Of a stretch of 64,000 nt of DNA, positions 1-64,000 are shown piece after piece (the stretch's first letter is position 1; each line of letters begins with the position of its first letter). A program made the position numbers and the translations under genes. The notes beneath the pieces are model-generated. The model saw nothing but the letters and a program-made list of their open reading frames with translations. It searched no databases and was not told where the DNA came from. The stretch covers positions 124,001 through 188,000 of the forward strand of contig JALHRR010000003.1 in assembly GCA_022841345.1 (NCBI GenBank). The letters run 5' to 3'. This stretch comes from Saprospiraceae bacterium (GTDB taxonomy: Bacteria > Bacteroidota > Bacteroidia > Chitinophagales > Saprospiraceae).

Positions 1-281
1 TCTTTTGGAATATTATTACCTCTATTCTGTTCCCGGTAAATGGACATTTTGTTATCAGTAACTTCGATTTTTCCGGCTTGAGTGGTATTAATTATTTCCC
101 ATGTTTGTCCATCACCGGTTCTGTACAACTGGAAATTGTCATACAGAAAAGCATAATCCTTGTTGTAATATGTTTCAAAACTACCAAGACCTTCAGGACC
201 TCCGGTAGGTTCCCATTGAAATTGAGAATAGAGGGAATGGGACAGGCATATTAAGCCCAGGAGAGCGTATATTTTTTTCAT
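1..281 (-). CDS. Secreted protein, N-terminal fragment (cut by window edge)
   Basis: Reading leftward from an ATG at 281-279, an open frame of 93 codons runs to the window edge. It starts with a signal peptide (MKKIYALLGLICLSHSLYSQ) and continues with Gly/Tyr/Trp-rich sequence. The phrases YNKDYAFLYDNFQLYRTGDG and GQTWEIINTT resemble the BNR or sortilin-like beta-propeller proteins that Bacteroidota secrete, often through T9SS. The C-terminus lies outside the window, so a sorting domain cannot be checked. The export signal is clear. The propeller assignment rests on the dG-Q-T-W style motif only and is tentative. Confidence 0.6.
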   Translation of the reverse strand, partial: MKKIYALLGLICLSHSLYSQFQWEPTGGPEGLGSFETYYNKDYAFLYDNFQLYRTGDGQTWEIINTTQAGKIEVTDNKMSIYREQNRGNNIPK

Positions 282-448
282 GGCATGGGATTTAATGCCA
301 AAAACAAGCGTATAAACCGAAACAGCTTAAATGTACGATTATTCCAGATAATCGAAAAGATTATTCGGGTAAATTCCAGAAAATTAACATTTGTTGGTTG
401 GGCAAGATTATGATATCCCTGGCTTGCTGTTTTTACGCCAGGATAGCT

Positions 449-1138
449 CTATTTGACTACCAGCCGGTACCCTACTCCGTGCACGTTCAAAATCTCGATT
501 CGCTCATCTTGTCTCAATAATTGTCTTAGCTTGGAAACATATACATTAAGGCTTCGGCCATGTAGAAAATGATCATCTCCCCAAATACGCTTCAGTGCAT
601 TTTCTCTGTCCAGAACTCCATTTTGATGCTCTGTCAGCATCTGTAACAATCTTGATTCTATGGCAGTTAATTTAATAATGTTATCCTGAAATCTGAGCTC
701 CCGGGAGATGGCATCCAGCTGATATTTGCCCACATCATATTTTTCAGAAACCGTCTTTTCTGCTACAGCATATCTTACCCTTTTCAGAATATTCTGAATG
801 CGAAGACTCAGCTCCTCCATGCTGAAGGGTTTTGTAATGTAATCATCAGCACCCAAAGTAAGCCCTTTGATCCTGTCTTCCTTTTCCTGCATCCCTGTCA
901 AAAAAATGATGGGAGTATGGCCGTTGATTGCCCGGATTTCGGCCGCTAATGTGAAACCATCTTTCATAGGCATCCGAATATCCAGTATGCACAAATCAAA
1001 CTCCTGCGTCTGAAAAGCATGCAAACCTGCATCTCCACTGTGAACCAAAGAGACCTCATGATTCTTTGCTTCAAGGTATTCCTTGGTCATGGCACTGAAC
1101 TGCCGCTCATCATCTACCAGCAATATTTTTGGTTTCAT
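449..1138 (-). CDS. OmpR/PhoB-family response regulator
   Basis: A 229-residue two-domain transcription factor. Residues 1-120 form a receiver domain: acidic pair D9/D10, phospho-acceptor D53 in the CILDIRMP context, a Thr in FLTG and the conserved Lys in TKPF. The C-terminal 100 residues form a winged helix ending in the family pattern SLNVYVSKLRQLL followed by HGVGYRLV. The ATG at 1138 (MKPKILLVDDE) is preferred over the frame opening at 1198, because the first 20 residues of the longer version match nothing in the family. No histidine kinase is encoded nearby, so it is an orphan here. Its targets are unknown; the divergent surface-protein cluster is one candidate by position only. Confidence 0.93.
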   Translation of the reverse strand: MKPKILLVDDERQFSAMTKEYLEAKNHEVSLVHSGDAGLHAFQTQEFDLCILDIRMPMKDGFTLAAEIRAINGHTPIIFLTGMQEKEDRIKGLTLGADDYITKPFSMEELSLRIQNILKRVRYAVAEKTVSEKYDVGKYQLDAISRELRFQDNIIKLTAIESRLLQMLTEHQNGVLDRENALKRIWGDDHFLHGRSLNVYVSKLRQLLRQDERIEILNVHGVGYRLVVK

Positions 1139-1372
1139 ATCCAATTGATTTGATCCTGCAAGAAAGAACTTATCTCTTAAATAATATCTGTGCCTCAATA
1201 TGCTATCATAAATGTAGTACAGATTTTACAAGCATGCAGCCTCCCGGCAAAATAGATACATTTTTTTAATACTTTTTAGTACTTCTTGATGGACCATTGA
1301 ACCTTTTCAAGCTCGGGCAGCGTCAATTTTGTATTTAATAATTCACACCTGTTACATCCAAATTTTGACCTT

Positions 1373-1945
1373 TTGATCAGGCATATAAACAATTTTATTA
1401 CCCGCTTTAGCAGCAAAAAGCACCTGCTTCTGGTAGCAATGTTACTTCTGCTCCTCATTGTCATTGTATTGCCTGCTGCAGAAAAAGATCTGGATTCCAT
1501 AACCGGCAGCTCTCATTATTTAGAGGGATATTTTTTTGTAAATCCTTCAGAACTGCTTCCCTATATCACCAGCCTGAACAATGAAGCAATAACATTTTAT
1601 ATGTTTTACCTCCTGACTATTGACATGATTTTTCCCCTTATATACTCAATCTTTTTATGCCTGGTCCTGGAGCGTATGCGCAAAACAATCTTGCCTGCAC
1701 TCTCAGTCAGACGGACATTGCTGCCTTTACTTTTATTGTGTATAAACCTCCTGGAAAATACTTTGCTAATATATATTTTATGGTCCTCTCAGTTAGATTT
1801 CACTTATTGGATAGCAATCCTTTGGATGCTTAATCTGATGAAATGGCTACTCATTTTGGTTGTCGGATTTGATGTTCTGCGTGGATTATTAATCCTTCTT
1901 TTTGGCCACCTTAAAAGATTCAGACAAGATCAATTAATGCCCTAG
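1373..1945 (+). CDS. Small integral membrane protein, unknown function
   Basis: A 190-residue protein with about four hydrophobic helices: LLLVAMLLLLLIVIVLP near the N-terminus, a second around MFYLLTIDMIFPLIYSIFL, a third at LLPLLLLCINLLENTLLIYI and a fourth near MKWLLILVVGFDVL. A soluble loop follows helix 1 and the C-terminal tail is basic. The frame opens with TTG at 1373; the only early in-frame ATG (1439) lies inside helix 1, so TTG is the more sensible start. I do not recognise the family. It faces the response regulator gene divergently and precedes the giant surface protein by 163 bp, but nothing shows a functional link. Confidence 0.7.
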   Translation: MIRHINNFITRFSSKKHLLLVAMLLLLLIVIVLPAAEKDLDSITGSSHYLEGYFFVNPSELLPYITSLNNEAITFYMFYLLTIDMIFPLIYSIFLCLVLERMRKTILPALSVRRTLLPLLLLCINLLENTLLIYILWSSQLDFTYWIAILWMLNLMKWLLILVVGFDVLRGLLILLFGHLKRFRQDQLMP

Positions 1946-2108
1946 CCTTTACACTTTTTTACACTTTTTAAAATGTGCTTAAACTTTGGTCCATCAGGAA
2001 GACCCCAATTTTGCACCAGAAACAGATAATAAAATGATCAGCAATCTCCATCCCATATTTTCTTTCAATAACACATTGACCCTTCGATTGAAGTATAATA
2101 TTCAAATT

Positions 2109-5100
2109 ATGAAAATGAAAATTCCTTTTATAACTATGCTTCTGGCACTGATGATGTCAGCAATCTGTTTGTCATCATTACAAGCGCAGCATGTCCAGGT
2201 AAATCTTACCATTCCTCCCCCTTACCCCATTTATCTGGAAAATTATCTGAATTTTACCAATCAGACGGTCATTACTATTCAAAACACTTCCAGCGAAACA
2301 AGGCAGATAAAACTTGTGGCCAGTGTCACAGGTGATAATGGCATCTCTGCTGCAGTGAAACATAGCTTCACCCCCAATGCACCGCTCATTCTTAATCCTA
2401 TGGAAACCCGGGTATTGACCGGCGGACAGCTAAAAGCACTTAATAATAATCTGAAAGAAAGTGATGTAGATGTCACCGGAACAAGTAAAAGTTTGCTCAT
2501 GCAGACGGCCACGCTGCCGGAAGGTTCATATACGGTCTGTATCGAACCACTTGATTATATTACCAGTCAGTCCTACGCTTCTCCGGCAGGACCTGGATGT
2601 GCCTATATTTTTATTACACAATACGATCCACCTGAAATCATTGTTCCTGCTTTCGAGCAGGCACTTTGGGCGACTACCCCTCAGTTTGTCAACTTTGCAT
2701 GGACACCTGCCGGTGTAGCTTCATTTACAAGATATAGATTTGAACTGGTAGACATGGATTATAATAATCTGCTCAATATTAATGATGCATTTACCAATCC
2801 TTCAGTGCAAAAACATTACCAACAAAACAACCTGCTCATCCCTAACCTGCAGTACGATATCACCAAACCACCATTGACTCCCGGACACCAGTATGCTGTA
2901 AGAGTAGTGGCTTATGACCCAAGCCAACAGACCCAATTCAAAAATAATGGTGAAGGACCTGTGTCGACATTTTTCTATAATGCTCCCCTGGTCGTTAATC
3001 CCAATATAAACATTCCAAACAATCCAACGGTGCTGGGAGGCAATCCAAATCCCAACCCCAATATTATGCAGGTCAATTTCAATATTGGTAACATCACTCT
3101 GCCCCCACCTCCGGTGGATGATCCACCGGAAGATTATGGAGACTGTATTGGTACTTGTGCTGTACCCGCCCCTGTTGGTCCTTCTGCGCCTATTCAGCAA
3201 GGAAAAGAGGTCAATGTAGGTTTTTTCAAAATGAACATTACGCAGCTCAATGGAAATTCAGGAGAGGGCACCATTTTCATTGAATTCCTCAAGACCAAAG
3301 TAAAGGTCGTATTTAATAACCTTCAGGTAAATGCAGGCAATACCATGATTTCAGGTCAAATAATGGCCAAGGTTGATCCCGGAAGTATAGTCTCACAGGC
3401 ACTCGCCAATAGTGAAAATTCAAATCTTGAACCTTTATATAGTTCATTACCGGAATTACTTAATGAAGTCAAGAACAATGCAAAAAAGGTAAGCACTTAC
3501 AATGGAAATCAAGCCCCGACCGGTATTCCATTCAGTTTGGATAGCAAACAATTTGATATGGCTATAGTAGGATTGATATTTACTCCTACTAAAGCATATA
3601 TGAATGTTGTGATGGGTATTGAAGCGCTCCAGAATGCTGTCACACCCTATTTAGGTATCAGCCAGAACGGTATCGGAATCAGACCAAAAGGCTTCTGCGA
3701 TGATACAGCAATGAAGATAAGCCTGAGCCAGAATCGCGAAATAGAGCTAGTCAATAATGGTGGTGAAGACTGGATCAAAATGCGCTTCAACGGATCGGGG
3801 AATGGCGAAAAAACCTATGTAAAATTCAATTGTTCAGGAGCTCAGGAATTAAAAATAGATGCAGAAATAATCTTCGGCAGGCATTATGCTTTGCCTGTCA
3901 ATCAAAATGCAGCTGTTCAAAATGGCAATGTAAGTGTAGCCATAGTACAGGTATTAAATCAAAATCTCAAAGACTGGTATATTGAAAATCCGCAATTCAA
4001 ACCCAGTAAATATTTTACGCTGCCTGCTATGCAGGGTTTCCGGTTGGAAGCGAGCAATGTGATCTATGATCAGCATAGCAATTACACTCCTCCCGGCATG
4101 ACCTTTCACCCGAATCACCCCAGTTCGGGTGGAAGCAGCAAACTTTGGAAAGGTTTATTTATTGGAGATTTGAGTATTCGTTTTCCGGAAGGATTCATGA
4201 AGGACGGTCAGCCTTTGCAAGTCAATGTCGAAGATCTTTTAATGGACAAAACCGGTATGTGGGGCCAGATCTCAGTGAACAATCTGATTCAGATAGAAAA
4301 CGGAGATCTGGGAGGCTGGGCCTTCTCAATCGATGCGTTCAATTTGGATATTCAGGAAAGCACACTTGCCTCGGGTGGATTTGGTGGAAATATTGAATTG
4401 CCCATCACCGATCTGGGTGTACCATATGACATTCAGCTTGCCGGTCAAAATGGAAATGAGTATTCCTTTGGAATTAGCCCGGGAACAGACATCAGTGTAC
4501 AAATGTGGATTGCCGAAATGACCATTGGTCAAAGTTCAGCGATCAAAATCAAAAAATCAGGGAATAGTTTTATCCCGAGTGCCAAGCTGAATGGGTCAAT
4601 CTCCATATCCTGGACTAAGGACAAACTGAATGGAATGCAGAATAAGCCTGCGGTGGGCAAATTCCAGCTTCCAACACTGGATGTGGAAGGAATGTCCATT
4701 GTGACGCTCAATGGAGTACCCAAAATCGATAATTTTGGTTTACCTTCCTTAGACAATCTGGATCTGCCACAAGGAGAGTTTCTGGCATTTAAAATCAACC
4801 TCAAACAACTGGCAATTGTCAATAACGGCCAGGGAAGCAATGGACTCAATCTGACACTTGAGCTTGGTTTTGACAACAGCGGTAGCGGCGGAGACCCCCT
4901 CATAGGCGGTTCTACAACATTTACCTTATTTCCTAAGCTAGAAAACAAGAAGTTCAAGTTTGACAAAACGGTTCTTGAGGCTGTAGAAATTGAAGCAACT
5001 GTAGGTCCTGCTGAGTTAAAAGGTGGACTGCAGCTGTTTAACTCGCATGATGTATATGGGGAGGGCTTCCGGGGGTATATCAATGTGAAAATGCCTCCTC

Positions 5101-8100
5101 TGGGATTAGAAGACATGAGCTTCACTCTTCAGGTAGGGACTGCCCCACAAAATTTCAGATACTGGATGTTTGATGCATCTATAAAATTGACTACCGGTAT
5201 TGCATGTGGACCAGGTATCGCCATCTATGGTTTCGGAGGGGGATTCTGGTACAATATGACCCGGGAAGGGCCTGAAAACACTCAGGAAGCTGTGGCTGTC
5301 AATATTAATGACATGCAAAATGTGACCAAGAATAATATTGATATGAGTGCAGGGGCTACTGCAAATGGTATTACCTATACTCCATCACAGGGAACAATTG
5401 GATTCAAGGCAAATGTAATCATCGGATTAATCGGCTCATCAGCTGCCTTTAATGCGGATGTGGGTCTTGCCATGGAGCTGAATACAGAGTTTGGTTTTAA
5501 TTATATCGAATTCAATGGAGCAGCATTCCTGATGCAGGATATGACAGACAGAGGCAAAGCCTTAGTCTCGGGCACGGTATTGATCAAAGTAGAGTCCAAG
5601 AATTACAATCCAAATGGACCGGTTCTCCTGGGAGAAGTCGCAGTCAAAGTAAATGTGGAGACACTGGTAGTGGATGTCAATGCAGACCTGAATCTTTCGT
5701 TTATGTTTTCACCCAATGACTGGTATGTGAATTTTGGAAGCTGGGATACCAATGCTAATCCTGCTAATTATGATCCTAAAACGGATCCATACAGAAACAG
5801 ACTGGAAATAGATATACCGCTGATCAGTGCCAATATTCAGTTCAATTGTTATTTCATGGTCGGAACAACGATACCATTTAATCTGCCCCCGCTCCCCAAG
5901 AATGTTCAGAATTTCTTTCCAGGCGGAGCTGGTCAGGTGAATCAAAGTACAAAAAATATTACTTCCAATGGATTGGGTTTTGCAGCAGGAGCAGGTCTCC
6001 ATCTGGATGTTGATTTCAAATTTGCCATTATCTATGTGGATATTCAGTTTGATATGGGATTTGATGCCATTGTGCAGAAGGTGAAAGGAGATTGTGGCAG
6101 TGTTACCAACCCCGGAATTGGAGGTTGGTATGCCAAAGGTCAGGCTTATGCTTATTGTCATGTAGAGGGTGGACTGGAGATTGATATTTGGTTCTTCTCT
6201 GGTAAAATACCATTTGCTTCCTTCACTGCAGGTGCATTACTTCAGGTACAGGGTCCCAACCCTACATGGGTCAATGGAAGAATTAAATTCCAGGTATCCA
6301 TATTGGGAGGCTTAATCAAAGTGAACACTCAGGTGGTTGCCGATATTGGAGAAAAATGCGACGATGGAGCAGGAAACCCATTTGACGATATTCCGATTGT
6401 ATCTTACGTTGATCCTGCTGACAAAGCAGTGAAGGTGGATTGCTATACAAATCCTCAGATTGTATTCAATTTTCCAAAAGTTCCATTCAAGTATGAAGTA
6501 TATGACGAGCAGAAAGAAAAGAATGTATATAAAGGATATTCTGTCAAACTCAAATCGCACAAATTCACTTACAAGGAAAAAGGAACAAATAAAGTAATTA
6601 CTGTAGAAATGGATGCTCCTAAATGGGCTAATGACGGGTATTCATGCTTGTTATTACCCAAGGATATTTTGCCGGGATTGACTGATATTACTTATGAAAT
6701 AATATCTCAGGGTTACGAACATAATATGAATGGGCACCAAATTACCAATCAGATAAAAACTGCATTCCCTGATCAAATTGTCAAAGGAACTTTCAAAACG
6801 GATTCATTCCCGGATGCTATTAGAGTGAAAGATATCGTGTATTCCATTCCGGGACTTGGTCAAAGGTATTTCCTGAAAAATGATAATGCCCAGGGGTCAA
6901 TTCAAATGTTTAAAATGAGCTGTGATTCATTGTTCAAAAAAGGAGAAGCTACCAATCCGGAGGTGGTGTACAAATACAAAGCACGATTTATTGAATTGGC
7001 TACAAACAAAATATATGAATCGGATTGTCAGTGCATAAATAAAAAGATAAGCTATGCAATTCCTCCCGGGCTTATACTTTCCAGGCTTTATCAACTGGAT
7101 TTCATTCGCCAATCTCATCCCAAAACTAATACAGTTGCAAATGCAAAATCGAATGAGAAATGGCGTAAACTCGGAGACTGGGAAGATGGTAATATTTTGG
7201 TGCCTAATATGAATATTGTTATACCACCTCAAAATCAGAATAACAATATCAACAACAACATGATCTTATTGCCTCCTAACCAAAACGGTAATAATATCAA
7301 CAACAACATGCAGATCGTAAATGTGAATCCTAATATTCAACCGAATAACATGAATATTCAGGCCAACGTCAACCCGGGACCGAATTTCCCCCAGAACAAT
7401 ATGAATATTGCCAATAATCCGGCTCAAAAAATGATTGCGATGGAGGCTTATGACAGGGAATTTGTAGAGTCTGTGAAGACAGTTAAGATTGCTGAAAAGA
7501 TCCTGTTTACCAATTATTTTAAAAATAGTAAATACAAAACAAAGGCGGAAAAAACAGCTCAAATGGATGAGCATGGACAGATTTACTCTACAACTTATCC
7601 AGTAGTACCTGCCCATTTTGAAGGAATGGATGGATATCTGAACATGGATGATTACCTGATTGAGGTTCCCGTTATGCTGATCAAAACTGATGAAGGATTA
7701 GATCAGTATGATGTGAAGGGATTCTTTTTCTCCAGTACAGATCCTTCAAACCTGGGTAATTATGAAGATGAAGAATCCATGTACAATATAAATCCACCAA
7801 TCTTTAAACTGGAGGCCGCCTATTCACCAATCTGGCTGGAAACTCCATATGATAATGAAACATACAGCGATAAGTCAATTTTCCAGCAGCCCGATGAACA
7901 GGATTTTAAATTTGAAATGGCTATTTATGATCCTGCTGACATGGATCAAAATGAAGTAAAATATGAATACTATACTGAGGGAGATCTGAGAAAATATCTG
8001 TTCTGGCCGGAGTATAATGACTGGAAACCATATCTGTCAACTTATGAAGAAGAAGATCAGGAGGATCTTATCTGGGGGAATGGAAAATTCTGGACAGGTG

Positions 8101-8912
8101 AACGATTCAAATATACAGCAGTTTTTGAGCATCTTAAGGGAACAAGTACCACCAAATATGGACTTCCTTTTATGAGAAATGACTTCAAATATGTTGATAA
8201 AAAATTGCCTGTTCCTCAGAAATTTGGAATGTATAATGAGGAGAAGAAATTCATACCGGCTGCCTGGTATTCTCATAAAATTCATGGTCACGTTAATTTT
8301 GGAAACACGCCTGTATATGAACCTGAAGGAATTCTAAACTGGAACGACATCAATGCAGAGAAAGCCAAAGCACCTCAACAGGGCAATCAGGGCAATCAGG
8401 GAAACATTATGAACTTTCAGGCAAACCTGAATGGCTTGAATCCGGGTGTTCAAAATGGTATGATGAATCAGGGTATGCAAATCTCTGCTAATCAGACTAA
8501 GTATCTTGCTATTATCGATTATTCAGAGTGGATGGCAAAAAGAGACCATATTCGGATGACCAATAAAGTATTATATGAATTCAGAGAAGATGTTTGTGTC
8601 GGCTGTGGAACCAATATTGCTTCTCTGTTAACGCAGAAAGATGGTGGGAATAAACAGTACCCACAACCTGACTATGATCCTAAAGACCAGGGTTTTGATG
8701 ACGATCCGGATGAAGCACCGGAAGTTGACTGGAAGGATTACCGGTATACTTTTAAGTATTTGCCGATGAGGGCCTGGCTATTGCACTATCATAAATATCG
8801 GTCCAGACCGCAAAGTGAATACAGATTTAAGCTGGGAGGTAAAGAGTTCTTATTCAACGTGAAACAATATTCACAAAACAGCACCTGGCCCACTCAGTAT
8901 AATTGCAAATAG
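2109..8912 (+). CDS. Giant secreted TANFOR-like surface protein
   Basis: A 2267-residue secreted protein. The ATG at 2109 begins a signal peptide (residues 1-27, ending SSLQAQ); the frame is open from 1986 but the upstream part looks non-coding. The mature N-terminus, VQVNLTIPPPYPIYLENYL followed by an NxTVITIQN strand, matches what I remember of TANFOR-domain proteins (named after Tannerella forsythia), which open Bacteroidota surface-protein clusters. A fibronectin-like stretch with an FAWTPAG core follows, then more than 1000 residues of beta-rich sequence. Residues about 1700-1775 are an Asn/Pro-rich linker (NNNINNNM, NPNIQPNNMNI). The acidic C-terminal region is rich in Asp, Tyr and Trp. 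No obvious T9SS domain ends the protein. The FN3 and barrel genes downstream suggest a cell-surface complex. Function unknown. Confidence 0.85.
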   Translation: MKMKIPFITMLLALMMSAICLSSLQAQHVQVNLTIPPPYPIYLENYLNFTNQTVITIQNTSSETRQIKLVASVTGDNGISAAVKHSFTPNAPLILNPMETRVLTGGQLKALNNNLKESDVDVTGTSKSLLMQTATLPEGSYTVCIEPLDYITSQSYASPAGPGCAYIFITQYDPPEIIVPAFEQALWATTPQFVNFAWTPAGVASFTRYRFELVDMDYNNLLNINDAFTNPSVQKHYQQNNLLIPNLQYDITKPPLTPGHQYAVRVVAYDPSQQTQFKNNGEGPVSTFFYNAPLVVNPNINIPNNPTVLGGNPNPNPNIMQVNFNIGNITLPPPPVDDPPEDYGDCIGTCAVPAPVGPSAPIQQGKEVNVGFFKMNITQLNGNSGEGTIFIEFLKTKVKVVFNNLQVNAGNTMISGQIMAKVDPGSIVSQALANSENSNLEPLYSSLPELLNEVKNNAKKVSTYNGNQAPTGIPFSLDSKQFDMAIVGLIFTPTKAYMNVVMGIEALQNAVTPYLGISQNGIGIRPKGFCDDTAMKISLSQNREIELVNNGGEDWIKMRFNGSGNGEKTYVKFNCSGAQELKIDAEIIFGRHYALPVNQNAAVQNGNVSVAIVQVLNQNLKDWYIENPQFKPSKYFTLPAMQGFRLEASNVIYDQHSNYTPPGMTFHPNHPSSGGSSKLWKGLFIGDLSIRFPEGFMKDGQPLQVNVEDLLMDKTGMWGQISVNNLIQIENGDLGGWAFSIDAFNLDIQESTLASGGFGGNIELPITDLGVPYDIQLAGQNGNEYSFGISPGTDISVQMWIAEMTIGQSSAIKIKKSGNSFIPSAKLNGSISISWTKDKLNGMQNKPAVGKFQLPTLDVEGMSIVTLNGVPKIDNFGLPSLDNLDLPQGEFLAFKINLKQLAIVNNGQGSNGLNLTLELGFDNSGSGGDPLIGGSTTFTLFPKLENKKFKFDKTVLEAVEIEATVGPAELKGGLQLFNSHDVYGEGFRGYINVKMPPLGLEDMSFTLQVGTAPQNFRYWMFDASIKLTTGIACGPGIAIYGFGGGFWYNMTREGPENTQEAVAVNINDMQNVTKNNIDMSAGATANGITYTPSQGTIGFKANVIIGLIGSSAAFNADVGLAMELNTEFGFNYIEFNGAAFLMQDMTDRGKALVSGTVLIKVESKNYNPNGPVLLGEVAVKVNVETLVVDVNADLNLSFMFSPNDWYVNFGSWDTNANPANYDPKTDPYRNRLEIDIPLISANIQFNCYFMVGTTIPFNLPPLPKNVQNFFPGGAGQVNQSTKNITSNGLGFAAGAGLHLDVDFKFAIIYVDIQFDMGFDAIVQKVKGDCGSVTNPGIGGWYAKGQAYAYCHVEGGLEIDIWFFSGKIPFASFTAGALLQVQGPNPTWVNGRIKFQVSILGGLIKVNTQVVADIGEKCDDGAGNPFDDIPIVSYVDPADKAVKVDCYTNPQIVFNFPKVPFKYEVYDEQKEKNVYKGYSVKLKSHKFTYKEKGTNKVITVEMDAPKWANDGYSCLLLPKDILPGLTDITYEIISQGYEHNMNGHQITNQIKTAFPDQIVKGTFKTDSFPDAIRVKDIVYSIPGLGQRYFLKNDNAQGSIQMFKMSCDSLFKKGEATNPEVVYKYKARFIELATNKIYESDCQCINKKISYAIPPGLILSRLYQLDFIRQSHPKTNTVANAKSNEKWRKLGDWEDGNILVPNMNIVIPPQNQNNNINNNMILLPPNQNGNNINNNMQIVNVNPNIQPNNMNIQANVNPGPNFPQNNMNIANNPAQKMIAMEAYDREFVESVKTVKIAEKILFTNYFKNSKYKTKAEKTAQMDEHGQIYSTTYPVVPAHFEGMDGYLNMDDYLIEVPVMLIKTDEGLDQYDVKGFFFSSTDPSNLGNYEDEESMYNINPPIFKLEAAYSPIWLETPYDNETYSDKSIFQQPDEQDFKFEMAIYDPADMDQNEVKYEYYTEGDLRKYLFWPEYNDWKPYLSTYEEEDQEDLIWGNGKFWTGERFKYTAVFEHLKGTSTTKYGLPFMRNDFKYVDKKLPVPQKFGMYNEEKKFIPAAWYSHKIHGHVNFGNTPVYEPEGILNWNDINAEKAKAPQQGNQGNQGNIMNFQANLNGLNPGVQNGMMNQGMQISANQTKYLAIIDYSEWMAKRDHIRMTNKVLYEFREDVCVGCGTNIASLLTQKDGGNKQYPQPDYDPKDQGFDDDPDEAPEVDWKDYRYTFKYLPMRAWLLHYHKYRSRPQSEYRFKLGGKEFLFNVKQYSQNSTWPTQYNCK

Positions 8913-8969
8913 ATGAATTCCTGTGACTTGTTTTAAAGTTTTTTTATAGTTTGTTAATTCGAAATTGCA

Positions 8970-8999
8970 AAGAGCCGGGACTTATTGTATCCGGCTCTT
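8970..8999 (+). terminator. Intrinsic terminator after the TANFOR-like gene
   Basis: AAGAGCCGG (8970-8978) pairs perfectly with CCGGCTCTT (8991-8999) around a 12-nt loop. The stem is followed by a T-rich run (ctgcttttattt). It lies 58 bp after the stop of the giant gene, so the downstream fibronectin gene probably has its own promoter. The remainder of 8913-9242 shows no gene and no clear TAnnTTTG box. Confidence 0.75.
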
Positions 9000-9242
9000 C
9001 TGCTTTTATTTGTGTCACAGGCTGGTTAAGGGTGCATCCGTTTCAGCCCAAATTGTAATATGCGGTACGGATCATACCCATGATTATTTTGACCCTTTTT
9101 AATACTTTTTTCCAATCGCTTAAAACTTACTCCCTTGGTATGAGGGTAATTTTACATCGAAATAAAAACACACATCAGAAAATTGATAGTCGATCATAAT
9201 ATTATTGACCCACTTATTATCAGGCAAAAAATTTCTTTCTTC

Positions 9243-11354
9243 ATGCAAAAGTACCCTCACCTCATTTCTGTTTTCCTGAGCTTCTTCTTGTTAATGACAT
9301 TTTGTGCAAATGCGCAAACTCCTGTTGATAGCATAGAAGTCATGGTGACAGATCCCCAACTTTTGGTCAAATCCAGGACTAAAGATGGAAAAGTTGATAT
9401 CAGATGGGCACCCAATGATCACCTTCTCTTCAGAATTGCCAACAGAAAAGGCTACAGACTGGAGCGTAAAGATACTGCTGCCAATAAATGGATAACTTTA
9501 CTGGACAGAGGACCCTATACTGTCGAAGAATTCAAAGCCAATCTGGACACAACAAATGTACATGTTGCTACTGCTGCACAATGTGTGTATGGTGCTCCCT
9601 TAGCTCAAATAAACCCGGTCAATGTACTGGGAAGTGCCAAAGAATTGGAAGAGGAGCAAAACATGCGATATGCTTTTGCGCTTTTATCTGCAGATTATGA
9701 AAAACAAGCGGCGGAAGGTTTGGCTTTAGGTTTTCAGGATAAAGTATTAGTACCGGGCGCCATCCAAATCTACAGATTATATATCCGCGATTTGAATCCC
9801 GAAGAAGCAGTGATGGATACTACTTTTTTTGTGGTGAACACATCCATTATTTCCGCGCCAACTCCAGTACAAAAGTTTTTGGTGTATCCTGAGCCCAATC
9901 ACATTGTCATCAAATGGGGAAAGGAAGAAAATAATTTATTTTTTAGCGGCTACTATATCGAGCGATCTGAAGATGAAGGTAAAACATTCAAACGGCTCAA
10001 TGATCAGCCTCTTTTGACCAGCGACAGTGAAGAGTTTGATGAATTTAATGCCTTCCATTTATATTCCGACAAAGATGTTCTGTCAGGTAAAAGTTATCAC
10101 TATCGCGTAATAGGTGTGACGCCCTTTGGAGATGAAGGTCTGCCCTCTGAAACAATTCTCTCAAAAGCTATAGATGTAAATGGTCCAATGCCTCCGGTCA
10201 ATGTGGATGCACGGGACATAGGAAATAATACTATCCGGGTTTGCTGGGAAACCAGGCAAATCAGTGAAGATCAAACAGGATTTGTTGTTTGGAGAGCCGC
10301 CAGCCCAACAGGGCCTTTTTATCCTCTTTTTGAAAATCCGCTTCCAAATACCATCAGTGAATATATAGATAAAAATGCCATTCCCATTCAGGCCAATTAC
10401 TATATCGTGTATTCTTTAGATGACAAAGCAAATCAAAATGGAAGTGCTATCACTATGGCGGTGTGGTATGATACCATTCCACCGGCACAACCTCAGGCCC
10501 TTGCCGGATACATAGATACATCAGGATATCTTACATTGGCCTGGGCATATGGTGAAGAGGCTGATTTGCAGGGATACAATATCTATTGGTCAAATGGTCC
10601 GGACAGAGAGTTTTATCCCTTGAATGCAAAACCCGTTCAGGGAAATATTTTTCTGGATTCGATCACCATGGAAACCATTTCGGAGAAAATATTTTACAAA
10701 ATAGTGGCTGTGGATTTCAACATGAATCAATCTGATCCTTCCGAAGTGCTGGAGCTGATCCGACCAGATATTATTCGCCCGGCTGCTCCCATGTTATCTG
10801 CATACAAATCTTATCCGGATTCCATTTCTATCACCTGGCAACTGAGCCCCAGCAAAGATGTAGTAGCTTATCAGGTCTTCAGAAAATTGTCAGGTCAGGA
10901 AAAATATGATGTGTTGACTACCATTTCTGATCCACGCCAGAATACTTTTACAGATAAATCAACCAAAGCAGGTCAGACTTATGTGTATGCAATAGTTGCA
11001 ATCGATGATGCGATGCTTTATTCAAAGATAAGCGATCCTTATACGATTACAGCCTTGAAAGTTTTGAAAAGAGTTCCGATCTCCAATTTGATTGGCAGAA
11101 TTGATGAGGCAACTGCGGAGTTTGAACTTTCCTGGAGTTATCAGGCACAGGGAGATTATGAATATGTAATATTCAGAAATGTAGATGACAATGGCTGGCA
11201 AAACGTGGCTAACATTCGTAAAAGCCAGCAATCATATATAGATAAAAACCTCTTCCGTGCAAGCAGTAACTTTAAATATGCCGTTCAGGTCATCTACAAG
11301 GATGGGGGTGAAGCTCCATTGAGTAATATCGTACAATTGAATTTGCTGGATTAA
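9243..11354 (+). CDS. Secreted multi-domain fibronectin type III protein
   Basis: A 703-residue protein with a signal peptide (MQKYPHLISVFLSFFLLMTF, cleaved after CANAQ). The frame opens with TTG at 9183, but the ATG at 9243 gives the proper export signal. The mature part is a string of fibronectin type III-like domains, recognisable by repeated core strands: VIKWGKEENNLFFSGYYIER, IRVCWETRQ, LTLAWAYGEEADLQGYNIYW, ISITWQLSPSKDVVAYQVFR and FELSWSYQAQGDYEYVIFRN. Each is followed by a YxYxVxAxD-type strand. Such proteins are usually extracellular scaffolds or adhesins. It lies between the TANFOR-like protein and a predicted outer-membrane barrel, and the three probably form one surface assembly. 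Inference from order only. Confidence 0.88.
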   Translation: MQKYPHLISVFLSFFLLMTFCANAQTPVDSIEVMVTDPQLLVKSRTKDGKVDIRWAPNDHLLFRIANRKGYRLERKDTAANKWITLLDRGPYTVEEFKANLDTTNVHVATAAQCVYGAPLAQINPVNVLGSAKELEEEQNMRYAFALLSADYEKQAAEGLALGFQDKVLVPGAIQIYRLYIRDLNPEEAVMDTTFFVVNTSIISAPTPVQKFLVYPEPNHIVIKWGKEENNLFFSGYYIERSEDEGKTFKRLNDQPLLTSDSEEFDEFNAFHLYSDKDVLSGKSYHYRVIGVTPFGDEGLPSETILSKAIDVNGPMPPVNVDARDIGNNTIRVCWETRQISEDQTGFVVWRAASPTGPFYPLFENPLPNTISEYIDKNAIPIQANYYIVYSLDDKANQNGSAITMAVWYDTIPPAQPQALAGYIDTSGYLTLAWAYGEEADLQGYNIYWSNGPDREFYPLNAKPVQGNIFLDSITMETISEKIFYKIVAVDFNMNQSDPSEVLELIRPDIIRPAAPMLSAYKSYPDSISITWQLSPSKDVVAYQVFRKLSGQEKYDVLTTISDPRQNTFTDKSTKAGQTYVYAIVAIDDAMLYSKISDPYTITALKVLKRVPISNLIGRIDEATAEFELSWSYQAQGDYEYVIFRNVDDNGWQNVANIRKSQQSYIDKNLFRASSNFKYAVQVIYKDGGEAPLSNIVQLNLLD

Positions 11355-11448
11355 GCATTTCGATACTATTCCTGTTCCGCCAAAGTTGATAATTTCTGGA
11401 TTATCATGCCCTTTCTCTGATATTATTTTTCTTCAATCAATCCTAATT

Positions 11449-13116
11449 ATGAATAAGTCCCGCTTTATCCTGATGATGAGTTTGCTCTGTCTTGCTTTTA
11501 ATGGCAAATCTCAGGATATAGAACAAGTATTGAAAGAAAAAGCCTGGGATTGGACCGGGTCTGTGGGAGCTAATCTCAATCTATATAATGTCAGCGGAAT
11601 TCCGCAGAGAAGCAATCCCTTTTTCTGGAATATTCATGCTCAAATGACAGGAAAAATATATGGATTTGAATTGCCATTTTCTTTCAGCGTGGGACAGCAT
11701 GATTTTTCGTTTTCAAGACCTTTCTTACAAGCAGGAATAAGCCCCTCATACAAATGGGCAAGGCTTCATATCGGAACCCGTAACATGTTTTTTTCTCCCT
11801 ATACGCTGGCAGGACACACATTTGATGGCATTGGACTTGAATTGTCCCCAGGCAAATGGAGGATAGGTGCCATGTATGGCCGTTTTCGCAGGGCAAGAGT
11901 TTTAAATGCGGACATTGATCCCGGATATTTCAATACTTTATATCGTCGCAGCGGTTATGCTGCCAGAGTAGGTTATGGTTCTACGACCAGTTTTATTGAT
12001 TTTAGTTATTTATATGGTAAAGATGATCCCAATTCACTCAACTTTACTCCGCCTGAAAATGCAGTCAAACCTGCTGAAAATCATGTGATCGGATGTAGTG
12101 CCGGTTTACAGCTGGCATCCTTTATTCACTTGTATGCTGATGGGGCAGTCAGTATGTTTACGAGAGATCAGAATTCACTGGCAGTAGAAGACTTTCCTAC
12201 TGAGAAACTGGCAGAAACTTTCAATGTCACGCTTTCTTCCAGAATAAACTATGCATTCAAGACAGGAGTTGATTTTAAATTCAGAAAGCTCAGACTGCGT
12301 GTAGGATATGAGCGGATCATGCCTGATTTCGAAACTATGGGAGCTTTCTTTTTTGCCAATGACAGAGACAATATTACAATCGCACCTGCATTCACCCTCT
12401 TTAAAAACAGGCTGAGTCTCAATGGAAATTTGGGAATTCAAAGGAATAATCTTCTGGGCAACCGATCAGAAACAACTAAACGACTCATCGGCTCTGCCAA
12501 TGTCAATTATTTTCATCCAAAAGGCTGGGGAATCAATGCCAATTATACCAATTTCAATGTAGAACAGATAGAAGCTGCCATTGCATTGTCAGATTCTGTT
12601 CGTATAGCTCTGGTGACCACAAACTTTAGTGTTACACCCAGTTATAGCTGGCAGGATACAGGACGCATGCAGTCAATTATTCTGTCAGGCAATTACCAGC
12701 AAGTCAATGACCGTAACCCATTCACAAGGGAATTTACCAATATGAACACTACCTTCTTTACTGCTAATTATACATTTCAAATGCTGAATACGGGATGGGG
12801 AATTAACACAGGACTCAATTATAATATTATTGAACTGGCAATTCTTACTTCTGACAGATATGGTGCTACTCTTGGAACCACCTGGACTAAACCCGAAAGT
12901 AAGCTAAGTATGGGTATCACTGGCACCTACAATGTAAGCCGTATCAAACAGGAACGGGATGGTCAGGTCTACACTGTGAATGCCAATTGCTCCTTCTCAC
13001 CATTTGAGAGACACAGCTTGTCAGTATTTGTCAATGTATTGAGAAATGAATCAGAACAGTTTGAAAATTACACTGAGATTTACAGCGGTATCAGTTATCT
13101 CTACAGAATTCGTTGA
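11449..13116 (+). CDS. Predicted outer-membrane beta-barrel protein
   Basis: A 555-residue protein starting at ATG 11449 with a signal peptide (MNKSRFILMMSLLCLAFNGK, then SQD). The mature part alternates polar and aromatic residues in short amphipathic strands throughout, such as WRIGAMYGRFRRARV, YAARVGYGSTTSFIDFSYLY and KLRLRVGYERIMPDF. It ends in YTEIYSGISYLYRIR; strands ending in an aromatic residue are typical of outer-membrane barrels. No plug or TonB-box is evident. It lies 94 bp behind the fibronectin gene on the same strand and is probably co-expressed with it, serving as the membrane anchor or pore of the surface system. The specific function is not recognised. Confidence 0.8.
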   Translation: MNKSRFILMMSLLCLAFNGKSQDIEQVLKEKAWDWTGSVGANLNLYNVSGIPQRSNPFFWNIHAQMTGKIYGFELPFSFSVGQHDFSFSRPFLQAGISPSYKWARLHIGTRNMFFSPYTLAGHTFDGIGLELSPGKWRIGAMYGRFRRARVLNADIDPGYFNTLYRRSGYAARVGYGSTTSFIDFSYLYGKDDPNSLNFTPPENAVKPAENHVIGCSAGLQLASFIHLYADGAVSMFTRDQNSLAVEDFPTEKLAETFNVTLSSRINYAFKTGVDFKFRKLRLRVGYERIMPDFETMGAFFFANDRDNITIAPAFTLFKNRLSLNGNLGIQRNNLLGNRSETTKRLIGSANVNYFHPKGWGINANYTNFNVEQIEAAIALSDSVRIALVTTNFSVTPSYSWQDTGRMQSIILSGNYQQVNDRNPFTREFTNMNTTFFTANYTFQMLNTGWGINTGLNYNIIELAILTSDRYGATLGTTWTKPESKLSMGITGTYNVSRIKQERDGQVYTVNANCSFSPFERHSLSVFVNVLRNESEQFENYTEIYSGISYLYRIR

Positions 13117-13461
13117 ATCCTCCTGGATTATCCATAAAATCAATTATGTTATTGCGCAGTAATTCATTTTAGATCTACATTCATCTACACTTCTATCATC
13201 TGATCTGAGTTAATATTTTTATGCTCTCAGGACGCCCCGAATCTTTATGCTTTTAAGTCATTCATATTAAAAGCTTGGTCTGATTATTGTGGTATTGCTT
13301 CACATGTAACCTGATTTGAAACTTAGAGTGGGTTTTATTGACTTCACTATTCCAACCAAAGGCGAAGACTATTGGTTAGATAGATTACGTTATGGATGAA
13401 AATGCAACCGCATTTACCCTGTAAAAATATACAGGTAAAGATTTTAAAGTAAATATTGGAT
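13117..13461. other. AT-rich spacer without a recognisable gene
   Basis: About 345 bp between the barrel gene and the next signal-peptide gene. No open frame with a sensible start, no RNA fold and no member of the GGCTGTT/GTGATG repeat vocabulary was seen. A TACCTTTG box closes the spacer. Confidence 0.5.
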
Positions 13462-13469
13462 TACCTTTG
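13462..13469 (+). promoter_or_regulatory. Bacteroidota -7 box (TACCTTTG)
   Basis: TACCTTTG matches the TAnnTTTG -7 consensus of the Bacteroidota primary sigma factor. It lies 20 bp upstream of the ATG at 13489. The -33 region is weak (TTTA-like), so this is a probable but not strong promoter for the two overlapping genes that follow. Confidence 0.45.
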
Positions 13470-13488
13470 AGACTAGATTTTATGGAGC

Positions 13489-14010
13489 ATGATAAATAAT
13501 TTAAAATTTTTTGGAGGAAAGGGCTTTATCTTTTGGGTGCTGCTATTAGCTTCATTTTTATTGCCTTCATTCATTATTGCTCAACAACACCAATTGATTT
13601 CATCCGGTGGTGGTGATCATGCTGCCGGAACGCTCAGAGGTAGTTATTCCATAGGAGAACCGATTATCAGTACAGGAGGTAATGGTTCATTCAAGTTGAC
13701 ACAGGGATTTCATCAAAACAATCTTTTTACGACCAATATTCGTGAAGATCTGAGTTCTCATTCACTCAAAATGTATCCCAACCCATTTTCAAATACCATC
13801 CGCATTGAAGTATCAGATGGATTGGTCATTCATTCACTCGATTTCTATAGTGTCCAGGGAATTCTGGTAGAATCCGTCAGGCAGGATATTCATCATGGTA
13901 CAGAGATTTCTGTAGACATGAGCCATTTGCCGGCCGGATGGTACATTGTAACTGCCAAAGATCAGGCCGGCTCACCCTTTCAAAGAAATATGCTTTTTAA
14001 ATCATTATGA
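13489..14010 (+). CDS. Secreted protein with T9SS type A sorting domain
   Basis: A 173-residue protein made of little more than a signal peptide (IFWVLLLASFLLPSFIIAQ), a short Gly-rich segment (SSGGGDHAAGTLRGSYSIGE, then a TQGFHQ strand) and a C-terminal T9SS sorting domain. The sorting domain shows the usual KMYPNPF start, a central VQGILV strand and the MSHLPAGWYIVTAKD/FQRNMLFK ending. Proteins of this small type are common in Bacteroidota, where the sorting domain directs transport across the outer membrane and often attachment to the surface. Its stop overlaps the next start (ATGA at 14007), so the two are translationally coupled. Confidence 0.85.
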   Translation: MINNLKFFGGKGFIFWVLLLASFLLPSFIIAQQHQLISSGGGDHAAGTLRGSYSIGEPIISTGGNGSFKLTQGFHQNNLFTTNIREDLSSHSLKMYPNPFSNTIRIEVSDGLVIHSLDFYSVQGILVESVRQDIHHGTEISVDMSHLPAGWYIVTAKDQAGSPFQRNMLFKSL

Positions 14011-14012
14011 TC

Positions 14013-15266
14013 ATGAAAACAACTACGCTTCATATTCTTTTCTTTTTGTTTTGCGTCCATCTTTCCTTTGCACAGTTTCCACTGGGTATCAATTATCAGG
14101 CTGCTATCAGGAATCAGGGAGGAGCTATTCTGGCTAATCAGAATGTAGGAATGCGCTTTACTATTCTCCGCAGTGCTACGAATAATATCGTTTACAGAGA
14201 GACGCAAAACACCAGCACCAATGAATTTGGCATTGTAAATTTAGTGATAGGAAAGGGTACTGTGGTTACAGGAAGATTCGATGAAATAGATTGGCCGAGA
14301 GGAGGCCTTAAAGTGAGAATTGAGATTGATCCTACCGGAGGATTTTTCTATGAATTATTTGCAGAAAGTGAGCTTCAAACTGTGCCATTTGCATTTGCTG
14401 CAGACAGAGCCCTTAATCTGGATCAGACTGCAAGAATCACAGCTTCGCAAATAGCAAATAGTGGTGCTACTAATGGCCAGGTATTGAGATGGAATGGCAA
14501 CTTCTGGGCTCCTTCCGCTGATAATACGTTTACCCTGACAACTTCTTCCCGCTTTACCGGAGGAGGCACCGTAGCAAGTCCTTTGGAACTGGCTGCTCAG
14601 GGGGCCACTGCCGGACAGGTATTAAAATGGGATGGTAATAGCTGGGCACCAGCAGATGAATCAACTACAGTTTATGTAGCAGGTACAGGGATAAATATCA
14701 ATGCTAATACCAAAGCTATCAGCGCACAAAATACTCAGCCGATATGGAATGCCAATCTCCTGAGAGGCACGAATATCTCTCCGGCAACACCTACCATCGG
14801 ACAATTCATGGCATTTGATGGCGGCAGCTGGGCGCCGGTTTCTATTCAGACAGGCGTAGTGCTTCCTTTTGATGGTACGGGAGAAGAAACTTTATTTCCT
14901 GTTTTCAGAATTACTAATAATTCAGGTGTAGCCATTCAGGGCCGTGGCAATATCGGGGTGAGAGCTACTTTTCAGGGCGCAGGAGCCGGAACCGCCCTTG
15001 AAATCCAGAATGGAGGCATTCGGGTCACAGGTAATAACAAGCCCGGATTTCAGGTAGGAGGTATTGGAACTATTACTATTAATAGTCCACTTTCCAATTC
15101 AAATCCAAGTGCTTTAGTCTTCGTTACACAGATTAACCCCAATCCTGCAGCGAACGAAAGAGCTTATCCATTTTCAATCAGCTACAGTTTTGCTTTGGGT
15201 ATGTGGCAAATATTATCTGATCCAAATGTAAGTCTCAACTATAATGTTTTGATCATCAATCAATAA
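14013..15266 (+). CDS. Secreted protein with tail-fibre-like GQVLKW repeats
   Basis: A 417-residue protein with a signal peptide (MKTTTLHILFFLFCVHLSFA). The ATG at 14007 two codons earlier overlaps the previous stop, so either ATG could be used. Residues about 25-125 match a common Bacteroidota N-terminal module (GINYQAAIRNQGGAILANQN, NEFGIVNLVIGKG, LQTVPFAFAADRA). Then come three related repeats: NGQVLRWNGNFWAP, AGQVLKWDGNSWAP and IGQFMAFDGGSWAP. These resemble repeats in phage tail-fibre and collagen-like surface proteins. The C-terminal 150 residues form a beta-rich head. It is probably an extracellular fibre or adhesin coupled to the small T9SS protein. The specific role is not recognised. 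Confidence 0.75.
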   Translation: MKTTTLHILFFLFCVHLSFAQFPLGINYQAAIRNQGGAILANQNVGMRFTILRSATNNIVYRETQNTSTNEFGIVNLVIGKGTVVTGRFDEIDWPRGGLKVRIEIDPTGGFFYELFAESELQTVPFAFAADRALNLDQTARITASQIANSGATNGQVLRWNGNFWAPSADNTFTLTTSSRFTGGGTVASPLELAAQGATAGQVLKWDGNSWAPADESTTVYVAGTGININANTKAISAQNTQPIWNANLLRGTNISPATPTIGQFMAFDGGSWAPVSIQTGVVLPFDGTGEETLFPVFRITNNSGVAIQGRGNIGVRATFQGAGAGTALEIQNGGIRVTGNNKPGFQVGGIGTITINSPLSNSNPSALVFVTQINPNPAANERAYPFSISYSFALGMWQILSDPNVSLNYNVLIINQ

Positions 15267-15293
15267 TTGATCTGATTTTTGTACCCGGCCAAA

Positions 15294-15301
15294 TATATTT
15301 G
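15294..15301 (+). promoter_or_regulatory. Possible -7 box (TATATTTG)
   Basis: TATATTTG fits the TAnnTTTG consensus but lies only 12 bp before the chosen ATG at 15314, which would leave a very short leader. No TTTG-type -33 element sits at the usual 18-20 bp distance. It may be fortuitous. Confidence 0.3.
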
Positions 15302-15313
15302 TACATTTCGGGT

Positions 15314-16582
15314 ATGAACAGAAGAAACTTCTTACATCAAATGGGATTGGCTGTGCCGGCTGTAGGTCTGGCAGCAATGACACCCGAAGCGTTTTCTCTA
15401 AAAACATGTCCTGAAATATCAGAACTTCAGACTGCTGAAGGCGATGATTTCTGGAATGGCATCAAATCAAGTTTCACTGTTTCACCCAACATAATTAATC
15501 TGAACAACGGCGGCGTTTCACCACAACCATTGCAGGTGCAGAATGCCCATATCCGTTTTTATCAATATTCAAATGAAGCGCCCTCATACTATATGTGGCG
15601 TATCCTGGACCAGGGCAGAGAATCACTGAGAGCACAATTAGCTAAGATTGCAGGTTGTGATACAGAGGAAATTGCCATCAACAGAAATGCCACAGAGGGG
15701 CTTAACTCTGTAATTTTTGGATTGAATCTGGCCAAAGGTGACGAGGTAATTCTGGGAAAATATGACTACCCGAATATGATGAATGCCTGGAAACAACGAG
15801 AAAAACGTGAAGGTATTATATTGAAGTGGGTAGAGCTTGACCTGCCATCTGAAAATCCTCAGGCTATAATTGATGCATACATTGCTCAGTTCAGCGACCG
15901 CACAAAAGTCATACATCTGACCCATATGATCAATTGGAATGGACAAATCCTGCCGGTAAAAGAAATAGCCCGTAAAGCAAAGGCAAGAGGAATCGAAGTC
16001 ATAGTTGATGCAGCGCATTCTTTCGGTCATATTGATTTTAAAATTCCGGATCTGGAATGTGATTATCTGGCTACCAGCTTGCACAAATGGCTTTGTGCTC
16101 CATTTGGAAGTGGCCTCCTGTACGTTCGCAAAGAGAAGATTTCTAAAGTGTGGGCTTTGCTTTCCAGCCCTGAGCCCGATGGGTCAGATATCAGGAAGTT
16201 TGAATCATTGGGCACCCGCTCATTTGCTTCCGAAATGGCTATCGGAACTGCCATTGATTTTCATGAAATGATTGGAGCAAAAAGAAAGGCAGACCGGTTG
16301 ACAGACTTGCGGCTTTACTGGATGAGAGAAGCTGCCGGAATCAAGGGTCTCAAATTATATACTTCCATGAACCCGGACTATAGCTGCGCCATCGGCGTTG
16401 TAGGAGCAGAAGGCAGAGAATTGAGTGACCTGGATCAATTCCTCTTCAATAAGAAAGGCATTCATGCTGTGGCCATCAATATTGAAAAAATTACCGGCAT
16501 GAGAATCACTCCTCATGTGTATACATCCTTCAGCGATCTTGACAGGCTTCTGGAAGGCTTGAGTGATTTTGTCCGATCCTGA
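15314..16582 (+). CDS. Tat-exported class V aminotransferase (PLP fold type I)
   Basis: A 422-residue PLP enzyme of the cysteine desulfurase-like class V family. The N-terminus has a twin-arginine signal (NRRNFLHQMG followed by a hydrophobic AVPAVGLAAM), so it is probably exported. The frame extends to a TTG at 15299, but the ATG at 15314 places the RR pair correctly. Visible motifs: INLNNGGVSPQP near the N-terminus, RNATEGLN in the cofactor phosphate region, VIVDAAHSFGH with the pyridine-nitrogen Asp, and SLHKW with the Schiff-base Lys K258. Known relatives include isopenicillin N epimerase-like proteins. Substrate unknown. A periplasmic location is less usual for this family but recurs among Bacteroidota homologues, as far as I recall. 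Confidence 0.88.
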   Translation: MNRRNFLHQMGLAVPAVGLAAMTPEAFSLKTCPEISELQTAEGDDFWNGIKSSFTVSPNIINLNNGGVSPQPLQVQNAHIRFYQYSNEAPSYYMWRILDQGRESLRAQLAKIAGCDTEEIAINRNATEGLNSVIFGLNLAKGDEVILGKYDYPNMMNAWKQREKREGIILKWVELDLPSENPQAIIDAYIAQFSDRTKVIHLTHMINWNGQILPVKEIARKAKARGIEVIVDAAHSFGHIDFKIPDLECDYLATSLHKWLCAPFGSGLLYVRKEKISKVWALLSSPEPDGSDIRKFESLGTRSFASEMAIGTAIDFHEMIGAKRKADRLTDLRLYWMREAAGIKGLKLYTSMNPDYSCAIGVVGAEGRELSDLDQFLFNKKGIHAVAINIEKITGMRITPHVYTSFSDLDRLLEGLSDFVRS

Positions 16583-17604
16583 TTAATTGCCTTTAAACCA
16601 TTTTTTCAATGTCTCTATCGCAGGCTTCCCCTGAGGAGTATAATCTTTTTCAGGATATCCTTCATGCCCTTTCATTTCAGGAAACCACTTCCAGAGGAAA
16701 CCTCCCTTCCACCAGTTTTTTTCATAAAAAGTGCTGTAGAGTGATTCAAGCGCAGTTTGCTGTATTTCATTATGAATGGGTAAAACCTCCAAATTTGACT
16801 GCACTTCCCATTGTTTACCCGCCGCACCTTCAACACTCAAATATCCATATTCAGTAAATAAAATGGGCTTTCTGAGTTTGGAGCTGATTTTTTGAAGATC
16901 GGGAATGAATTTTTGCCAGGATTGTGTAAGTACTTCTGCATCAGGAGTCATCTCCTCCGTCAACGGGAAATAGGCATTTACTCCTATATAATCCATTTTT
17001 TGCCAAAAAGGAACTTCGGAGTATTCGTCCCAGTTTGCCGCATAGGTTAGAGATCCTGAATAAATATTTTTGATGGAATCAATCACCTTTCTTTTACAGC
17101 CAGCTTTAGTTCTGTACCTATACAAAATAACTCAACAGCTTGATCCTCACAAATTACCGCCATAGACATTATGTAATCTGTATAACTTTCTTCCCAAACA
17201 AGCCAGTCATTCTCGTTCACAAATGTCATATTGCCGGTAAAGTCTCCGGGAATATAAACCTGCGGTTTCAACATGATTTTGAGACCTTTTGCTTTTGCCT
17301 CCCGGATAGAAGCTTTGATACCTTCAGGCGTCTCTCCCCACCATTGATGATTACTCAGGGGATAACGCACCTTTGCCTCTTTTTTTCTTTGAAATGCATA
17401 TGGGACAAAGGCAACCCAGTTTGCACCGATTTCTGAAATAGAATCAAAAGGATTTTCTTTGTAGGGATCCGGAGGAGCTACTACAGTCAGACCATTCATT
17501 TTTTCTGAATCAAATATAACATGATTACTGGCGCAGGATATTACTAAAAAACAACAGAAAACAAGACTGTACTTTGTAAAATAACTTGTATTCAGGAGAA
17601 TCAT
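16583..17604 (-). pseudogene. GH113-like glycoside hydrolase, frameshifted
   Basis: Two overlapping minus-strand frames together form one glycoside hydrolase-like TIM barrel. The 5' part (17604-17083) has a lipoprotein-type signal peptide (FCCFLVISCAS), INGL-like MNGLTVVAPP, WVAFVPYAFQ and QWWGETPEG, and ends after FCIGTELKLAVKER. The 3' part resumes at KVIDSIKNIYSGSLTYAANW and carries the second catalytic Glu in LFTEYGYLS. In relatives the GTE motif and the LTYAANW strand are joined in one frame, with a few more residues between them. A small deletion near 17085-17095 has therefore probably broken the frame. It could also be an assembly error. Relatives are GH113-like beta-mannanases. The start overlaps the upstream carboxypeptidase stop (ATGA). 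Confidence 0.75.
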
Positions 17605-18383
17605 AATTTACTGCAACCCGGGTTAATTCCTTTGACAAATACATTGATTACATCCAGGCTAGCCGCAGCATCAGAACCTGCAAAACAGCAAATATCTTCC
17701 AGTTTTACCTGCTGAATATATTCTTTCAGATAATTGTCAGATAGTGGCATATACGACCAATGCCAGGACTCTTCTTCATACCCTTCTCTTCCCCAGGATT
17801 TTGAAGTATATGTTTGACAAAACCCATATTGAGCGGCATTTTTTTTGAGCCAGTCATATACTTTCTTGCCCGGTCCTTTTTTAAAATATTCCGGTTCAAG
17901 ATCATTGAGATCAACATCAGTGCCCCAGTGATGACGGGATGTTCCGGGCATTGAGCTGAATTTAAGAATATCTCTGGCAATAGCAACTTTGTCCTCTTTG
18001 CTAAGTGGAGATTTATAAGCCGCTGCCTTTGTATTAAATTTCTTTTCCCAAATTCCTTTTTGGTAATCGTTGTTGCGGGTGGCAGAAACAATTGTCAGGT
18101 TTACACCTGATCTTTGGGCTTCAGCATGCATTTCTTTGAATGCCTCCCACACTTTCTTTTGCACCCACATACCTTCTTTGGAAGCATAGGTTGAAGGAAC
18201 AATTTGAAAATCAGGATGTGTGGCAGGATCATATTTACCCAGCAGAAAATCCTTTTCGATCTTTGTGGGAATATCGTTGGTACTGGTGTCCTTCATTGAA
18301 GTATTTACAGGAATCTCTTCTGTTTTTGGACTATTTTTTGAGCTGCAAGTCATTAATAGAAGGATTAAAACAAAATATGGCAT
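17601..18383 (-). CDS. VanY-type D-alanyl-D-alanine carboxypeptidase (M15B), lipoprotein
   Basis: A 260-residue zinc peptidase that trims D-Ala from peptidoglycan stem peptides. The ATG at 18383 gives a lipoprotein signal (MPYFVLILLLMTCSS, lipobox ending in Cys); the frame extends upstream to a TTG at 18431 without support. The zinc-site motif SRHHWGTDVD fits SxHxxGxxxD with H151 and D158, and ESWHWSYMP supplies the catalytic Glu and third ligand His. The upstream ATRNNDYQKGIWEKKF matches the family R-x-x-x-x-Q region. It is translationally coupled (ATGA) to the broken GH113-like gene downstream. Confidence 0.9.
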   Translation of the reverse strand: MPYFVLILLLMTCSSKNSPKTEEIPVNTSMKDTSTNDIPTKIEKDFLLGKYDPATHPDFQIVPSTYASKEGMWVQKKVWEAFKEMHAEAQRSGVNLTIVSATRNNDYQKGIWEKKFNTKAAAYKSPLSKEDKVAIARDILKFSSMPGTSRHHWGTDVDLNDLEPEYFKKGPGKKVYDWLKKNAAQYGFCQTYTSKSWGREGYEEESWHWSYMPLSDNYLKEYIQQVKLEDICCFAGSDAAASLDVINVFVKGINPGCSKL

Positions 18384-18597
18384 ATAATGAATCTTTAAGA
18401 TTGTAGTGTGAATCAATTTCAATACCGCCAAGATAACTCATTATCCGGCAACACATTGCTTGAAGCGAGCAGGTATTTTCCCGTCCCTAATAGAATTATT
18501 TCATAAAAGCAAAATTCATTCAAAAACTAATTATGTCCAAAAACCATAACAAAAGCAGTTTTTTTGCGTCTTATAAGTCTTAATCAAATCTACTCTA

Positions 18598-19317
18598 ATG
18601 AAACAGTTGATCATATTTTTATTTGCTATTCTTCTTTTACCCATTTCATCTGATGCTCAGTTTGATAAATTTAAAAACAAACTGAAAGGAGCACTCGGGA
18701 TGGACAACAGTGAGGTGGCTGGAGGTCTTAAAGAAGCCCTTGAAGTGGGCGTGAGCAAAGGAACTGATTTCTTATCCGCAAAAGATGGTTTCTATAAGAG
18801 TGCATATAAAATCCTTATTCCCTCTGAAGCTCAGCAAGTAATTAATAAAGTAAAAAGTGTGCCGGGATTTGGCAATGTAGAAGAGGAATTAATAGAAAAA
18901 ATGAACCGGGCCGCGGAATTAGCTGCTGCCAAAGCGAAGCCTATCTTCGTGAAAGCCATTACTGATATGACAATTGGTGATGCAATGAACATTCTGATGG
19001 GCGAGCAAAATGCAGCCACAACTTACCTCAACAGAACCACGAATCAAAGCTTGTACAATGAATTTCGACCTGTAATCGTCGCTTCCCTCAATGAAGTTAA
19101 CGCTATTGAATACTGGGCTACAGTCGTTAATGCCTACAACCGCATTCCCCTCGTCAAGAAAGTCAATCCTCAGCTGGATGACTATGTCACAAATGAAGCA
19201 CTGAAAGCTTTATTCAATTTGATTGAAAAAGAAGAGAAAAATATCCGAACCAATATCGGAGCAAGAAGCAGTGAATTACTGAAAAGAGTATTTGCTCAGC
19301 AGGACAAGAAGAATTGA
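18598..19317 (+). CDS. DUF4197 family secreted protein
   Basis: A 239-residue protein with a signal peptide (MKQLIIFLFAILLLPISSDA). The mature part is helical and matches DUF4197: LKEALEVGVSKGTDFLSAKDG, then IPSEAQ, EKMNRAAELAAAKAKPIF, AITDMTIGDAMNILMG and AATTYL. The C-terminus ends in positively charged helix KRVFAQQDKKN. DUF4197 proteins are periplasmic or outer-membrane associated and lack a known biochemical function. It stands alone, transcribed away from the carboxypeptidase gene and toward a repeat block. Confidence 0.9.
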   Translation: MKQLIIFLFAILLLPISSDAQFDKFKNKLKGALGMDNSEVAGGLKEALEVGVSKGTDFLSAKDGFYKSAYKILIPSEAQQVINKVKSVPGFGNVEEELIEKMNRAAELAAAKAKPIFVKAITDMTIGDAMNILMGEQNAATTYLNRTTNQSLYNEFRPVIVASLNEVNAIEYWATVVNAYNRIPLVKKVNPQLDDYVTNEALKALFNLIEKEEKNIRTNIGARSSELLKRVFAQQDKKN

Positions 19318-19349
19318 TTTTTTACCAGGATTTTAGTTTAACCCGGGCT

Positions 19350-19486
19350 GTGATGTCTTGCTGCGCCTTCGGCTTGCAAGGTGATGGTTCGATAAACTCA
19401 CCACAAGTGTTTCATCCTGGCTACGCCACTAAGAAGTGATGTCTTTGTTCTATTTTCGGCTATGCCTCAATAGAACAAAGGTGATG
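19350..19486. repeat. GTGATG hairpin array, copy 1
   Basis: Four GTGATG words (19350, 19381, 19436, 19481) separate hairpin units. The clearest unit has CTTTGTTCTATT (19443-19454) pairing perfectly with AATAGAACAAAG (19469-19480) and an inner GGC-TAT-GCC triloop at 19458-19466. The first unit has CTTGC/GCAAG arms with GCC-TTC-GGC inside. Confidence 0.8.
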
Positions 19487-19712
19487 TGCGAGCGGAGCTC
19501 ACGGTTGGGTCGCGAGTTTTGTGTGTGAGTCAGTTTGTGTGATGGGTTTTGGCGGTTTAAACGAATCATACACCAACTCTCAACTCATACCAGACTGTTG
19601 CCAACAGCTAATTGCCAAATGCCAAAAGCGGCTGTTTCTTCATCCACACTTCGATTAAACCTTTAACAGCATAAACGATCACCGGCTGTTAATAGGCTGT
19701 TTGTGAAAGAAT

Positions 19713-19732
19713 GGGCGAATTGCAATTCGCCC
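19713..19732. repeat. 20-bp perfect palindrome (GGGCGAATTG/CAATTCGCCC)
   Basis: GGGCGAATTG is followed directly by its reverse complement. From memory, closely similar palindromes are dispersed in many Bacteroidota and cyanobacterial genomes. It lies inside repeat block 1 and has no associated gene. Confidence 0.7.
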
Positions 19733-19819
19733 CTAAGAGCGCATCTTTACCGGCTGTTTTCTTTACAATTGGCTTAGCGAATCACACCACAAACCTCCAG
19801 CTCAAACCCACACACCGCC

Positions 19820-19851
19820 TTAACGCCTACACCCCTCAACGCCTTGACGAA
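19820..19851. repeat. 8-bp periodic repeat
   Basis: Four octamers in register: TTAACGCC, TACACCCC, TCAACGCC, TTGACGAA. The same octamer words appear in the block at 57775-57814, where they occur as TCAACGCC, TCAACCTC, TCAACGCC, TTAACGCC, TTAACGAA. Confidence 0.65.
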
Positions 19852-19917
19852 CCACACCCTCTCAACCCTCACCCTCACTCACACTTCGATTAAACCTTTA
19901 ACCAATTAACCGATACC

Positions 19918-20793
19918 CTACAGCTTCCTTGCAGCAAAAGTATCCCCCTGTTTTATATCTCCGGTATCCCATCCTTTTCGAAACCATCGGGTTCTTTGTT
20001 CAGAAGTACCGTGCGTAAATGCATCCGGAACGGTATATCCCTGAGCTTCCATTTGAAGACGGTCATCACCTATAGCTGAAGCAGCTTTCATTGCAGCATC
20101 AATATCTGCAGCGTCGATCACACCTTTCATGTCCTGTGTGTAATGTGCCCATAGTCCGGCAAAAAAGTCAGCCTGTAATTCCAGCCTGACGGAAAGTTCA
20201 TTGGCTTCTTCTTTTGAAAGACGTTGCTTTTGCTGGTGAACTTTTCCTGAAATCCCCATTATATTCTGTACGTGATGGCCTACTTCATGTGCCACGACAT
20301 ATGCCATGGCGAATTCACCGGGAGCTTTAAACCTGTTCTTCAAATCATTAGCAAAACTCAGGTCAATATAGATCTGATTATCTGCCGGACAATAAAAAGG
20401 GCCGGTAGCTGCACTTGCAAAACCGCAGGCAGATTGATCCTGCTCGCTGAATAATACTAAGGTAGGCTGTTGATAAGCTTCATTAAATTCTTCTCTGAAT
20501 ATCTGAACCCACGCATCTTCAGTGTCTTTAAGAACTACTGCGACAAACTCAGCCATCGCATCATCTTCTCTTCCGGTTTGCTGAATGCCCTCAGTGGATG
20601 GTGCTTGTTCACCGCTCATTCCACCCGAGCCCTGGAGTTGTTGTAACAATTGCTGAGGATCTCCACCCATCAGCAGTCCCAGAACCACTACGATGAGTCC
20701 CCCTATCCCTATTCCAGCACCTACTTTTTTGGCTCCACCACCAGACCTTCTGTCATCTATATTTCGACTTTGTTCTCTTCCTTTCCATTTCAT
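19918..20793 (-). CDS. Neutral zinc metallopeptidase (YpfJ-like)
   Basis: A 291-residue membrane-anchored protein of the putative neutral zinc metallopeptidase family (Pfam Zn_peptidase, E. coli YpfJ). After a basic Gly-rich start (MKWKGREQSRNIDDRRSGGG) comes one transmembrane helix (GAGIGIGGLIVVVLGLLMGG). The extracytoplasmic part has SACGFASAATGPFYCPADNQ, then YVVAHEVGHHVQN with the HEVGH zinc motif, LELQADFFAGLWAH and the C-terminal FTHGTSEQRTRWFRKGWDTG. All family landmarks are present and the length is typical. Substrate unknown. Its stop codon abuts repeat block 1. Confidence 0.92.
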   Translation of the reverse strand: MKWKGREQSRNIDDRRSGGGAKKVGAGIGIGGLIVVVLGLLMGGDPQQLLQQLQGSGGMSGEQAPSTEGIQQTGREDDAMAEFVAVVLKDTEDAWVQIFREEFNEAYQQPTLVLFSEQDQSACGFASAATGPFYCPADNQIYIDLSFANDLKNRFKAPGEFAMAYVVAHEVGHHVQNIMGISGKVHQQKQRLSKEEANELSVRLELQADFFAGLWAHYTQDMKGVIDAADIDAAMKAASAIGDDRLQMEAQGYTVPDAFTHGTSEQRTRWFRKGWDTGDIKQGDTFAARKL

Positions 20794-20900
20794 ATTTTTC
20801 GGGATTTTGTATTTTCAAACCTACAGGAAATTTGAATATAAATACGTTTTTTATGGGAAGAATTTCCACACAACGCTGTAGCTGCTCTAAGTTTTAATTT

Positions 20901-21257
20901 CTGGCTGTTCCACACGGCTGTTACCCAAAAGCCAAAAGCTAAAAACCAAAAGCTGCTGTTTCGATTAAACCCTTAACCGATTCACCGATTCCCGGCTTCT
21001 ATACTAAGTTATTTGTACTATTTACGGAGATATAGTCGAAGCGATGTGATGTCTTACTGCGCCTGCAGCTTAGAAGGTGATGTTTTTTCAGAGAGCAAGC
21101 TCTGAAAAAGTGATGTCTCCGACCAAATGGACTGCTTTGCAGCCTATTTGGTCGGAGGTGATGGCTAGCGCAAAAAACAAGAATGCAGCTTCTTCCGGCA
21201 GTTTAACTGGCTTTTTACTACCCTTCTCCCCCTCCTAAACTCTTCGGCTGTTCACGA
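20901..21257. repeat. Composite repeat block 2 (between zinc peptidase and ligA)
   Basis: No gene. It holds GGCTGTT words (about 20903, 20916 and 21246), a 7-bp periodic segment near 20927-20955 (AGCCAAA, AGCTAAA, AACCAAA), an 8-bp segment with CCGATTCA-type words (20965-20990), the GTGATG hairpin array at 21046-21163 and a TTCTTCC-type tail. The stretch from tacggagatatagtcgaagc (about 21023) to 21163 is homologous to block 5 at about 57491-57631. Confidence 0.8.
21046..21163. repeat. GTGATG hairpin array, copy 2
   Basis: GTGATG occurs at 21046, 21077, 21110 and 21158. Unit b: TTTTTCAGAG (21084-21093) pairs with CTCTGAAAAA (21100-21109), loop AGCAAG. Unit c: CTCCGACCAAAT (21117-21128) pairs with ATTTGGTCGGAG (21146-21157), with inner CTGC-TTT-GCAG. 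Bases 21068-21119 are identical to 57536-57587. Confidence 0.85.
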
Positions 21258-21278
21258 TTAACCGATTAACCGATTTCC
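21255..21278. repeat. CGATTAAC octamer repeat overlapping the 3' end of ligA
   Basis: Three octamers in register (CGATTAAC, CGATTAAC, CGATTTCC) follow a GGCTGTT delimiter at 21246. On the minus strand they encode the last LigA residues and the TAA stop. Confidence 0.75.
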
Positions 21279-23390
21279 GACTTTCTCCAAAAACTCTTCC
21301 TCCGTCCATATCTCAACAGTCCCCAGCGCTTGTGCTTTTTTCAACTTGGAACCGGCATTTTCTCCAACAACAAGGATGTTTAGATTGCTGCTGACCGCAC
21401 TGATGTTCTTTGCTCCAACGGATTCTGCCAGTTTTTGAGCGTCATTTCTTCCCATTTGCTGCAGAGTGCCTGTAAATAGAATCGTTTTTCCGGCAAGTAC
21501 TCCATCAGCTGCAGATTCGGAAGGTTTGTCTTTCTCAGTTTGATGCATATTGACTCCCGCTGATTCGAGACGTTCAATGAGCGCTATATTTTCAGGAATG
21601 GAGAAATACCTAACCATATTTTGAGCAAGAACAGGACCTATTTCATGGATCTCAGTATATTTCTCAGCAGGCCAGTGTTGCAGATCAGGGATGTATTCCA
21701 CTTTTTCAGCAATGAGCTTAGAAGCCCGTTTACCCAGATGATGAACACTCAGACTTTGCAGCAATTTTGTAATCGGATTGCCTTTGGCTTTTTCAATGGC
21801 CTTTCTCAGATTCTCTGCTGATTTACTTCCGAAGCCTTCTAACTTTGAAATCGCATCATAATCCAGCTGATATACATCTGAAATATCATTGAGCCAGCCT
21901 AATTCTGCAAACTTCTCAACAAATGATTTTCCGAATCCATCTATATCCATTCCGTCTTTGCTCACATGATGAATGATTCTTTGAATACTTTGGGCAGGAC
22001 AAGTCACATTGATGCAGCGCCAGGCCGCTTCACCCTCGGGTCTTTGCAGTAAGCTTTCACAGGAGGGGCAATGTGTGGGAAAAACGATTGGCTGTTCTTC
22101 TCCCGTACGCAATTCCTCCATTGATTTCACAATATAAGGAATCACATCTCCTGCTCGCTCTACAAGCACGGTATCTCCAATTCTGATATCTTTGGATTGA
22201 ATAAAATCTTCATTGTGTAGTGAAATAGAAGAAACCGTCACCCCTGCCAATGGAACCGGCTGAATCTTTGCCACCGGAGTAATGGCACCCGTTTTGCCAA
22301 CCTGATATTCAACCTGTAGTAATTTTGATGTGGCCTGCTTGGCTTTGAATTTATATGCCACCGCCCACCTGGGATGATGACTTGTAGCTCCGCAGATTTC
22401 CTGCCAATCCAGTCTGTCCACTTTAATCACAATTCCATCTATCTCATAGTCATACGTATCTCTCCTCTCAGACCATTCCCGGCAAAATGCTATGACTTCT
22501 TCGATTCCATGACATACTTTAGTGACTTCTCTGGGCACCTTAAAACCAAGTGCTCCCAGCTTCTCCAATGTTTTACTATGGCGCCCATCCGCAATATCTA
22601 CTTCCCGATCGTGGGCATCCTGTGCCACACTTACCTGATAGATAAATGCCTCGATGGCGCGCGCCTTGATTTCAGAAGAGTCTTTTACCCGGAGGGCTCC
22701 GGTGGCCGCATTCCGCGGATTTGCAAAGAGCGTTAATCCGGATTCCTCACGGCTTTTATTGATTTCATAAAATTTGGATTTACGAATAATCGCTTCACCA
22801 CGTAATTCAATCCTGCTGACATCAGATTTTGAAAAAGCAGCATTGACCGGAATAGATTTGATGGCTTTTGCATTGTGGGTGATTTCCTCCCCTTCCGAAC
22901 CATTTCCACGGGTTGCAGCTCTCACCAAACGGTCATTTTCATACATCAATACAATCGTGCCACCATCGAATTTCGGTTCAGCTACATATACTATATCATC
23001 GTCCGGACTCAATCCAACCAGTTTTCGCACTTGTTTGTCAAAGTCAAGCAAATCTGCATCATCATATGAGTTTTCCAGAGAAAGCATCGGCCTGAGGTGC
23101 GGTACTGCCGGGAAATCACCTGCCAAATCCGAGGAGACCCTTTGTGTGGGTGAATCCGGTGTAATCCATGACGGATGCTTAGCTTCTATTGCCTGTAATT
23201 TCTTATAAATGATATCGTACTCATGGTCACTGATCAATGGTTCATCCAAAACGTAATACCGATATTCATGGAAAACGATCAGGTCTTTTAAGGTCTGCAA
23301 ATAAATCTGGTCGGCATTTTCAATGTTTTCAGCCAGGACAGATTTGGTGGCAGCAGTTAAGCGGATAACATCCTCTTTCGAATAAAGCAT
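21258..23390 (-). CDS. ligA: NAD-dependent DNA ligase LigA
   Basis: A 710-residue ligase that seals nicks during replication and repair using NAD+. Domains in order: Ia (HEYRYYVLDEPLISDHEYD), adenylation domain with catalytic Lys K140 in AEPKFDGG and TRGNGSEGEE, OB fold (VGKTGAITPVAKIQPV, SLHNED), Cys4 zinc finger (CPSCESLL then CINVTCPAQ), helix-hairpin-helix repeats (KLEGFGSKSAENL, IHEIGPVLAQNM) and a C-terminal BRCT domain. It is complete. The start at 23390 is the first ATG. Oddity: the last six codons and the stop (GNRLIG, 21258-21278) lie in 8-bp CGATTAAC repeats that belong to the adjacent repeat block, so the C-terminal tip has probably been replaced. Confidence 0.97.
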   Translation of the reverse strand: MLYSKEDVIRLTAATKSVLAENIENADQIYLQTLKDLIVFHEYRYYVLDEPLISDHEYDIIYKKLQAIEAKHPSWITPDSPTQRVSSDLAGDFPAVPHLRPMLSLENSYDDADLLDFDKQVRKLVGLSPDDDIVYVAEPKFDGGTIVLMYENDRLVRAATRGNGSEGEEITHNAKAIKSIPVNAAFSKSDVSRIELRGEAIIRKSKFYEINKSREESGLTLFANPRNAATGALRVKDSSEIKARAIEAFIYQVSVAQDAHDREVDIADGRHSKTLEKLGALGFKVPREVTKVCHGIEEVIAFCREWSERRDTYDYEIDGIVIKVDRLDWQEICGATSHHPRWAVAYKFKAKQATSKLLQVEYQVGKTGAITPVAKIQPVPLAGVTVSSISLHNEDFIQSKDIRIGDTVLVERAGDVIPYIVKSMEELRTGEEQPIVFPTHCPSCESLLQRPEGEAAWRCINVTCPAQSIQRIIHHVSKDGMDIDGFGKSFVEKFAELGWLNDISDVYQLDYDAISKLEGFGSKSAENLRKAIEKAKGNPITKLLQSLSVHHLGKRASKLIAEKVEYIPDLQHWPAEKYTEIHEIGPVLAQNMVRYFSIPENIALIERLESAGVNMHQTEKDKPSESAADGVLAGKTILFTGTLQQMGRNDAQKLAESVGAKNISAVSSNLNILVVGENAGSKLKKAQALGTVEIWTEEEFLEKVGNRLIG

Positions 23391-23565
23391 ATGGAAAAGT
23401 TTGCCTTAAAAGTAAGGGCATGAAACCATATTTGCAGTAGACGAAGAAGAAATAATTTATTTCATATGGTTTAATTCGGCAGTTCACTTATACCCTCCTA
23501 ATCTGCTTGCCTTCTCTGTTAGTCGCAACACACAATATACTTTAGTCGAAGCACGGTGAGGTCAC

Positions 23566-23785
23566 GTGATGCTGCTATTTCAGGGGATTTGTCCATAGCG
23601 AGGTGATGTTTTCTGCGGCTCCGCCTTGCAAGGTGATGTTTTTTCATGGTGCAAGCCATGAAATAGTGATACCGAGGTCCTTAGATAGCGAGTGAACAAC
23701 GTGAACCTCGCTATTCGTTTTACTCACTACGGCACAAGTGTCTTTATATTTCCTGCAGCTTCGCTTTGAAAATATAAAGGTGATG
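23566..23785. repeat. GTGATG hairpin array, copy 3
   Basis: GTGATG occurs at 23566, 23603, 23633 and 23780, with GTGAT at 23666. Hairpins: GCTAT/ATAGC (23574-23578, 23595-23599); GGC-TCC-GCC at about 23617-23625; TTTCATGG/CCATGAAA (23642-23649, 23656-23663) with loop TGCAAG; ATAGCGAG/CTCGCTAT (23685-23692, 23707-23714); CTTTATATTT/AAATATAAAG (23742-23751, 23770-23779). All five stems are perfect. Confidence 0.8.
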
Positions 23786-23825
23786 GCTAACGCTAAAAAT
23801 AAGCAGGTACCTTCTTCCGGCTGTT

Positions 23826-24063
23826 CACTTGTAGCTTGCGGCTTGAAGCTTCTTACCGGCTGTTCAACTGGCTGTTTCAATAGCTGTTCCAATCGTAAAT
23901 CGTAAATGGCTGGTTCACGACAGCTTTTCTCTCACAGCTCGCAGCTTGTGGCTCGTAGCTTTTTCATCCGGCTGTTCACTTACTACTTACTACTTACGAC
24001 TTATGCCTTACTGCTTCTTCCGGCTGTTCACTTGCAGCTTGTAGCTTGCGGCTCGAAGCTTCT
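23826..24063. repeat. GGCTGTT-delimited heptamer arrays
   Basis: Degenerate 7-bp tandem repeats in register, each array opened by GGCTGTT and closed by TTCTTCCGGCT. Array 23826-23853: CACTTGT, AGCTTGC, GGCTTGA, AGCTTCT. Array 23977-24018: CACTTAC, TACTTAC, TACTTAC, GACTTAT, GCCTTAC, TGCTTCT. Array 24029-24063: CACTTGC, AGCTTGT, AGCTTGC, GGCTCGA, AGCTTCT. A fourth, less regular array sits near 23936-23965. Confidence 0.8.
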
Positions 24064-24069
24064 TCCCGG

Positions 24070-25689
24070 CTACCTCCCCGAAACCAAACATTTCCCACTA
24101 TACACCTTCCCCTGGAAATTAATTTTATACAAATAATATCCCGGAATTCTTGTAAAGTGCTGTGGAATAGGAATCAACAATTTTTCATTTTCAAAATGAA
24201 ATCCCTGATGCACAGATCCCATCAATTGCCCCATCGCACTAAAAATGCTTATCTGCACCGCTCCATTTGATGGTAGATTGATGTAAACATGTGCTTGTCC
24301 GGCATCGTATCTGACTTCATGTTTAAGTCCTGTTTTATATTGAGAGTCATATGAGGACAAAGTTTCACAATTGAATCCCAAATTCAGCCTGTTGAAATCC
24401 TGCCCGATTGCCAGATCCACCAAATTAGGCTCCACACAAAGCCAGTAATCCAGCAGTGTAGCATATATGCTACGGAAATCTAATTGATATTTAAGATTCT
24501 CATTGACATCCAAATCCTGCAGATTAGGCAAGCCACCCATGAATCCACTGCCATTCAAAGCTGAGCCGAATAAAAACATCGGCGCTGCCGCCCCATGATC
24601 TGTACCCTGGGAAGCATTCTGCTGTGGCCTTCTTCCAAATTCAGAATAGGTAAAGGCAAGTGTTTTGGAATCCATTCCGGAAAATGCAAGATCACTATAG
24701 AAAGCTGTAACATTCTGAGCCAATGATTGCAGCAAATTGGCATGTTGATTGAGCTGGCCTGCATGCGTGTCAAATCCATCCAAAGTCACCATGTACAATT
24801 TCGTGCCCAATCCTCCCTTCATCAATCTCGCCACCACAGCCAGCTGATTACCCAGCGATCCAGAATACACAGCCTGATTACTACCCTGCTCATATGCATT
24901 TGAAATCACAGTTGCATATTGGAAAGTATTGTTTGCCACAGTTCTGATATAAGAAAGCTGTTCTCCATAATAACACTCAGGTACATCATTTGCATCATAT
25001 AATCCTCCTACCTGAGCTATATAAGCCAGCTGTTCAGGCGAACTCACAGTCACTGCATAGTTGACATTGTCTGTGCCCATAAATGCCAGATTGCCCAGAC
25101 CTCCGATCTGCACAGCCGGCGGAATGGCAGGTGGACTCACCAGGAAATCAGGATACTTATCCTCAAATAAACGACCCAGCCATCCCGTATCCCAGGTGAC
25201 ATTCTCGTCACTTGCAGAGGCCCAGATATCCGAACTCCTGAAATGTGATAAATTCTGATCAGGATATCCCACATTGTTCATGATTTTCATGCCTCCATTT
25301 TGCCAGTATGGGCTCAATGCAGACATGGCAGGATGCATTCCCAGTTCATTGCTAAGCGTCAATGCCTGCCCCTGGGGAATGGCAATTCCCTGCCGAAAAT
25401 TCTGATACCGGCTGTAATCATAAATAGGTATGATAGTATTAAGTCCGTCATTTCCTCCCTTTAACTTGATCATGACAAGGACTCTGTCAGCATTGCTGTT
25501 GCTCAATCCCATCCCCAGCGGAGATGCGGCAAAAGTATTAATCGGAGTTTTACCCAGCAGGAAGGATGCCCCTCCGACCAGTCCCATTCCTTTCAGGAAT
25601 GATCTCCTGTTCCATTTGGCATGATCTGCATCGTGATCTGTATGCTTGTCGGTAGATGTATATTTGGGTAAATGATGATCCTGACACAT
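24070..25689 (-). CDS. DUF1501 family protein, Tat signal
   Basis: A 539-residue exported protein. The N-terminus is His/Asp-rich (MCQDHHLPKY, DHDADHAKW) and runs into a twin-arginine signal NRRSFLKGMGLVGGASFLLG with R28/R29. This layout is usual for DUF1501. Family landmarks follow: MIKLKGGNDGLNTIIPIYDY, HPAMSALSPYW, NLSHFRSSDIW, TLDGFDTHAGQLNQHANLLQ and TYSEFGRRPQQNASQGTDHG. These metal-site-like motifs resemble the alkaline phosphatase/sulfatase fold, but no activity is established. The last 80 residues (ISIFSAMGQLMG, then YYLYKINFQGKVYSGKCLV) resemble a T9SS sorting domain. It is paired with the DUF1800 gene, the usual partner, 20 bp upstream. The stop abuts repeat block 3. Confidence 0.92.
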   Translation of the reverse strand: MCQDHHLPKYTSTDKHTDHDADHAKWNRRSFLKGMGLVGGASFLLGKTPINTFAASPLGMGLSNSNADRVLVMIKLKGGNDGLNTIIPIYDYSRYQNFRQGIAIPQGQALTLSNELGMHPAMSALSPYWQNGGMKIMNNVGYPDQNLSHFRSSDIWASASDENVTWDTGWLGRLFEDKYPDFLVSPPAIPPAVQIGGLGNLAFMGTDNVNYAVTVSSPEQLAYIAQVGGLYDANDVPECYYGEQLSYIRTVANNTFQYATVISNAYEQGSNQAVYSGSLGNQLAVVARLMKGGLGTKLYMVTLDGFDTHAGQLNQHANLLQSLAQNVTAFYSDLAFSGMDSKTLAFTYSEFGRRPQQNASQGTDHGAAAPMFLFGSALNGSGFMGGLPNLQDLDVNENLKYQLDFRSIYATLLDYWLCVEPNLVDLAIGQDFNRLNLGFNCETLSSYDSQYKTGLKHEVRYDAGQAHVYINLPSNGAVQISIFSAMGQLMGSVHQGFHFENEKLLIPIPQHFTRIPGYYLYKINFQGKVYSGKCLVSGR

Positions 25690-25709
25690 ATGAATCTGTT
25701 TTTTAAAGA

Positions 25710-27158
25710 CTACATTAATTGATACTCCGGTGTTCTTGTTACAAATTGCAGCAGCAATGCCACCTGCGCAGGGACAGTTGGCCAGTCAAGATTCCAGCTG
25801 CCTTCATCAAAATAGTTCTGCGGAACCTCCCACTTAAAGGCAGTCACAGCCGCATCCAATTGCCTGGAATCATCGAATCCCTTAATGGTCACGTGCTTCA
25901 CCAAATCTGCTGTGATTTCGTGTGGATCGTTATAGGCTGTAGTTAGTTCCTTTATGAATAATGCATACAGATCCGGCTGTGACCCAAACAATAGATATAA
26001 ATAATATTCCAGCCCCAACCATCTTTGAGTCAATCTGCTGGTATCCACCCAGGTTTTATTTCCCGGCCAACCCTTCACATCCGGTGGGTTAAAAATTAAT
26101 TGCCCGTTTTCACTTGCCTGAAGAAGAATCAGGGTTAATACATCCTGGTTGTATGGAAGTTTTGTAGTTTTCAGGAAGGAAAGAAAGTAATCCAGCGGGC
26201 TCTTGATCATATTGCCAATGACTTTCTCATCAAAGAAGCGCTCACTTGCAAACAATGTCCTGTACACAGGTAATAACTCAAAGTCATTCGCAAGCAGCTC
26301 CTCCGCCAGCTCATTGATGAATTCTTCATCTCTTTCCGGAGAGACAAACCATTCATACAGCTTTCCACAAATATGTCTGGCAATCTCTGTGCCCCGCTCC
26401 TGAAATAATAAGTCGTGGAGACCATCGTAAGTATAGTTGCCTGTTTTGCCAAAAATGGTTTTCGCTCCCGGATCATGCAAAAGCGGAACAAAGCCAATCG
26501 GGGCGCACAATTCTGTGAATCCATTCCAGCCAGTAAGAGCCCTCGCAGCTCCGGCAATATCTTGTTGAGTATAGCCATTATCTCTTCCCAGAGTAAATAA
26601 TTCAAGCAACTCACGCGCATAATTCTCATTGGGTTCAAATCTGGTATTTTGCACACCATTCAGAAATAGCAACATGGCTGGCGTCTTGCCGATCTCTTTG
26701 ACAAATGTTTTAAAATTTCCAAAAACATGGTTCTCCAGCAAGCTGTAATATTGATACATGTAAGAGGGACAGGCATAGGCTTCCAGCTTTGTTACAAAGT
26801 GATTGTGCCAAAACACAGTCAGTTTCCCCCGGAAGCTATTAGTCAGCATATCATTCATCCAGACCAGCGCCCATGAAAGTACTTGTTCCTGTAACTGAGT
26901 TTGAAAGTCGGAGTATTGGCTTAGTGCCCAGTTTGCCCAGGGTGGAGCAGCAGCTTTGGGGGCATTCCGGCCCTGATTGATGATACTGTTGACAAGTGTA
27001 TTGGGTTGATTGGCAAGCGCTTGCTGGATCGTATTATGGTCCGCCCCAAAGGACATCCGCATATAGAGATGTTTGATTCTTTCTTCATTCCAGGGATTTT
27101 CAGCGTTCGGACTATATGGGGCAAGTCCTGTTGTCAAATCACATGCTGCTGTACTCAT
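25710..27158 (-). CDS. DUF1800 family protein
   Basis: A 482-residue protein of the DUF1800 family. Characteristic stretches are HLYMRMSFGADHNTIQQAL, LTVFWHNHFVTK, MLLFLNGVQN, NENYARELLELFTLGRDNGY and ALTGWNGF, with NPPDVKGWPGNKTWVDTSRL near the C-terminus. No clear signal peptide is visible at the annotated ATG (27158). DUF1800 and DUF1501 genes are very often adjacent and co-oriented, as here (20-bp gap), and probably act as a pair. The biochemical role is unknown. Confidence 0.92.
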   Translation of the reverse strand: MSTAACDLTTGLAPYSPNAENPWNEERIKHLYMRMSFGADHNTIQQALANQPNTLVNSIINQGRNAPKAAAPPWANWALSQYSDFQTQLQEQVLSWALVWMNDMLTNSFRGKLTVFWHNHFVTKLEAYACPSYMYQYYSLLENHVFGNFKTFVKEIGKTPAMLLFLNGVQNTRFEPNENYARELLELFTLGRDNGYTQQDIAGAARALTGWNGFTELCAPIGFVPLLHDPGAKTIFGKTGNYTYDGLHDLLFQERGTEIARHICGKLYEWFVSPERDEEFINELAEELLANDFELLPVYRTLFASERFFDEKVIGNMIKSPLDYFLSFLKTTKLPYNQDVLTLILLQASENGQLIFNPPDVKGWPGNKTWVDTSRLTQRWLGLEYYLYLLFGSQPDLYALFIKELTTAYNDPHEITADLVKHVTIKGFDDSRQLDAAVTAFKWEVPQNYFDEGSWNLDWPTVPAQVALLLQFVTRTPEYQLM

Positions 27159-27298
27159 AATGAGGCGTTTATGGTATAAAAACAGAAAGTAAAAACGGGA
27201 AAAATTGCGAAGGGACTAAAATACTCCATTTAGACGAAGATTGTTACAGAAAGTTGTATGATGGCCATGCGGTTTATAAAAAAATCTTTTGGGCATCC

Positions 27299-27359
27299 CC
27301 CCGGGGTACTGCAATGAATGTTTGCGAAATACTTTGCTGTCTCCATGCAGTACCCGGGG
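27299..27359. repeat. Inverted repeat with CCCCGGGGTACTGCA arms
   Basis: CCCCGGGGTACTGCA (27299-27313) and TGCAGTACCCGGGG (27346-27359) are reverse complements except for one extra G, with a 32-nt AT-rich loop. It may fold as a long hairpin. It lies 140 bp upstream of the DUF1800 start in a region without genes. Confidence 0.65.
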
Positions 27360-27434
27360 TCGGGCTATCCGCTTTACTTCACAGAGCCGCATGTTGATGC
27401 GTCTCTGCTCGTGCCCGCTCCTATCCCTGATGCG
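27360..27434. repeat. Dispersed-repeat-like element (CGGGCTATCCGCT ... CTATCCCTGATGCG)
   Basis: CGGGCTATCCGCT at 27361-27373 and CTCCTATCCCTGATGCG at 27418-27434 flank a variable middle. From memory, Flavobacteria and Sphingobacteria carry many intergenic elements with GGGCTATCCGC ... CTATCCCTxACGC ends, and this looks like one of them. The flanks 27159-27298 and 27435-27601 show no gene. Confidence 0.5.
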
Positions 27435-27601
27435 ATAGTTGACATATAAACCATTTGCCCTCACGCTTGAATGGACAGACCCTTGCCCTGGTTAATTAAT
27501 CTTCATTTCACCTGTTTTTCAACCGCCAAACTCAAGTTTTTTTAAAAAAATAGACTATTTTTCATTGAATTTGAATATATTGGCATGCAATTTAATTGTT
27601 T

Positions 27602-28144
27602 ATGATGTCGAGAACAAACTCAGATTACAGCACCGGCTACAAGAGTCCGGAAAATACCTTGAAGCAATTGCATGCAGAGTACAATCAGAAAGATTCGATT
27701 GTCTCCACGGCCCTATTTTTGTTTGTGATCATGATTGGATATATCCTGCTTAATATGGAAACGTTTGATTGGGCAGTATTTGCTCAGAAAGTCCTGATTT
27801 TGGGGCTTTGTTTACTTTTGATATTTGTGTTTGTCCGGTTTAGGTCGAAAAAAGAAAAAATCCCGGCATTTTCACCTGAAAACTATAAGCAAATTGTCCA
27901 GGACCTGAAGAGCTATTACAAGCCCAACCAGAGTAGTTTTCTGTTCTTTCCTTTGCAAATTATTTTTTTCGTTTCTTTTTTCTTCCTCATTGATGGTGCC
28001 TCTCTCCGTCAAATCTCGAATTGGAATTTCTGGAATGAAAATTATCTGATTGGGATTATTGTATTGACTGCGAGTTTCTTTTATGATACTGTTCAGCGCT
28101 ATAGAAAGTATCAGCAGCTCCGTACTCTGGAGACTAAGTTCTGA
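27602..28144 (+). CDS. Membrane protein, unknown function
   Basis: A 180-residue protein. The ATG at 27602 (or 27605) is preferred over the TTG at 27596. An N-terminal soluble stretch rich in Ser, Asn and Lys precedes two closely spaced transmembrane helices (ALFLFVIMIGYILL and KVLILGLCLLLIFVFVRF). A basic linker (RSKKEKIPAFSPENYKQ) and two more helices (LFFPLQIIFFVSFFFLI and LIGIIVLTASFFYDT) follow. The C-terminus is basic and cytoplasmic by the positive-inside rule. No family is recognised. It stands 188 bp before the polymerase gene, on the same strand. Confidence 0.65.
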   Translation: MMSRTNSDYSTGYKSPENTLKQLHAEYNQKDSIVSTALFLFVIMIGYILLNMETFDWAVFAQKVLILGLCLLLIFVFVRFRSKKEKIPAFSPENYKQIVQDLKSYYKPNQSSFLFFPLQIIFFVSFFFLIDGASLRQISNWNFWNENYLIGIIVLTASFFYDTVQRYRKYQQLRTLETKF

Positions 28145-28260
28145 TGCTACTCCCGCTATCTTGGTTGGGAAGCCGATTTCAGGTTTAGTGCTCTTCCAAA
28201 TAAGTCCAATAAAAAAAACAGCACCCTTCCACATACAAGTCTCTTTCCTTCGTTATATAT

Positions 28261-28302
28261 TTGTCGGCTTAAGCGACTAATAATTGTCGAATATTACGAC
28301 AA
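28261..28302 (+). promoter_or_regulatory. Twin palindromic operator candidates (TTGTCG-N7-CGAC)
   Basis: Two copies of the same palindrome lie 23 bp apart just before the polymerase gene. Copy 1 is TTGTCG-GCTTAAG-CGACTA (28261-28279). Copy 2 is TTGTCG-AATATTA-CGACAA (28284-28302), perfect in its six-base arms. The 23-bp spacing puts them about two helical turns apart, suiting cooperative binding of a dimeric repressor. They end 30 bp upstream of the ATG at 28333. The polymerase type makes a LexA-like DNA-damage repressor the natural guess. Confidence 0.55.
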
Positions 28303-28332
28303 TGTGTGCAAAAGCGGTAAATGGACTGAGGG

Positions 28333-31272
28333 ATGATACTGAATGCTCACACATATTTTAGTCTTAGATACGGGACACTCTCGCCCGATCAGCTCGCGGC
28401 AGTGCTCAAAGCCTCGGGACATGCAGTCGTGGCATTGACCGATATCAACAACACTTCCTGCGCCTTCCAATTTCAGGAGGCATGCCGCAAGCTGGATATT
28501 CGCTCTATTCCGGGAATAGAATTTCGACAGGACAATAAACTGCTTTATGTAGGCATCGCCCGCAACCTGGAAGGCTGGCGACAGCTCAATGCCCTGCTGA
28601 GTAAGCATTCGATAGAGGGTACTCCATTGCCCGTGATCGCTCCTCAGATGCCGGACACTTACATCATCTACCGCAGTCTGCCCAAGGTCATGGAAGACTT
28701 TGCAGAGAATGAATTCTTTGGCATCGCTCCAGAAGAAGCCAATGGATTGCACAGCTCCCCTATGAAGAAATTTGTGAATAAGCTGGTAGTCTGGTCGGCG
28801 GTAACTTTCAAAGACCCCGAAGGATTCAAAGTACACAAACTATTGCGCTGTATCGATCTGAATATAGTGATCGGCAAACTGACACCTCAGGATTGCGCAT
28901 CACCCACTGAATTACCCATCTCTCCTGAGCAAATCAGCGCCACATTCCATGCCTGGCCTCAGATAGTGGAACAGACCCGTCAATTGCTGGAAGATTGCTC
29001 CGTCACAATAAAGTCCGGTCTCGGGCTCAACAGACAGACCTTCACCGGCCGCAAAGAGGATGACCTGAAACTCCTTTACAAGCTGGCACTCAATGGCTGC
29101 AAGCGGCGATATGGCGCTGAACAGGAGCAAGCACTCGAACGCACACACAAAGAACTTAAAGTCATCGACCGTCTGGGCTTTTGTGCCTATTTTTTAATTA
29201 CCTGGGACATCATACGCTATGCCCGATCTGCAGGATATTTTCACGTGGGCCGTGGCAGTGGTGCCAATAGTATTGTGGCTTATAATCTGGGCATTACGGA
29301 TGTCGATCCGATGGAACTGGATCTGTATTTTGAGCGATTCATCAATCCCCACCGGACTTCTCCACCCGATTTTGATATTGACTTCTCCTGGGACGAGCGG
29401 GATGATGTCACAGATTACATTTTCAAACGCTACGGGATGGAACACACTGCCCTTCTCGCTACTTATAATACCTTCAAGGGCAAGTCCATCATCCGTGAGC
29501 TGGGCAAGGTGCTGGGTCTGCCCAAGGATGATATCGACAGCATCGTCGAACAGCCATTCGCAACGGAAAAACATCACCCCTACGCCAAACATATTTTCCG
29601 CTACGGCAAGCTGATCGAGGGATTCCCCAATTACCTCTCCATTCATGCAGGAGGTATCCTTATCGCCGAAGAACCCATTCACTACCACACCGCCCAGCAG
29701 ATGATGCCCAAGGGATTTCCGATTGTACACTTTGATATGTACGGGGCGGAGGATTTGGGTTACCACAAGTATGATGTGCTCAGTCAGCGGGGTTTGGGTC
29801 ATATCAAGGAATCAGTGGACATCATCTACCGCAATCAGGGCCGCGAGGTCAATGTACACGACATCGCCCGCATCAAGCAGGATGAGCGGGTGCGCAGTTT
29901 GCTGCGTTCCGGTAGCTGCATCGGATGCTTCTATATTGAATCTCCCGCCATGCGGGGACTACTGACCAAGCTGGCCTGTGACAATTATGTGCATCTGGTA
30001 GCCGCAAGTTCCATTATCCGGCCCGGCGTGGCCAAGTCAGGGATGATGCGCGAGTATATTCAGCGTTTTCACAAGCCGGATAGTATCCGGTATTTGCATC
30101 CGATTTTTGAAAAACATCTCGGAGAGACATTTGGAGTAATGGTGTATCAGGAAGATGTGATGAAGATTGTGCATCATTTTGCGGGATTGGATCTGGATGA
30201 GTCCGATGTGTTGCGGCGCATCATGACAGGTAAGAAGAAAAGTTCGGACACATTTTTTCAGTTGCAGCAAAAGTTCTTTCGCAATTGTAAGGAGCGGGGC
30301 TACAGCGATGCGCTGACAAATGAAGTATGGCGGCAGGTGGAGAGCTTCAGCGGTTACTCATTTTGCAAGGCCCATTCTGCCAGTTTTGCAGTGGAATCCT
30401 TTCAGAGCTTATACCTCAAAGCTTACTATCCGAAGGAATTTATGGTGGCTGTAATCAATAATTTTGGGGGTTTTTATTCCACCGAACTCTATGTTCACGA
30501 GGCGCGTATGTGTGGTGCACAGATCGAAGCACCCTGTGTCAATCACTCTGATTATCTGACCAATATTTATGGGGAAAGGATTTTCATCGGCTTTGTGCAT
30601 ATGCAGCATCTGGAGCGCAAGGTGGCACATGCCATTGTCCGCGAGCGGCATCAGCATGGTCCGTACAGACATTTGGAAGATTTTGTGCGGAGAGTGGATA
30701 TCTCACAGGAGCAACTGACCATATTGATTCGTATCGGGGCATTTCGCTTTACGGGTATGAGCAAATGCTCGCTGATGTGGGAGAAAAATGCATTCTATGA
30801 ACAGGCGCAGGCACAGGTAGGGCATATGGCATTGTTTGAAGAAGAAGAGATCCATTACGATTTGCCGGCACTGGAAGAGCTTCCTCAGGATCAGGCCTTT
30901 GACGAAATAGAGATACTGGGATTTCCTCTCTGTCCCCCCTTTAACCTGATAGATACCCGACCAAAGGAAAAATTGATTTTCGCAGATGACATGAAGCGAT
31001 ATTATGGCAAGCAGGTGAGTATGCTGGGCTACTATGTTACCCGAAAACCGGTTACTACGATCAAGCGCGAGCTGATGGCATTTGGCACCTGGGTAGACGA
31101 ACGTGGCAGATTTTTTGACAGCACGCATTTTCCTCCGGAATTTAAAAAATTCCCCTTCAAAGGCTCCGGCTGTTACCTCATCAAAGGCAAGATTGTTCCT
31201 GACTTTGATTTCCCCAGCCTCGAAGTAAGCTACATGGAGAAACTGCCCTATGTGAAGGACGGAAGGTACTGA
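28333..31272 (+). CDS. dnaE: DNA polymerase III alpha subunit, short error-prone-type DnaE
   Basis: A 979-residue C-family polymerase, shorter than a replicative DnaE (about 1160). The PHP region starts LNAHTYFSLRYGTLSPDQL, with Asn in place of the first His of the usual HxH. Palm: GRGSGANSIVAYNLGIT, catalytic D346, D348 and D350 in PDFDIDF, and D481 in YHKYDVLSQRGL. The fingers and helix-hairpin-helix follow, and an OB fold (VSMLGYYVTRKPV, ELMAFGTWVDERG) ends the protein, so the tau-binding tail is missing. This matches the short DnaE type that in Bacteroidota usually sits beside a Y-family polymerase and an S24/LexA-like gene; neither is present here. The twin upstream palindromes suggest damage control. 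An ATG at 28321 is followed by a stop, which fixes the start at 28333. Confidence 0.9.
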   Translation: MILNAHTYFSLRYGTLSPDQLAAVLKASGHAVVALTDINNTSCAFQFQEACRKLDIRSIPGIEFRQDNKLLYVGIARNLEGWRQLNALLSKHSIEGTPLPVIAPQMPDTYIIYRSLPKVMEDFAENEFFGIAPEEANGLHSSPMKKFVNKLVVWSAVTFKDPEGFKVHKLLRCIDLNIVIGKLTPQDCASPTELPISPEQISATFHAWPQIVEQTRQLLEDCSVTIKSGLGLNRQTFTGRKEDDLKLLYKLALNGCKRRYGAEQEQALERTHKELKVIDRLGFCAYFLITWDIIRYARSAGYFHVGRGSGANSIVAYNLGITDVDPMELDLYFERFINPHRTSPPDFDIDFSWDERDDVTDYIFKRYGMEHTALLATYNTFKGKSIIRELGKVLGLPKDDIDSIVEQPFATEKHHPYAKHIFRYGKLIEGFPNYLSIHAGGILIAEEPIHYHTAQQMMPKGFPIVHFDMYGAEDLGYHKYDVLSQRGLGHIKESVDIIYRNQGREVNVHDIARIKQDERVRSLLRSGSCIGCFYIESPAMRGLLTKLACDNYVHLVAASSIIRPGVAKSGMMREYIQRFHKPDSIRYLHPIFEKHLGETFGVMVYQEDVMKIVHHFAGLDLDESDVLRRIMTGKKKSSDTFFQLQQKFFRNCKERGYSDALTNEVWRQVESFSGYSFCKAHSASFAVESFQSLYLKAYYPKEFMVAVINNFGGFYSTELYVHEARMCGAQIEAPCVNHSDYLTNIYGERIFIGFVHMQHLERKVAHAIVRERHQHGPYRHLEDFVRRVDISQEQLTILIRIGAFRFTGMSKCSLMWEKNAFYEQAQAQVGHMALFEEEEIHYDLPALEELPQDQAFDEIEILGFPLCPPFNLIDTRPKEKLIFADDMKRYYGKQVSMLGYYVTRKPVTTIKRELMAFGTWVDERGRFFDSTHFPPEFKKFPFKGSGCYLIKGKIVPDFDFPSLEVSYMEKLPYVKDGRY

Positions 31273-31599
31273 AAAGGGTGGGAGTGTGAGTATGAGTATG
31301 GGTGTGATCAGAATGAAGCCCTACCCAACACCAATTTGCAAGTTTTCCGACCCCCTGATAATTTGCAAATTTTTCGTACAGGGTAGCAAGAAATGTATAT
31401 TTAATTAAAAGTCTGTACTTGAATTTGACATTTAAATTGGCAAATTTATAGTCCATGTCCCGAAAAATCAACTACGGCACGTGTTCGAAAAACGCTACTG
31501 ATTTATGGATCGCAGCGCAAGACTTCGGCGTCAGGAGACACCAGTATGTGAAGAGTTGGAGTTTTGAGTGTGAGTTTTTGTGAAGTAGCTATGTTATCA
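31273..31599. other. Spacer after dnaE, TTTGCAA-type direct repeats
   Basis: No convincing gene. It begins right after the stop with TGGGAGTGTGAGTATGAG-like purine/GT-rich sequence, which resembles the sequence after trmB (62173 onward). AATTTGCAAGTTTTCCG (about 31335) and AATTTGCAAATTTTTCG (about 31360) are near-identical direct repeats. A 96-codon minus-strand frame over this area (31181-31471) is probably fortuitous. Confidence 0.5.
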
Positions 31600-31782
31600 C
31601 TGGAATGGGTCGTAGAGCGAATAGGAGTAGTGCGCCTAGGGCGCATTAGGGGGAGCTCCTGGCCCGGTGTGTGAGCTTCGGCTGCGCCTCGCTCGTGTGC
31701 TGCTTGCGGGCTCAGCCCGCGCGGGATGTGGTTCACTTCGTTCACGGGATGTGTAACAGCCTTGATCGCCAATGGCGATCAA
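31600..31782. repeat. Triloop hairpin array, copy A
   Basis: A GC-rich row of hairpins with 3-nt loops: TGCGCC-TAG-GGCGCA (31631-31645), GGC-TGC-GCC inside GAGC/GCTC arms (31673-31694), GCGGGC-TCA-GCCCGC (31706-31720) and TTGATCGCC-AAT-GGCGATCAA (31762-31782). They are separated by GTGTGTG and GGGATGTG words. The same order recurs at 63762-63920 with different but still paired stems. Open frames here are artefacts of the repeat. Confidence 0.8.
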
Positions 31783-31904
31783 AACATACATGCATTCTCA
31801 ACATGTATCTTTGCTTCACTAGGCTGATTACTGGGAGTCAGAAGCGGCTGTTTTGGTCAGTTCGCCAAAAGCTAATAGCTGGCTGTTTACCCACACTCAC
31901 CACA

Positions 31905-32025
31905 CACAATTCATCCCGTGAGCTATGCGAACCACATCCCGCGAATTCGACGAAGGAGATTTCGCACACACGGCGCGCAGCGACACACACTATCTCTACT
32001 CGTATCCCCCAAGGCGTAGCCTACC
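31905..32025. repeat. Triloop hairpin array in inverted orientation
   Basis: Read on the minus strand, this segment has the same signposts as copy A: ATACGAGTAGAG, GTGTGTGCG, CGCGGGATGTGGTTC and CACGGGATG, in that order. GCGAA/TTCGC arms enclose a longer loop. Together with copy A it forms a diverged inverted pair with GGCTGTT words (about 31848 and 31880) between. Confidence 0.6.
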
Positions 32026-32033
32026 TCCACCCG

Positions 32034-32090
32034 GCTGTTTTCTCGAAGCTAGAAGCTCGAAGCTCATGGCTTGCAGCTTCTTCCACACAT
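32034..32090. repeat. GGCTGTT delimiter and heptamer array before htpG
   Basis: CCGGCTGTT is followed by 7-bp units CGAAGCT, AGAAGCT, CGAAGCT, CATGGCT, TGCAGCT and the usual TTCTTCC ending. It closes the 31.5-32.1 kb composite block, about 140 bp upstream of htpG. Confidence 0.75.
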
Positions 32091-32232
32091 GACATTTTCG
32101 CATACAAAAATCAATAAACATCCCCCTTTGCTGTCAATATGTCACTGATCTATCGGGTGGCACTCCCTTTGATAACGCTACTATCGTCATACAGGCTTAT
32201 AGTCTGATTGTCTCACATCAAAATTAAAATCT

Positions 32233-34095
32233 ATGCATACAGGTACGATTTCCGTTCAAACGGAGAATATTTTTCCCATAATCAAACAGTTTTTATACTC
32301 TGATCAGGAGATTTTCCTCAGAGAATTGATTTCAAATGCAGTAGATGCTACATCCAAGCTGAAAGTACTAGCCTCTAAAGGTGAATTTAAAAATGAGCTG
32401 GGTGATCTTACCATTGAAATCATTCTGGACGAGGCAGCAAAAACGCTTACCATTCGCGATAAAGGTATCGGTCTGACCGGCGAAGAAGCAGAGAAATACC
32501 TGAATCAGGTGGCATTCTCCAGCGCCGCTGAGTTTTTGGAAAAATACAAGGATGAAGCCAATATCATCGGCCATTTTGGGCTTGGATTTTATTCTGCTTT
32601 CATGGTTTCTTCCAGAGTAGAGGTGAAATCATTATCCTGGAAAGAAGGAGCCAAAGGTGTGACCTGGGCTTGCAACGGAGATCCTACTTACACGCTGGAA
32701 GAAAATGATAAATCAGAACGTGGTACAGATGTCATTCTTCATATCAGCGACGATGCTTCTGAATTCCTTGAAAAAAGCAGAATCGAGCAATTGCTGAAGA
32801 CATATTGCAAGTTTTTACCGATCCCAATTCAGTTCGGAACCAATACGGTGACTAAAACTGAGGGGGAAGGTGACGACAAAGTGGAAACCACAGAAGAAGT
32901 ACCTAACATCATCAACAATCCTGATCCGATCTGGAGAAAGCAACCGGCCGAGTTGACGGATGAAAATTATAAAGAGTTCTATCAGGAGCTGTTCCCTTAC
33001 AGCGCAGATCCATTATTCTGGATTCATCTGAATATTGACTATCCGTTCAATCTGACAGGAGTTTTATATTTTCCTAAGCTGGGCAATAGCATGGAAGTCC
33101 AGAAAAACAAGATTCAATTATACAGCAATCAGGTCTATGTGACAGATAATGTGAAAGACATTGTTCCTGAATTTTTGACGCTCTTACACGGAATCATTGA
33201 CTCTCCGGACATACCGCTGAATGTGTCAAGAAGTGCTTTGCAGGCTGATTCTCATGTGAAAAAAATTACAGGATACATCACACGTAAAGTAGCAGATAAG
33301 CTGCATGATTTATTCAAAAAGGACAGAAATGAGTTTGAACAGAAGTGGAAAGATATAGGAGTATTCATCAAGTACGGAATACTTTCGGATGAGAAATTCA
33401 GAGAGAAGGCAGACAAATTTGTCCTGTTGAAAAACACAGAAGATCAGTTTTTCACTTTGGATGAATACAAAGAGAAAATAGGCGAGACTCAGAAGGATAA
33501 GCACGACAAACTGGTATGCATTTATACAAATGATCCGGAAGGGCAGCACACTGCATTGGAAGCAGCGATTGCAAAAGGCTATGATGTGCTGCATTTTGAT
33601 ACCTTGCTCGACAATCACTTCCTGCAACATCTTGAATATGCCGGACAAAATTTCACATTTGTTAGAGTTGACTCGGAAACACCTGATCAATTAGTACAGA
33701 AGGATGAGAATGCTGAAGCTGTACTAAGTGAAGATGATCAGAAATCTGTGAAAGAATGGTTTGAATCAGTAGTACAGAACAAGTTGGCTCATGTGGAATT
33801 GAAAGGCATGTCCCCCAATGATCAGCCTGTCTATATCACTCGTCCTGAGTTTATGCGCAGGATGAAAGAAATGCAGATGATTCAGGGTTCAGGACTGGGA
33901 GATTTCCCTGAAAGTTATAATGTGGTAGTAAATGCTAACCATCCATTAGTAGCAGAAAAAATTCTGAATACCACCGACACTGCTGAAAGAGAAAAACTTG
34001 TAAGCCACTTGTATGACCTTGCCCGACTTAATCAGGGAATGCTGAAAGGTAAGGAGCTGACAGCTTTTATAAATAAAAGCTTGTCCCTGATCTGA
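32233..34095 (+). CDS. htpG: Molecular chaperone HtpG (Hsp90)
   Basis: A 620-residue cytoplasmic Hsp90. The N-terminal GHKL ATPase domain shows RELISNAVDATSKLK, RDKGIGLTGEE and GHFGLGFYSAFMV. The middle domain has PLNVSRSALQAD with the catalytic Arg region, and the C-terminal dimerisation domain is present. Two features are typical of Bacteroidota: an acidic EGEGDDKVETTEE insert in the N/middle linker and a shortened C-terminus with no MEEVD. The ATG at 32233 is the standard start (MHTGTISVQTENIFP). It is monocistronic, closed by a strong terminator. The upstream AT-rich leader (32100-32232) shows no obvious CIRCE-type operator. Confidence 0.97.
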   Translation: MHTGTISVQTENIFPIIKQFLYSDQEIFLRELISNAVDATSKLKVLASKGEFKNELGDLTIEIILDEAAKTLTIRDKGIGLTGEEAEKYLNQVAFSSAAEFLEKYKDEANIIGHFGLGFYSAFMVSSRVEVKSLSWKEGAKGVTWACNGDPTYTLEENDKSERGTDVILHISDDASEFLEKSRIEQLLKTYCKFLPIPIQFGTNTVTKTEGEGDDKVETTEEVPNIINNPDPIWRKQPAELTDENYKEFYQELFPYSADPLFWIHLNIDYPFNLTGVLYFPKLGNSMEVQKNKIQLYSNQVYVTDNVKDIVPEFLTLLHGIIDSPDIPLNVSRSALQADSHVKKITGYITRKVADKLHDLFKKDRNEFEQKWKDIGVFIKYGILSDEKFREKADKFVLLKNTEDQFFTLDEYKEKIGETQKDKHDKLVCIYTNDPEGQHTALEAAIAKGYDVLHFDTLLDNHFLQHLEYAGQNFTFVRVDSETPDQLVQKDENAEAVLSEDDQKSVKEWFESVVQNKLAHVELKGMSPNDQPVYITRPEFMRRMKEMQMIQGSGLGDFPESYNVVVNANHPLVAEKILNTTDTAEREKLVSHLYDLARLNQGMLKGKELTAFINKSLSLI

Positions 34096-34153
34096 TCAGG
34101 TCTATATAGTTCAGCACGCTGCATATCTTAGATTTTTGGCGATCTGAAAAAAC

Positions 34154-34189
34154 AAAAGAGCCGTTTACAATTGCGTAAGCGGCTCTTTT
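34154..34189 (+). terminator. Intrinsic terminator after htpG
   Basis: AAAAGAGCCG (34154-34163) pairs with CGGCTCTTTT (34180-34189). Inner TTAC/GTAA pairs extend the stem to a short AATTGC loop. A T-rich run follows. It lies 58 bp after the htpG stop and also faces the convergent metalloprotease gene. Confidence 0.85.
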
Positions 34190-34252
34190 AGTTTTAGAAC
34201 AAATTACCCATGAAATGTGTAAATCAATGGGGATTCCCGGAGTAATGTGTTT

Positions 34253-37200
34253 CTACTCCTTCACAAATCTCTGTGAAAACGTAAACCCGCTATCCAGCAG
34301 CTTAAACACATAAACACCCGGCACTAAAGACTTTATCGAAATGTCCTGATCAGAATTGGAGATTCCGCTCATCACTTCCTGTCCCGCAGCATTGATAATT
34401 TGATATTCCCAGTGTTCTCCGGGGCTTGAGTTTCCTGTATCCAACCTTACCAATTGACCGGCTGGATTTGGATACAAGAGCCATTCATCATTTCCGCCCA
34501 ATCTAATTTGTCTGATAGTAGAATAGTTGGCCTGACCTGCCTTATCCACATGTTTGATCCGGTAATAAATATCCTGATTTCTTGATATCGATATGTCTTC
34601 ATATTGATAATTCATCAGAGGAGTTTGTTCAAATTTGCTGTTTATGGATGTGATCGGCTTAAAGTTATAAGCATCACCGATACTGCGCTCCACCTCAAAA
34701 CGATCACTTTCTGTATCTTCCAAAACGGTCCATTCAAGCAGAGCAGATACATTTTTTTCATTTGGCTTAACTTTGAAATCAACCCATTCTATCGGAAGAA
34801 TAGTCAGGAATGCCGGACATAATTCCAATGCCCAATTATTTAATTGCCCACCGGACCCACTCACCAGATCCTTTATTTCCAGTGTCCAGGTGCCGCTGAT
34901 CTGAATCCCGTTTATATCTGAGAAAGGATCTACTGGTTTGTAAATCAGTCCTCCTGTGGGTGGGCAGCTGATAACACTTTGGTTGCTTTGATCATCAAAA
35001 CTCAGGTTGAAATTGGCACTTCCCGGGCAAATACTACTAAACAATTCTAATCTATGATTCATGGGACTGATTAATGTGATTTCCAAATCGCTTACACGTG
35101 AATGTGTTCCGATAAGATTAATCAAATTAATATCTGTTGCCAGACCGGTATCTTCAATATCAATAGTTGATGTCACTGTTGCAGGACCGGTTGGAATGAT
35201 TAAAGGAAACCCGTTGGTTTCATAAATCAGGCATGGAACGGTGGTGAAAGAAAAAACCTCCGACCATTGCCCCTGACCGCAATCAGTGATTCCGCGGACT
35301 CTCCAGTAAATTACAGATGTATGAGGTAACGCTATATTCGGAGTTACTGCAGTTAAAGGGGTGTTGGCAGCAAATGCGATATTTGAAAAAGCTTGATTAA
35401 GTGCTACCTGCACTTCATATTCCAGTGCTTCTGCATCCGGAATCCATGAAAGAGCAGGAACCACAGAAACCTCAGTAGAACCATTTCCGGGCTGTAGTAA
35501 TCCGATTACCGCTGCGACAGGACTCACTATAAGTTGAATATCAACTGAGCGGATGACACCGGGTGAATTTCCACTTACGGTCAATGTATAATTCCCCGGA
35601 CTCAGGTTGGTCAGACCACTAATGTTGAGTGTTGACTGTCCCGGCAAATTCACACTTTGAGGTGTCAAACTTGTATTGACGCCGATCGGAACATTTGTAA
35701 CCTGTAAATTTACAGGGCCCTGAAATCCATTTAATCCAGCCAGGCTGATAGTAACCTGAACAGCGTTTTCTTCACAAATATCCAGAACACCTGGTGTAGC
35801 TGCAATTGTAAAATCATTAGCGGCCTGCTGAATGGTAAAATTTTGGTCTGAGATATCATAAAAAATATTCCCATTTCCTCTGACCATAATTCTGGCACTG
35901 GTCGACGTTTGTGAAATTTGAACATTAGCTGAACCATTATTAGGAACTCCTGTGGCTAATTGAGTCGGGTATGTGAAGCCCCCATCAGTTGAAAGTAAAA
36001 TATCAACAGTGCTGCATGAAACAGGAGAGGCAGTGGTTCCTGCAACGTCCCATGTAACTGTGTGCGTTTGATTTTGTGTCCAAACTTCCCCGCCATTGGG
36101 TTCATTGACAACAAATGGGCCAGCATTGGCCACATTGATAACCACATTATCCTGAGCAGTACAACCGGCAATTCCGGCAATATCCCGAATGGTGACTCTG
36201 AAGTTCATTGTTCTGGCGACAGTGGGAAGTACTTCCCATATATTATTGTTGCCTGCTACAACATCCGCTAGATTGGGCATATACCTTGATGGAGAGGAGT
36301 CAGGAGTCAGGGATCTGAACATGGGACCTCCCGTGCTGAAGCTACTTGGGGGCATCGGAAAATCTATCTGATTATCAAATTGTTCCCAGCAATATGTGAG
36401 CGGATTACCATTCGGATCATTGCCAATGGCTGTCAAAATAAATGGAGTTCCCTGTGGAATATTGCGATCAGCGCCGGCATTAACAGATGGTCCCACATTA
36501 CTAAATGGAATGGAAGTAGCACAAACATTTCCGCTTCCCTGTATAAAATTTGATATTTGTTGTACACTTCTGCCATGCATGTAGGCATCAGAATTCGGTT
36601 GGATATCAGGTGCACATATGCCTGCATAAGCCATGATCGTTGTTCCACTTCCCGGCTCATATGCATTGGCAGCAGAACGGTTATTATTGCAAGAATTGTT
36701 AAAAGTATGTGAGCCTCCAAATTGATGCCCCATCTCATGTGCTACATAATCGATATCAAAAGGGTCTCCAACGGGATTGCTTCTTCCTGTCACACCTCGG
36801 GCTTTATTAGTTGCACTGCACGGACTATTTAAATTAGCGACTCCACCCCCACCGGTCCCAAATACATGCCCGATATCAAAATTAGGCGTTCCTATAATAT
36901 TCGTGCATGTAGTTTGATTCTGGCCCAGCATCGTACTGGCATTATTATTTGTGTAAGGGTCTGTTGTTGGATTATAGAAGAATACTGCCGTGGTATTGGC
37001 AACCAGGATGAGTCTGATTGTTAAGTCGTATTCATAAACCCCGTTAATTCTGTTGATACTTGTCGTGACTGCCGAGAGTACAAGTCCTGATTGCGCAGCA
37101 CTTGTAGCACCAAAATAATTGGAATACTCACCGGTGGTGGCCTGAGCTAGCCTGTAAGATCTGAATTGACAATCCAGCGAACGGGAGCCAAATATCTGCG

Positions 37201-37783
37201 GCTCGGGCTCTGAAGGATTTATTTCCTCAACACCGCAATGGAATGGATCGATATTTTTGGGCCATTTAGCTCTGTCAAAAACTATGTATTCTTCTTTCCC
37301 ACCAATTCTGACAGGATTAATCATCCAGACACCTTTTCGAGAACGCACCATAGCATGGAACCCCAGCTCATTCCAGTCCAATCTGATTTTTTCTTCCGGA
37401 TTGGCCAAATTTTGGCCTTTGAAGGTTTGTATATGAGGATACTGAGCCGCTAATTCAGGCTCCATCATTTCGTATTTCACTATTTCGAAAATACTGACTT
37501 TCCCATCGGGCGAAGGGAGGCTCAATAAAATACCTTCCTGATTTCTTTGTGTTGTAATTTCAGCAGGAGCTTTGGCCAGATCAGCCTTCAGGAGAGCAGA
37601 ATCTAAATGATAAATCAAATATTCGGAAGGCAAAGCAGTAAAATTAGTCTCAGACAACTGAAGCCTTTTGTTTTGAATCTCCCAGGGATTTGGAGCTGTA
37701 TTTTGGGCAAAAACCAGGGTCTTATTCAGAAGAAACAACACAGCGAACAAGCCACAGATTAAGTAACTACGAAGAGAACTCAT
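34253..37783 (-). CDS. Secreted reprolysin-like metalloprotease with P domain and T9SS sorting domain
   Basis: A 1176-residue secreted protease. A signal peptide follows the ATG at 37783 (LICGLFAVLFLLNKTLVFAQ); the TTG at 37789 merely extends the frame. A propeptide of about 200 residues precedes the catalytic domain, whose zinc motif is HEMGHQFGGSH (H349 first), flanked by DIDYVAHEMG and IMAYAGICAPD. This is the reprolysin-like M12B type. Downstream are an NGGEVW/VTWDVAGTT beta domain, an Ig-like domain, an FN3 domain (PALSWIPDAEALEYEVQV), a proprotein-convertase P domain (HSRVSDLEITLISP, GTWTLEIKDLVSGSGGQLNN) and a T9SS type A domain (LLYPNPAGQL ... LVPGVYVFKLLD ... FSQRFVKE). Likely a surface or extracellular proteinase for nutrition. 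Monocistronic. Confidence 0.94.
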   Translation of the reverse strand: MSSLRSYLICGLFAVLFLLNKTLVFAQNTAPNPWEIQNKRLQLSETNFTALPSEYLIYHLDSALLKADLAKAPAEITTQRNQEGILLSLPSPDGKVSIFEIVKYEMMEPELAAQYPHIQTFKGQNLANPEEKIRLDWNELGFHAMVRSRKGVWMINPVRIGGKEEYIVFDRAKWPKNIDPFHCGVEEINPSEPEPQIFGSRSLDCQFRSYRLAQATTGEYSNYFGATSAAQSGLVLSAVTTSINRINGVYEYDLTIRLILVANTTAVFFYNPTTDPYTNNNASTMLGQNQTTCTNIIGTPNFDIGHVFGTGGGGVANLNSPCSATNKARGVTGRSNPVGDPFDIDYVAHEMGHQFGGSHTFNNSCNNNRSAANAYEPGSGTTIMAYAGICAPDIQPNSDAYMHGRSVQQISNFIQGSGNVCATSIPFSNVGPSVNAGADRNIPQGTPFILTAIGNDPNGNPLTYCWEQFDNQIDFPMPPSSFSTGGPMFRSLTPDSSPSRYMPNLADVVAGNNNIWEVLPTVARTMNFRVTIRDIAGIAGCTAQDNVVINVANAGPFVVNEPNGGEVWTQNQTHTVTWDVAGTTASPVSCSTVDILLSTDGGFTYPTQLATGVPNNGSANVQISQTSTSARIMVRGNGNIFYDISDQNFTIQQAANDFTIAATPGVLDICEENAVQVTISLAGLNGFQGPVNLQVTNVPIGVNTSLTPQSVNLPGQSTLNISGLTNLSPGNYTLTVSGNSPGVIRSVDIQLIVSPVAAVIGLLQPGNGSTEVSVVPALSWIPDAEALEYEVQVALNQAFSNIAFAANTPLTAVTPNIALPHTSVIYWRVRGITDCGQGQWSEVFSFTTVPCLIYETNGFPLIIPTGPATVTSTIDIEDTGLATDINLINLIGTHSRVSDLEITLISPMNHRLELFSSICPGSANFNLSFDDQSNQSVISCPPTGGLIYKPVDPFSDINGIQISGTWTLEIKDLVSGSGGQLNNWALELCPAFLTILPIEWVDFKVKPNEKNVSALLEWTVLEDTESDRFEVERSIGDAYNFKPITSINSKFEQTPLMNYQYEDISISRNQDIYYRIKHVDKAGQANYSTIRQIRLGGNDEWLLYPNPAGQLVRLDTGNSSPGEHWEYQIINAAGQEVMSGISNSDQDISIKSLVPGVYVFKLLDSGFTFSQRFVKE

Positions 37784-37902
37784 ATACAAGCAAAATTTGT
37801 CAGTAGGGTAATCAAACAGCTAAGATAAAATCTTTTGTGCAATTTCTTTTGTCGTAAAATAACGGCAGCTTGTATTTATATTGTTAATTCGATTAATACC
37901 AA

Positions 37903-40900
37903 TTAATTCGAATACCCTAAAACAGGCGACAGCCATTTTTCTGCCTCATGTATACTCATGCCTTTACGCTCCGCATAATCCTCTACCTGATCTCTGTTGA
38001 TCTGGCCCAATCCAAAATATTTGGATTCCGGATGCCAGAAATACCAGCCGGATACCGCTGCAGCAGGATACATGGCAAAGGATTCAGTCAAATGAATCGT
38101 TGTATTTTTTTCCACTTCCAGCAGTTGAAATAATGTTGCTTTTTCTGTGTGTTCGGGACATGCCGGATATCCCGGAGCAGGACGAATTCCCTGATATTTT
38201 TCTTCAACTAATTCCTGATTACTCCAGGTTTCTCCTTTTGAATACCCCCATAAATTTACTCTCACCTCTCTGTGTAACCATTCTGCGCAAGCTTCTGCCA
38301 GCCTATCAGCCAGTGCTTTCAAAAGAATTGCCTTGTAATCATCCAAATCCATTTCAAACTTTTGAATATGGGATTCGATTCCAATTCCGGCAGTGACTGC
38401 AAAAGCACCGATATAATCATTGATACCACTATCTTCTGATGCGCAGAAATCAGAAAGACAATAATTGGGTAGACCCGGCGCTTTTTTCTGCTGTTGTCTA
38501 AGATGGTGCAGCATGTATAATATTTCCGAGCGGGACTCATCTGTATATACCAGAATATCATCCTCAATGCTATTTGCCGGAAAAATTCCTGCCACCGCTT
38601 TTGCCTGAATCCATTTTTCCTCAATTAATTGATCCAGCATTGTCAGTGCATCCTGATACACTTTTGTTGATTCAGCACCTACTATTTCATCCTCCAGAAT
38701 TTGTGGAAATTTACCCGCCAATTGCCAACTTTGAAAGAAAGGGGTCCAGTCAATATATTTACTTAATTCTCTTAGATCCACATTATCGTAGACTGTCAAT
38801 CCTAATTTTGCCGGAACCGGAACTTTTACTGAATCCCAGTTTGCTCTGAATTTATTGTTGCGGGCTTCTTGTATGCTCAGGAAGTTTTTTTGCTGATTCT
38901 TCAGTTGAAACTGCTGTCTCAATATTTCATAAGCTGTGGCATTTTCAATAATAAACTTGCTTCTGAGTTCCTCATCTTTTGAAAGTAAAGCAGAAGCAAC
39001 TCCTACACAACGGGATGCATCAAGCACATGAATAACAGGGCCGGAATATCTTGGAACAATTTTAACTGCAGTATGGGTTCTTGAAGTTGTGGCTCCTCCG
39101 ATGAGAAGGGGCAGTGAAAAATGCCTTCTTTCCATCTCAGCTGCCAGATCCGCCATTTCTTCCAATGATGGTGTGATCAATCCGCTCAATCCTATGATAT
39201 CTACTTTTTCGTCAATGGCGGTCTGCAAGATGCGTTCGGCCGGAACCATCACTCCCAAATCTACAATTTCATAATTATTGCAGGCGAGGACTACACCGAC
39301 AATGTTTTTTCCGATATCGTGCACATCCCCCTTAACAGTAGCGAGTAAGATTTTGCCTTTTGCACTGGATTGTGCACTGGTTTTGAGGGCTTCGATAAAA
39401 GGAGTGAGATATGCAACAGCTTTTTTCATCACTCTGGCACTTTTGACTACCTGAGGCAAAAACATTTTACCGGCACCAAAGAGATCTCCTACCACATTCA
39501 TCCCGTCCATCAGAGGACCTTCAATCACTTCAATAGGTTGAGCAAGGGCCAGCCTGGCTTCTTCCACATCGATTTCTATGAATTCATCCAGACCTTTTAC
39601 AAGTGCATGTGTAATTCGGGACCTGAAATCCGCTTCCCGCCAGCTCAGATCTGCTCCGGTTTCGCGGGTGCTTTTTTGTTGCAGTTGTCCTGCATATGTT
39701 ATCAAAGCTTCTGTGGCATCCGGATGCCGGTCAAAAAGCACATCTTCAATCTTTTCCAGCAATTCCGGTGGAACTTCTGCATAAATACCGATCATTCCGG
39801 CATTCACGATTCCCATGTCCATCCCGGCTTTGATGGCATGGTAGAGAAATGCGGCATGCATGGATTCCCGGATCAGATCATTTCCTCTGAAAGCAAAGGA
39901 AATATTGCTGACTCCACCACTGATTTTGCATCCCGGGCATTTTTCTTTAATCTGTCTGGTAGCTTCAATGAAGTTGATGGCGTATTGGCTGTGTTCAGCA
40001 ATACCGGTCCCGATGGCAAAGATGTTAGGATCAAAAATGATATCTTCAGGTGGAAATCCGGCTTCATTGATTAAAAGATGCCATGCCCGTTCGCAAATGG
40101 AGACCTTACGCTCAATAGTGTCAGCCTGACCCTCCTCATCGAATGCCATGACGACAACGGCAGCACCATATTTTCTGACAGTTCTGGCCTGTTTAAGGAA
40201 AATTTCTTCTCCTTCCTTCATTGAGATTGAATTGACTACAGATTTGCCCTGCAGACATTTTAATCCCGCCTCCAGCACACTAAACTTTGATGAATCGACC
40301 ATTACCGGAAGCCTTGATATGTCCGGTTCTGCCGCCAAACCATTTAGAAACTGCGTCATAGCAGCTTCTGCATCAAGGAGTCCTTCGTCCATATTGACAT
40401 CCAGAATCTGAGCCCCTCCATCTACCTGCTGACGAGCCACTTCCAGTGCTTCTTCATATTGATTCTCTCTGATTAACCTCGCAAATTGTCTGGAGCCTGT
40501 TACATTGGTACGCTCTCCAATATTTACAAAATTGGTATCAGGCCTGATTTCCAAAACTTCCAGGCCACTGAGTTGAGTATTTCTTTTAGGGGGTGCAGCT
40601 ACTCTGGGCTTTTTCCCTTCCAGCATTTTGGCCATATATCTGATATGATCCGGAGTCGTACCACAACATCCGCCTACAATATTTACCAAACCACTTTCCA
40701 CAAAATCCCTGATGAACACACTCATTTCATCAGGAGTCTGATCATATTCACCGAATGCATTGGGCAGACCTGCATTGGGATAGGCACTAACCAGACATCC
40801 GGCGTATTTTGCAAGCGTTGCAATATGTGGTCTCATTTCTTTAGCCCCCAAAGCACAATTCAAACCAACAGAAAACAAATTTCCATGCTCTACTGACACC

Positions 40901-41586
40901 AGAAATGCCTCCACTGTCTGACCTGAAAGTGTCCTCCCGCTGGCATCTGTGATGGTTCCCGACACCATTAAAGGGACAGGAGTATATCCATTTTCCCAAA
41001 GATCCAGGATAGCAAATATGGCAGCTTTACAATTGAGTGTGTCAAAAACGGTTTCGATCAGTAATAAATCCACCCCTCCATCCAGCAAGCCTTTGACTTG
41101 TTCTGTGTATGCTACCACGAGATCATCAAAAGTTGCAGCTCTGTATGCAGGAGCATTTACATCGGGTGACATGGAAGCTGTTTTGCTGGTCGGCCCGATT
41201 GCACCGGCAACGAAACGAGGTCTTGATGGATTTAGAGTAGTAAATTTTTCACAGGCTGCTTTTGCAATTTTGGCAGAAGCAACATTGATATCATATACAG
41301 CAGACTCCATCTGATAATCTGCCTGGGAGACAGAAGTCGCATTGAATGTATTTGTTTCAATAATATCAGCTCCTGCTTCCAGATATGCTTCATGGATAGC
41401 CTGAATAATATCGGGTCGGGTAAGGCTTAGAAGATCATTATTTCCTTTGAGGTCAGTATGATGATGAACAAAGTGAGTTCCACGATAATCAGATTCTCCC
41501 AGCTGATACTGCTGGATCATGGTGCCCATCGCCCCATCCAGCAACAATATTCGTTCGGAAGCAATCTGATGAAGTAAAGTCTGCAT
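37903..41586 (-). CDS. metH: Cobalamin-dependent methionine synthase MetH
   Basis: A 1227-residue enzyme that moves a methyl group from methyltetrahydrofolate to homocysteine through cobalamin. All four modules are present in order. The homocysteine module has zinc cysteines in GLNCALG and [10 protein letters not shown]. The pterin module contains [14 protein letters not shown]. The cobalamin module has [14 protein letters not shown] with the cobalt-ligand His. The activation domain has [15 protein letters not shown] for SAM binding. Length equals that of the E. coli enzyme as I recall it. The ATG at 41586 is preceded by a TACTTTTG -7 box. I see no cobalamin or SAM riboswitch in the roughly 120-bp leader. 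Confidence 0.98.
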
Positions 41587-41608
41587 AAACTATTTAGAAT
41601 TGAAGGGA

Positions 41609-41616
41609 CAAAAGTA
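41609..41616 (-). promoter_or_regulatory. -7 box for metH (TACTTTTG)
   Basis: On the minus strand TACTTTTG matches TAnnTTTG 22 bp before the metH ATG. The -33 region (TTCG about 21 bp further upstream) is a weak match. Confidence 0.45.
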
Positions 41617-41712
41617 AGATCCCTGAGTATTAATCTGCGAATTCAAACAGAATAAGGTGAGATGTAGTTTAGATTGTTTCTAAAGATATTCCAGGCAACA
41701 CCCAACTTACAA

Positions 41713-42513
41713 TTAGCTGGAAGGAAACATCCACTTCAGAAAAGCCGGCATAGACAATGACCAGGTATATACATCATGCCGGCCACCCAGGATCTCATGA
41801 TAATATATATCACCCGGATAAGTGTATCCTTTAGCTTTTAGTATTTTAATCAGATCAAGCGTATCATCAATAGAGTCGATGATGCCATTATTATTGCGAT
41901 CTTCTGTCTCATCTTCAGTACCACACTGAAACCAGAATCTCATGCCGGGTCTGTTATGACCACCTTCTATTAAGTCGTGAATGATGCGATAGCTATCCGG
42001 AAATAATGGATTAAACCGTTTTTTTCGCCACCATAAAGAACCTGAAAACACCCCACAACCTTTAAACAGATGCGGATAATTCCAGGCTATATCTAAAGCA
42101 GATAATCCACCCAGCGAAAATCCGGCTATAGCTTTAATGGTGAAATCAACATCCAGTCTGATTTTCAAATCTGCCAATAAGTTCTGAATGACAAATTCTA
42201 CATACTTTCCTGCCTTATTTCCACGCTTGAGATAATCCAGTTCTGCAGCAGTCCCATACTCATGCAACCTGTCCCCGGCGTGTACTGCTGCAATGATGAC
42301 GGGCTGGATCATTTGTTGTGCATATAAGTTTTCCAGAATTTTTCTCATTCCCAGCCGCGCCATATCCTGACCATCATTTACAATGAGCAAAGGATAAGAA
42401 CTTCCTTTTCTGAAGCCCGGTGGGAGAAATAATTCGACCTGAACCTGCCGCTCCAAAGAGGCCGAAGGCAGTATAAACATTTGGTGTTCAGGTTTTTGTA
42501 TAGCTGGTGGCAT
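41713..42513 (-). CDS. Esterase, alpha/beta hydrolase (EsteraseD/Fes-like)
   Basis: A 266-residue alpha/beta hydrolase. The nucleophile elbow is GFSLGG, preceded by the family strand YPLLIVNDGQD and followed by FSGSLWWRKKRF. The C-terminal HDVYTWSLSMPAFLKW supplies the catalytic His. An unusual acidic insert, DRNNNGIIDSIDDT, looks like an EF-hand or dockerin-type calcium loop. The ATG at 42513 is preferred over TTG at 42531. No signal peptide is seen, so it is probably cytoplasmic. It is transcribed divergently from the ATP-grasp gene across a 213-bp spacer. As I recall, esterases of this type recur beside ATP-grasp/amidotransferase clusters, so a functional link is plausible but unproven. 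Confidence 0.85.
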   Translation of the reverse strand: MPPAIQKPEHQMFILPSASLERQVQVELFLPPGFRKGSSYPLLIVNDGQDMARLGMRKILENLYAQQMIQPVIIAAVHAGDRLHEYGTAAELDYLKRGNKAGKYVEFVIQNLLADLKIRLDVDFTIKAIAGFSLGGLSALDIAWNYPHLFKGCGVFSGSLWWRKKRFNPLFPDSYRIIHDLIEGGHNRPGMRFWFQCGTEDETEDRNNNGIIDSIDDTLDLIKILKAKGYTYPGDIYYHEILGGRHDVYTWSLSMPAFLKWMFPSS

Positions 42514-42641
42514 GGATTCTTTGAATAACAAGGACGGAAAATAGAAAAACTTTTTGTTCTGTTTACCTTTAATTAACGATTAATTATCATTTCAAATCCT
42601 GGACGGCAGCTCTTATCTATCGAAAGCAAAATGCGGAAAGG

Positions 42642-42671
42642 TTTGGTAATTAACAGATTGGTGTATCTTTG
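42642..42671 (+). promoter_or_regulatory. Bacteroidota promoter (TTTG-N18-TATCTTTG)
   Basis: TTTG (42642-42645) and TATCTTTG (42664-42671) are separated by 18 bp, a near-consensus -33/-7 pair. It lies inside the upstream extension of the frame that begins at 42631. It therefore supports translation from the ATG at 42727, about 50 nt downstream of the predicted transcript start. Confidence 0.75.
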
Positions 42672-42726
42672 TGGCGATTTTGAAAAAGATACTTTAAGCG
42701 AATTCAATAAATTAACATCAATTCTT

Positions 42727-44379
42727 ATGAAGAAAATCGGCATTTTGTTTGGAATGGAAGAAACTTTTCCGAAAGCATTTGTAGACAGAGTAAACAGCAA
42801 AAATGTCAAAGGTATAGTTGCGGAAGCAGTGTCCATTGACAAGGTTATTCAGGGAGAAGCTTCTGATTATGCAGTCATCATTGATAGAATATCACAGGAT
42901 GTGCCTTTCTACAGAGCGATGCTAAAAAATGCGGCCATTTCAGGAACAGCTGTGATCAACAATCCTTTCTGGTGGAGCGCCGATGAAAAATTCTTTAATA
43001 ATGCATTGGCTGTTAATATTGGTGTTCCGGTTCCTAAAACTGCTTTGATTCCTTCTCATGACCGTCCTGATGATACTTCTGAGCGTTCATTCAGAAATCT
43101 GAAATTCCCGTTTGACTGGGAGACTATCTTCAACTATACAGGCTTTCCTGCATATATGAAGCCATTTGCAGGAGGAGGATGGAAGAGTGTTTACAAAATT
43201 AATGATATACAGGATTTCTTTGCCAAGCATCGTGAAACAGGTCAATTGGTAATGATGCTTCAGGAAGAAATTGTTTTTGAAGAATACTATCGTTGCTATT
43301 GCATAGGTGGAAAATACGTGAAAATCATGCCTTATGAGCCCCGTAATCCACATCATCTTCGCTATGTAGCTGATTTCAAACCATCTGCAGCCCGTCTGAA
43401 GGAAATGGAAGATATCGTATTGAGAATCAATCATTACCTGGGTTATGACTTCAATACTGTTGAATTGGCTGTTCGTGATGGCGTTCCTTACGCTATTGAT
43501 TTCTGCAATCCTGCTCCTGATGCTGAAGCAAGCTCTGTGGGAGAAGAAAACTTCGAATGGGTAGTAGAAACTTCTGCAAAATATGCAATCGAAAAAGCTA
43601 AGGCTCATAAAGAAGGTCAGGATAATCTCACATGGGGTCAATATATCTCACGTTCCGTAAACAGGCAGACGCTTTATACTCCTGCTAAAAAAGCTGCTGC
43701 TGCAAAACCTGCTAAAGCTGCCACTGCTAAAGCAAAACCTGTAAAAGCAACCACCCCTAAAGCAAAAGCTTCAAAAACTGTCACTCCGAAAGAGAAAGCT
43801 ATTAAGGCACCAAAAGCGCCTAAAGCACCATCTGCTAAGGTTGCTGCTCCTAAAACAACCCCTGCTGAGAGTGCTATAAAAACAGTGAAACCAAAAACTT
43901 CGACGCCTAAGGTGAAAGCTACCAAAGCTGTAGCCCCTAAAGCGAAAGCTTTAAAAGCTCCAAAAGCGCCTAAGGTGCCTAAGGTGCCTAAAACACCAAC
44001 TATAAAGTCTGCCGATAAGGTTGAAGCACCTAAGGTGGCCGGTACGGACAGTGTTACAAAATCACTGAAACCAAAAACTGCTGCTCCTAAAGCGAAAGCT
44101 GTAAAAGCACCAAAGGCCCCAAAAGTGCCTAAAGCACCAAAAGCAACAGCCACAAAGTCTGCTGCTCCAAAAGTGGCTGGTACAGACAGTGCTCCAAAAA
44201 CTGCAGCTCCTAAAACTACCACTCCTAAGGCAGCAAGTAAGCCTAAGGCAGAAAAACCGGTTGCAAAATCGAAAGCAGATGCTCCAAAGACGGACGTCAA
44301 ACCTGCAGACAAAAAGCCGGCAGCAGAAAAAGCACCTAAAACACCTAAAACACCTAAAACAAAAGTTGACAAGAATTAA
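42727..44379 (+). CDS. ATP-grasp enzyme with a histone H1-like Lys/Ala/Pro-rich tail
   Basis: A 550-residue two-part protein. Residues 1 to about 315 are a RimK-like ATP-grasp domain: MKKIGILFGMEETFPKAF, NNPFWWSADEKFFNNALA, the Gly-rich ATP loop MKPFAGGGWKSVYKI, LQEEIVFEEYYRCY, YEPRNPHHLRY and the metal site YAIDFCNPAPDAE. Such enzymes join a carboxylate to an amine through an acyl phosphate. Residues 319-550 are almost only Lys, Ala, Pro, Thr, Val and Ser, with (K)APKAPKVPK runs and an internal duplication of about 55 residues marked by PKVAGTDS. The tail resembles histone H1/Hc1 or AlgP-like DNA-binding tails. A promoter at 42642-42671 fixes the start. The next gene is a class I glutamine amidotransferase, the usual partner. 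Substrate unknown. Confidence 0.85.
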   Translation: MKKIGILFGMEETFPKAFVDRVNSKNVKGIVAEAVSIDKVIQGEASDYAVIIDRISQDVPFYRAMLKNAAISGTAVINNPFWWSADEKFFNNALAVNIGVPVPKTALIPSHDRPDDTSERSFRNLKFPFDWETIFNYTGFPAYMKPFAGGGWKSVYKINDIQDFFAKHRETGQLVMMLQEEIVFEEYYRCYCIGGKYVKIMPYEPRNPHHLRYVADFKPSAARLKEMEDIVLRINHYLGYDFNTVELAVRDGVPYAIDFCNPAPDAEASSVGEENFEWVVETSAKYAIEKAKAHKEGQDNLTWGQYISRSVNRQTLYTPAKKAAAAKPAKAATAKAKPVKATTPKAKASKTVTPKEKAIKAPKAPKAPSAKVAAPKTTPAESAIKTVKPKTSTPKVKATKAVAPKAKALKAPKAPKVPKVPKTPTIKSADKVEAPKVAGTDSVTKSLKPKTAAPKAKAVKAPKAPKVPKAPKATATKSAAPKVAGTDSAPKTAAPKTTTPKAASKPKAEKPVAKSKADAPKTDVKPADKKPAAEKAPKTPKTPKTKVDKN

Positions 44380-44400
44380 TTTCTTGTAATAATAGTTATA

Positions 44401-44441
44401 AAGAGAAAAGCCTTTCAGCCAACACTGAAGGCTTTTCTCTT
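44401..44441 (+). terminator. Hairpin between ATP-grasp and amidotransferase genes
   Basis: AAGAGAAAAGCCTT and CAG (44401-44418) pair with CTG and AAGGCTTTTCTCTT (44425-44441) around CCAACA, one unpaired T aside. The T-tract is weak and the next gene starts 3 bp later. It may act as an attenuator or partial terminator that lowers amidotransferase expression relative to the ATP-grasp protein. Confidence 0.65.
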
Positions 44442-44443
44442 AA

Positions 44444-45313
44444 ATGAATAATATTCTCATGAACCCAACATATATGTCATCTTCTCTTCCTGTCATACGT
44501 ATTGCAGTGCTGGATCTCAATGCAGGCTTACCCAATCAGGGTATGCGGTGTATTCGCGAAATACTGGAAAAATATCGCGAAGATCAGCAATTGGAAATGG
44601 AGTACGATGTTTTTGAAGTGAGGACAAAGGACGAAGTTCCAGGCACTGATTATGATATTTATATTTCTTCCGGAGGTCCGGGAAGTCCATATGATGGAGA
44701 GGGATTGGTATGGGAAGAAAAATATTTTCAATTATTGACTGATTTGCAGGAACACAATCTGAAAAACGCAAGTTCCTCCAAGCATTTTTTCTTTATCTGT
44801 CATTCTTTTCAAATTGCATGCAGGTATTTTGGCGTTGGCCAGGTAGTAAAAAGAAAATCCACTTCCTTTGGCGTGTTTCCTGTGCATAAAACGGAGGACG
44901 GTCAACTTGAGCCTATCCTCAGCGGATTGGATGATCCTTTTTATGTAGTTGATTCACGTGATTGGCAGGTAATTCAACCTGACCATGAGAAAATTGAAAT
45001 GCTGGGGGCAACTGTACTTGCTCTTGAAAAAATCCGGCCACATGTTGACCTGGAAAGATGTATTATGGCTGTGAGATTTTCAGATTCCTTCTTTGGAACA
45101 CAATTTCATCCGGAAGCGGATTCCAGCGGGATGAGCGCTTATCTCCAAACAGAAGAAAAGCGTAAAATGATCATCGAAAATCATGGCCTGGAAAAATTCG
45201 AAAGTATGGTCACCCAATTAAATGATCCTGATAAAATCAGTCTTACACAAAGCATGATCCTGCCTACATTCCTGGATATGGCTATTCATGCTCGTCAATC
45301 TGTTTTGTCCTGA
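44444..45313 (+). CDS. Class I glutamine amidotransferase (GMP synthase-like)
   Basis: A 289-residue stand-alone glutaminase domain. Triad: nucleophile C119 in FICHSFQIA, then H222 and E224 in GTQFHPEA. The oxyanion region is YISSGGPGSPYDG. It opens IRIAVLDLNAGLPNQGMRCI and has a C-terminal extension of about 60 residues beyond the triad (NHGLEKF ... FLDMAIHARQSVLS). It releases ammonia from glutamine for a partner synthetase; the upstream ATP-grasp protein is the obvious candidate. ATGs at 44444, 44459 and 44474 are all possible starts, and the last best matches where homologues begin. The 64-bp gap to the ATP-grasp gene is mostly hairpin. Confidence 0.88.
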   Translation: MNNILMNPTYMSSSLPVIRIAVLDLNAGLPNQGMRCIREILEKYREDQQLEMEYDVFEVRTKDEVPGTDYDIYISSGGPGSPYDGEGLVWEEKYFQLLTDLQEHNLKNASSSKHFFFICHSFQIACRYFGVGQVVKRKSTSFGVFPVHKTEDGQLEPILSGLDDPFYVVDSRDWQVIQPDHEKIEMLGATVLALEKIRPHVDLERCIMAVRFSDSFFGTQFHPEADSSGMSAYLQTEEKRKMIIENHGLEKFESMVTQLNDPDKISLTQSMILPTFLDMAIHARQSVLS

Positions 45314-45495
45314 GTTTATTCTCCATTTTCGTTCTGAGTTAAATTGTCAAGGGTATCTCTGTGAAGGATTATCCTTGTATCCGATTTTGTCTGAAAGCCA
45401 GCCCCTTGCGTGACAGAATGTCAGTAATGGCTTCTAAAATATACATTGGTACAAAATCTGTTAGATCATAGAAACGTTTATGCAAATGGTACATG

Positions 45496-45503
45496 TATCT
45501 TTG
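45496..45503 (+). promoter_or_regulatory. -7 box for secA (TATCTTTG)
   Basis: TATCTTTG matches TAnnTTTG and lies 44 bp upstream of the secA ATG at 45548. No good -33 TTTG is at the standard distance. The rest of the 234-bp spacer from 45314 shows no gene. Confidence 0.5.
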
Positions 45504-45547
45504 CTATATCAATTTAGTTTGACCCTCAATTAATAAAAATATATTCC

Positions 45548-48500
45548 ATGTTTGATTTTATTTCCAAATCACTCAAAAAAGTTTTCGGCACCAAATACGA
45601 AAAAGATGTTCAGAAATATCTTCCCGTAGTCGAGCAGATCAATGAACATTATAACTCATATACAAATATCAGCAATGATGAGCTGCGAAATAAAACAGTA
45701 GAATTCAGAAACCGGATCGCTGAATACCTCAAGGAAATTGATGATCAGATCACTACGCTGAAAGATCAGGCCGAGACTGAAGAAGATCTTCATGAAAAGG
45801 AGTTTTTGTTTCAGGAAATAGATCAACTTAAAAAAACCAGGAATGTATCTCTGGAAGAAATATTGAACGAGTTGCTCCCTGAAGCTTTCGCAGTAGTGAA
45901 GGAGACCGCCAGAAGATTTAAAGAAAATTCGGAATTGGAACTGACAGCCACCGACCACGACCGGGAGCTTGCCATTCAAAAATCATATGTATCCATCGTT
46001 GGAGACAAAGCTATCTGGAAAAATTCCTGGTCCGCTGCCGGAATTCAAATTACATGGGACATGCTTCACTATGATGTACAGCTGATCGGTGGTATGGTTT
46101 TGCATGATGGTAAAATCGCAGAGATGGCAACGGGTGAAGGTAAGACCTTAGTCGCTACTTTACCGGCGTATTTAAATGGATTATCAGGTCAGGGAGTGCA
46201 TGTGATCACAGTCAATGACTATCTGGCAAGAAGGGATAGTGAATGGATAGGTCCCATCTTTGAGTTCCTGCTTCTGACAATAGATTGTATTGATAAACAC
46301 AGACCACATTCCCCTGAGAGAATTAAAGCATACAGGGCGGATATTACTTATGGAACCAACAACGAATTTGGTTTTGACTATCTGAGAGACAACATGGTAG
46401 TATCTCCTGAGGAGGTGGTGCAGAAAAGACATCACTATGCAATGGTGGATGAGGTTGACTCCGTCTTGATTGATGATGCCCGTACTCCACTTATCATTTC
46501 AGGCCCCGCTACTCAGGGATCAGATATTCAGGAATACATAGAACTAAAGCCACGGGTTGAGAAATTACTGGATGTTCAGAAAAAGATGGCTACAGAGTTT
46601 CTGGCAGAAGCAAAACGTCTGTTTGCTGAAGGTAAAACCGGGACCGAAGAAGGATCTGCTGGTATGGCATTGTTAAGAGCGCACAGAGCCCTTCCAAAGT
46701 ACAGACCACTCATCAAATTCCTCAGTGAAGAAGGTGTTAAGGTGATACTGCAAAAAACTGAAAATCAGTACATGCAGGAACAATCCAAAAACATGCACAT
46801 TGTAGATGCCAGACTTTTATTCACGATAGATGAAAAAAACCGTCAGGTTGAACTCACAGAACATGGAGCAGAATACCTGGCAAAAGGAAATGAAGATCCC
46901 AACTTCTTTGTACTTCCTGATATTGCATCTGAGTTGAATGAACTGGAGATGAATAAGGAAATGGATAAGGCACAGAAGCAGGAAGAAAAGGAAAGATTAG
47001 CACAGGATTATTCCGTTAAATCACAACGGCTTCACTCGATCAGTCAATTACTGAAAGCATATACCCTTTTTGAAAAAGACGAAGAATACATTGTCATAGA
47101 TGGTCAGGTCAAAATCGTAGATGAGCAGACCGGTCGTATGATGGAGGGTCGCCGTTATTCTGATGGACTTCACCAGGCTCTGGAAGCAAAGGAAAATGTG
47201 AAAATAGGAGAAATCAATCAGACATACGCTACTATTACATTACAGAATTACTTCAGGATGTACCACAAACTAGCGGGTATGACGGGTACTGCCGAAACTG
47301 AAGCTGGTGAATTCTGGGAAATTTACAAACTCGATGTTGTAGTCATCCCTACCAATCGCCCGATAACGAGAAAAGATACTGAAGACCTGGTATTCAAGAC
47401 TGCCAGAGAAAAATATAATGCTGCTATTGATGAGATAGTAGCGCTGAGTAATGCGGGACGACCTATCCTGGTAGGTACCACATCAGTAGATATTTCTGAG
47501 AAACTCAGCAGAATGTTGAAGTTAAGAGGAATTGACCACAATGTACTGAATGCAAAACAGCACCAAAGAGAAGCTGAAATCGTTTCTGAGGCTGGTCTCC
47601 CGGGAAAAGTGACTATCGCTACGAATATGGCCGGTAGGGGTACGGATATCAAGATCAGCCAGCAGGTTAAAGAAGCCGGAGGATTGGCAATTATTGGTAC
47701 GGAGCGCCATGATTCGAGAAGGGTTGACAGACAGTTGAGAGGTAGAGCAGGTCGCCAGGGAGATCCGGGAACATCGCTTTTCTATGTTTCATTGGAAGAT
47801 AATTTGATGCGTCTGTTCCATTCAGAGAGAATTGCCAAACTGATGGACAGAATGGGTCATAAAGAAGGAGATGTGATCCAGCACTCAATGGTATCCAAAT
47901 CCATAGAACGTGCGCAGAAGAAAGTAGAAGAAAACAACTTCGGAATTCGTAAGCGATTGCTGGAATACGATGATGTGATGAATATCCAGAGAGAAGCTAT
48001 TTACAATAAAAGAAATAATGCACTTTCCGGAGAAAGACTTGCAGTAGACTTGAATTATATGTTTACCGGACTGCTGGAAACCATTGTCAATACACATAAA
48101 TCCAACAATGATTATGAAGGTTTCAGAAATGAAAGCCTAAGCGTCCTGGGTTTGGATCCTGAAGTAGATTCTACCAGATTTGGCCAAATGAAAGCTCAGG
48201 AGATATTTGAGGCATACTATCATCAGGTAATGGACTTCTATCGCAGAAGGGGTGAGCATTACATTCAAACTTTGCTTCCAATTGTCAAAAACGTTCATGA
48301 AAATGAAGGTCACAGGTATAAAAGGATTGCATTGCCCTATTCAGATGGTTCCACTTCTGTCTTGAATATTTCAGCCGGATTGGAAGAAGCTATTAAAAGT
48401 AACGGGAAATCAATACTGAAGGATATTGAAAAAACGGTTTCTCTGGCTTTGATTGATGACAACTGGAAGGAGCACCTGCGAGCCATGGATGAGTTAAAAG

Positions 48501-48871
48501 AATCAGTCCAGGCAGCTTCCTTCGAACAAAAAGATCCATTGGTTATTTACAAAATGGAAGCTTATAACTTGTTTGAAGAGCTGATCCACAAAATCAATAT
48601 GGATGTGTGTTCCTATTTGATCAAAGGCAGATTGTTGATCCAGAATGATAGAAATATCCAGGAAGCAAAGACTCAAAAAACCAATTTTGCGAAGACCAGA
48701 ACAAGTCGGACAGAAGAAGAAGAGAGGGTAAGAGCTGCTGCAATGTCTGCAGGATCCGCGCCTGCAAAGGTGGAAACTATCGTAAGACAGGATAAAAAAG
48801 TGGGAAGGAATGACAACTGCCCTTGCGGTAGTGGAAAAAAATATAAATACTGTCATGGTTTATCTGCCTGA
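45548..48871 (+). CDS. secA: Preprotein translocase ATPase SecA
   Basis: A 1107-residue motor that drives proteins through SecYEG. The length and internal acidic/charged insertions are typical of Bacteroidota SecA. Walker A is in EMATGEGKTLVATLPAY; the DEAD-type box is MVDEVDSVLIDDARTPLIIS. Other landmarks are GTNNEFGFDYLRDNM, EQTGRMMEGRRYSDGLHQAL, ATNMAGRGTDIKI and RQLRGRAGRQGDPG. The protein ends with the SecB/lipid-binding zinc finger NDNCPCGSGKKYKYCHG. Complete and apparently monocistronic, with deoC 115 bp downstream. Confidence 0.98.
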   Translation: MFDFISKSLKKVFGTKYEKDVQKYLPVVEQINEHYNSYTNISNDELRNKTVEFRNRIAEYLKEIDDQITTLKDQAETEEDLHEKEFLFQEIDQLKKTRNVSLEEILNELLPEAFAVVKETARRFKENSELELTATDHDRELAIQKSYVSIVGDKAIWKNSWSAAGIQITWDMLHYDVQLIGGMVLHDGKIAEMATGEGKTLVATLPAYLNGLSGQGVHVITVNDYLARRDSEWIGPIFEFLLLTIDCIDKHRPHSPERIKAYRADITYGTNNEFGFDYLRDNMVVSPEEVVQKRHHYAMVDEVDSVLIDDARTPLIISGPATQGSDIQEYIELKPRVEKLLDVQKKMATEFLAEAKRLFAEGKTGTEEGSAGMALLRAHRALPKYRPLIKFLSEEGVKVILQKTENQYMQEQSKNMHIVDARLLFTIDEKNRQVELTEHGAEYLAKGNEDPNFFVLPDIASELNELEMNKEMDKAQKQEEKERLAQDYSVKSQRLHSISQLLKAYTLFEKDEEYIVIDGQVKIVDEQTGRMMEGRRYSDGLHQALEAKENVKIGEINQTYATITLQNYFRMYHKLAGMTGTAETEAGEFWEIYKLDVVVIPTNRPITRKDTEDLVFKTAREKYNAAIDEIVALSNAGRPILVGTTSVDISEKLSRMLKLRGIDHNVLNAKQHQREAEIVSEAGLPGKVTIATNMAGRGTDIKISQQVKEAGGLAIIGTERHDSRRVDRQLRGRAGRQGDPGTSLFYVSLEDNLMRLFHSERIAKLMDRMGHKEGDVIQHSMVSKSIERAQKKVEENNFGIRKRLLEYDDVMNIQREAIYNKRNNALSGERLAVDLNYMFTGLLETIVNTHKSNNDYEGFRNESLSVLGLDPEVDSTRFGQMKAQEIFEAYYHQVMDFYRRRGEHYIQTLLPIVKNVHENEGHRYKRIALPYSDGSTSVLNISAGLEEAIKSNGKSILKDIEKTVSLALIDDNWKEHLRAMDELKESVQAASFEQKDPLVIYKMEAYNLFEELIHKINMDVCSYLIKGRLLIQNDRNIQEAKTQKTNFAKTRTSRTEEEERVRAAAMSAGSAPAKVETIVRQDKKVGRNDNCPCGSGKKYKYCHGLSA

Positions 48872-48985
48872 TGATCAGGGCATTCTATAGTACCGAGCTA
48901 TAGGAGCCAATAATTTATTCAAAAGGGCATCGAAGATTTGTTTATTTTGTGCTGCCAAACAGGCACTAGTAAGTATCCCATTTAT

Positions 48986-49630
48986 ATGAACATTTCGTCG
49001 AAAATAGACCATACCTTATTAAAACCGGACTGTAATCATTCGGATATCCGTAAATGGGTAGAAGAAGCTATTCAGCATCAATTTGCGAATGTGTGCATTC
49101 CTCCTTATATGGTAAAGGAAGCCAGCAGATTACTGGAAAACCACAAAACAGGAGTGTGTACAGTTATTGGATTTCCATTTGGATACAACACGACGCCCAT
49201 TAAAGTGGAAGAAATAAAAAGAGCCATTGATGAAGGAGCTGAAGAGCTGGACGCTGTAATAAATATTTCTGCTGTAAAATGCGGAGATTGGAGCTTTGTG
49301 AGCAACGACATAGAATCTATGGTAAGGTCGGTGCAAATGAAGGATAAGAAAATCAAAATTATTCTGGAAACGGGAATGATGTCACTGGAAGAGATTACAA
49401 AATTGTGTGAGATCATTGAGATAAGTAAACCCAATTTCGTGAAAACTTCTACCGGCTTTAATGGTCCGGGCGCTAATGTTGAAATCATACAATTTCTTCG
49501 GGCCACTTTGGGCAGCGACATTAAAATCAAAGCATCCGGCGGAATCAAATCGAAAAGCGCAGCAGAAAAGCTGATTCAGGCAGGCGCTGACCGAATCGGT
49601 TCCTCCAATAGTGTTCTCATAGTTTCCTAA
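48986..49630 (+). CDS. deoC: Deoxyribose-phosphate aldolase DeoC
   Basis: A 214-residue TIM-barrel aldolase that splits 2-deoxyribose 5-phosphate into glyceraldehyde 3-phosphate and acetaldehyde. Motifs: ISSKIDHTLLKPDCN at the start, VCTVIGFPFGYNTT, ELDAVINIS, KIILETGMM, and NFVKTSTGF with the Schiff-base Lys. KASGGIKSKSAAEKLIQAGA and RIGSS bind phosphate. The ATG at 48986 is chosen; the frame continues upstream to 48938 without homology. It is the first gene of a tight five-gene run (20 bp to the next gene). Confidence 0.95.
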   Translation: MNISSKIDHTLLKPDCNHSDIRKWVEEAIQHQFANVCIPPYMVKEASRLLENHKTGVCTVIGFPFGYNTTPIKVEEIKRAIDEGAEELDAVINISAVKCGDWSFVSNDIESMVRSVQMKDKKIKIILETGMMSLEEITKLCEIIEISKPNFVKTSTGFNGPGANVEIIQFLRATLGSDIKIKASGGIKSKSAAEKLIQAGADRIGSSNSVLIVS

Positions 49631-49649
49631 AATCTTAAAAAGGAAGGAA

Positions 49650-50054
49650 ATGTTAAAATATCTTTTCTTAGCCCTCACAGGAACCCTCATATTGGGCACA
49701 AGTACTGCTTATGGGCAGTCCCTGCGACTTGTTGAAGAAACAGCAGTGCAACATCTCATTGATAAGTACGTTCAGTACAACAAAAGCCAGAAAAAAATCG
49801 ATGGCTGGAGAATACAATTTTTTGCATCTACCGACAGACGTACCATGGAATCGACTTTGAGAAGAATGAAAAATGCATATCCCGACATTAAATTTGTCTG
49901 GACATTCAATGAACCCTTCTACCATGTCAAAGCAGGTGCATATGCAAATCGGGTAGATGCGATCCCCTTGCAGTATGTCTTGAAAAAAGAATTTCCCGGT
50001 GCTTTCCCGGTCAGAGAAGAGTTGGAGGTTTTGGAGCTGTTGGAAAACAATTAA
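49650..50054 (+). CDS. Secreted SPOR-domain protein
   Basis: A 134-residue protein with a signal peptide (MLKYLFLALTGTLILGTSTA). The C-terminal 75 residues match a SPOR domain: GWRIQFFASTDRRTMESTL, then FNEPFYHVKAGAYANRVDA and ending YVLKKEFPGAFPVREELE. SPOR domains bind denuded peptidoglycan at division sites. Its place 6 bp before rodA fits a cell-wall role. Confidence 0.88.
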   Translation: MLKYLFLALTGTLILGTSTAYGQSLRLVEETAVQHLIDKYVQYNKSQKKIDGWRIQFFASTDRRTMESTLRRMKNAYPDIKFVWTFNEPFYHVKAGAYANRVDAIPLQYVLKKEFPGAFPVREELEVLELLENN

Positions 50055-50060
50055 GCGCTT

Positions 50061-51476
50061 ATGAGCCTGGCTAAAGGCAATAACACCCGAACGGGTAATA
50101 TAGATTGGATTACTTTTTCCTTATATCTAAGTCTGATATTAACAGGATGGTTAATGATCTATGCTGTGGGTTACAATGAGAAAGAACCTACATCCATAAC
50201 AGACTTATCTACCTCAGCCGGAAGACAAATGATGTGGGTAGGCGTTTCCCTGTTTATTATGTTTTCTGTTTATGTGATAGACTGGAAATTCTGGCGAACT
50301 TTTTCTTATTCAATTTACGGTATAAGTATCGTTTTATTAGTGTTAGTTCTGTTCCTCGGAACAAATATTAATGGAGCAACCGCCTGGTTCTCCATAGGAG
50401 GGTTTTCTTTTCAACCTGCTGAAATTGCAAAATTCGGTACCAGCCTGGCCTTAAGCAATTATATGAGTGCCAAGTCATTCCGGCTGGCCGGCACAAAGAA
50501 TTTTTTCAATATACTTCTCCTGCTTGGCATTCCGGTAGCCTTAATTCTTTGGCAACCGGATGCAGGATCAGCATTGGTTTTTTTATCATTCTTTATTCTG
50601 CTTTACAGAGAAGGCCTTTCCACTGTATATTATATTATAGGAGGATTTCTCGCTGCGGTATTCATTGGAGCCCTGCTTTTCGATACATTGCCTATTATCA
50701 TGGCATTGATCTTACTTTGTATGCTGGGCTTGATACTTACCAAAGAAAAAAAGACATATTGGCTTATTGCATGGTCCATGCTTGTAATTCTGAATATAGT
50801 TGCAGGGATTGAAGACCTGTATTTAGTAGCAACTATTGTGGACATTGTTTTATTTATAGCTGTCGCTTTATTGGTTTCTCAGCGGGGAGAGGCTCGGCTT
50901 GTGATGATATTAACTCCCGCCCTGATAGTAGGCTCCTCGTTGGCATTTATGGCAAATTATGCATTTAATAATTTTCTTGCACCTCACCAGCAAGAAAGGA
51001 TAAATGTGTGGCTGCACCCGGATAAATGTGACCCAAGAGGATCATTATACAACCTTTTGCAATCAAAAATGGCCATAGGATCCGGAGGAATTGCCGGCAA
51101 GGGCTTTTTGGAAGGAAATCTGACTAAACTAAACTATGTCCCTGCGCAATCCACAGACTTTATTTTTTGTACTATCGGAGAAGAGCATGGATTTATCGGG
51201 GTCACGATTATCATAGGTCTGTTTGTAGCATTATTAATAAGATTAATCATTATTGCAGAAAGACAGCGATTGCACTTTGTCAGGAATTACGCCTACTGCA
51301 TTGCCGGAATCATATTTGTCCACTTCTTTATCAATATTGGTATGACAATGGGCTTGCTGCCTATAATCGGGATTCCGCTCCCATTTGTCTCGTATGGGGG
51401 CTCTTCTATTATAGGATTTACTGTCATGCTAGCGGTATTGTTAAAGCTGGATATTACCCGACATGGAGGCCAATAA
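50061..51476 (+). CDS. rodA: SEDS glycosyltransferase RodA (rod-shape/elongation)
   Basis: A 471-residue polytopic protein with about ten helices, from WITFSLYLSLILTGWLMIYA to the C-terminal GIPLPFVSYGGSSIIGF signature. The large extracellular loop shows HQQERINVWLHPDKCDPRGS, KMAIGSGGIAGKGFLEGN and VPAQSTDFIFCTIGEEHGF, all conserved in SEDS proteins. RodA polymerises glycan strands with a class B PBP. It could in principle be FtsW, but the elongation-type features and absence of the dcw cluster favour RodA. It lies 9 bp before tgt; the ATG at 50061 is the first after the SPOR gene stop. Confidence 0.92.
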   Translation: MSLAKGNNTRTGNIDWITFSLYLSLILTGWLMIYAVGYNEKEPTSITDLSTSAGRQMMWVGVSLFIMFSVYVIDWKFWRTFSYSIYGISIVLLVLVLFLGTNINGATAWFSIGGFSFQPAEIAKFGTSLALSNYMSAKSFRLAGTKNFFNILLLLGIPVALILWQPDAGSALVFLSFFILLYREGLSTVYYIIGGFLAAVFIGALLFDTLPIIMALILLCMLGLILTKEKKTYWLIAWSMLVILNIVAGIEDLYLVATIVDIVLFIAVALLVSQRGEARLVMILTPALIVGSSLAFMANYAFNNFLAPHQQERINVWLHPDKCDPRGSLYNLLQSKMAIGSGGIAGKGFLEGNLTKLNYVPAQSTDFIFCTIGEEHGFIGVTIIIGLFVALLIRLIIIAERQRLHFVRNYAYCIAGIIFVHFFINIGMTMGLLPIIGIPLPFVSYGGSSIIGFTVMLAVLLKLDITRHGGQ

Positions 51477-51485
51477 AAAATTTAC

Positions 51486-52616
51486 ATGAACTTCAATTTA
51501 TTACACACAGATTCGGGGAGCAAAGCCCGTGCAGGAATTTTACAAACAGACCACGGCATTATAGAGACCCCTATTTTCATGCCCGTGGGTACTGCCGGTA
51601 CAGTCAAAGGAGTTCATCAGCATGAATTGGAGGACACCATCAAGGCTCATATTATCCTAGGAAATACATATCATCTGTATCTGAGACCCGGAACAGAGGT
51701 CCTTGAACAGGCAGGCGGATTACATAAATTTATAGGTTGGGACAAACCCATATTGACAGATTCAGGAGGATATCAGGTTTATTCCCTGAGCAACAGGAGA
51801 AAAATCACCGAAGAAGGCGTCAAGTTTCTTTCTCATATTGATGGATCTTCCCACTTTTTTACGCCGGAATATGTCATGGATATTCAGAAGAAAATAGGAG
51901 CAGATATCATCATGGCTTTCGATGAGTGTACCCCATATCCCTGCGAACATGGATATGCGAAAAAGTCCATGGAAATGACTCACCGATGGCTGGACAGGTG
52001 TATGAATCATTTTCATTCCGGCGGATCATTATACGGCTATCAGCAGACACTTGCGCCCATTGTGCAGGGGAGTGTTTACAAGGATTTGAGAGTGCTTTCA
52101 GCTGAATATATTGCAGCACAACCCTCATTGATCAATGCAATTGGCGGGCTTTCAGTAGGAGAGCCAACGGAGATACTTTATGAAATGACTGATCTTGTTT
52201 GTCAAATTCTTCCGGTTGAAAAACCGAGGTATTTAATGGGTGTCGGTACCCCTGCCAATATTCTGGAATGTATCGGCCTTGGAATAGATATGTTTGATTG
52301 TGTGATGCCTACCAGAAATGCAAGACATGGTCTGCTCTTCACGACAGATGGAATCATTAACATCAAAAACCTCAAGTGGAAAACTGATTTCACGCCCATT
52401 GATAGCTGTCTGGACAATTTTGCAAGCAACACTTATTCAAAGGCTTATCTTAGGCATTTGATTTATTCAGGAGAATTACTGGGAGCTCAGGTAGCATCTT
52501 TACACAATCTTTCGTTTTATCTTTGGCTGGTAAAGGAAGCCAGAAAACAAATACTGGAAGGAACTTTTACCAGTTGGAAAAACGCGATCTTACCAAAAAT
52601 ATCCAGAAGACTCTAA
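51486..52616 (+). CDS. tgt: tRNA-guanine transglycosylase Tgt, lacking zinc cysteines
   Basis: A 376-residue TIM barrel that exchanges guanine-34 for preQ1 in GUN-anticodon tRNAs. Present: MPVGTAGTVKGVHQHELED, ILGNTYHLYLRPG, catalytic TDSGGYQVYSL, PIVQGSVYKDLR, GGLSVGEPTE, YLMGVGTP and the nucleophile region MFDCVMPTRNARHG. The zinc-binding CxCxxC of the E. coli enzyme is replaced by CLDNFASN (C308 onward), although the fourth ligand His (SLHNLS) remains. As I recall, Bacteroidota Tgt proteins generally lack these cysteines, so this is probably a lineage trait rather than inactivation. It sits between rodA and an LptF/G gene. Confidence 0.95.
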   Translation: MNFNLLHTDSGSKARAGILQTDHGIIETPIFMPVGTAGTVKGVHQHELEDTIKAHIILGNTYHLYLRPGTEVLEQAGGLHKFIGWDKPILTDSGGYQVYSLSNRRKITEEGVKFLSHIDGSSHFFTPEYVMDIQKKIGADIIMAFDECTPYPCEHGYAKKSMEMTHRWLDRCMNHFHSGGSLYGYQQTLAPIVQGSVYKDLRVLSAEYIAAQPSLINAIGGLSVGEPTEILYEMTDLVCQILPVEKPRYLMGVGTPANILECIGLGIDMFDCVMPTRNARHGLLFTTDGIINIKNLKWKTDFTPIDSCLDNFASNTYSKAYLRHLIYSGELLGAQVASLHNLSFYLWLVKEARKQILEGTFTSWKNAILPKISRRL

Positions 52617-52640
52617 AATGAAAGACCCCAAAGCAAAAGG

Positions 52641-53729
52641 ATGAAACTGCTGGATCAATATATCATAAAGAAATACCTCAGTACATTCTTTTTTACTGCA
52701 CTGATCTGTTCGATGATTATCGTAGTCATTGATGTGAGCCAGCGGGTCGAGAGTTTTATTAATGAAAAACTGGGTTTCTATGATATCTTGTTTGTCTATT
52801 ATCTCAATTTCATTCCGCATATTAATATCATATTATTTCCGCTGTATGCACTGATATCAGTTATATTTTTTACCTCCAAGCTCGCATATGATTCTGAAAT
52901 AATCTCTATACTCAATGCCGGTGTGAGTTTTCGCAGATTGATGCGTCCATATATGCTGGCTGCAGGATTGATAGCTCTTTTGCTTTTATTTTTCAATCAT
53001 ATTGCTGATCCATGGTCCAGTAAAAAGCGGGTAACATTTGAAAATACTTATTTTTATAAAGGAAATAAGGACTTTGACAGGGCGAGTAACATTCACTTTT
53101 TTCTTGACAGTACCAGCAAGGTATATGTCCGCTATTTCAGAGAAGGAGAAAATTCCATTTCTGACTTCAGACTGGAGAGATTCGAAGACAACCAACTTGT
53201 CTATATGCTCAAAGCCAGCACAGCCAATTGGATAGAAGCGTCCGGAAAATGGAAAATTTCAGATTATAAAGTATTTACCTTTCAGGGTATAAAAGAAACA
53301 TATCAATCAGGCCTTGGTCAGAGTTTTGATACTACACTCAACATGAGGCCTTCAGATTTCATACGGTTTAAAAATCAAAAGGAGATGATGACAACCGGAG
53401 AGATCCGGACTTATATTGCAAGCGAGCGAGATAGAGGAATTGCAAATACAAAGGTGTTTGAAACAGAGATTCACCGAAGGACTGCGGATGCATTTACATT
53501 GATCATTCTGACTTTAATAGGACTCACGGTAGCCTCCCGAAAAGTCAGAGGGGGTATGGGCCTTCATTTGGCAATTGGAATCGCTCTGGGAGCTGCCCAC
53601 ATAGTGCTTTCAAAATTTGCGATCACATTCGCTCAGGGCAATATTATTCCACCGGTAATTGGAGTATGGATTCCTAATATTTTATTTTCCCTGGTTGCAT
53701 TGTATCTATTGGGCAGAGCACAGAAATAA
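52641..53729 (+). CDS. LptF/LptG family lipopolysaccharide export permease
   Basis: A 362-residue inner-membrane protein of the YjgP/YjgQ family. N-terminal helices start MKLLDQYIIKKYLSTFFFTA, with the conserved LNFIPHINIILFPLYALIS and LTSLAYDSEIISILNAGVSF-type loop (here SKLAYDSEIISILNAG). A periplasmic beta-jellyroll domain occupies roughly residues 110-270. C-terminal helices include IILTLIGLTVASRKVRGG and GIALGAAHIVLSKF. The protein transports LPS with LptB. LptF and LptG cannot be told apart here. It is the last gene of the deoC run, followed by a terminator. Confidence 0.93.
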   Translation: MKLLDQYIIKKYLSTFFFTALICSMIIVVIDVSQRVESFINEKLGFYDILFVYYLNFIPHINIILFPLYALISVIFFTSKLAYDSEIISILNAGVSFRRLMRPYMLAAGLIALLLLFFNHIADPWSSKKRVTFENTYFYKGNKDFDRASNIHFFLDSTSKVYVRYFREGENSISDFRLERFEDNQLVYMLKASTANWIEASGKWKISDYKVFTFQGIKETYQSGLGQSFDTTLNMRPSDFIRFKNQKEMMTTGEIRTYIASERDRGIANTKVFETEIHRRTADAFTLIILTLIGLTVASRKVRGGMGLHLAIGIALGAAHIVLSKFAITFAQGNIIPPVIGVWIPNILFSLVALYLLGRAQK

Positions 53730-53731
53730 AA

Positions 53732-53763
53732 AAGGGATGTCAGTTATACCTCTGACATCCCTT
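53732..53763. terminator. Bidirectional terminator between LptF/G and mscL
   Basis: AAGGGATGTCAG (53732-53743) pairs perfectly with CTGACATCCCTT (53752-53763) around an 8-nt loop. T-rich sequence follows on the plus strand and an A-run precedes it, so it can serve both convergent genes. Confidence 0.9.
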
Positions 53764-53785
53764 GGGTTTTTCGTTTTGTTTTCGT

Positions 53786-54202
53786 TTATTTATTTTTCAA
53801 AAGATCTCTTATCTCAGCCAGAAGAACTTCTTCATTACTAGGCGCTGGTGGTGCAGCAGGGGCAGCCTCTTCTTTCTTTCTAGTTGCATTGTAACCCTTT
53901 AATAGCATGAAAATGGCAGCAGCAATAATCAGAAAATCAATGATTGTCTGTAAAAATGCTCCATATCTAATGGCGACTGCAGGCACAGCTTCACCGGCCT
54001 CATTCACAGTTGCATCTTTCAGAACAAACATCAGGTCTCTGAAATCAACACCTCCAAGCAGTAAACCAATAGGAGGCATAATCACATCGGCAACAAAGGA
54101 AGAAACAACAGCCCCGAATGCACCGGCAATAATGACAGCAACAGCCAGATCCAGTACATTGCCTTTCATGATAAAGGCTTTAAATTCTTTTAACATAAAC
54201 AT
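53786..54202 (-). CDS. mscL: Large-conductance mechanosensitive channel MscL
   Basis: A 138-residue pentameric safety valve that opens on hypo-osmotic stress. Helix 1: [20 protein letters not shown], carrying the pore-lining Gly/Ala pattern. Then [20 protein letters not shown] and helix 2 [20 protein letters not shown]. The C-terminal region is an Ala/Pro-rich linker ([12 protein letters not shown]) and an amphipathic helix [17 protein letters not shown] at 54202 or 54196 (MLKEFKAF) gives the family N-terminus; the frame upstream to 54259 is not conserved. Confidence 0.95.
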
Positions 54203-54372
54203 TTCATTTTGGAGTTGAAAAATAAAATTCCTCTGTAATAATAAGAAATTAATACACAATAGACAGGAGTAAGAATATAAACTTCTTAGCTGCAGTATGA
54301 ATGATACTTAAACAAAACTCTTACTTGAAGATGGATATGTAATCCTGCTTTGAAGAACGGTAAAACTGATAT

Positions 54373-55380
54373 TCAATGTGGTACATCCTCTGGCAATACA
54401 TGCTTTTTGTTGTACATCACATTATCCAAATTCCAGTCAATTTGTCTGACAAAAGGATGTTGTCTCACAGGACAATCAGTAATCGTGCAGAGTTTACAGG
54501 ATTGCGGCGCACAGGGATCAGTATGAACAAATATTTCGAGAACGCTGGGGTCAATAGACTTCATAGTCTCCTCGAATAATTCTACAGCATCGTGGCCCTG
54601 ATTGATATCATAGTACCATGGAACGGTGACATGACAATCTATATGATACTTTGAGCCATACTTGATAATACGGAGATTGTGTATGTCGATCCAATAGGGT
54701 TTTCTGAACGCATTTAATTTGATAACCATTTTGGAAATCAAATCATAATCGGCCTTATCCATGATACCGGCTATTGAATTTTCAACAAGCTTATATCCTG
54801 TAAATATAATGATGACACCAAAAACTATAGCGCAAATATTATCTAATAAGACCCAGTCAAATATCCAGGTCAAAATAACACCCAGTACCAGTCCTGCTGA
54901 AGACCAGGCATCTGATTTTAAATGCTTTCCTCCGGCCAGAAGGATTTGTGAATTGGCGCTTTTACCTCTTTTTTCCAACAAAAAACCCAGAACAAAATTG
55001 ATTAATCCTGCCATACCAACTAAGAGAACCCCCCACTGAAGTTTTTGGATTTCCTGGGGATAGATAAAATTGTAGATTGCTTTACTAATGATAATGATAC
55101 CGGCAGCCAGGATCAATGCTCCTTCAAATCCGGCAGAAAGAAACTCAATTTTACCATGTCCGTATGGATGATTCCTGTCCTGAGGTCTGTAAGCAATATT
55201 AAATGCATAAAGTCCAAGTGCTGCAGCTGCTACATTAATGATGCTTTCCAGGGCATCTGAAAGAATGGCATTTGAATTAGTAAGAAAAAAAGCTACAAAC
55301 TTGATCACCAAAATGACCGAGCCCAGTGTCACAGATATGACCAGGAGTTGTTGATTCTGCTTAATTTCGGCTGTATTCAA
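54373..55380 (-). CDS. Cation diffusion facilitator (CDF) transporter with Cys-rich tail
   Basis: A 335-residue divalent-metal/proton antiporter. Helix II holds SNAILSDALESIINVA with the metal-site Asp and Glu. Helix V holds GKHLKSDAWSSAGLVLG with the HxxxD pair. The family HPYGHGKIEFLSAGFEG motif lies between helices II and III, and NSIAGIMD follows helix VI. The C-terminal cytoplasmic domain ends with an added Cys/His-rich segment, HTDPCAPQSCKLCTITDCPV, which could bind zinc, copper or cobalt. The start is TTG at 55380; no ATG fits upstream of helix I. It is not in an operon. Confidence 0.92.
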   Translation of the reverse strand: MNTAEIKQNQQLLVISVTLGSVILVIKFVAFFLTNSNAILSDALESIINVAAAALGLYAFNIAYRPQDRNHPYGHGKIEFLSAGFEGALILAAGIIIISKAIYNFIYPQEIQKLQWGVLLVGMAGLINFVLGFLLEKRGKSANSQILLAGGKHLKSDAWSSAGLVLGVILTWIFDWVLLDNICAIVFGVIIIFTGYKLVENSIAGIMDKADYDLISKMVIKLNAFRKPYWIDIHNLRIIKYGSKYHIDCHVTVPWYYDINQGHDAVELFEETMKSIDPSVLEIFVHTDPCAPQSCKLCTITDCPVRQHPFVRQIDWNLDNVMYNKKHVLPEDVPH

Positions 55381-55465
55381 TGGAATTTAAAATTTCTGAC
55401 AACAAAGATAGTGCTTAGTAAAGTGGCAAGAGGCAACTTTTGAAAATGATATAGTGTTACATCCA

Positions 55466-55493
55466 TTGACTGAAGAAATCTTGTATAAATTTG
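55466..55493 (+). promoter_or_regulatory. Promoter candidate (TTG-N17-TAAATTTG)
   Basis: TTG (55466-55468) and TAAATTTG (55486-55493) form a reasonable -33/-7 pair, 44 bp upstream of the lipoprotein ATG at 55538. Confidence 0.5.
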
Positions 55494-55537
55494 ATCTGAA
55501 TATCCACTGTGTTTGAATTACTAAATCAATACATCAC

Positions 55538-55939
55538 ATGAAATCTGCCTTTTTAATGATCATTTCCAGTCTGTTTCTGATGGCATCCTCCTGCCATAAG
55601 CACGGCCCTGATGACGAAAACAACGTAGTTACGATAACTGTCAATAAACCTTCCGCAGGCCAGAATGTCAATGTATCCAATATCAATATTGAGATTGTCT
55701 ATGCTGCAACAAGCCTCACACACGATATCGAAATCCGCATCTATCCCAAAAATGAGCCTTCTGAAATATTGTATTCTCACACGGAGCATCTCCACAGAAA
55801 AAATGCAACAGTCACTAAATCTGCTTCCATCACTGGTTATCCGGCAGGTACTGAATTTGTCCTTGAGACAAGTGCATGTATAGATCTGAATTGTGAATTA
55901 CCAAAAGCTACCAAATCGGTTAATTTCTTTCAGATGTAA
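55538..55939 (+). CDS. Small lipoprotein
   Basis: A 133-residue protein with a lipoprotein signal: MKSAFLMIISSLFLMASSC, Cys at residue 19. The mature start HKHGPDDENN is His/Asp-rich and may bind metal; the CDF metal transporter lies divergently 158 bp away. The body (ITVNKPSAGQNVNVSNINIE, then a Cys pair in SACIDLNCELP near the end) looks like a small Ig-like beta sandwich. No family is recognised. A link to metal handling is only suggested by position and the charged N-terminus. Confidence 0.75.
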   Translation: MKSAFLMIISSLFLMASSCHKHGPDDENNVVTITVNKPSAGQNVNVSNINIEIVYAATSLTHDIEIRIYPKNEPSEILYSHTEHLHRKNATVTKSASITGYPAGTEFVLETSACIDLNCELPKATKSVNFFQM

Positions 55940-56270
55940 TTTTGACTCAAGGAAACTTTGAAAAGTTTAATAGGAGATTACTAAAAGCCTCTTAAAGTAT
56001 CGTGAGTTCGCCGGATTCTGTGACTACTGATTTTGTCATTATTTTTGCCTGAAAGAAGACAAAAATAACGCCAAAACTGAGATTTGTGATTTCTATACCC
56101 GGGACTACATCCCGGGTTACAAAGATTTTGCCACTCTGGGGCAATTATTTCCTCTAATTCAGAATTTGAGTTTGAATATTGAACTCAAGTTATAGTATGA
56201 TTCCGATGTTTTTAATAGTGTCTTTTAGTGTCCTTTGTGGATAGCATGTTGCTTTAAATCTGGTGAGGCA
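55940..56270. other. Spacer with decayed dispersed repeats
   Basis: No gene. ACCCGGGA-CTACA-TCCCGGGT (56097-56117) is a perfect 8-bp hairpin followed by TTACAAAGATTTTGCC and CTGGGGCA. From memory this resembles dispersed intergenic elements common in Bacteroidota (GGGTTACAAAGATTTTGCCCC type). TAGTGTCTTTTAGTGTCC at about 56217 resembles a phrase at about 60275 (TTTCGTGTCTTTTAGTGG). Confidence 0.5.
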
Positions 56271-56277
56271 ATAAAAA

Positions 56278-56299
56278 AAAGCCCGGCTAGCCGGGCTTT
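56278..56299 (-). terminator. Strong intrinsic terminator on the minus strand
   Basis: AAAGCCCGGC and GCCGGGCTTT pair perfectly around a TA loop. On the minus strand the stem is followed by eight T residues, the classic arrangement. No annotated long gene ends here, so it must close a short minus-strand transcript such as the small frame at 56349-56444. Confidence 0.8.
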
Positions 56300-56348
56300 C
56301 AAAACAAGTGGTCCTTAAAAACAAATTACTGAACCTCCTTCAGGAACT

Positions 56349-56444
56349 TCAGAAATTTCTGTGCATTGCCAGTCTGAATTTTTGTACTTGTTTAATCAAA
56401 AAAACTAATAATAAGATCGCGGTATAGATAAACGTTGCTGTCAT
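56349..56444 (-). CDS. Possible small membrane peptide (or small RNA) ahead of a strong terminator
   Basis: An ATG at 56444 opens a 31-codon frame: a hydrophobic helix MTATFIYTAILLLVFLI, then basic KQVQKFRLAMHRNF. A second frame over the same 3' end reads KIQTGNAQKFLKFLKEVQ and stops at 56326, so a frameshift could join them. The minus-strand terminator at 56278-56299 lies 50 bp further on. Either a one-helix small protein or a non-coding RNA of about 170 nt is possible. No TAnnTTTG box was found upstream. Tentative. Confidence 0.35.
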   Translation of the reverse strand: MTATFIYTAILLLVFLIKQVQKFRLAMHRNF

Positions 56445-56519
56445 TTCTCTTTAGTTTTGAGTTACTATTTACATAGACAGGATTTTTTTTAAAAAGGGTT
56501 GGGTCGCAATGAAAATAAA

Positions 56520-57299
56520 ATGGAAAATAGTGAAATAAAAGCATTTCTGGACCATTGGGTCAGCCGTATGAATCAGCCCGAATTCATTGATAATGATCCC
56601 ATTAGCATACCTCATAGCTATGAAAAAAAACAGGATAAAGAAATTGCAGCTTTTTTTGCAGCTGTCTTTGCCTGGGGACAAAGAATCACTATCATCAATA
56701 AAACCAGAGAATTATTGACCCTGATGGATAATGCACCGCATGAATTCATTCTCGGGCACCAGGAGTCTGATCTGAAGAGATTCCTGAATTTTAAACACAG
56801 AACTTTTCAGGCGACAGATACGCTTCACTTTCTGTCATTCCTTCAATCACATTATTCCCGGCACAATTCGCTGGAAGATGCTTTTCTTGAGAATGGCGTG
56901 TTTGGCAATGCAGCAAAAGCATTAAGCAGATTTCATCAATATTTCTTTAGCGATGAGTGGTCACCCAAACGGACCAGAAAACATATCCCCAATCCGGAGA
57001 CTAAATCTACCTGCAAAAGAATGAATATGTTTTTGCGATGGATGGTACGTAAAGATGATGCCGGGGTAGATTTCGGTATCTGGAAAAGAATTCCTGTTTC
57101 ATCGTTGCTAATGCCCCTTGATGTTCATGTGGAGAATACTTCCCGCGCATTAGGAATATTGACCAGAAAGCAACGAGACTGGCAAGCTGTGGAAGAATTA
57201 ACTGCTAAATTGAGAGCATTTGATCCGGAAGATCCTGTGAAATATGATTTTGCCCTTTTTGGCCTGGGAATACATCAGCGGTCTAACATTTTTCCGTAA
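56520..57299 (+). CDS. TIGR02757 (DUF2400) family protein
   Basis: A 259-residue protein. Family landmarks: FIDNDPISIPHSYEKKQDKE, AAFFAAVFAWGQRITIINK, LLTLMDNAPHEFI, FKHRTFQATD, a C-terminal RMNMFLRWMVRKDDAGVDFG, LLMPLDVHVENTSRALGILT and ending FDPEDPVKYDFALFGLGIHQ. The helix-hairpin-helix-like C-terminal half resembles DNA glycosylase folds, but no activity is known. The ATG at 56520 is preferred over TTG at 56499. It stands alone; repeat block 5 starts right after the stop. Confidence 0.92.
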   Translation: MENSEIKAFLDHWVSRMNQPEFIDNDPISIPHSYEKKQDKEIAAFFAAVFAWGQRITIINKTRELLTLMDNAPHEFILGHQESDLKRFLNFKHRTFQATDTLHFLSFLQSHYSRHNSLEDAFLENGVFGNAAKALSRFHQYFFSDEWSPKRTRKHIPNPETKSTCKRMNMFLRWMVRKDDAGVDFGIWKRIPVSSLLMPLDVHVENTSRALGILTRKQRDWQAVEELTAKLRAFDPEDPVKYDFALFGLGIHQRSNIFP

Positions 57300-57513
57300 G
57301 CAAGGTCTGTTGTATGAGGGAGACGCAATGCAGTGCGTCTCTACATTGGTGTGCTCCCGGCTGTTTGCTCCTCAACCTCTTAACGCCTTATCGAACCACA
57401 CCCAAACTCTCAACTCAAAACCCACACTTCGATTAACCGCTTCACCGATTCACCGATTCCCGGCTTCTACTCTAAGTTTTTACTATTTTTTACGGAGATA
57501 TAGTCGAAGCGAA

Positions 57514-57631
57514 GTGATGTCTTATTGCGCCTGCGGCTTAGAAGGTGATGTTTTTTCAGAGAGCAAGCTCTGAAAAAGTGATGTCTCAGAACAAATGGGC
57601 TGCAAAGCAGTCCATTTGTTCTGAGGTGATG
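57514..57631. repeat. GTGATG hairpin array, copy 5
   Basis: GTGATG at 57514, 57545, 57578 and 57626. Unit b is identical to that of copy 2. Unit c: CTCAGAACAAAT (57585-57596) pairs with ATTTGTTCTGAG (57614-57625), with inner GGGCTGC-AAA-GCAGTCC. Relative to copy 2 both arms changed at two positions in a matching way. Confidence 0.85.
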
Positions 57632-57774
57632 GCTAGGGCCAAGAAGAAGTATGCAGCTTATTCCGGTTTAACCGGCTGTTAACTAACCTCCTAACCTTCT
57701 CACCTCCTAAACACTTATGCTCTTAACGATTAACCGCATAGCCGATTATTAACCGATCCCCGGCTGTTTTCGCA

Positions 57775-57814
57775 TCAACGCCTCAACCTCTCAACGCCTT
57801 AACGCCTTAACGAA
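57775..57814. repeat. 8-bp periodic repeat
   Basis: Five octamers in register: TCAACGCC, TCAACCTC, TCAACGCC, TTAACGCC, TTAACGAA, then CCACACC. The same words, in closely similar order, are in block 1. Confidence 0.75.
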
Positions 57815-57893
57815 CCACACCTAAAACTCTCAACTCAAAACCCACACCTCGAATACCCGATTCACCAATTAACCGGTACGCGGCTGTTCATGA

Positions 57894-58283
57894 TTACCCT
57901 TTATCGAATCGTATCTCCTGAATCACATTCTTGGCGCCACTTTGTTTGACAAATATGTACACTCTGAATGAGCCGGAACTTGTCGTGAGGCTACCAATAG
58001 TATATTTGGAGTCTTTGCCTTTTGAACTTCCCTGATGCATTTCCTTGAAATCTGTAGGTCTGTTATTGCTGAAAAATTTGCTGATCATAGCAATGGCTTC
58101 CTTCTTACTGTAGATCATTTGATCTTCAAGGATACAAACCTCCACTGGGTCATCCATGTGTCTGCCTAAGGCATTTGCATCACCGGATTTAATGGCAGTA
58201 AAAATATCACTCATCTGAGCCTGTATTCCTGAAACAGCTATCAGGCTGAAGAAAAATATAATGGCGGAAGTTTTCATTTTCAT
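57894..58283 (-). CDS. DUF4783 family secreted protein
   Basis: A 129-residue protein with a signal peptide (MKMKTSAIIFFFSLIAVSGI, cleaved near IQAQ). The mature domain is a small NTF2-like cone fold: DIFTAIKSGDANALGRHMDD, VEVCILEDQMIYSKKEAIAM, KFFSNNRPTDFKEMHQGSSK and a closing RVYIFVKQSG. This matches DUF4783, a periplasmic or secreted family found across Bacteroidota with no known function. The ATG at 58283 or the next Met two codons on may be the start. The stop is five bases from a GGCTGTT repeat delimiter. Confidence 0.9.
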   Translation of the reverse strand: MKMKTSAIIFFFSLIAVSGIQAQMSDIFTAIKSGDANALGRHMDDPVEVCILEDQMIYSKKEAIAMISKFFSNNRPTDFKEMHQGSSKGKDSKYTIGSLTTSSGSFRVYIFVKQSGAKNVIQEIRFDKG

Positions 58284-58461
58284 TTATTTAATTAGTTCAA
58301 AACCAACACTAAATATACGTACCGGAATAAATAAAGTTATGGTCCTGGGGTTAAACATACATTAAATTACGGGCAGAATAGCCTGGCTCATCAAATGATC
58401 GGCCTACTTCTCCACGTATCTCATCTGTAATACCTAATTTCGCGACCTAACGTTTGTTTTT

Positions 58462-60000
58462 ATGAATACGCAAAAATCATTCCTGATTATTTTAGATGGT
58501 TGGGGAATCTATCCCGATCCGGATGTCAGTGCTATCAAAAGAGCCCACACCCCTTATTTTAATCAGCTGAATCTGGATTATCCGCACAGTACACTGACAA
58601 CTTTCGGCATGGATGTAGGGTTGCCGGAAGGACAGATGGGCAATTCTGAAGTAGGTCATATGAATCTGGGAGCCGGCAAGGTGGTTTACCAGGAACTTGC
58701 CAGAATTCATAAAGCAGTAGAAGATCAGGAGTTACAAAACCATCCGCTTTTGCTGGAGGCACTGCATTATGCTAAAGAAAATAATCGCAAAGTGCACCTC
58801 CTGGGGCTTATTTCAGATGGTGGTGTACATTCTCATATCCGGCATTTGATTGCTCTTTGTGATACTTGTATCCAGCATAATATTCCAAATGTGTTCATTC
58901 ATGCCATCACAGATGGGCGGGATACAGATCCAAAAGGAGGGATTCATTACCTTGAAATGGTCAATGATCATATCAAAAACTCAGGAATCAAATGGGGTTC
59001 TCTCATTGGAAGATATTATGCCATGGACAGAGATAATCGTTGGGAACGCATACAGCTGGCATACGATCTTCTGGTAAATGGAGCAGGGACAGGAACCCGG
59101 GATATTTTCCAGGCTTTAAGGCAAAGCTATTCCGAAAAAATCTCTGATGAATTTGTGCAACCTCACTTCATGATGAATGAAAATGGAAAAGCTGTGGCCA
59201 AAATTGAGGATGGAGATGTCGTGGTGTTTTTCAACTTCCGTACAGACAGACCCAGAGAACTTACATATGTGCTGACACAGTCTTCAGTAGATACTTTTCC
59301 CTGCAATCCTCTGGATTTAAAGTTCGTGACTTTTGCCAGATATGATGAAACATTTAAGAACCAGATTGTCCTGTTTGAGAAAGATGATATCAAAGAAACG
59401 ATTGGCGAAGTAGTTTCTAAACATGGTCTTACCCAGGTTAGAATTGCGGAAACTGAGAAATATCCGCATGTAACTTTTTTCTTCAATGGGGGCAGAGAAG
59501 CGAGATTTGAAGGGGAAGACAGAATTCTCATTCCATCTCCTAAAGTGGCAACTTATGATCTGCAACCTGAAATGAGTGCACCCGGAATAACGAAAGCTAT
59601 AATGGAATATATGGTAACTCATCAACCGGACTTTATTTGCCTCAACTTTGCAAATGCAGATATGGTCGGTCATACCGGCATAATGTCCGCTGCCGTGGCT
59701 GCAGTGGAAGCCGTAGATAAATGCTTGTCAGAAATGGTTCCTCTCGCCTTGGAATTGAATTACAATATGCTGATTATCGCAGATCATGGCAATGCAGATT
59801 ATATGGTCAATCCCGATGGCAGCCCCAATACGGCGCATTCGATGAATCCTGTCCCATGTATTCTGGTCTCAAAGGATGCTGATAAATACACTATTGACAA
59901 TGGAAAATTGGCTGATATAGCGCCTACATTGCTTACTTTAATGGGTGTCCCAATTCCGGAGGAGATGACTGGAAATGTTTTAATTCAAGCTAAAGATTGA
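58462..60000 (+). CDS. gpmI: Cofactor-independent phosphoglycerate mutase GpmI
   Basis: A 512-residue metal-dependent enzyme that interconverts 3- and 2-phosphoglycerate in glycolysis and gluconeogenesis. The phosphatase-like domain holds LIILDGWG (D12) and the phospho-acceptor S62 in QMGNSEVGHMNLGAG. The transferase-domain insert has HAITDGRDTDPKGG, GRYYAMDRDNRWERI and FNFRTDRPREL. The C-terminal metal ligands lie in NFANADMVGHTG and IADHGNADYM, with NTAHSMNPVP. The length is the family norm. Monocistronic. Confidence 0.98.
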   Translation: MNTQKSFLIILDGWGIYPDPDVSAIKRAHTPYFNQLNLDYPHSTLTTFGMDVGLPEGQMGNSEVGHMNLGAGKVVYQELARIHKAVEDQELQNHPLLLEALHYAKENNRKVHLLGLISDGGVHSHIRHLIALCDTCIQHNIPNVFIHAITDGRDTDPKGGIHYLEMVNDHIKNSGIKWGSLIGRYYAMDRDNRWERIQLAYDLLVNGAGTGTRDIFQALRQSYSEKISDEFVQPHFMMNENGKAVAKIEDGDVVVFFNFRTDRPRELTYVLTQSSVDTFPCNPLDLKFVTFARYDETFKNQIVLFEKDDIKETIGEVVSKHGLTQVRIAETEKYPHVTFFFNGGREARFEGEDRILIPSPKVATYDLQPEMSAPGITKAIMEYMVTHQPDFICLNFANADMVGHTGIMSAAVAAVEAVDKCLSEMVPLALELNYNMLIIADHGNADYMVNPDGSPNTAHSMNPVPCILVSKDADKYTIDNGKLADIAPTLLTLMGVPIPEEMTGNVLIQAKD

Positions 60001-60004
60001 TATT

Positions 60005-60300
60005 CCCGAATGCGCTGGACACTTTTGCATGATGCTGGTTTGCAGAAATTGAGGTGGAAGATTGAAAAGATTGACAAAATAAATTAGAGATAATCTTTTA
60101 ACCCTGGTGTAAATACGTGCTCACTCACTCTCGCACAAAAAAGAAATAAGCCTTTGGTGAGATTGAAATTCCCTTGATAAGGTTTTAACTTCCACGAAAT
60201 AAATAAAAGGCCACAAATAAAAATTACCAATTTTTCGGGTTCATTCATTTGAAACCATTCGTGTAATTTCGTGTCTTTTAGTGGATAAAATTAGATTTAT
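60005..60300. repeat. Spacer with dispersed repeat fragments after gpmI
   Basis: No gene. ACTTTTGCATGATGCTGG (about 60020) resembles ACTTTTGCAGAATGCTGA at 62461. GGAAGATTGAAAAGATTG (about 60054) resembles GGAAGATTGATAAGATTG at about 62257. TTCGTGTAATTTCGTG near 60258-60275 resembles phrases dispersed in many bacterial genomes, from memory. Confidence 0.5.
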
Positions 60301-60327
60301 TGGCTACCAGAACTTCTGACAATTTCA

Positions 60328-61215
60328 TCAGAAAGAAAAACCAATAGAAGCCTGAAAAGTAAGGTTAGTTCTTTTGTCCTCACTTAAAACAGCTTTGTTG
60401 TCGGGGCCAGGAGCACTGTATTGCAATTTCATATTATTATTGACCAAATTGGTCAATCCATATTGGGCCCGCAATCCCAGGTACAAGCCCTGATTGAGAT
60501 ATAGCGAAAATCCTCCGATAAGGCCAAAATCAAAGACTTTATACAAATTTCCATCCCGGGTTTCATTTTCAGTGTAGGCTCCTAATATAGTTGGTAATTG
60601 ATATTGCTGGGCAGCAATCGGAATATTGATGAAATCACCCGTAAGTGGTATAGTATAATCCAGCAATTGATCCTTAATATAATTGTGATTGAGCTGAACA
60701 GTGAATTCATTGACCAGAGGGTTGGTTCCGGAAAATGTCAAATCTCCGCTCCCTTTTGAACCCACTAAAAAAGAACCATAAACACCCCCGCTTACCTCAA
60801 GTCCTTTCGTAATTTTTGCATAAGCATACAATGGAATGTCAATATGAGTCTGCGATACAGTAATATTTGACTTTCTATTGCCAATTGAAGTCACACTTGC
60901 GCCCTGAATGTTGCGAAATACAAAGAAAGAAGGGCCATCATAATTAATTGTCGCCCCCTTTTGTGAGTAATTTCCTTCCACGCCAATTCCATATTTCTTC
61001 AAGTAATCAAAATGGTATCTGGCTCCAACACCGATATGAAAGCCTGTTGTATAGCCCAATTTTTCATAATCGGTATCAGCAGATCCTTCTACAGGATCGC
61101 TCATCGTCCCAAAATTGAGTCCAGCCCTGAAGATACTTCCAAAGCCCTGAGCATCTATTTGGTTGGCGCCTAAAAAAAGTAGAAAGATGAAGAGTGTGTT
61201 GATCAGTTTTTGCAT
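60328..61215 (-). CDS. Porin-family outer-membrane beta-barrel (PorT-like)
   Basis: A 295-residue protein. The ATG at 61215 gives a signal peptide (MQKLINTLFIFLLFLGANQI, cleavage after DAQ); the frame runs to 61377 but that part is leader and promoter. The mature N-terminus GSIFRAGLNFGTMSDPVEGS and the strands TGFHIGVGARYHFDYLKKYG, GLEVSGGVYGSFLVGSKG and FGLIGGFSLYLNQGLYLGLR end in NLTFQASIGFSF with a terminal Phe. This is the pattern of the small outer-membrane beta-barrel family (OMP_b-brl) common in Bacteroidota. Ligand unknown. Confidence 0.88.
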   Translation of the reverse strand: MQKLINTLFIFLLFLGANQIDAQGFGSIFRAGLNFGTMSDPVEGSADTDYEKLGYTTGFHIGVGARYHFDYLKKYGIGVEGNYSQKGATINYDGPSFFVFRNIQGASVTSIGNRKSNITVSQTHIDIPLYAYAKITKGLEVSGGVYGSFLVGSKGSGDLTFSGTNPLVNEFTVQLNHNYIKDQLLDYTIPLTGDFINIPIAAQQYQLPTILGAYTENETRDGNLYKVFDFGLIGGFSLYLNQGLYLGLRAQYGLTNLVNNNMKLQYSAPGPDNKAVLSEDKRTNLTFQASIGFSF

Positions 61216-61315
61216 AATATTTTCCTTTGTGTTGTCTCTAAATGATTTTTCAAATTGTACCTGAGCAATGATCCTTATAATTGAGATATGGCTTATGGTC
61301 CATTTATTGAAAAGC

Positions 61316-61323
61316 CAAAGATA
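61316..61323 (-). promoter_or_regulatory. -7 box for the porin-like gene (TATCTTTG)
   Basis: On the minus strand TATCTTTG is preceded by a TTTC 18 bp further upstream. It lies about 100 bp before the ATG at 61215, inside the unsupported upstream frame extension. Confidence 0.5.
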
Positions 61324-61433
61324 AAACGAATCAGGGACAATGAAAGTGTCTTCATGCGGTTTGCTTAACCATCTCAAGAGCTCTCCTGTTTACTAAGGGT
61401 TTTTCCAACACACATTCTTTAGGCTGTTTATAG

Positions 61434-61441
61434 TACATTTG
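61434..61441 (+). promoter_or_regulatory. -7 box for trmB (TACATTTG)
   Basis: TACATTTG matches TAnnTTTG and is 35 bp upstream of the trmB ATG at 61477. The -33 element is not clear. Confidence 0.45.
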
Positions 61442-61476
61442 CACCCTCAAATTGACCAGCATCAGAATTACTATTC

Positions 61477-62172
61477 ATGGGAAGGAAGAACAAACTGCAA
61501 AAATTCCAGGACCTGAAGGCATATCCCAATGTCATCGAAAATCCTGAATATGAGTCGAATCAGCTTTTTATCAATGAGGATGTTGAAATTGATTTAAGTG
61601 AAAACTGGGCCCAAATTCATTTTGGAAATGACAAGCCGGTGATCTTAGAACTGGCTTGCGGCAGGGGAGAATACACACTTCAGCTGGGAAGATATTTTCC
61701 TGAAAAAAACTTTATTGGTATAGATGTAAAAGGTGCGAGAATCTGGCAGGGAGCCACGATTGCACTGGACGAAAATCTCAGCAATGTAGCATTCCTCCGA
61801 AGCAGAATTGAAAAGCTTGGAATTTATTTTCGCAAAGGAGATATTTCTGAGATCTGGATAACCTTTCCCGACCCATTTCTTAATCCAACCCAGGCCAAAC
61901 ATCGGCTGACTTCTCCCCATTTCCTGGAGATTTATAAACAAATTATGGTTCCAAACGGAATCATTAACCTCAAAACCGATGATGATCTTTTATTTGCCTA
62001 TACATTGAAAGTTGTGGAATCTGACCCTCATATAAACCTGCTGTATGCTGAAAATGATATCTACAGCAAACCTTTAATTGATCCAACGCTGGAGTTTAAG
62101 ACCTATTATGAAGGGATGCACCTTGAGGAGGGTAAAAAGATCAAGTATGTGAAGTTTCAGTTGAAAGATTGA
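61477..62172 (+). CDS. trmB: tRNA (guanine-N7-)-methyltransferase TrmB
   Basis: A 231-residue SAM-dependent enzyme that methylates G46 of tRNA. The SAM pocket is ILELACGRGEYTLQLGRYF followed by NFIGIDVKGARIWQGA. The catalytic region is WITFPDPFLNPTQAKHRLT, the Bacteroidota variant of the FPDPWPKxRHxKRR motif. The C-terminal NLKTDDDLLFAYT is also conserved. Complete, ATG start, single gene. Confidence 0.95.
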   Translation: MGRKNKLQKFQDLKAYPNVIENPEYESNQLFINEDVEIDLSENWAQIHFGNDKPVILELACGRGEYTLQLGRYFPEKNFIGIDVKGARIWQGATIALDENLSNVAFLRSRIEKLGIYFRKGDISEIWITFPDPFLNPTQAKHRLTSPHFLEIYKQIMVPNGIINLKTDDDLLFAYTLKVVESDPHINLLYAENDIYSKPLIDPTLEFKTYYEGMHLEEGKKIKYVKFQLKD

Positions 62173-62630
62173 TGTGGGGGAGAGTGTGTTTTGTTTATGG
62201 GTGTGAGAAGATTGAGAGGATTGTTGAGTGAGTGAAAGTTGTGTGTTAGCGTGAGGGAAGATTGATAAGATTGTGAATTACAATTCAGCCTGTCTCTCTA
62301 AACAAACAGCCTGCTGAAGCACCCGGTTGATCGGTTAAGGGTTTAATCGAGGTGTGAGTTCAGGGAGTTGAGGTGGTGCAGGAAGATTAATAGGATTGAA
62401 TAGTTTGATAGAGATTTTAAGGGATTCCTAAACTCCCCTACTAAACGACATATATAAACACTTTTGCAGAATGCTGATTTACAATGGCTTAAAAATTAAA
62501 TAACGCATATTTATGCAGAAATTCTTGCATAATAACGGATGTTGTTTTGGCTGTTCAAAATCTGATCCCCAAAGCTTTGGGGGCTGACATCTGAAACCTG
62601 ACATCTGAAATCTGAAATCTTGTATTAGTA
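62173..62630. repeat. Composite repeat block 6 (between trmB and the TrpF-like gene)
   Basis: No gene. Begins right after the trmB stop with GGGGGAGAGTGTG-type GT-rich sequence. It contains GGAAGATTGATAAGATTG-like words, a minus-strand copy of the CGATTAAACC/CCGATCAACC vocabulary (about 62311-62350), a 16-bp perfect palindrome CCCCAAAGCTTTGGGG (62567-62582) and heptamers CTGACAT, CTGAAAC, CTGACAT, CTGAAAT, CTGAAAT, CTTGTAT (62584-62625). It ends five bases before the stop of the next gene. Confidence 0.75.
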
Positions 62631-63242
62631 TTACCCCATCTCCTCCATCCAATTCTCCAAAAAATCATCCATTTCATCGAAGGATTTAAGTCCCACCTTT
62701 TCCTCTTCAGCTCCGTGGAGAACCAATCCTAATTGCGGGCATTTGTGGAGGACAGTACCGATCTGAAGGAAATCTCCGGGTAAATCTGCATATACCGGAA
62801 CCTTGGCTGCCAGTCCGTTGATCATCATTGCAATATTGTCGGTAATGGTTTCAATTTGTTGCAGATTCAATAAAATACCATCCAACTCAAAGGAGTCTAT
62901 TTCATTGGCTTCTTCCAGCAGGCGTTCCAGATGTGATTCATCCTTGCAAATAATTTCTGCAAAGCATTCCATATGGAGAAATGGATTGACCAAACTTAGA
63001 TTTACTGATGGTAAAATAAGCCCGGTAAACGGAACCTGGCCAAGTAGCTCGGTTGCTTTCTCTGCATTCGGTGCCACCAACAACAACCCCGGCCCTTCTA
63101 TCCATTCCGCCATAGCAGTCATGGCATGCACTGAAAGTTCTCCATTTTCTCCTAAGGCATTAAAAGTTATAAATCGGGCGCCTCTTGCAGCAAAGTATCT
63201 GGCATCTGTTAGGTTTCGGATATCGTAAGCGAGTAAATTCAT
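62631..63242 (-). CDS. TrpF-like TIM-barrel protein, unknown function
   Basis: A 203-residue protein that reads like a reduced phosphoribosylanthranilate isomerase barrel: MNLLAYDIRNLTDARYFAAR for the KICGxTxxxDA strand and helix, FTGLILPSVN, LDGILLNLQQ, KVPVYADLPGD and KVGLKSFDEMDDFLENWMEE for the final phosphate-binding strand and helix. The catalytic Cys of TrpF is replaced in the first strand (YDIRN instead of KICG), and the GLxP/GGI-type loops are degenerate. It is therefore probably not an active isomerase. No other trp gene is nearby. Function unknown. Confidence 0.7.
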   Translation of the reverse strand: MNLLAYDIRNLTDARYFAARGARFITFNALGENGELSVHAMTAMAEWIEGPGLLLVAPNAEKATELLGQVPFTGLILPSVNLSLVNPFLHMECFAEIICKDESHLERLLEEANEIDSFELDGILLNLQQIETITDNIAMMINGLAAKVPVYADLPGDFLQIGTVLHKCPQLGLVLHGAEEEKVGLKSFDEMDDFLENWMEEMG

Positions 63243-63363
63243 GGGCTTTTTATCTTTTTATGTGGACAACTGGCTCGAATAATAAAATTGCTTCCACATC
63301 CCAAAGGTAATTGCTTACTCCCGGATTGCTTTTATTTATCTTCATACTTTAAATTGCATTCTG

Positions 63364-63702
63364 ATGAAATCACCACAAAAAGAAATTCCATACTTCGAAT
63401 CAGTATATGAAGTAGTCCAATTGATTCCTTTTGGCCGGGCTGCCAGCTATGGTGATATTTCGAATTATCTCTCACTTGGATCAGCCAGAATGGTCGGATG
63501 GGCGATGAATAAAAGCTTCTCGACCAAACATGTTCCTGCTCATAGAGTAGTCAATAGAAAAGGTGAACTTAGCGGCAGAACTCACTTTCCCACTCCGGAT
63601 ATGATGCAGGAATTGCTCGAAGGGGAAGGTATCAAAATCGAAGATCACCGAATTGTGGAATGGGAGAAAGTGCGCTGGGATCCATCGAGGGAATTGTTGT
63701 AA
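63364..63702 (+). CDS. MGMT-family alkyltransferase-like protein (ATL type)
   Basis: A 112-residue protein equal to the DNA-binding domain of O6-alkylguanine-DNA alkyltransferase: FESVYEVVQLIPFGRAASYG, then DISNYL, ARMVGWAMNKS and the active-site loop VPAHRVVNRKGELSG. The acceptor Cys of PCHR is Ala, so it cannot take up alkyl groups. Such proteins (alkyltransferase-like) recognise O6-alkylguanine and recruit nucleotide excision repair in better-studied relatives. Complete, with an ATG start; the final repeat block starts four bases after its stop. Confidence 0.9.
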   Translation: MKSPQKEIPYFESVYEVVQLIPFGRAASYGDISNYLSLGSARMVGWAMNKSFSTKHVPAHRVVNRKGELSGRTHFPTPDMMQELLEGEGIKIEDHRIVEWEKVRWDPSRELL

Positions 63703-63706
63703 TTGG

Positions 63707-64000
63707 GTGATGTCTTACTGCGCTTTCGCAGTGAAAATACTCGTAGAGAGAATACGAGTAGCGCGCCTAGGGCGCGTTAGAAAGAAGCTCCTTGCACGGT
63801 GTGTGAGCGTCGGCTGCGCCTCGCTCGTGTGCTGCTTTGCGGCCTGCGGCCGCGCGGGATGTGGTTCACTTCGTTCACGGGATGTGTAACAGCCAATGAT
63901 CGTCTTCGACAATCAAATAACACCCAATGAATTATTTCATCCCGGCTGTTGCCAATAGCTAAAAGCAAAGAGCCCACAGCTGGCTGTTTTCAGACCAGCT
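63707..64000. repeat. Composite repeat block 7 (to window end)
   Basis: GTGATG at 63707 opens the block. Hairpins: ACTGCG-CTTT-CGCAGT (63717-63732), TACTCGTA/TACGAGTA (63738-63745, 63753-63760), CGCGCC-TAG-GGCGCG (63762-63776), GGC-TGC-GCC within GAGC/GCTC arms (63805-63824), GCGGCC-TGC-GGCCGC (63839-63853) and a GTC-TTC-GAC core in TGAT/ATCA arms (about 63897-63915). CCGGCTGTT follows at 63942, then 7-bp AGCTAAA-like words and GGCTGTT at 63982. It is the diverged twin of 31600-31782. Confidence 0.8.

Follow-up and report, generated by a model that had tools for sequence, protein, structure and literature searches.

RimK, LysX and ArgX are ATP-grasp ligases that activate the carboxylate of a protein partner, with a free amino acid supplying the amino group. 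RimK carries out the polyglutamylation of RpsF, adding glutamate to the C-terminus of S6, and LysX/ArgX-type ligases handle acidic carriers (LysW). C-terminal tails of the histone H1 type are described from other proteins. Normal polyphosphate granule spacing depends on the KPAA tail of AlgP and KPAA peptides bind DNA, and the similar domain of PhaF is disordered without DNA and binds DNA (PMC9239181, PMC3574117). The PAKKA lysines of PhaM attach PHB granules to the nucleoid, according to a review (PMC9049629). In the open-licence literature, seen in part, we found neither an ATP-grasp ligase described as bearing an H1-like tail nor a gene cluster that combines an amidotransferase-like protein, a GspS-like ligase, esterases and often GCS2. 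A 2009 survey of ATP-grasp amidoligases may already mention this cluster.

Here we describe a ligase gene of this kind in a 64,000-nucleotide stretch of DNA from a Saprospiraceae bacterium (the window). Its features and its immediate neighbours are as follows.

41713..42531, minus strand: esterase (PF00756, E 1.3e-27), divergent neighbour
42727..44379, plus strand: ligase open reading frame, 550 aa, intact frame
42727..43677, plus strand: ATP-grasp ligase core, residues 1-317, of which 1 to about 310 are conserved
43678..44376, plus strand: Lys/Ala/Pro/Thr-rich tail, 233 residues from TPAKK, net charge +51
43744..43824, plus strand: tail repeat family D2, copy 1 (period 150 nt), from in-frame comparison
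43894..43974, plus strand: tail repeat family D2, copy 2 (75% identical to copy 1)
43924..44012, plus strand: tail repeat family D5, copy 1
44074..44162, plus strand: tail repeat family D5, copy 2 (79% identical)
44029..44052, plus strand: PKVAGTDS, first copy (tail position 118)
44167..44190, plus strand: PKVAGTDS, second copy (tail position 164)
44444..45313, plus strand: class I glutamine amidotransferase-like protein, 64 bp downstream of the ligase (Pfam GATase, E 3.6e-11)

A longer frame from 42631 exists; the homologues begin at MKKIGILFG, which makes 42727 the likely start. An earlier note on this DNA had described a RimK-like ATP-grasp domain followed by a Lys/Ala/Pro-rich tail, and this architecture is real, with a 550-aa frame, a predicted RimK fold and a 233-residue tail. 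The tail contains 63 lysines (27%), 57 alanines (24%), 37 prolines (16%) and 28 threonines (12%), together with 7 aspartates and 5 glutamates, and is devoid of arginine, cysteine and aromatic residues. Judged from this composition alone, it is probably disordered. Its lysines are regularly placed: a spacing of 3 occurs 24 times compared to 9.3 in shuffled sequences and a spacing of 5 occurs 17 times compared to 4.9, and KK is scarce (2 compared to 16.9). The strongest repeat has a period of 50 residues and consists of copies of 81-89 nt at a spacing of 150 nt that are 75-79% identical; imperfect repeats are also present as 9-base (KAP-like) and 30-base units. PKVAGTDS does occur twice, the copies standing 46 residues apart, and the internal duplication of about 55 residues reported in the earlier note is correct only approximately, the main period being 50. 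Differences between the repeat copies fall at codon positions 1, 2 and 3 in the numbers 9, 4 and 17 (p 0.011 against one third), and this third-position excess, in a small sample, suits selection on residue type. A sequencing artefact is an unlikely origin for the tail, the frame being open across varied codons. A 232-codon open frame rich in Ala, Phe, Gly and Leu lies antisense to the tail (43674-44372, minus strand); it is a by-product of the Lys/Ala/Pro codons of the plus strand, and nothing marks it as a gene.

Like AlgP, PhaF and PhaM, the window's protein joins a low-complexity Lys/Ala/Pro C-terminus to an unrelated N-terminal domain, and the C-terminus is Lys/Ala/Pro-rich and, as far as composition indicates, disordered. 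The net charge of the tail (+51) is close to the +55 given for the whole AlgP protein in PMC9239181. In contrast to these proteins, the N-terminal domain is a ligase rather than a granule-binding or helical domain. The lysines are set 3 or 5 residues apart instead of lying in KPAA repeats, and of the 4- to 5-residue repeats of the KPAA type there is one KPAA, one KPVA and no KTAAA. The AlgP-type label that had been given to the tail is therefore apt for its composition and not for its type of repeat.

None of the curated families tried in Pfam and NCBIfam claimed the ligase core above its cut-off. The RimK family model rimK_fam (TIGR00768) matched with an E-value of 4.7e-7 and 29.5 bits against a cut-off of 143.4, LysX_arch matched the core well below its cut-off, and the Pfam R2K families (R2K_2/R2K_3; PF18299, PF14243) reached 15.4 of 26.2 and 14.1 of 26.3 bits, short of the gathering score. 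An AlphaFold2 model of the ligase, for which 53 sequences were used, had a mean pLDDT of 77.9; the stretches near residues 148-152, 206-214 and 262-264 are uncertain in it. The best structural match of the model was RimK of Pseudomonas syringae (7qys_E; Z 20.7, rmsd 3.1, 264 residues aligned), followed by RimK in complex with RpsF (5zk6, Z 20.6), ArgX (Z 19.9) and LysX (Z 19.4). Graspetide ligases, synapsins, inositol phosphate kinases and D-Ala ligases were matched at Z 17-18. The predicted structure thus has the RimK/LysX-like ATP-grasp fold. Among 68 aligned sequences, the window's included, 47 columns were invariant. K145, G149-G151, D258 and N261 were kept in 67 of the 68 and E246 in all 68; K104 was kept in only 54. 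By eye and from known motifs, we take K145 to be the ATP-grasp lysine, G149-G151 the glycine loop and E246, D258 and N261 the Mg ligands, so that, with roles assigned in this way, the ATP- and Mg-binding residues are in place. We expect the core to be an active ligase, one that uses ATP to form an amide from a carboxylate. It resembles RimK, LysX and ArgX in its fold (Z 18-21; residues 1 to about 294) and, with roles assigned by eye, in the ATP-grasp Lys, the glycine-rich loop and the Glu/Asp/Asn of the Mg site. It differs from them in being only 13-17% identical and below every curated family cut-off tried, in adjoining a glutamine amidotransferase-like gene, and in that part of its family carries a C-terminal tail.

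The ligase was present in 161 of 284 genomes of the window's family and, across the order, in 239 of the 393 genomes sampled. We compared the C-termini in two sets of relatives. The 80 best-scoring named loci (the best 80 of 584; Chitinophagaceae and allied records, 73-78% identical, with L030 cut by a contig end) all end 5-17 residues past the common point, and choosing them by score may over-represent tailless members. The 95 other rows, the window included, come mostly from the window's own family; long open frames and a spread across genera guided their choice, and they are no random sample of the 161 genomes with the ligase. From this set, 32 duplicate loci were dropped by sequence containment. 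Appendage length here spans 0 to 242 residues (median 20), the maximum being the window's. Among the matches listed for the 284 family genomes, the largest open frame (600) is again that of the window, followed by 525, 511 and 491. A further 14 rows, picked for longer frames, included three with tails of 73-83 residues (L280, L281 and L288), which extends long basic tails to other families of the order. The earlier note had treated the pairing of ligase and tail as peculiar, but no fewer than three family-level groups within the order have basic tails. In the window's genus mate (L128), the core is 84-85% identical and the tail is only 72 residues long, of like composition and not reliably alignable. 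A pair of ligases with cores 97% identical (L134 and L135) has tails of 182 and 143 residues.

On a tree of 122 rows, a quick one with SH-aLRT support only, the 27 of the 80 named loci that were included, all tailless, make up the sister clade of the window plus L128 (SH-aLRT 89). The same tree requires at least 21 changes for a tail of 20 or more residues and at least 9 for a tail of 60 or more. Relatives often lack a tail, and every one of the 27 rows sampled from the sister clade does, so the function of the tail is not essential, and by these sequence comparisons the tail appears to be optional and not needed for catalysis. Three ligases (L092, L147 and L200) have arrays of KKAAPA-type hexapeptides at the C-terminus; the contigs of L092 and L147 break inside the array, and their tail lengths are lower bounds. 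Three further relatives (G027:C329, G029:C50 and G347:C159) have a single in-frame stop within the aligned stretch and are degraded copies or sequence errors. The genus g55 (G055, G424 and G450) stands out in a family that is otherwise of high identity: its version of the ligase is divergent and scores much lower (35% identity in G055).

The genes around the ligase recur in the order esterase, (second esterase), ligase, (GCS2), amidotransferase-like protein, GspS-like ligase. The upstream esterase on the opposite strand was found in 79 of the 80 named loci, the exception (L068) having only 41 bases there. Downstream, 77 of the 80 encode a GCS2/YbdK-type carboxylate-amine ligase, 65 of them within 300 bases, and the remaining three have less than 700 bases of downstream sequence before contig ends. 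The named loci also had an amidotransferase-like gene in 13, a second ligase in 11 and a second esterase in 3 cases. The corresponding counts in the 95 other rows were 73, 58 and 39, with GCS2 in 8; all these counts depend on the flanking sequence, mostly 1.5-6 kb. Among rows with tails of 20 or more residues, 35 of 49 had an amidotransferase-like homologue downstream of the ligase. The second ligase, exemplified by a 400-residue protein (L037:10260-11450), had no Pfam match at E 0.01; a model of this copy matched YgiC (7uk8) at Z 24.8, and YjfC, eukaryotic glutathione synthetases and glutathionylspermidine synthetase were also matched (Z 19-25). Thus YbdK/GCS2-type and glutathionylspermidine synthetase/YgiC-type ligases are both encoded near relatives of the window's ligase. 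The window's genome differs in this respect: its second ligase lies on another contig (G000 C23 33005-34195, 47% identity), and a GCS2 query had no match in it or in the genus mate, while each of the 3 control genomes gave a match. Tails of 20 or more residues occurred in 5 rows with GCS2 and 32 without it, and shorter tails in 80 with and 32 without, counting rows with GCS2 found or with at least 2500 bases downstream. We considered the tail as a replacement for GCS2 and rejected this, as the association is a raw one only and the tree yields five independent pairs (sign-test p 0.5-1). Collectively, the neighbours suggest that the cluster serves small amide or peptide chemistry. Elsewhere in the window, a large secreted metalloprotease-like protein (34253-37789, minus strand) has a C-terminal region that, by eye, looks like those of type IX secretion substrates.

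We then asked what persists among the tails. Of the appendages of 15 residues or more, 59 of 61 are net positive, including all 22 in the class of 15-24 residues; the two non-positive ones are L205 (-1) and L137 (-8). Over their last 16 residues, 53 of 93 ligases reach a net charge of at least +4, compared to 8 of 79 tailless named ligases, L092 and L147 being left out of these C-terminus charge counts for their tails cut by contig ends. In other proteins of the same loci, this charge was found in 3 of 70 amidotransferase-like proteins and 1 of 35 esterases, but in none of the second ligases (51), second esterases (39) and GCS2 proteins (7). KAP-like composition of the last 40 residues was found in 18 of 1617 open reading frames of the fetched loci and the window, a set that includes chance frames and many orthologues, and all 18 are the ligase. 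In 843 kb (14%) of the window's genome, one weak case of a basic tail besides the ligase was detected among 664 frames of 100 aa or more, chance frames included, which puts the bias of this tail well outside chance. A basic tail as a general habit of this genome is rejected on that sample. In contrast to the charge, individual positions are not significantly better kept: in 13 close pairs, lysine or arginine was kept at 97 of 147 tail positions and other residues at 184 of 322 (66% compared to 57%, Fisher p 0.084). In the same 13 pairs, the tails differed at codon positions 1, 2 and 3 by 148, 107 and 312 in 469 aligned codons, and the cores by 356, 161 and 1849 in 4017 codons. The tails therefore change far faster than the cores, notably at codon positions 1 and 2. 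Length and sequence of the tail evolve freely and its charge persists, suggesting that charge is the property under selection. A search of homologues for conservation of the tail, as the earlier note had proposed, thus finds none in the sequence and finds it in the charge. Of the observations named there as evidence against a function, half were made: close relatives without a tail exist, and tail length and sequence vary freely.

Five relatives (L137-L141) end in a helix-hairpin-helix-like module. A basic linker precedes it in L138, L139 and L141, with little of one in L140 and L137, and gain or loss of the module requires at least 4 changes on the 122-row tree. A module query taken from L138 had 2-13 matches per genome in those five genomes, the ligase included, and no copy was found in the window's genome at E 0.01. 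Pfam at E 0.01 gave no match to the module in four of the five proteins, and L140 matches HHH_5 below its cut-off. When NCBIfam models were run on one of the five, L139, the module matched the C-terminal parts of several models, all below cut-off: NuoE (E 2.9e-25; 89.8 compared to 514 bits), PhaH (1.2e-14), two L21 models (3.8e-13 and 1.3e-9) and S2 (3.8e-10). The module of L139 therefore resembles, below cut-off, extensions of NuoE, PhaH, L21 and S2, and the ligase C-terminus takes up add-ons of kinds found elsewhere on ribosomal, respiratory and granule proteins. The five relatives share this matching module with those extensions, and the window's protein differs in having the basic tail only. 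The solved sequence relatives of the module lie on a reaction-centre subunit and a complex I subunit, so the module is no proof of nucleic-acid binding.

By analogy with the histone-like tails of AlgP, PhaF and PhaM, the reading that we favour, at a probability of roughly 50%, is that the protein is a RimK/LysX-like small-molecule amide ligase with a dispensable, charge-kept tail that tethers it to a polyanion. The ligase would work in a small-molecule pathway of Chitinophagales together with the amidotransferase-like protein, the esterases and the GspS/YgiC-like second ligase, and in many relatives a YbdK-type GCS2 ligase would join this pathway. The tail would be a C-terminal polycation, probably disordered and not needed for catalysis, that was repeatedly gained or lost, lengthened and shortened through repeat expansion, and retained mainly for its positive charge. 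It may hold the enzyme by low-specificity electrostatics to nucleoid DNA, to RNA or ribosomes, or to polyphosphate. A tether is the best reading because the positive charge persists (59 of 61) and is lacking in the neighbouring families, and because five relatives append a helix-hairpin-helix-like module, which in the one examined (L139) matches ribosomal, respiratory and phasin extensions below cut-off. The tether to a polyanion put forward in the earlier note is accordingly kept. Against it stand the lysine and arginine positions, which are not significantly better kept than others (p 0.084), the much faster change of tails than of cores, the frequent tailless relatives and the two appendages that are not positive.

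Near-neutral drift is the main rival to the tether, and we regard it as a serious minority possibility. It holds that the tail is a nearly neutral low-complexity extension, produced by slippage of codon repeats at a permissive C-terminus, filtered only for gross composition (soluble, not sticky) and with no binding partner. An appendage of 0 to 242 residues over 95 rows is what such drift would leave behind, as are the at least 21 changes for tails of 20 or more residues and at least 9 for tails of 60 or more on the 122-row tree. The genus mate's tail, one third as long and not reliably alignable, the tails of 182 and 143 residues on cores that are 97% identical, the faster change of tails than cores at codon positions 1 and 2, and the KKAAPA-type arrays of L092, L147 and L200, two of them cut by contig ends, are equally in keeping with it. 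However, drift predicts neither net positive charge in 59 of 61 appendages, and in 22 of 22 at 15-24 residues, nor the near absence of such tails in the other proteins sampled, nor the third-position excess between the repeat copies.

The remaining alternatives give the tail a more specific partner. The tail or the module may dock the ligase on the ribosome or RNA and so let it modify a protein, ribosomal or otherwise, much as RimK modifies RpsF. That RimK is the closest fold, the RpsF complex included (5zk6, Z 20.6), and that the L139 module resembles ribosomal L21 and S2 extensions below cut-off would fit this; we nevertheless consider it unlikely, since the NCBIfam rimK_fam score is far below cut-off and the neighbours (GCS2, GspS-like ligase, amidotransferase, esterases) point to small-molecule amide chemistry. 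Somewhat less likely still is a tail that binds an acidic pathway partner or substrate, such as a glutamate-rich peptide, and concentrates it at the active site. Here the acidic carriers of LysX/ArgX-type ligases, the presence of structures with LysW among the matches listed and the adjacent pathway genes are set against the finding that all 80 of the best-scoring named orthologues (best 80 of 584) are tailless and 77 of these 80 keep GCS2. Tail and GCS2 also show no association once relatedness is allowed for, although with five independent pairs (p 0.5-1) the power is low. The earlier note had further suggested that the tail is the enzyme's own substrate, its lysines serving as peptide acceptors. 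With 63 lysines in 233 residues acceptors would be plentiful, yet RimK, LysX and ArgX activate a protein carboxylate and add a free amino acid, and tailless orthologues share the conserved core; this option is disfavoured on both counts and we hold it to be very improbable.

Beyond the tether itself, we suggest tentatively, and with some doubt, that the order keeps a peptide ligase with interchangeable polyanion-binding appendages, which would make for a spatially organised amide-bond pathway. The appendages meant are the H1-like tail and the helix-hairpin-helix-like module, the latter in many cases preceded by a basic linker; repeatedly acquired, they would place a metabolic ligase on the nucleoid, on RNA or ribosomes, or on polyphosphate. 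We found no described counterpart of such a pathway in the open-licence literature, seen in part.

If the tether is true, H1-like tails would extend from storage granules, where AlgP, PhaF and PhaM act, to an amide-ligase pathway. If the tail is near-neutral, it would be a clean case of charge-biased low-complexity drift. Nature provides a series of tails from 0 to 242 residues alongside tailless orthologues, so that what such tails do can be tested directly, and the ligase cluster represents a pathway worth solving.
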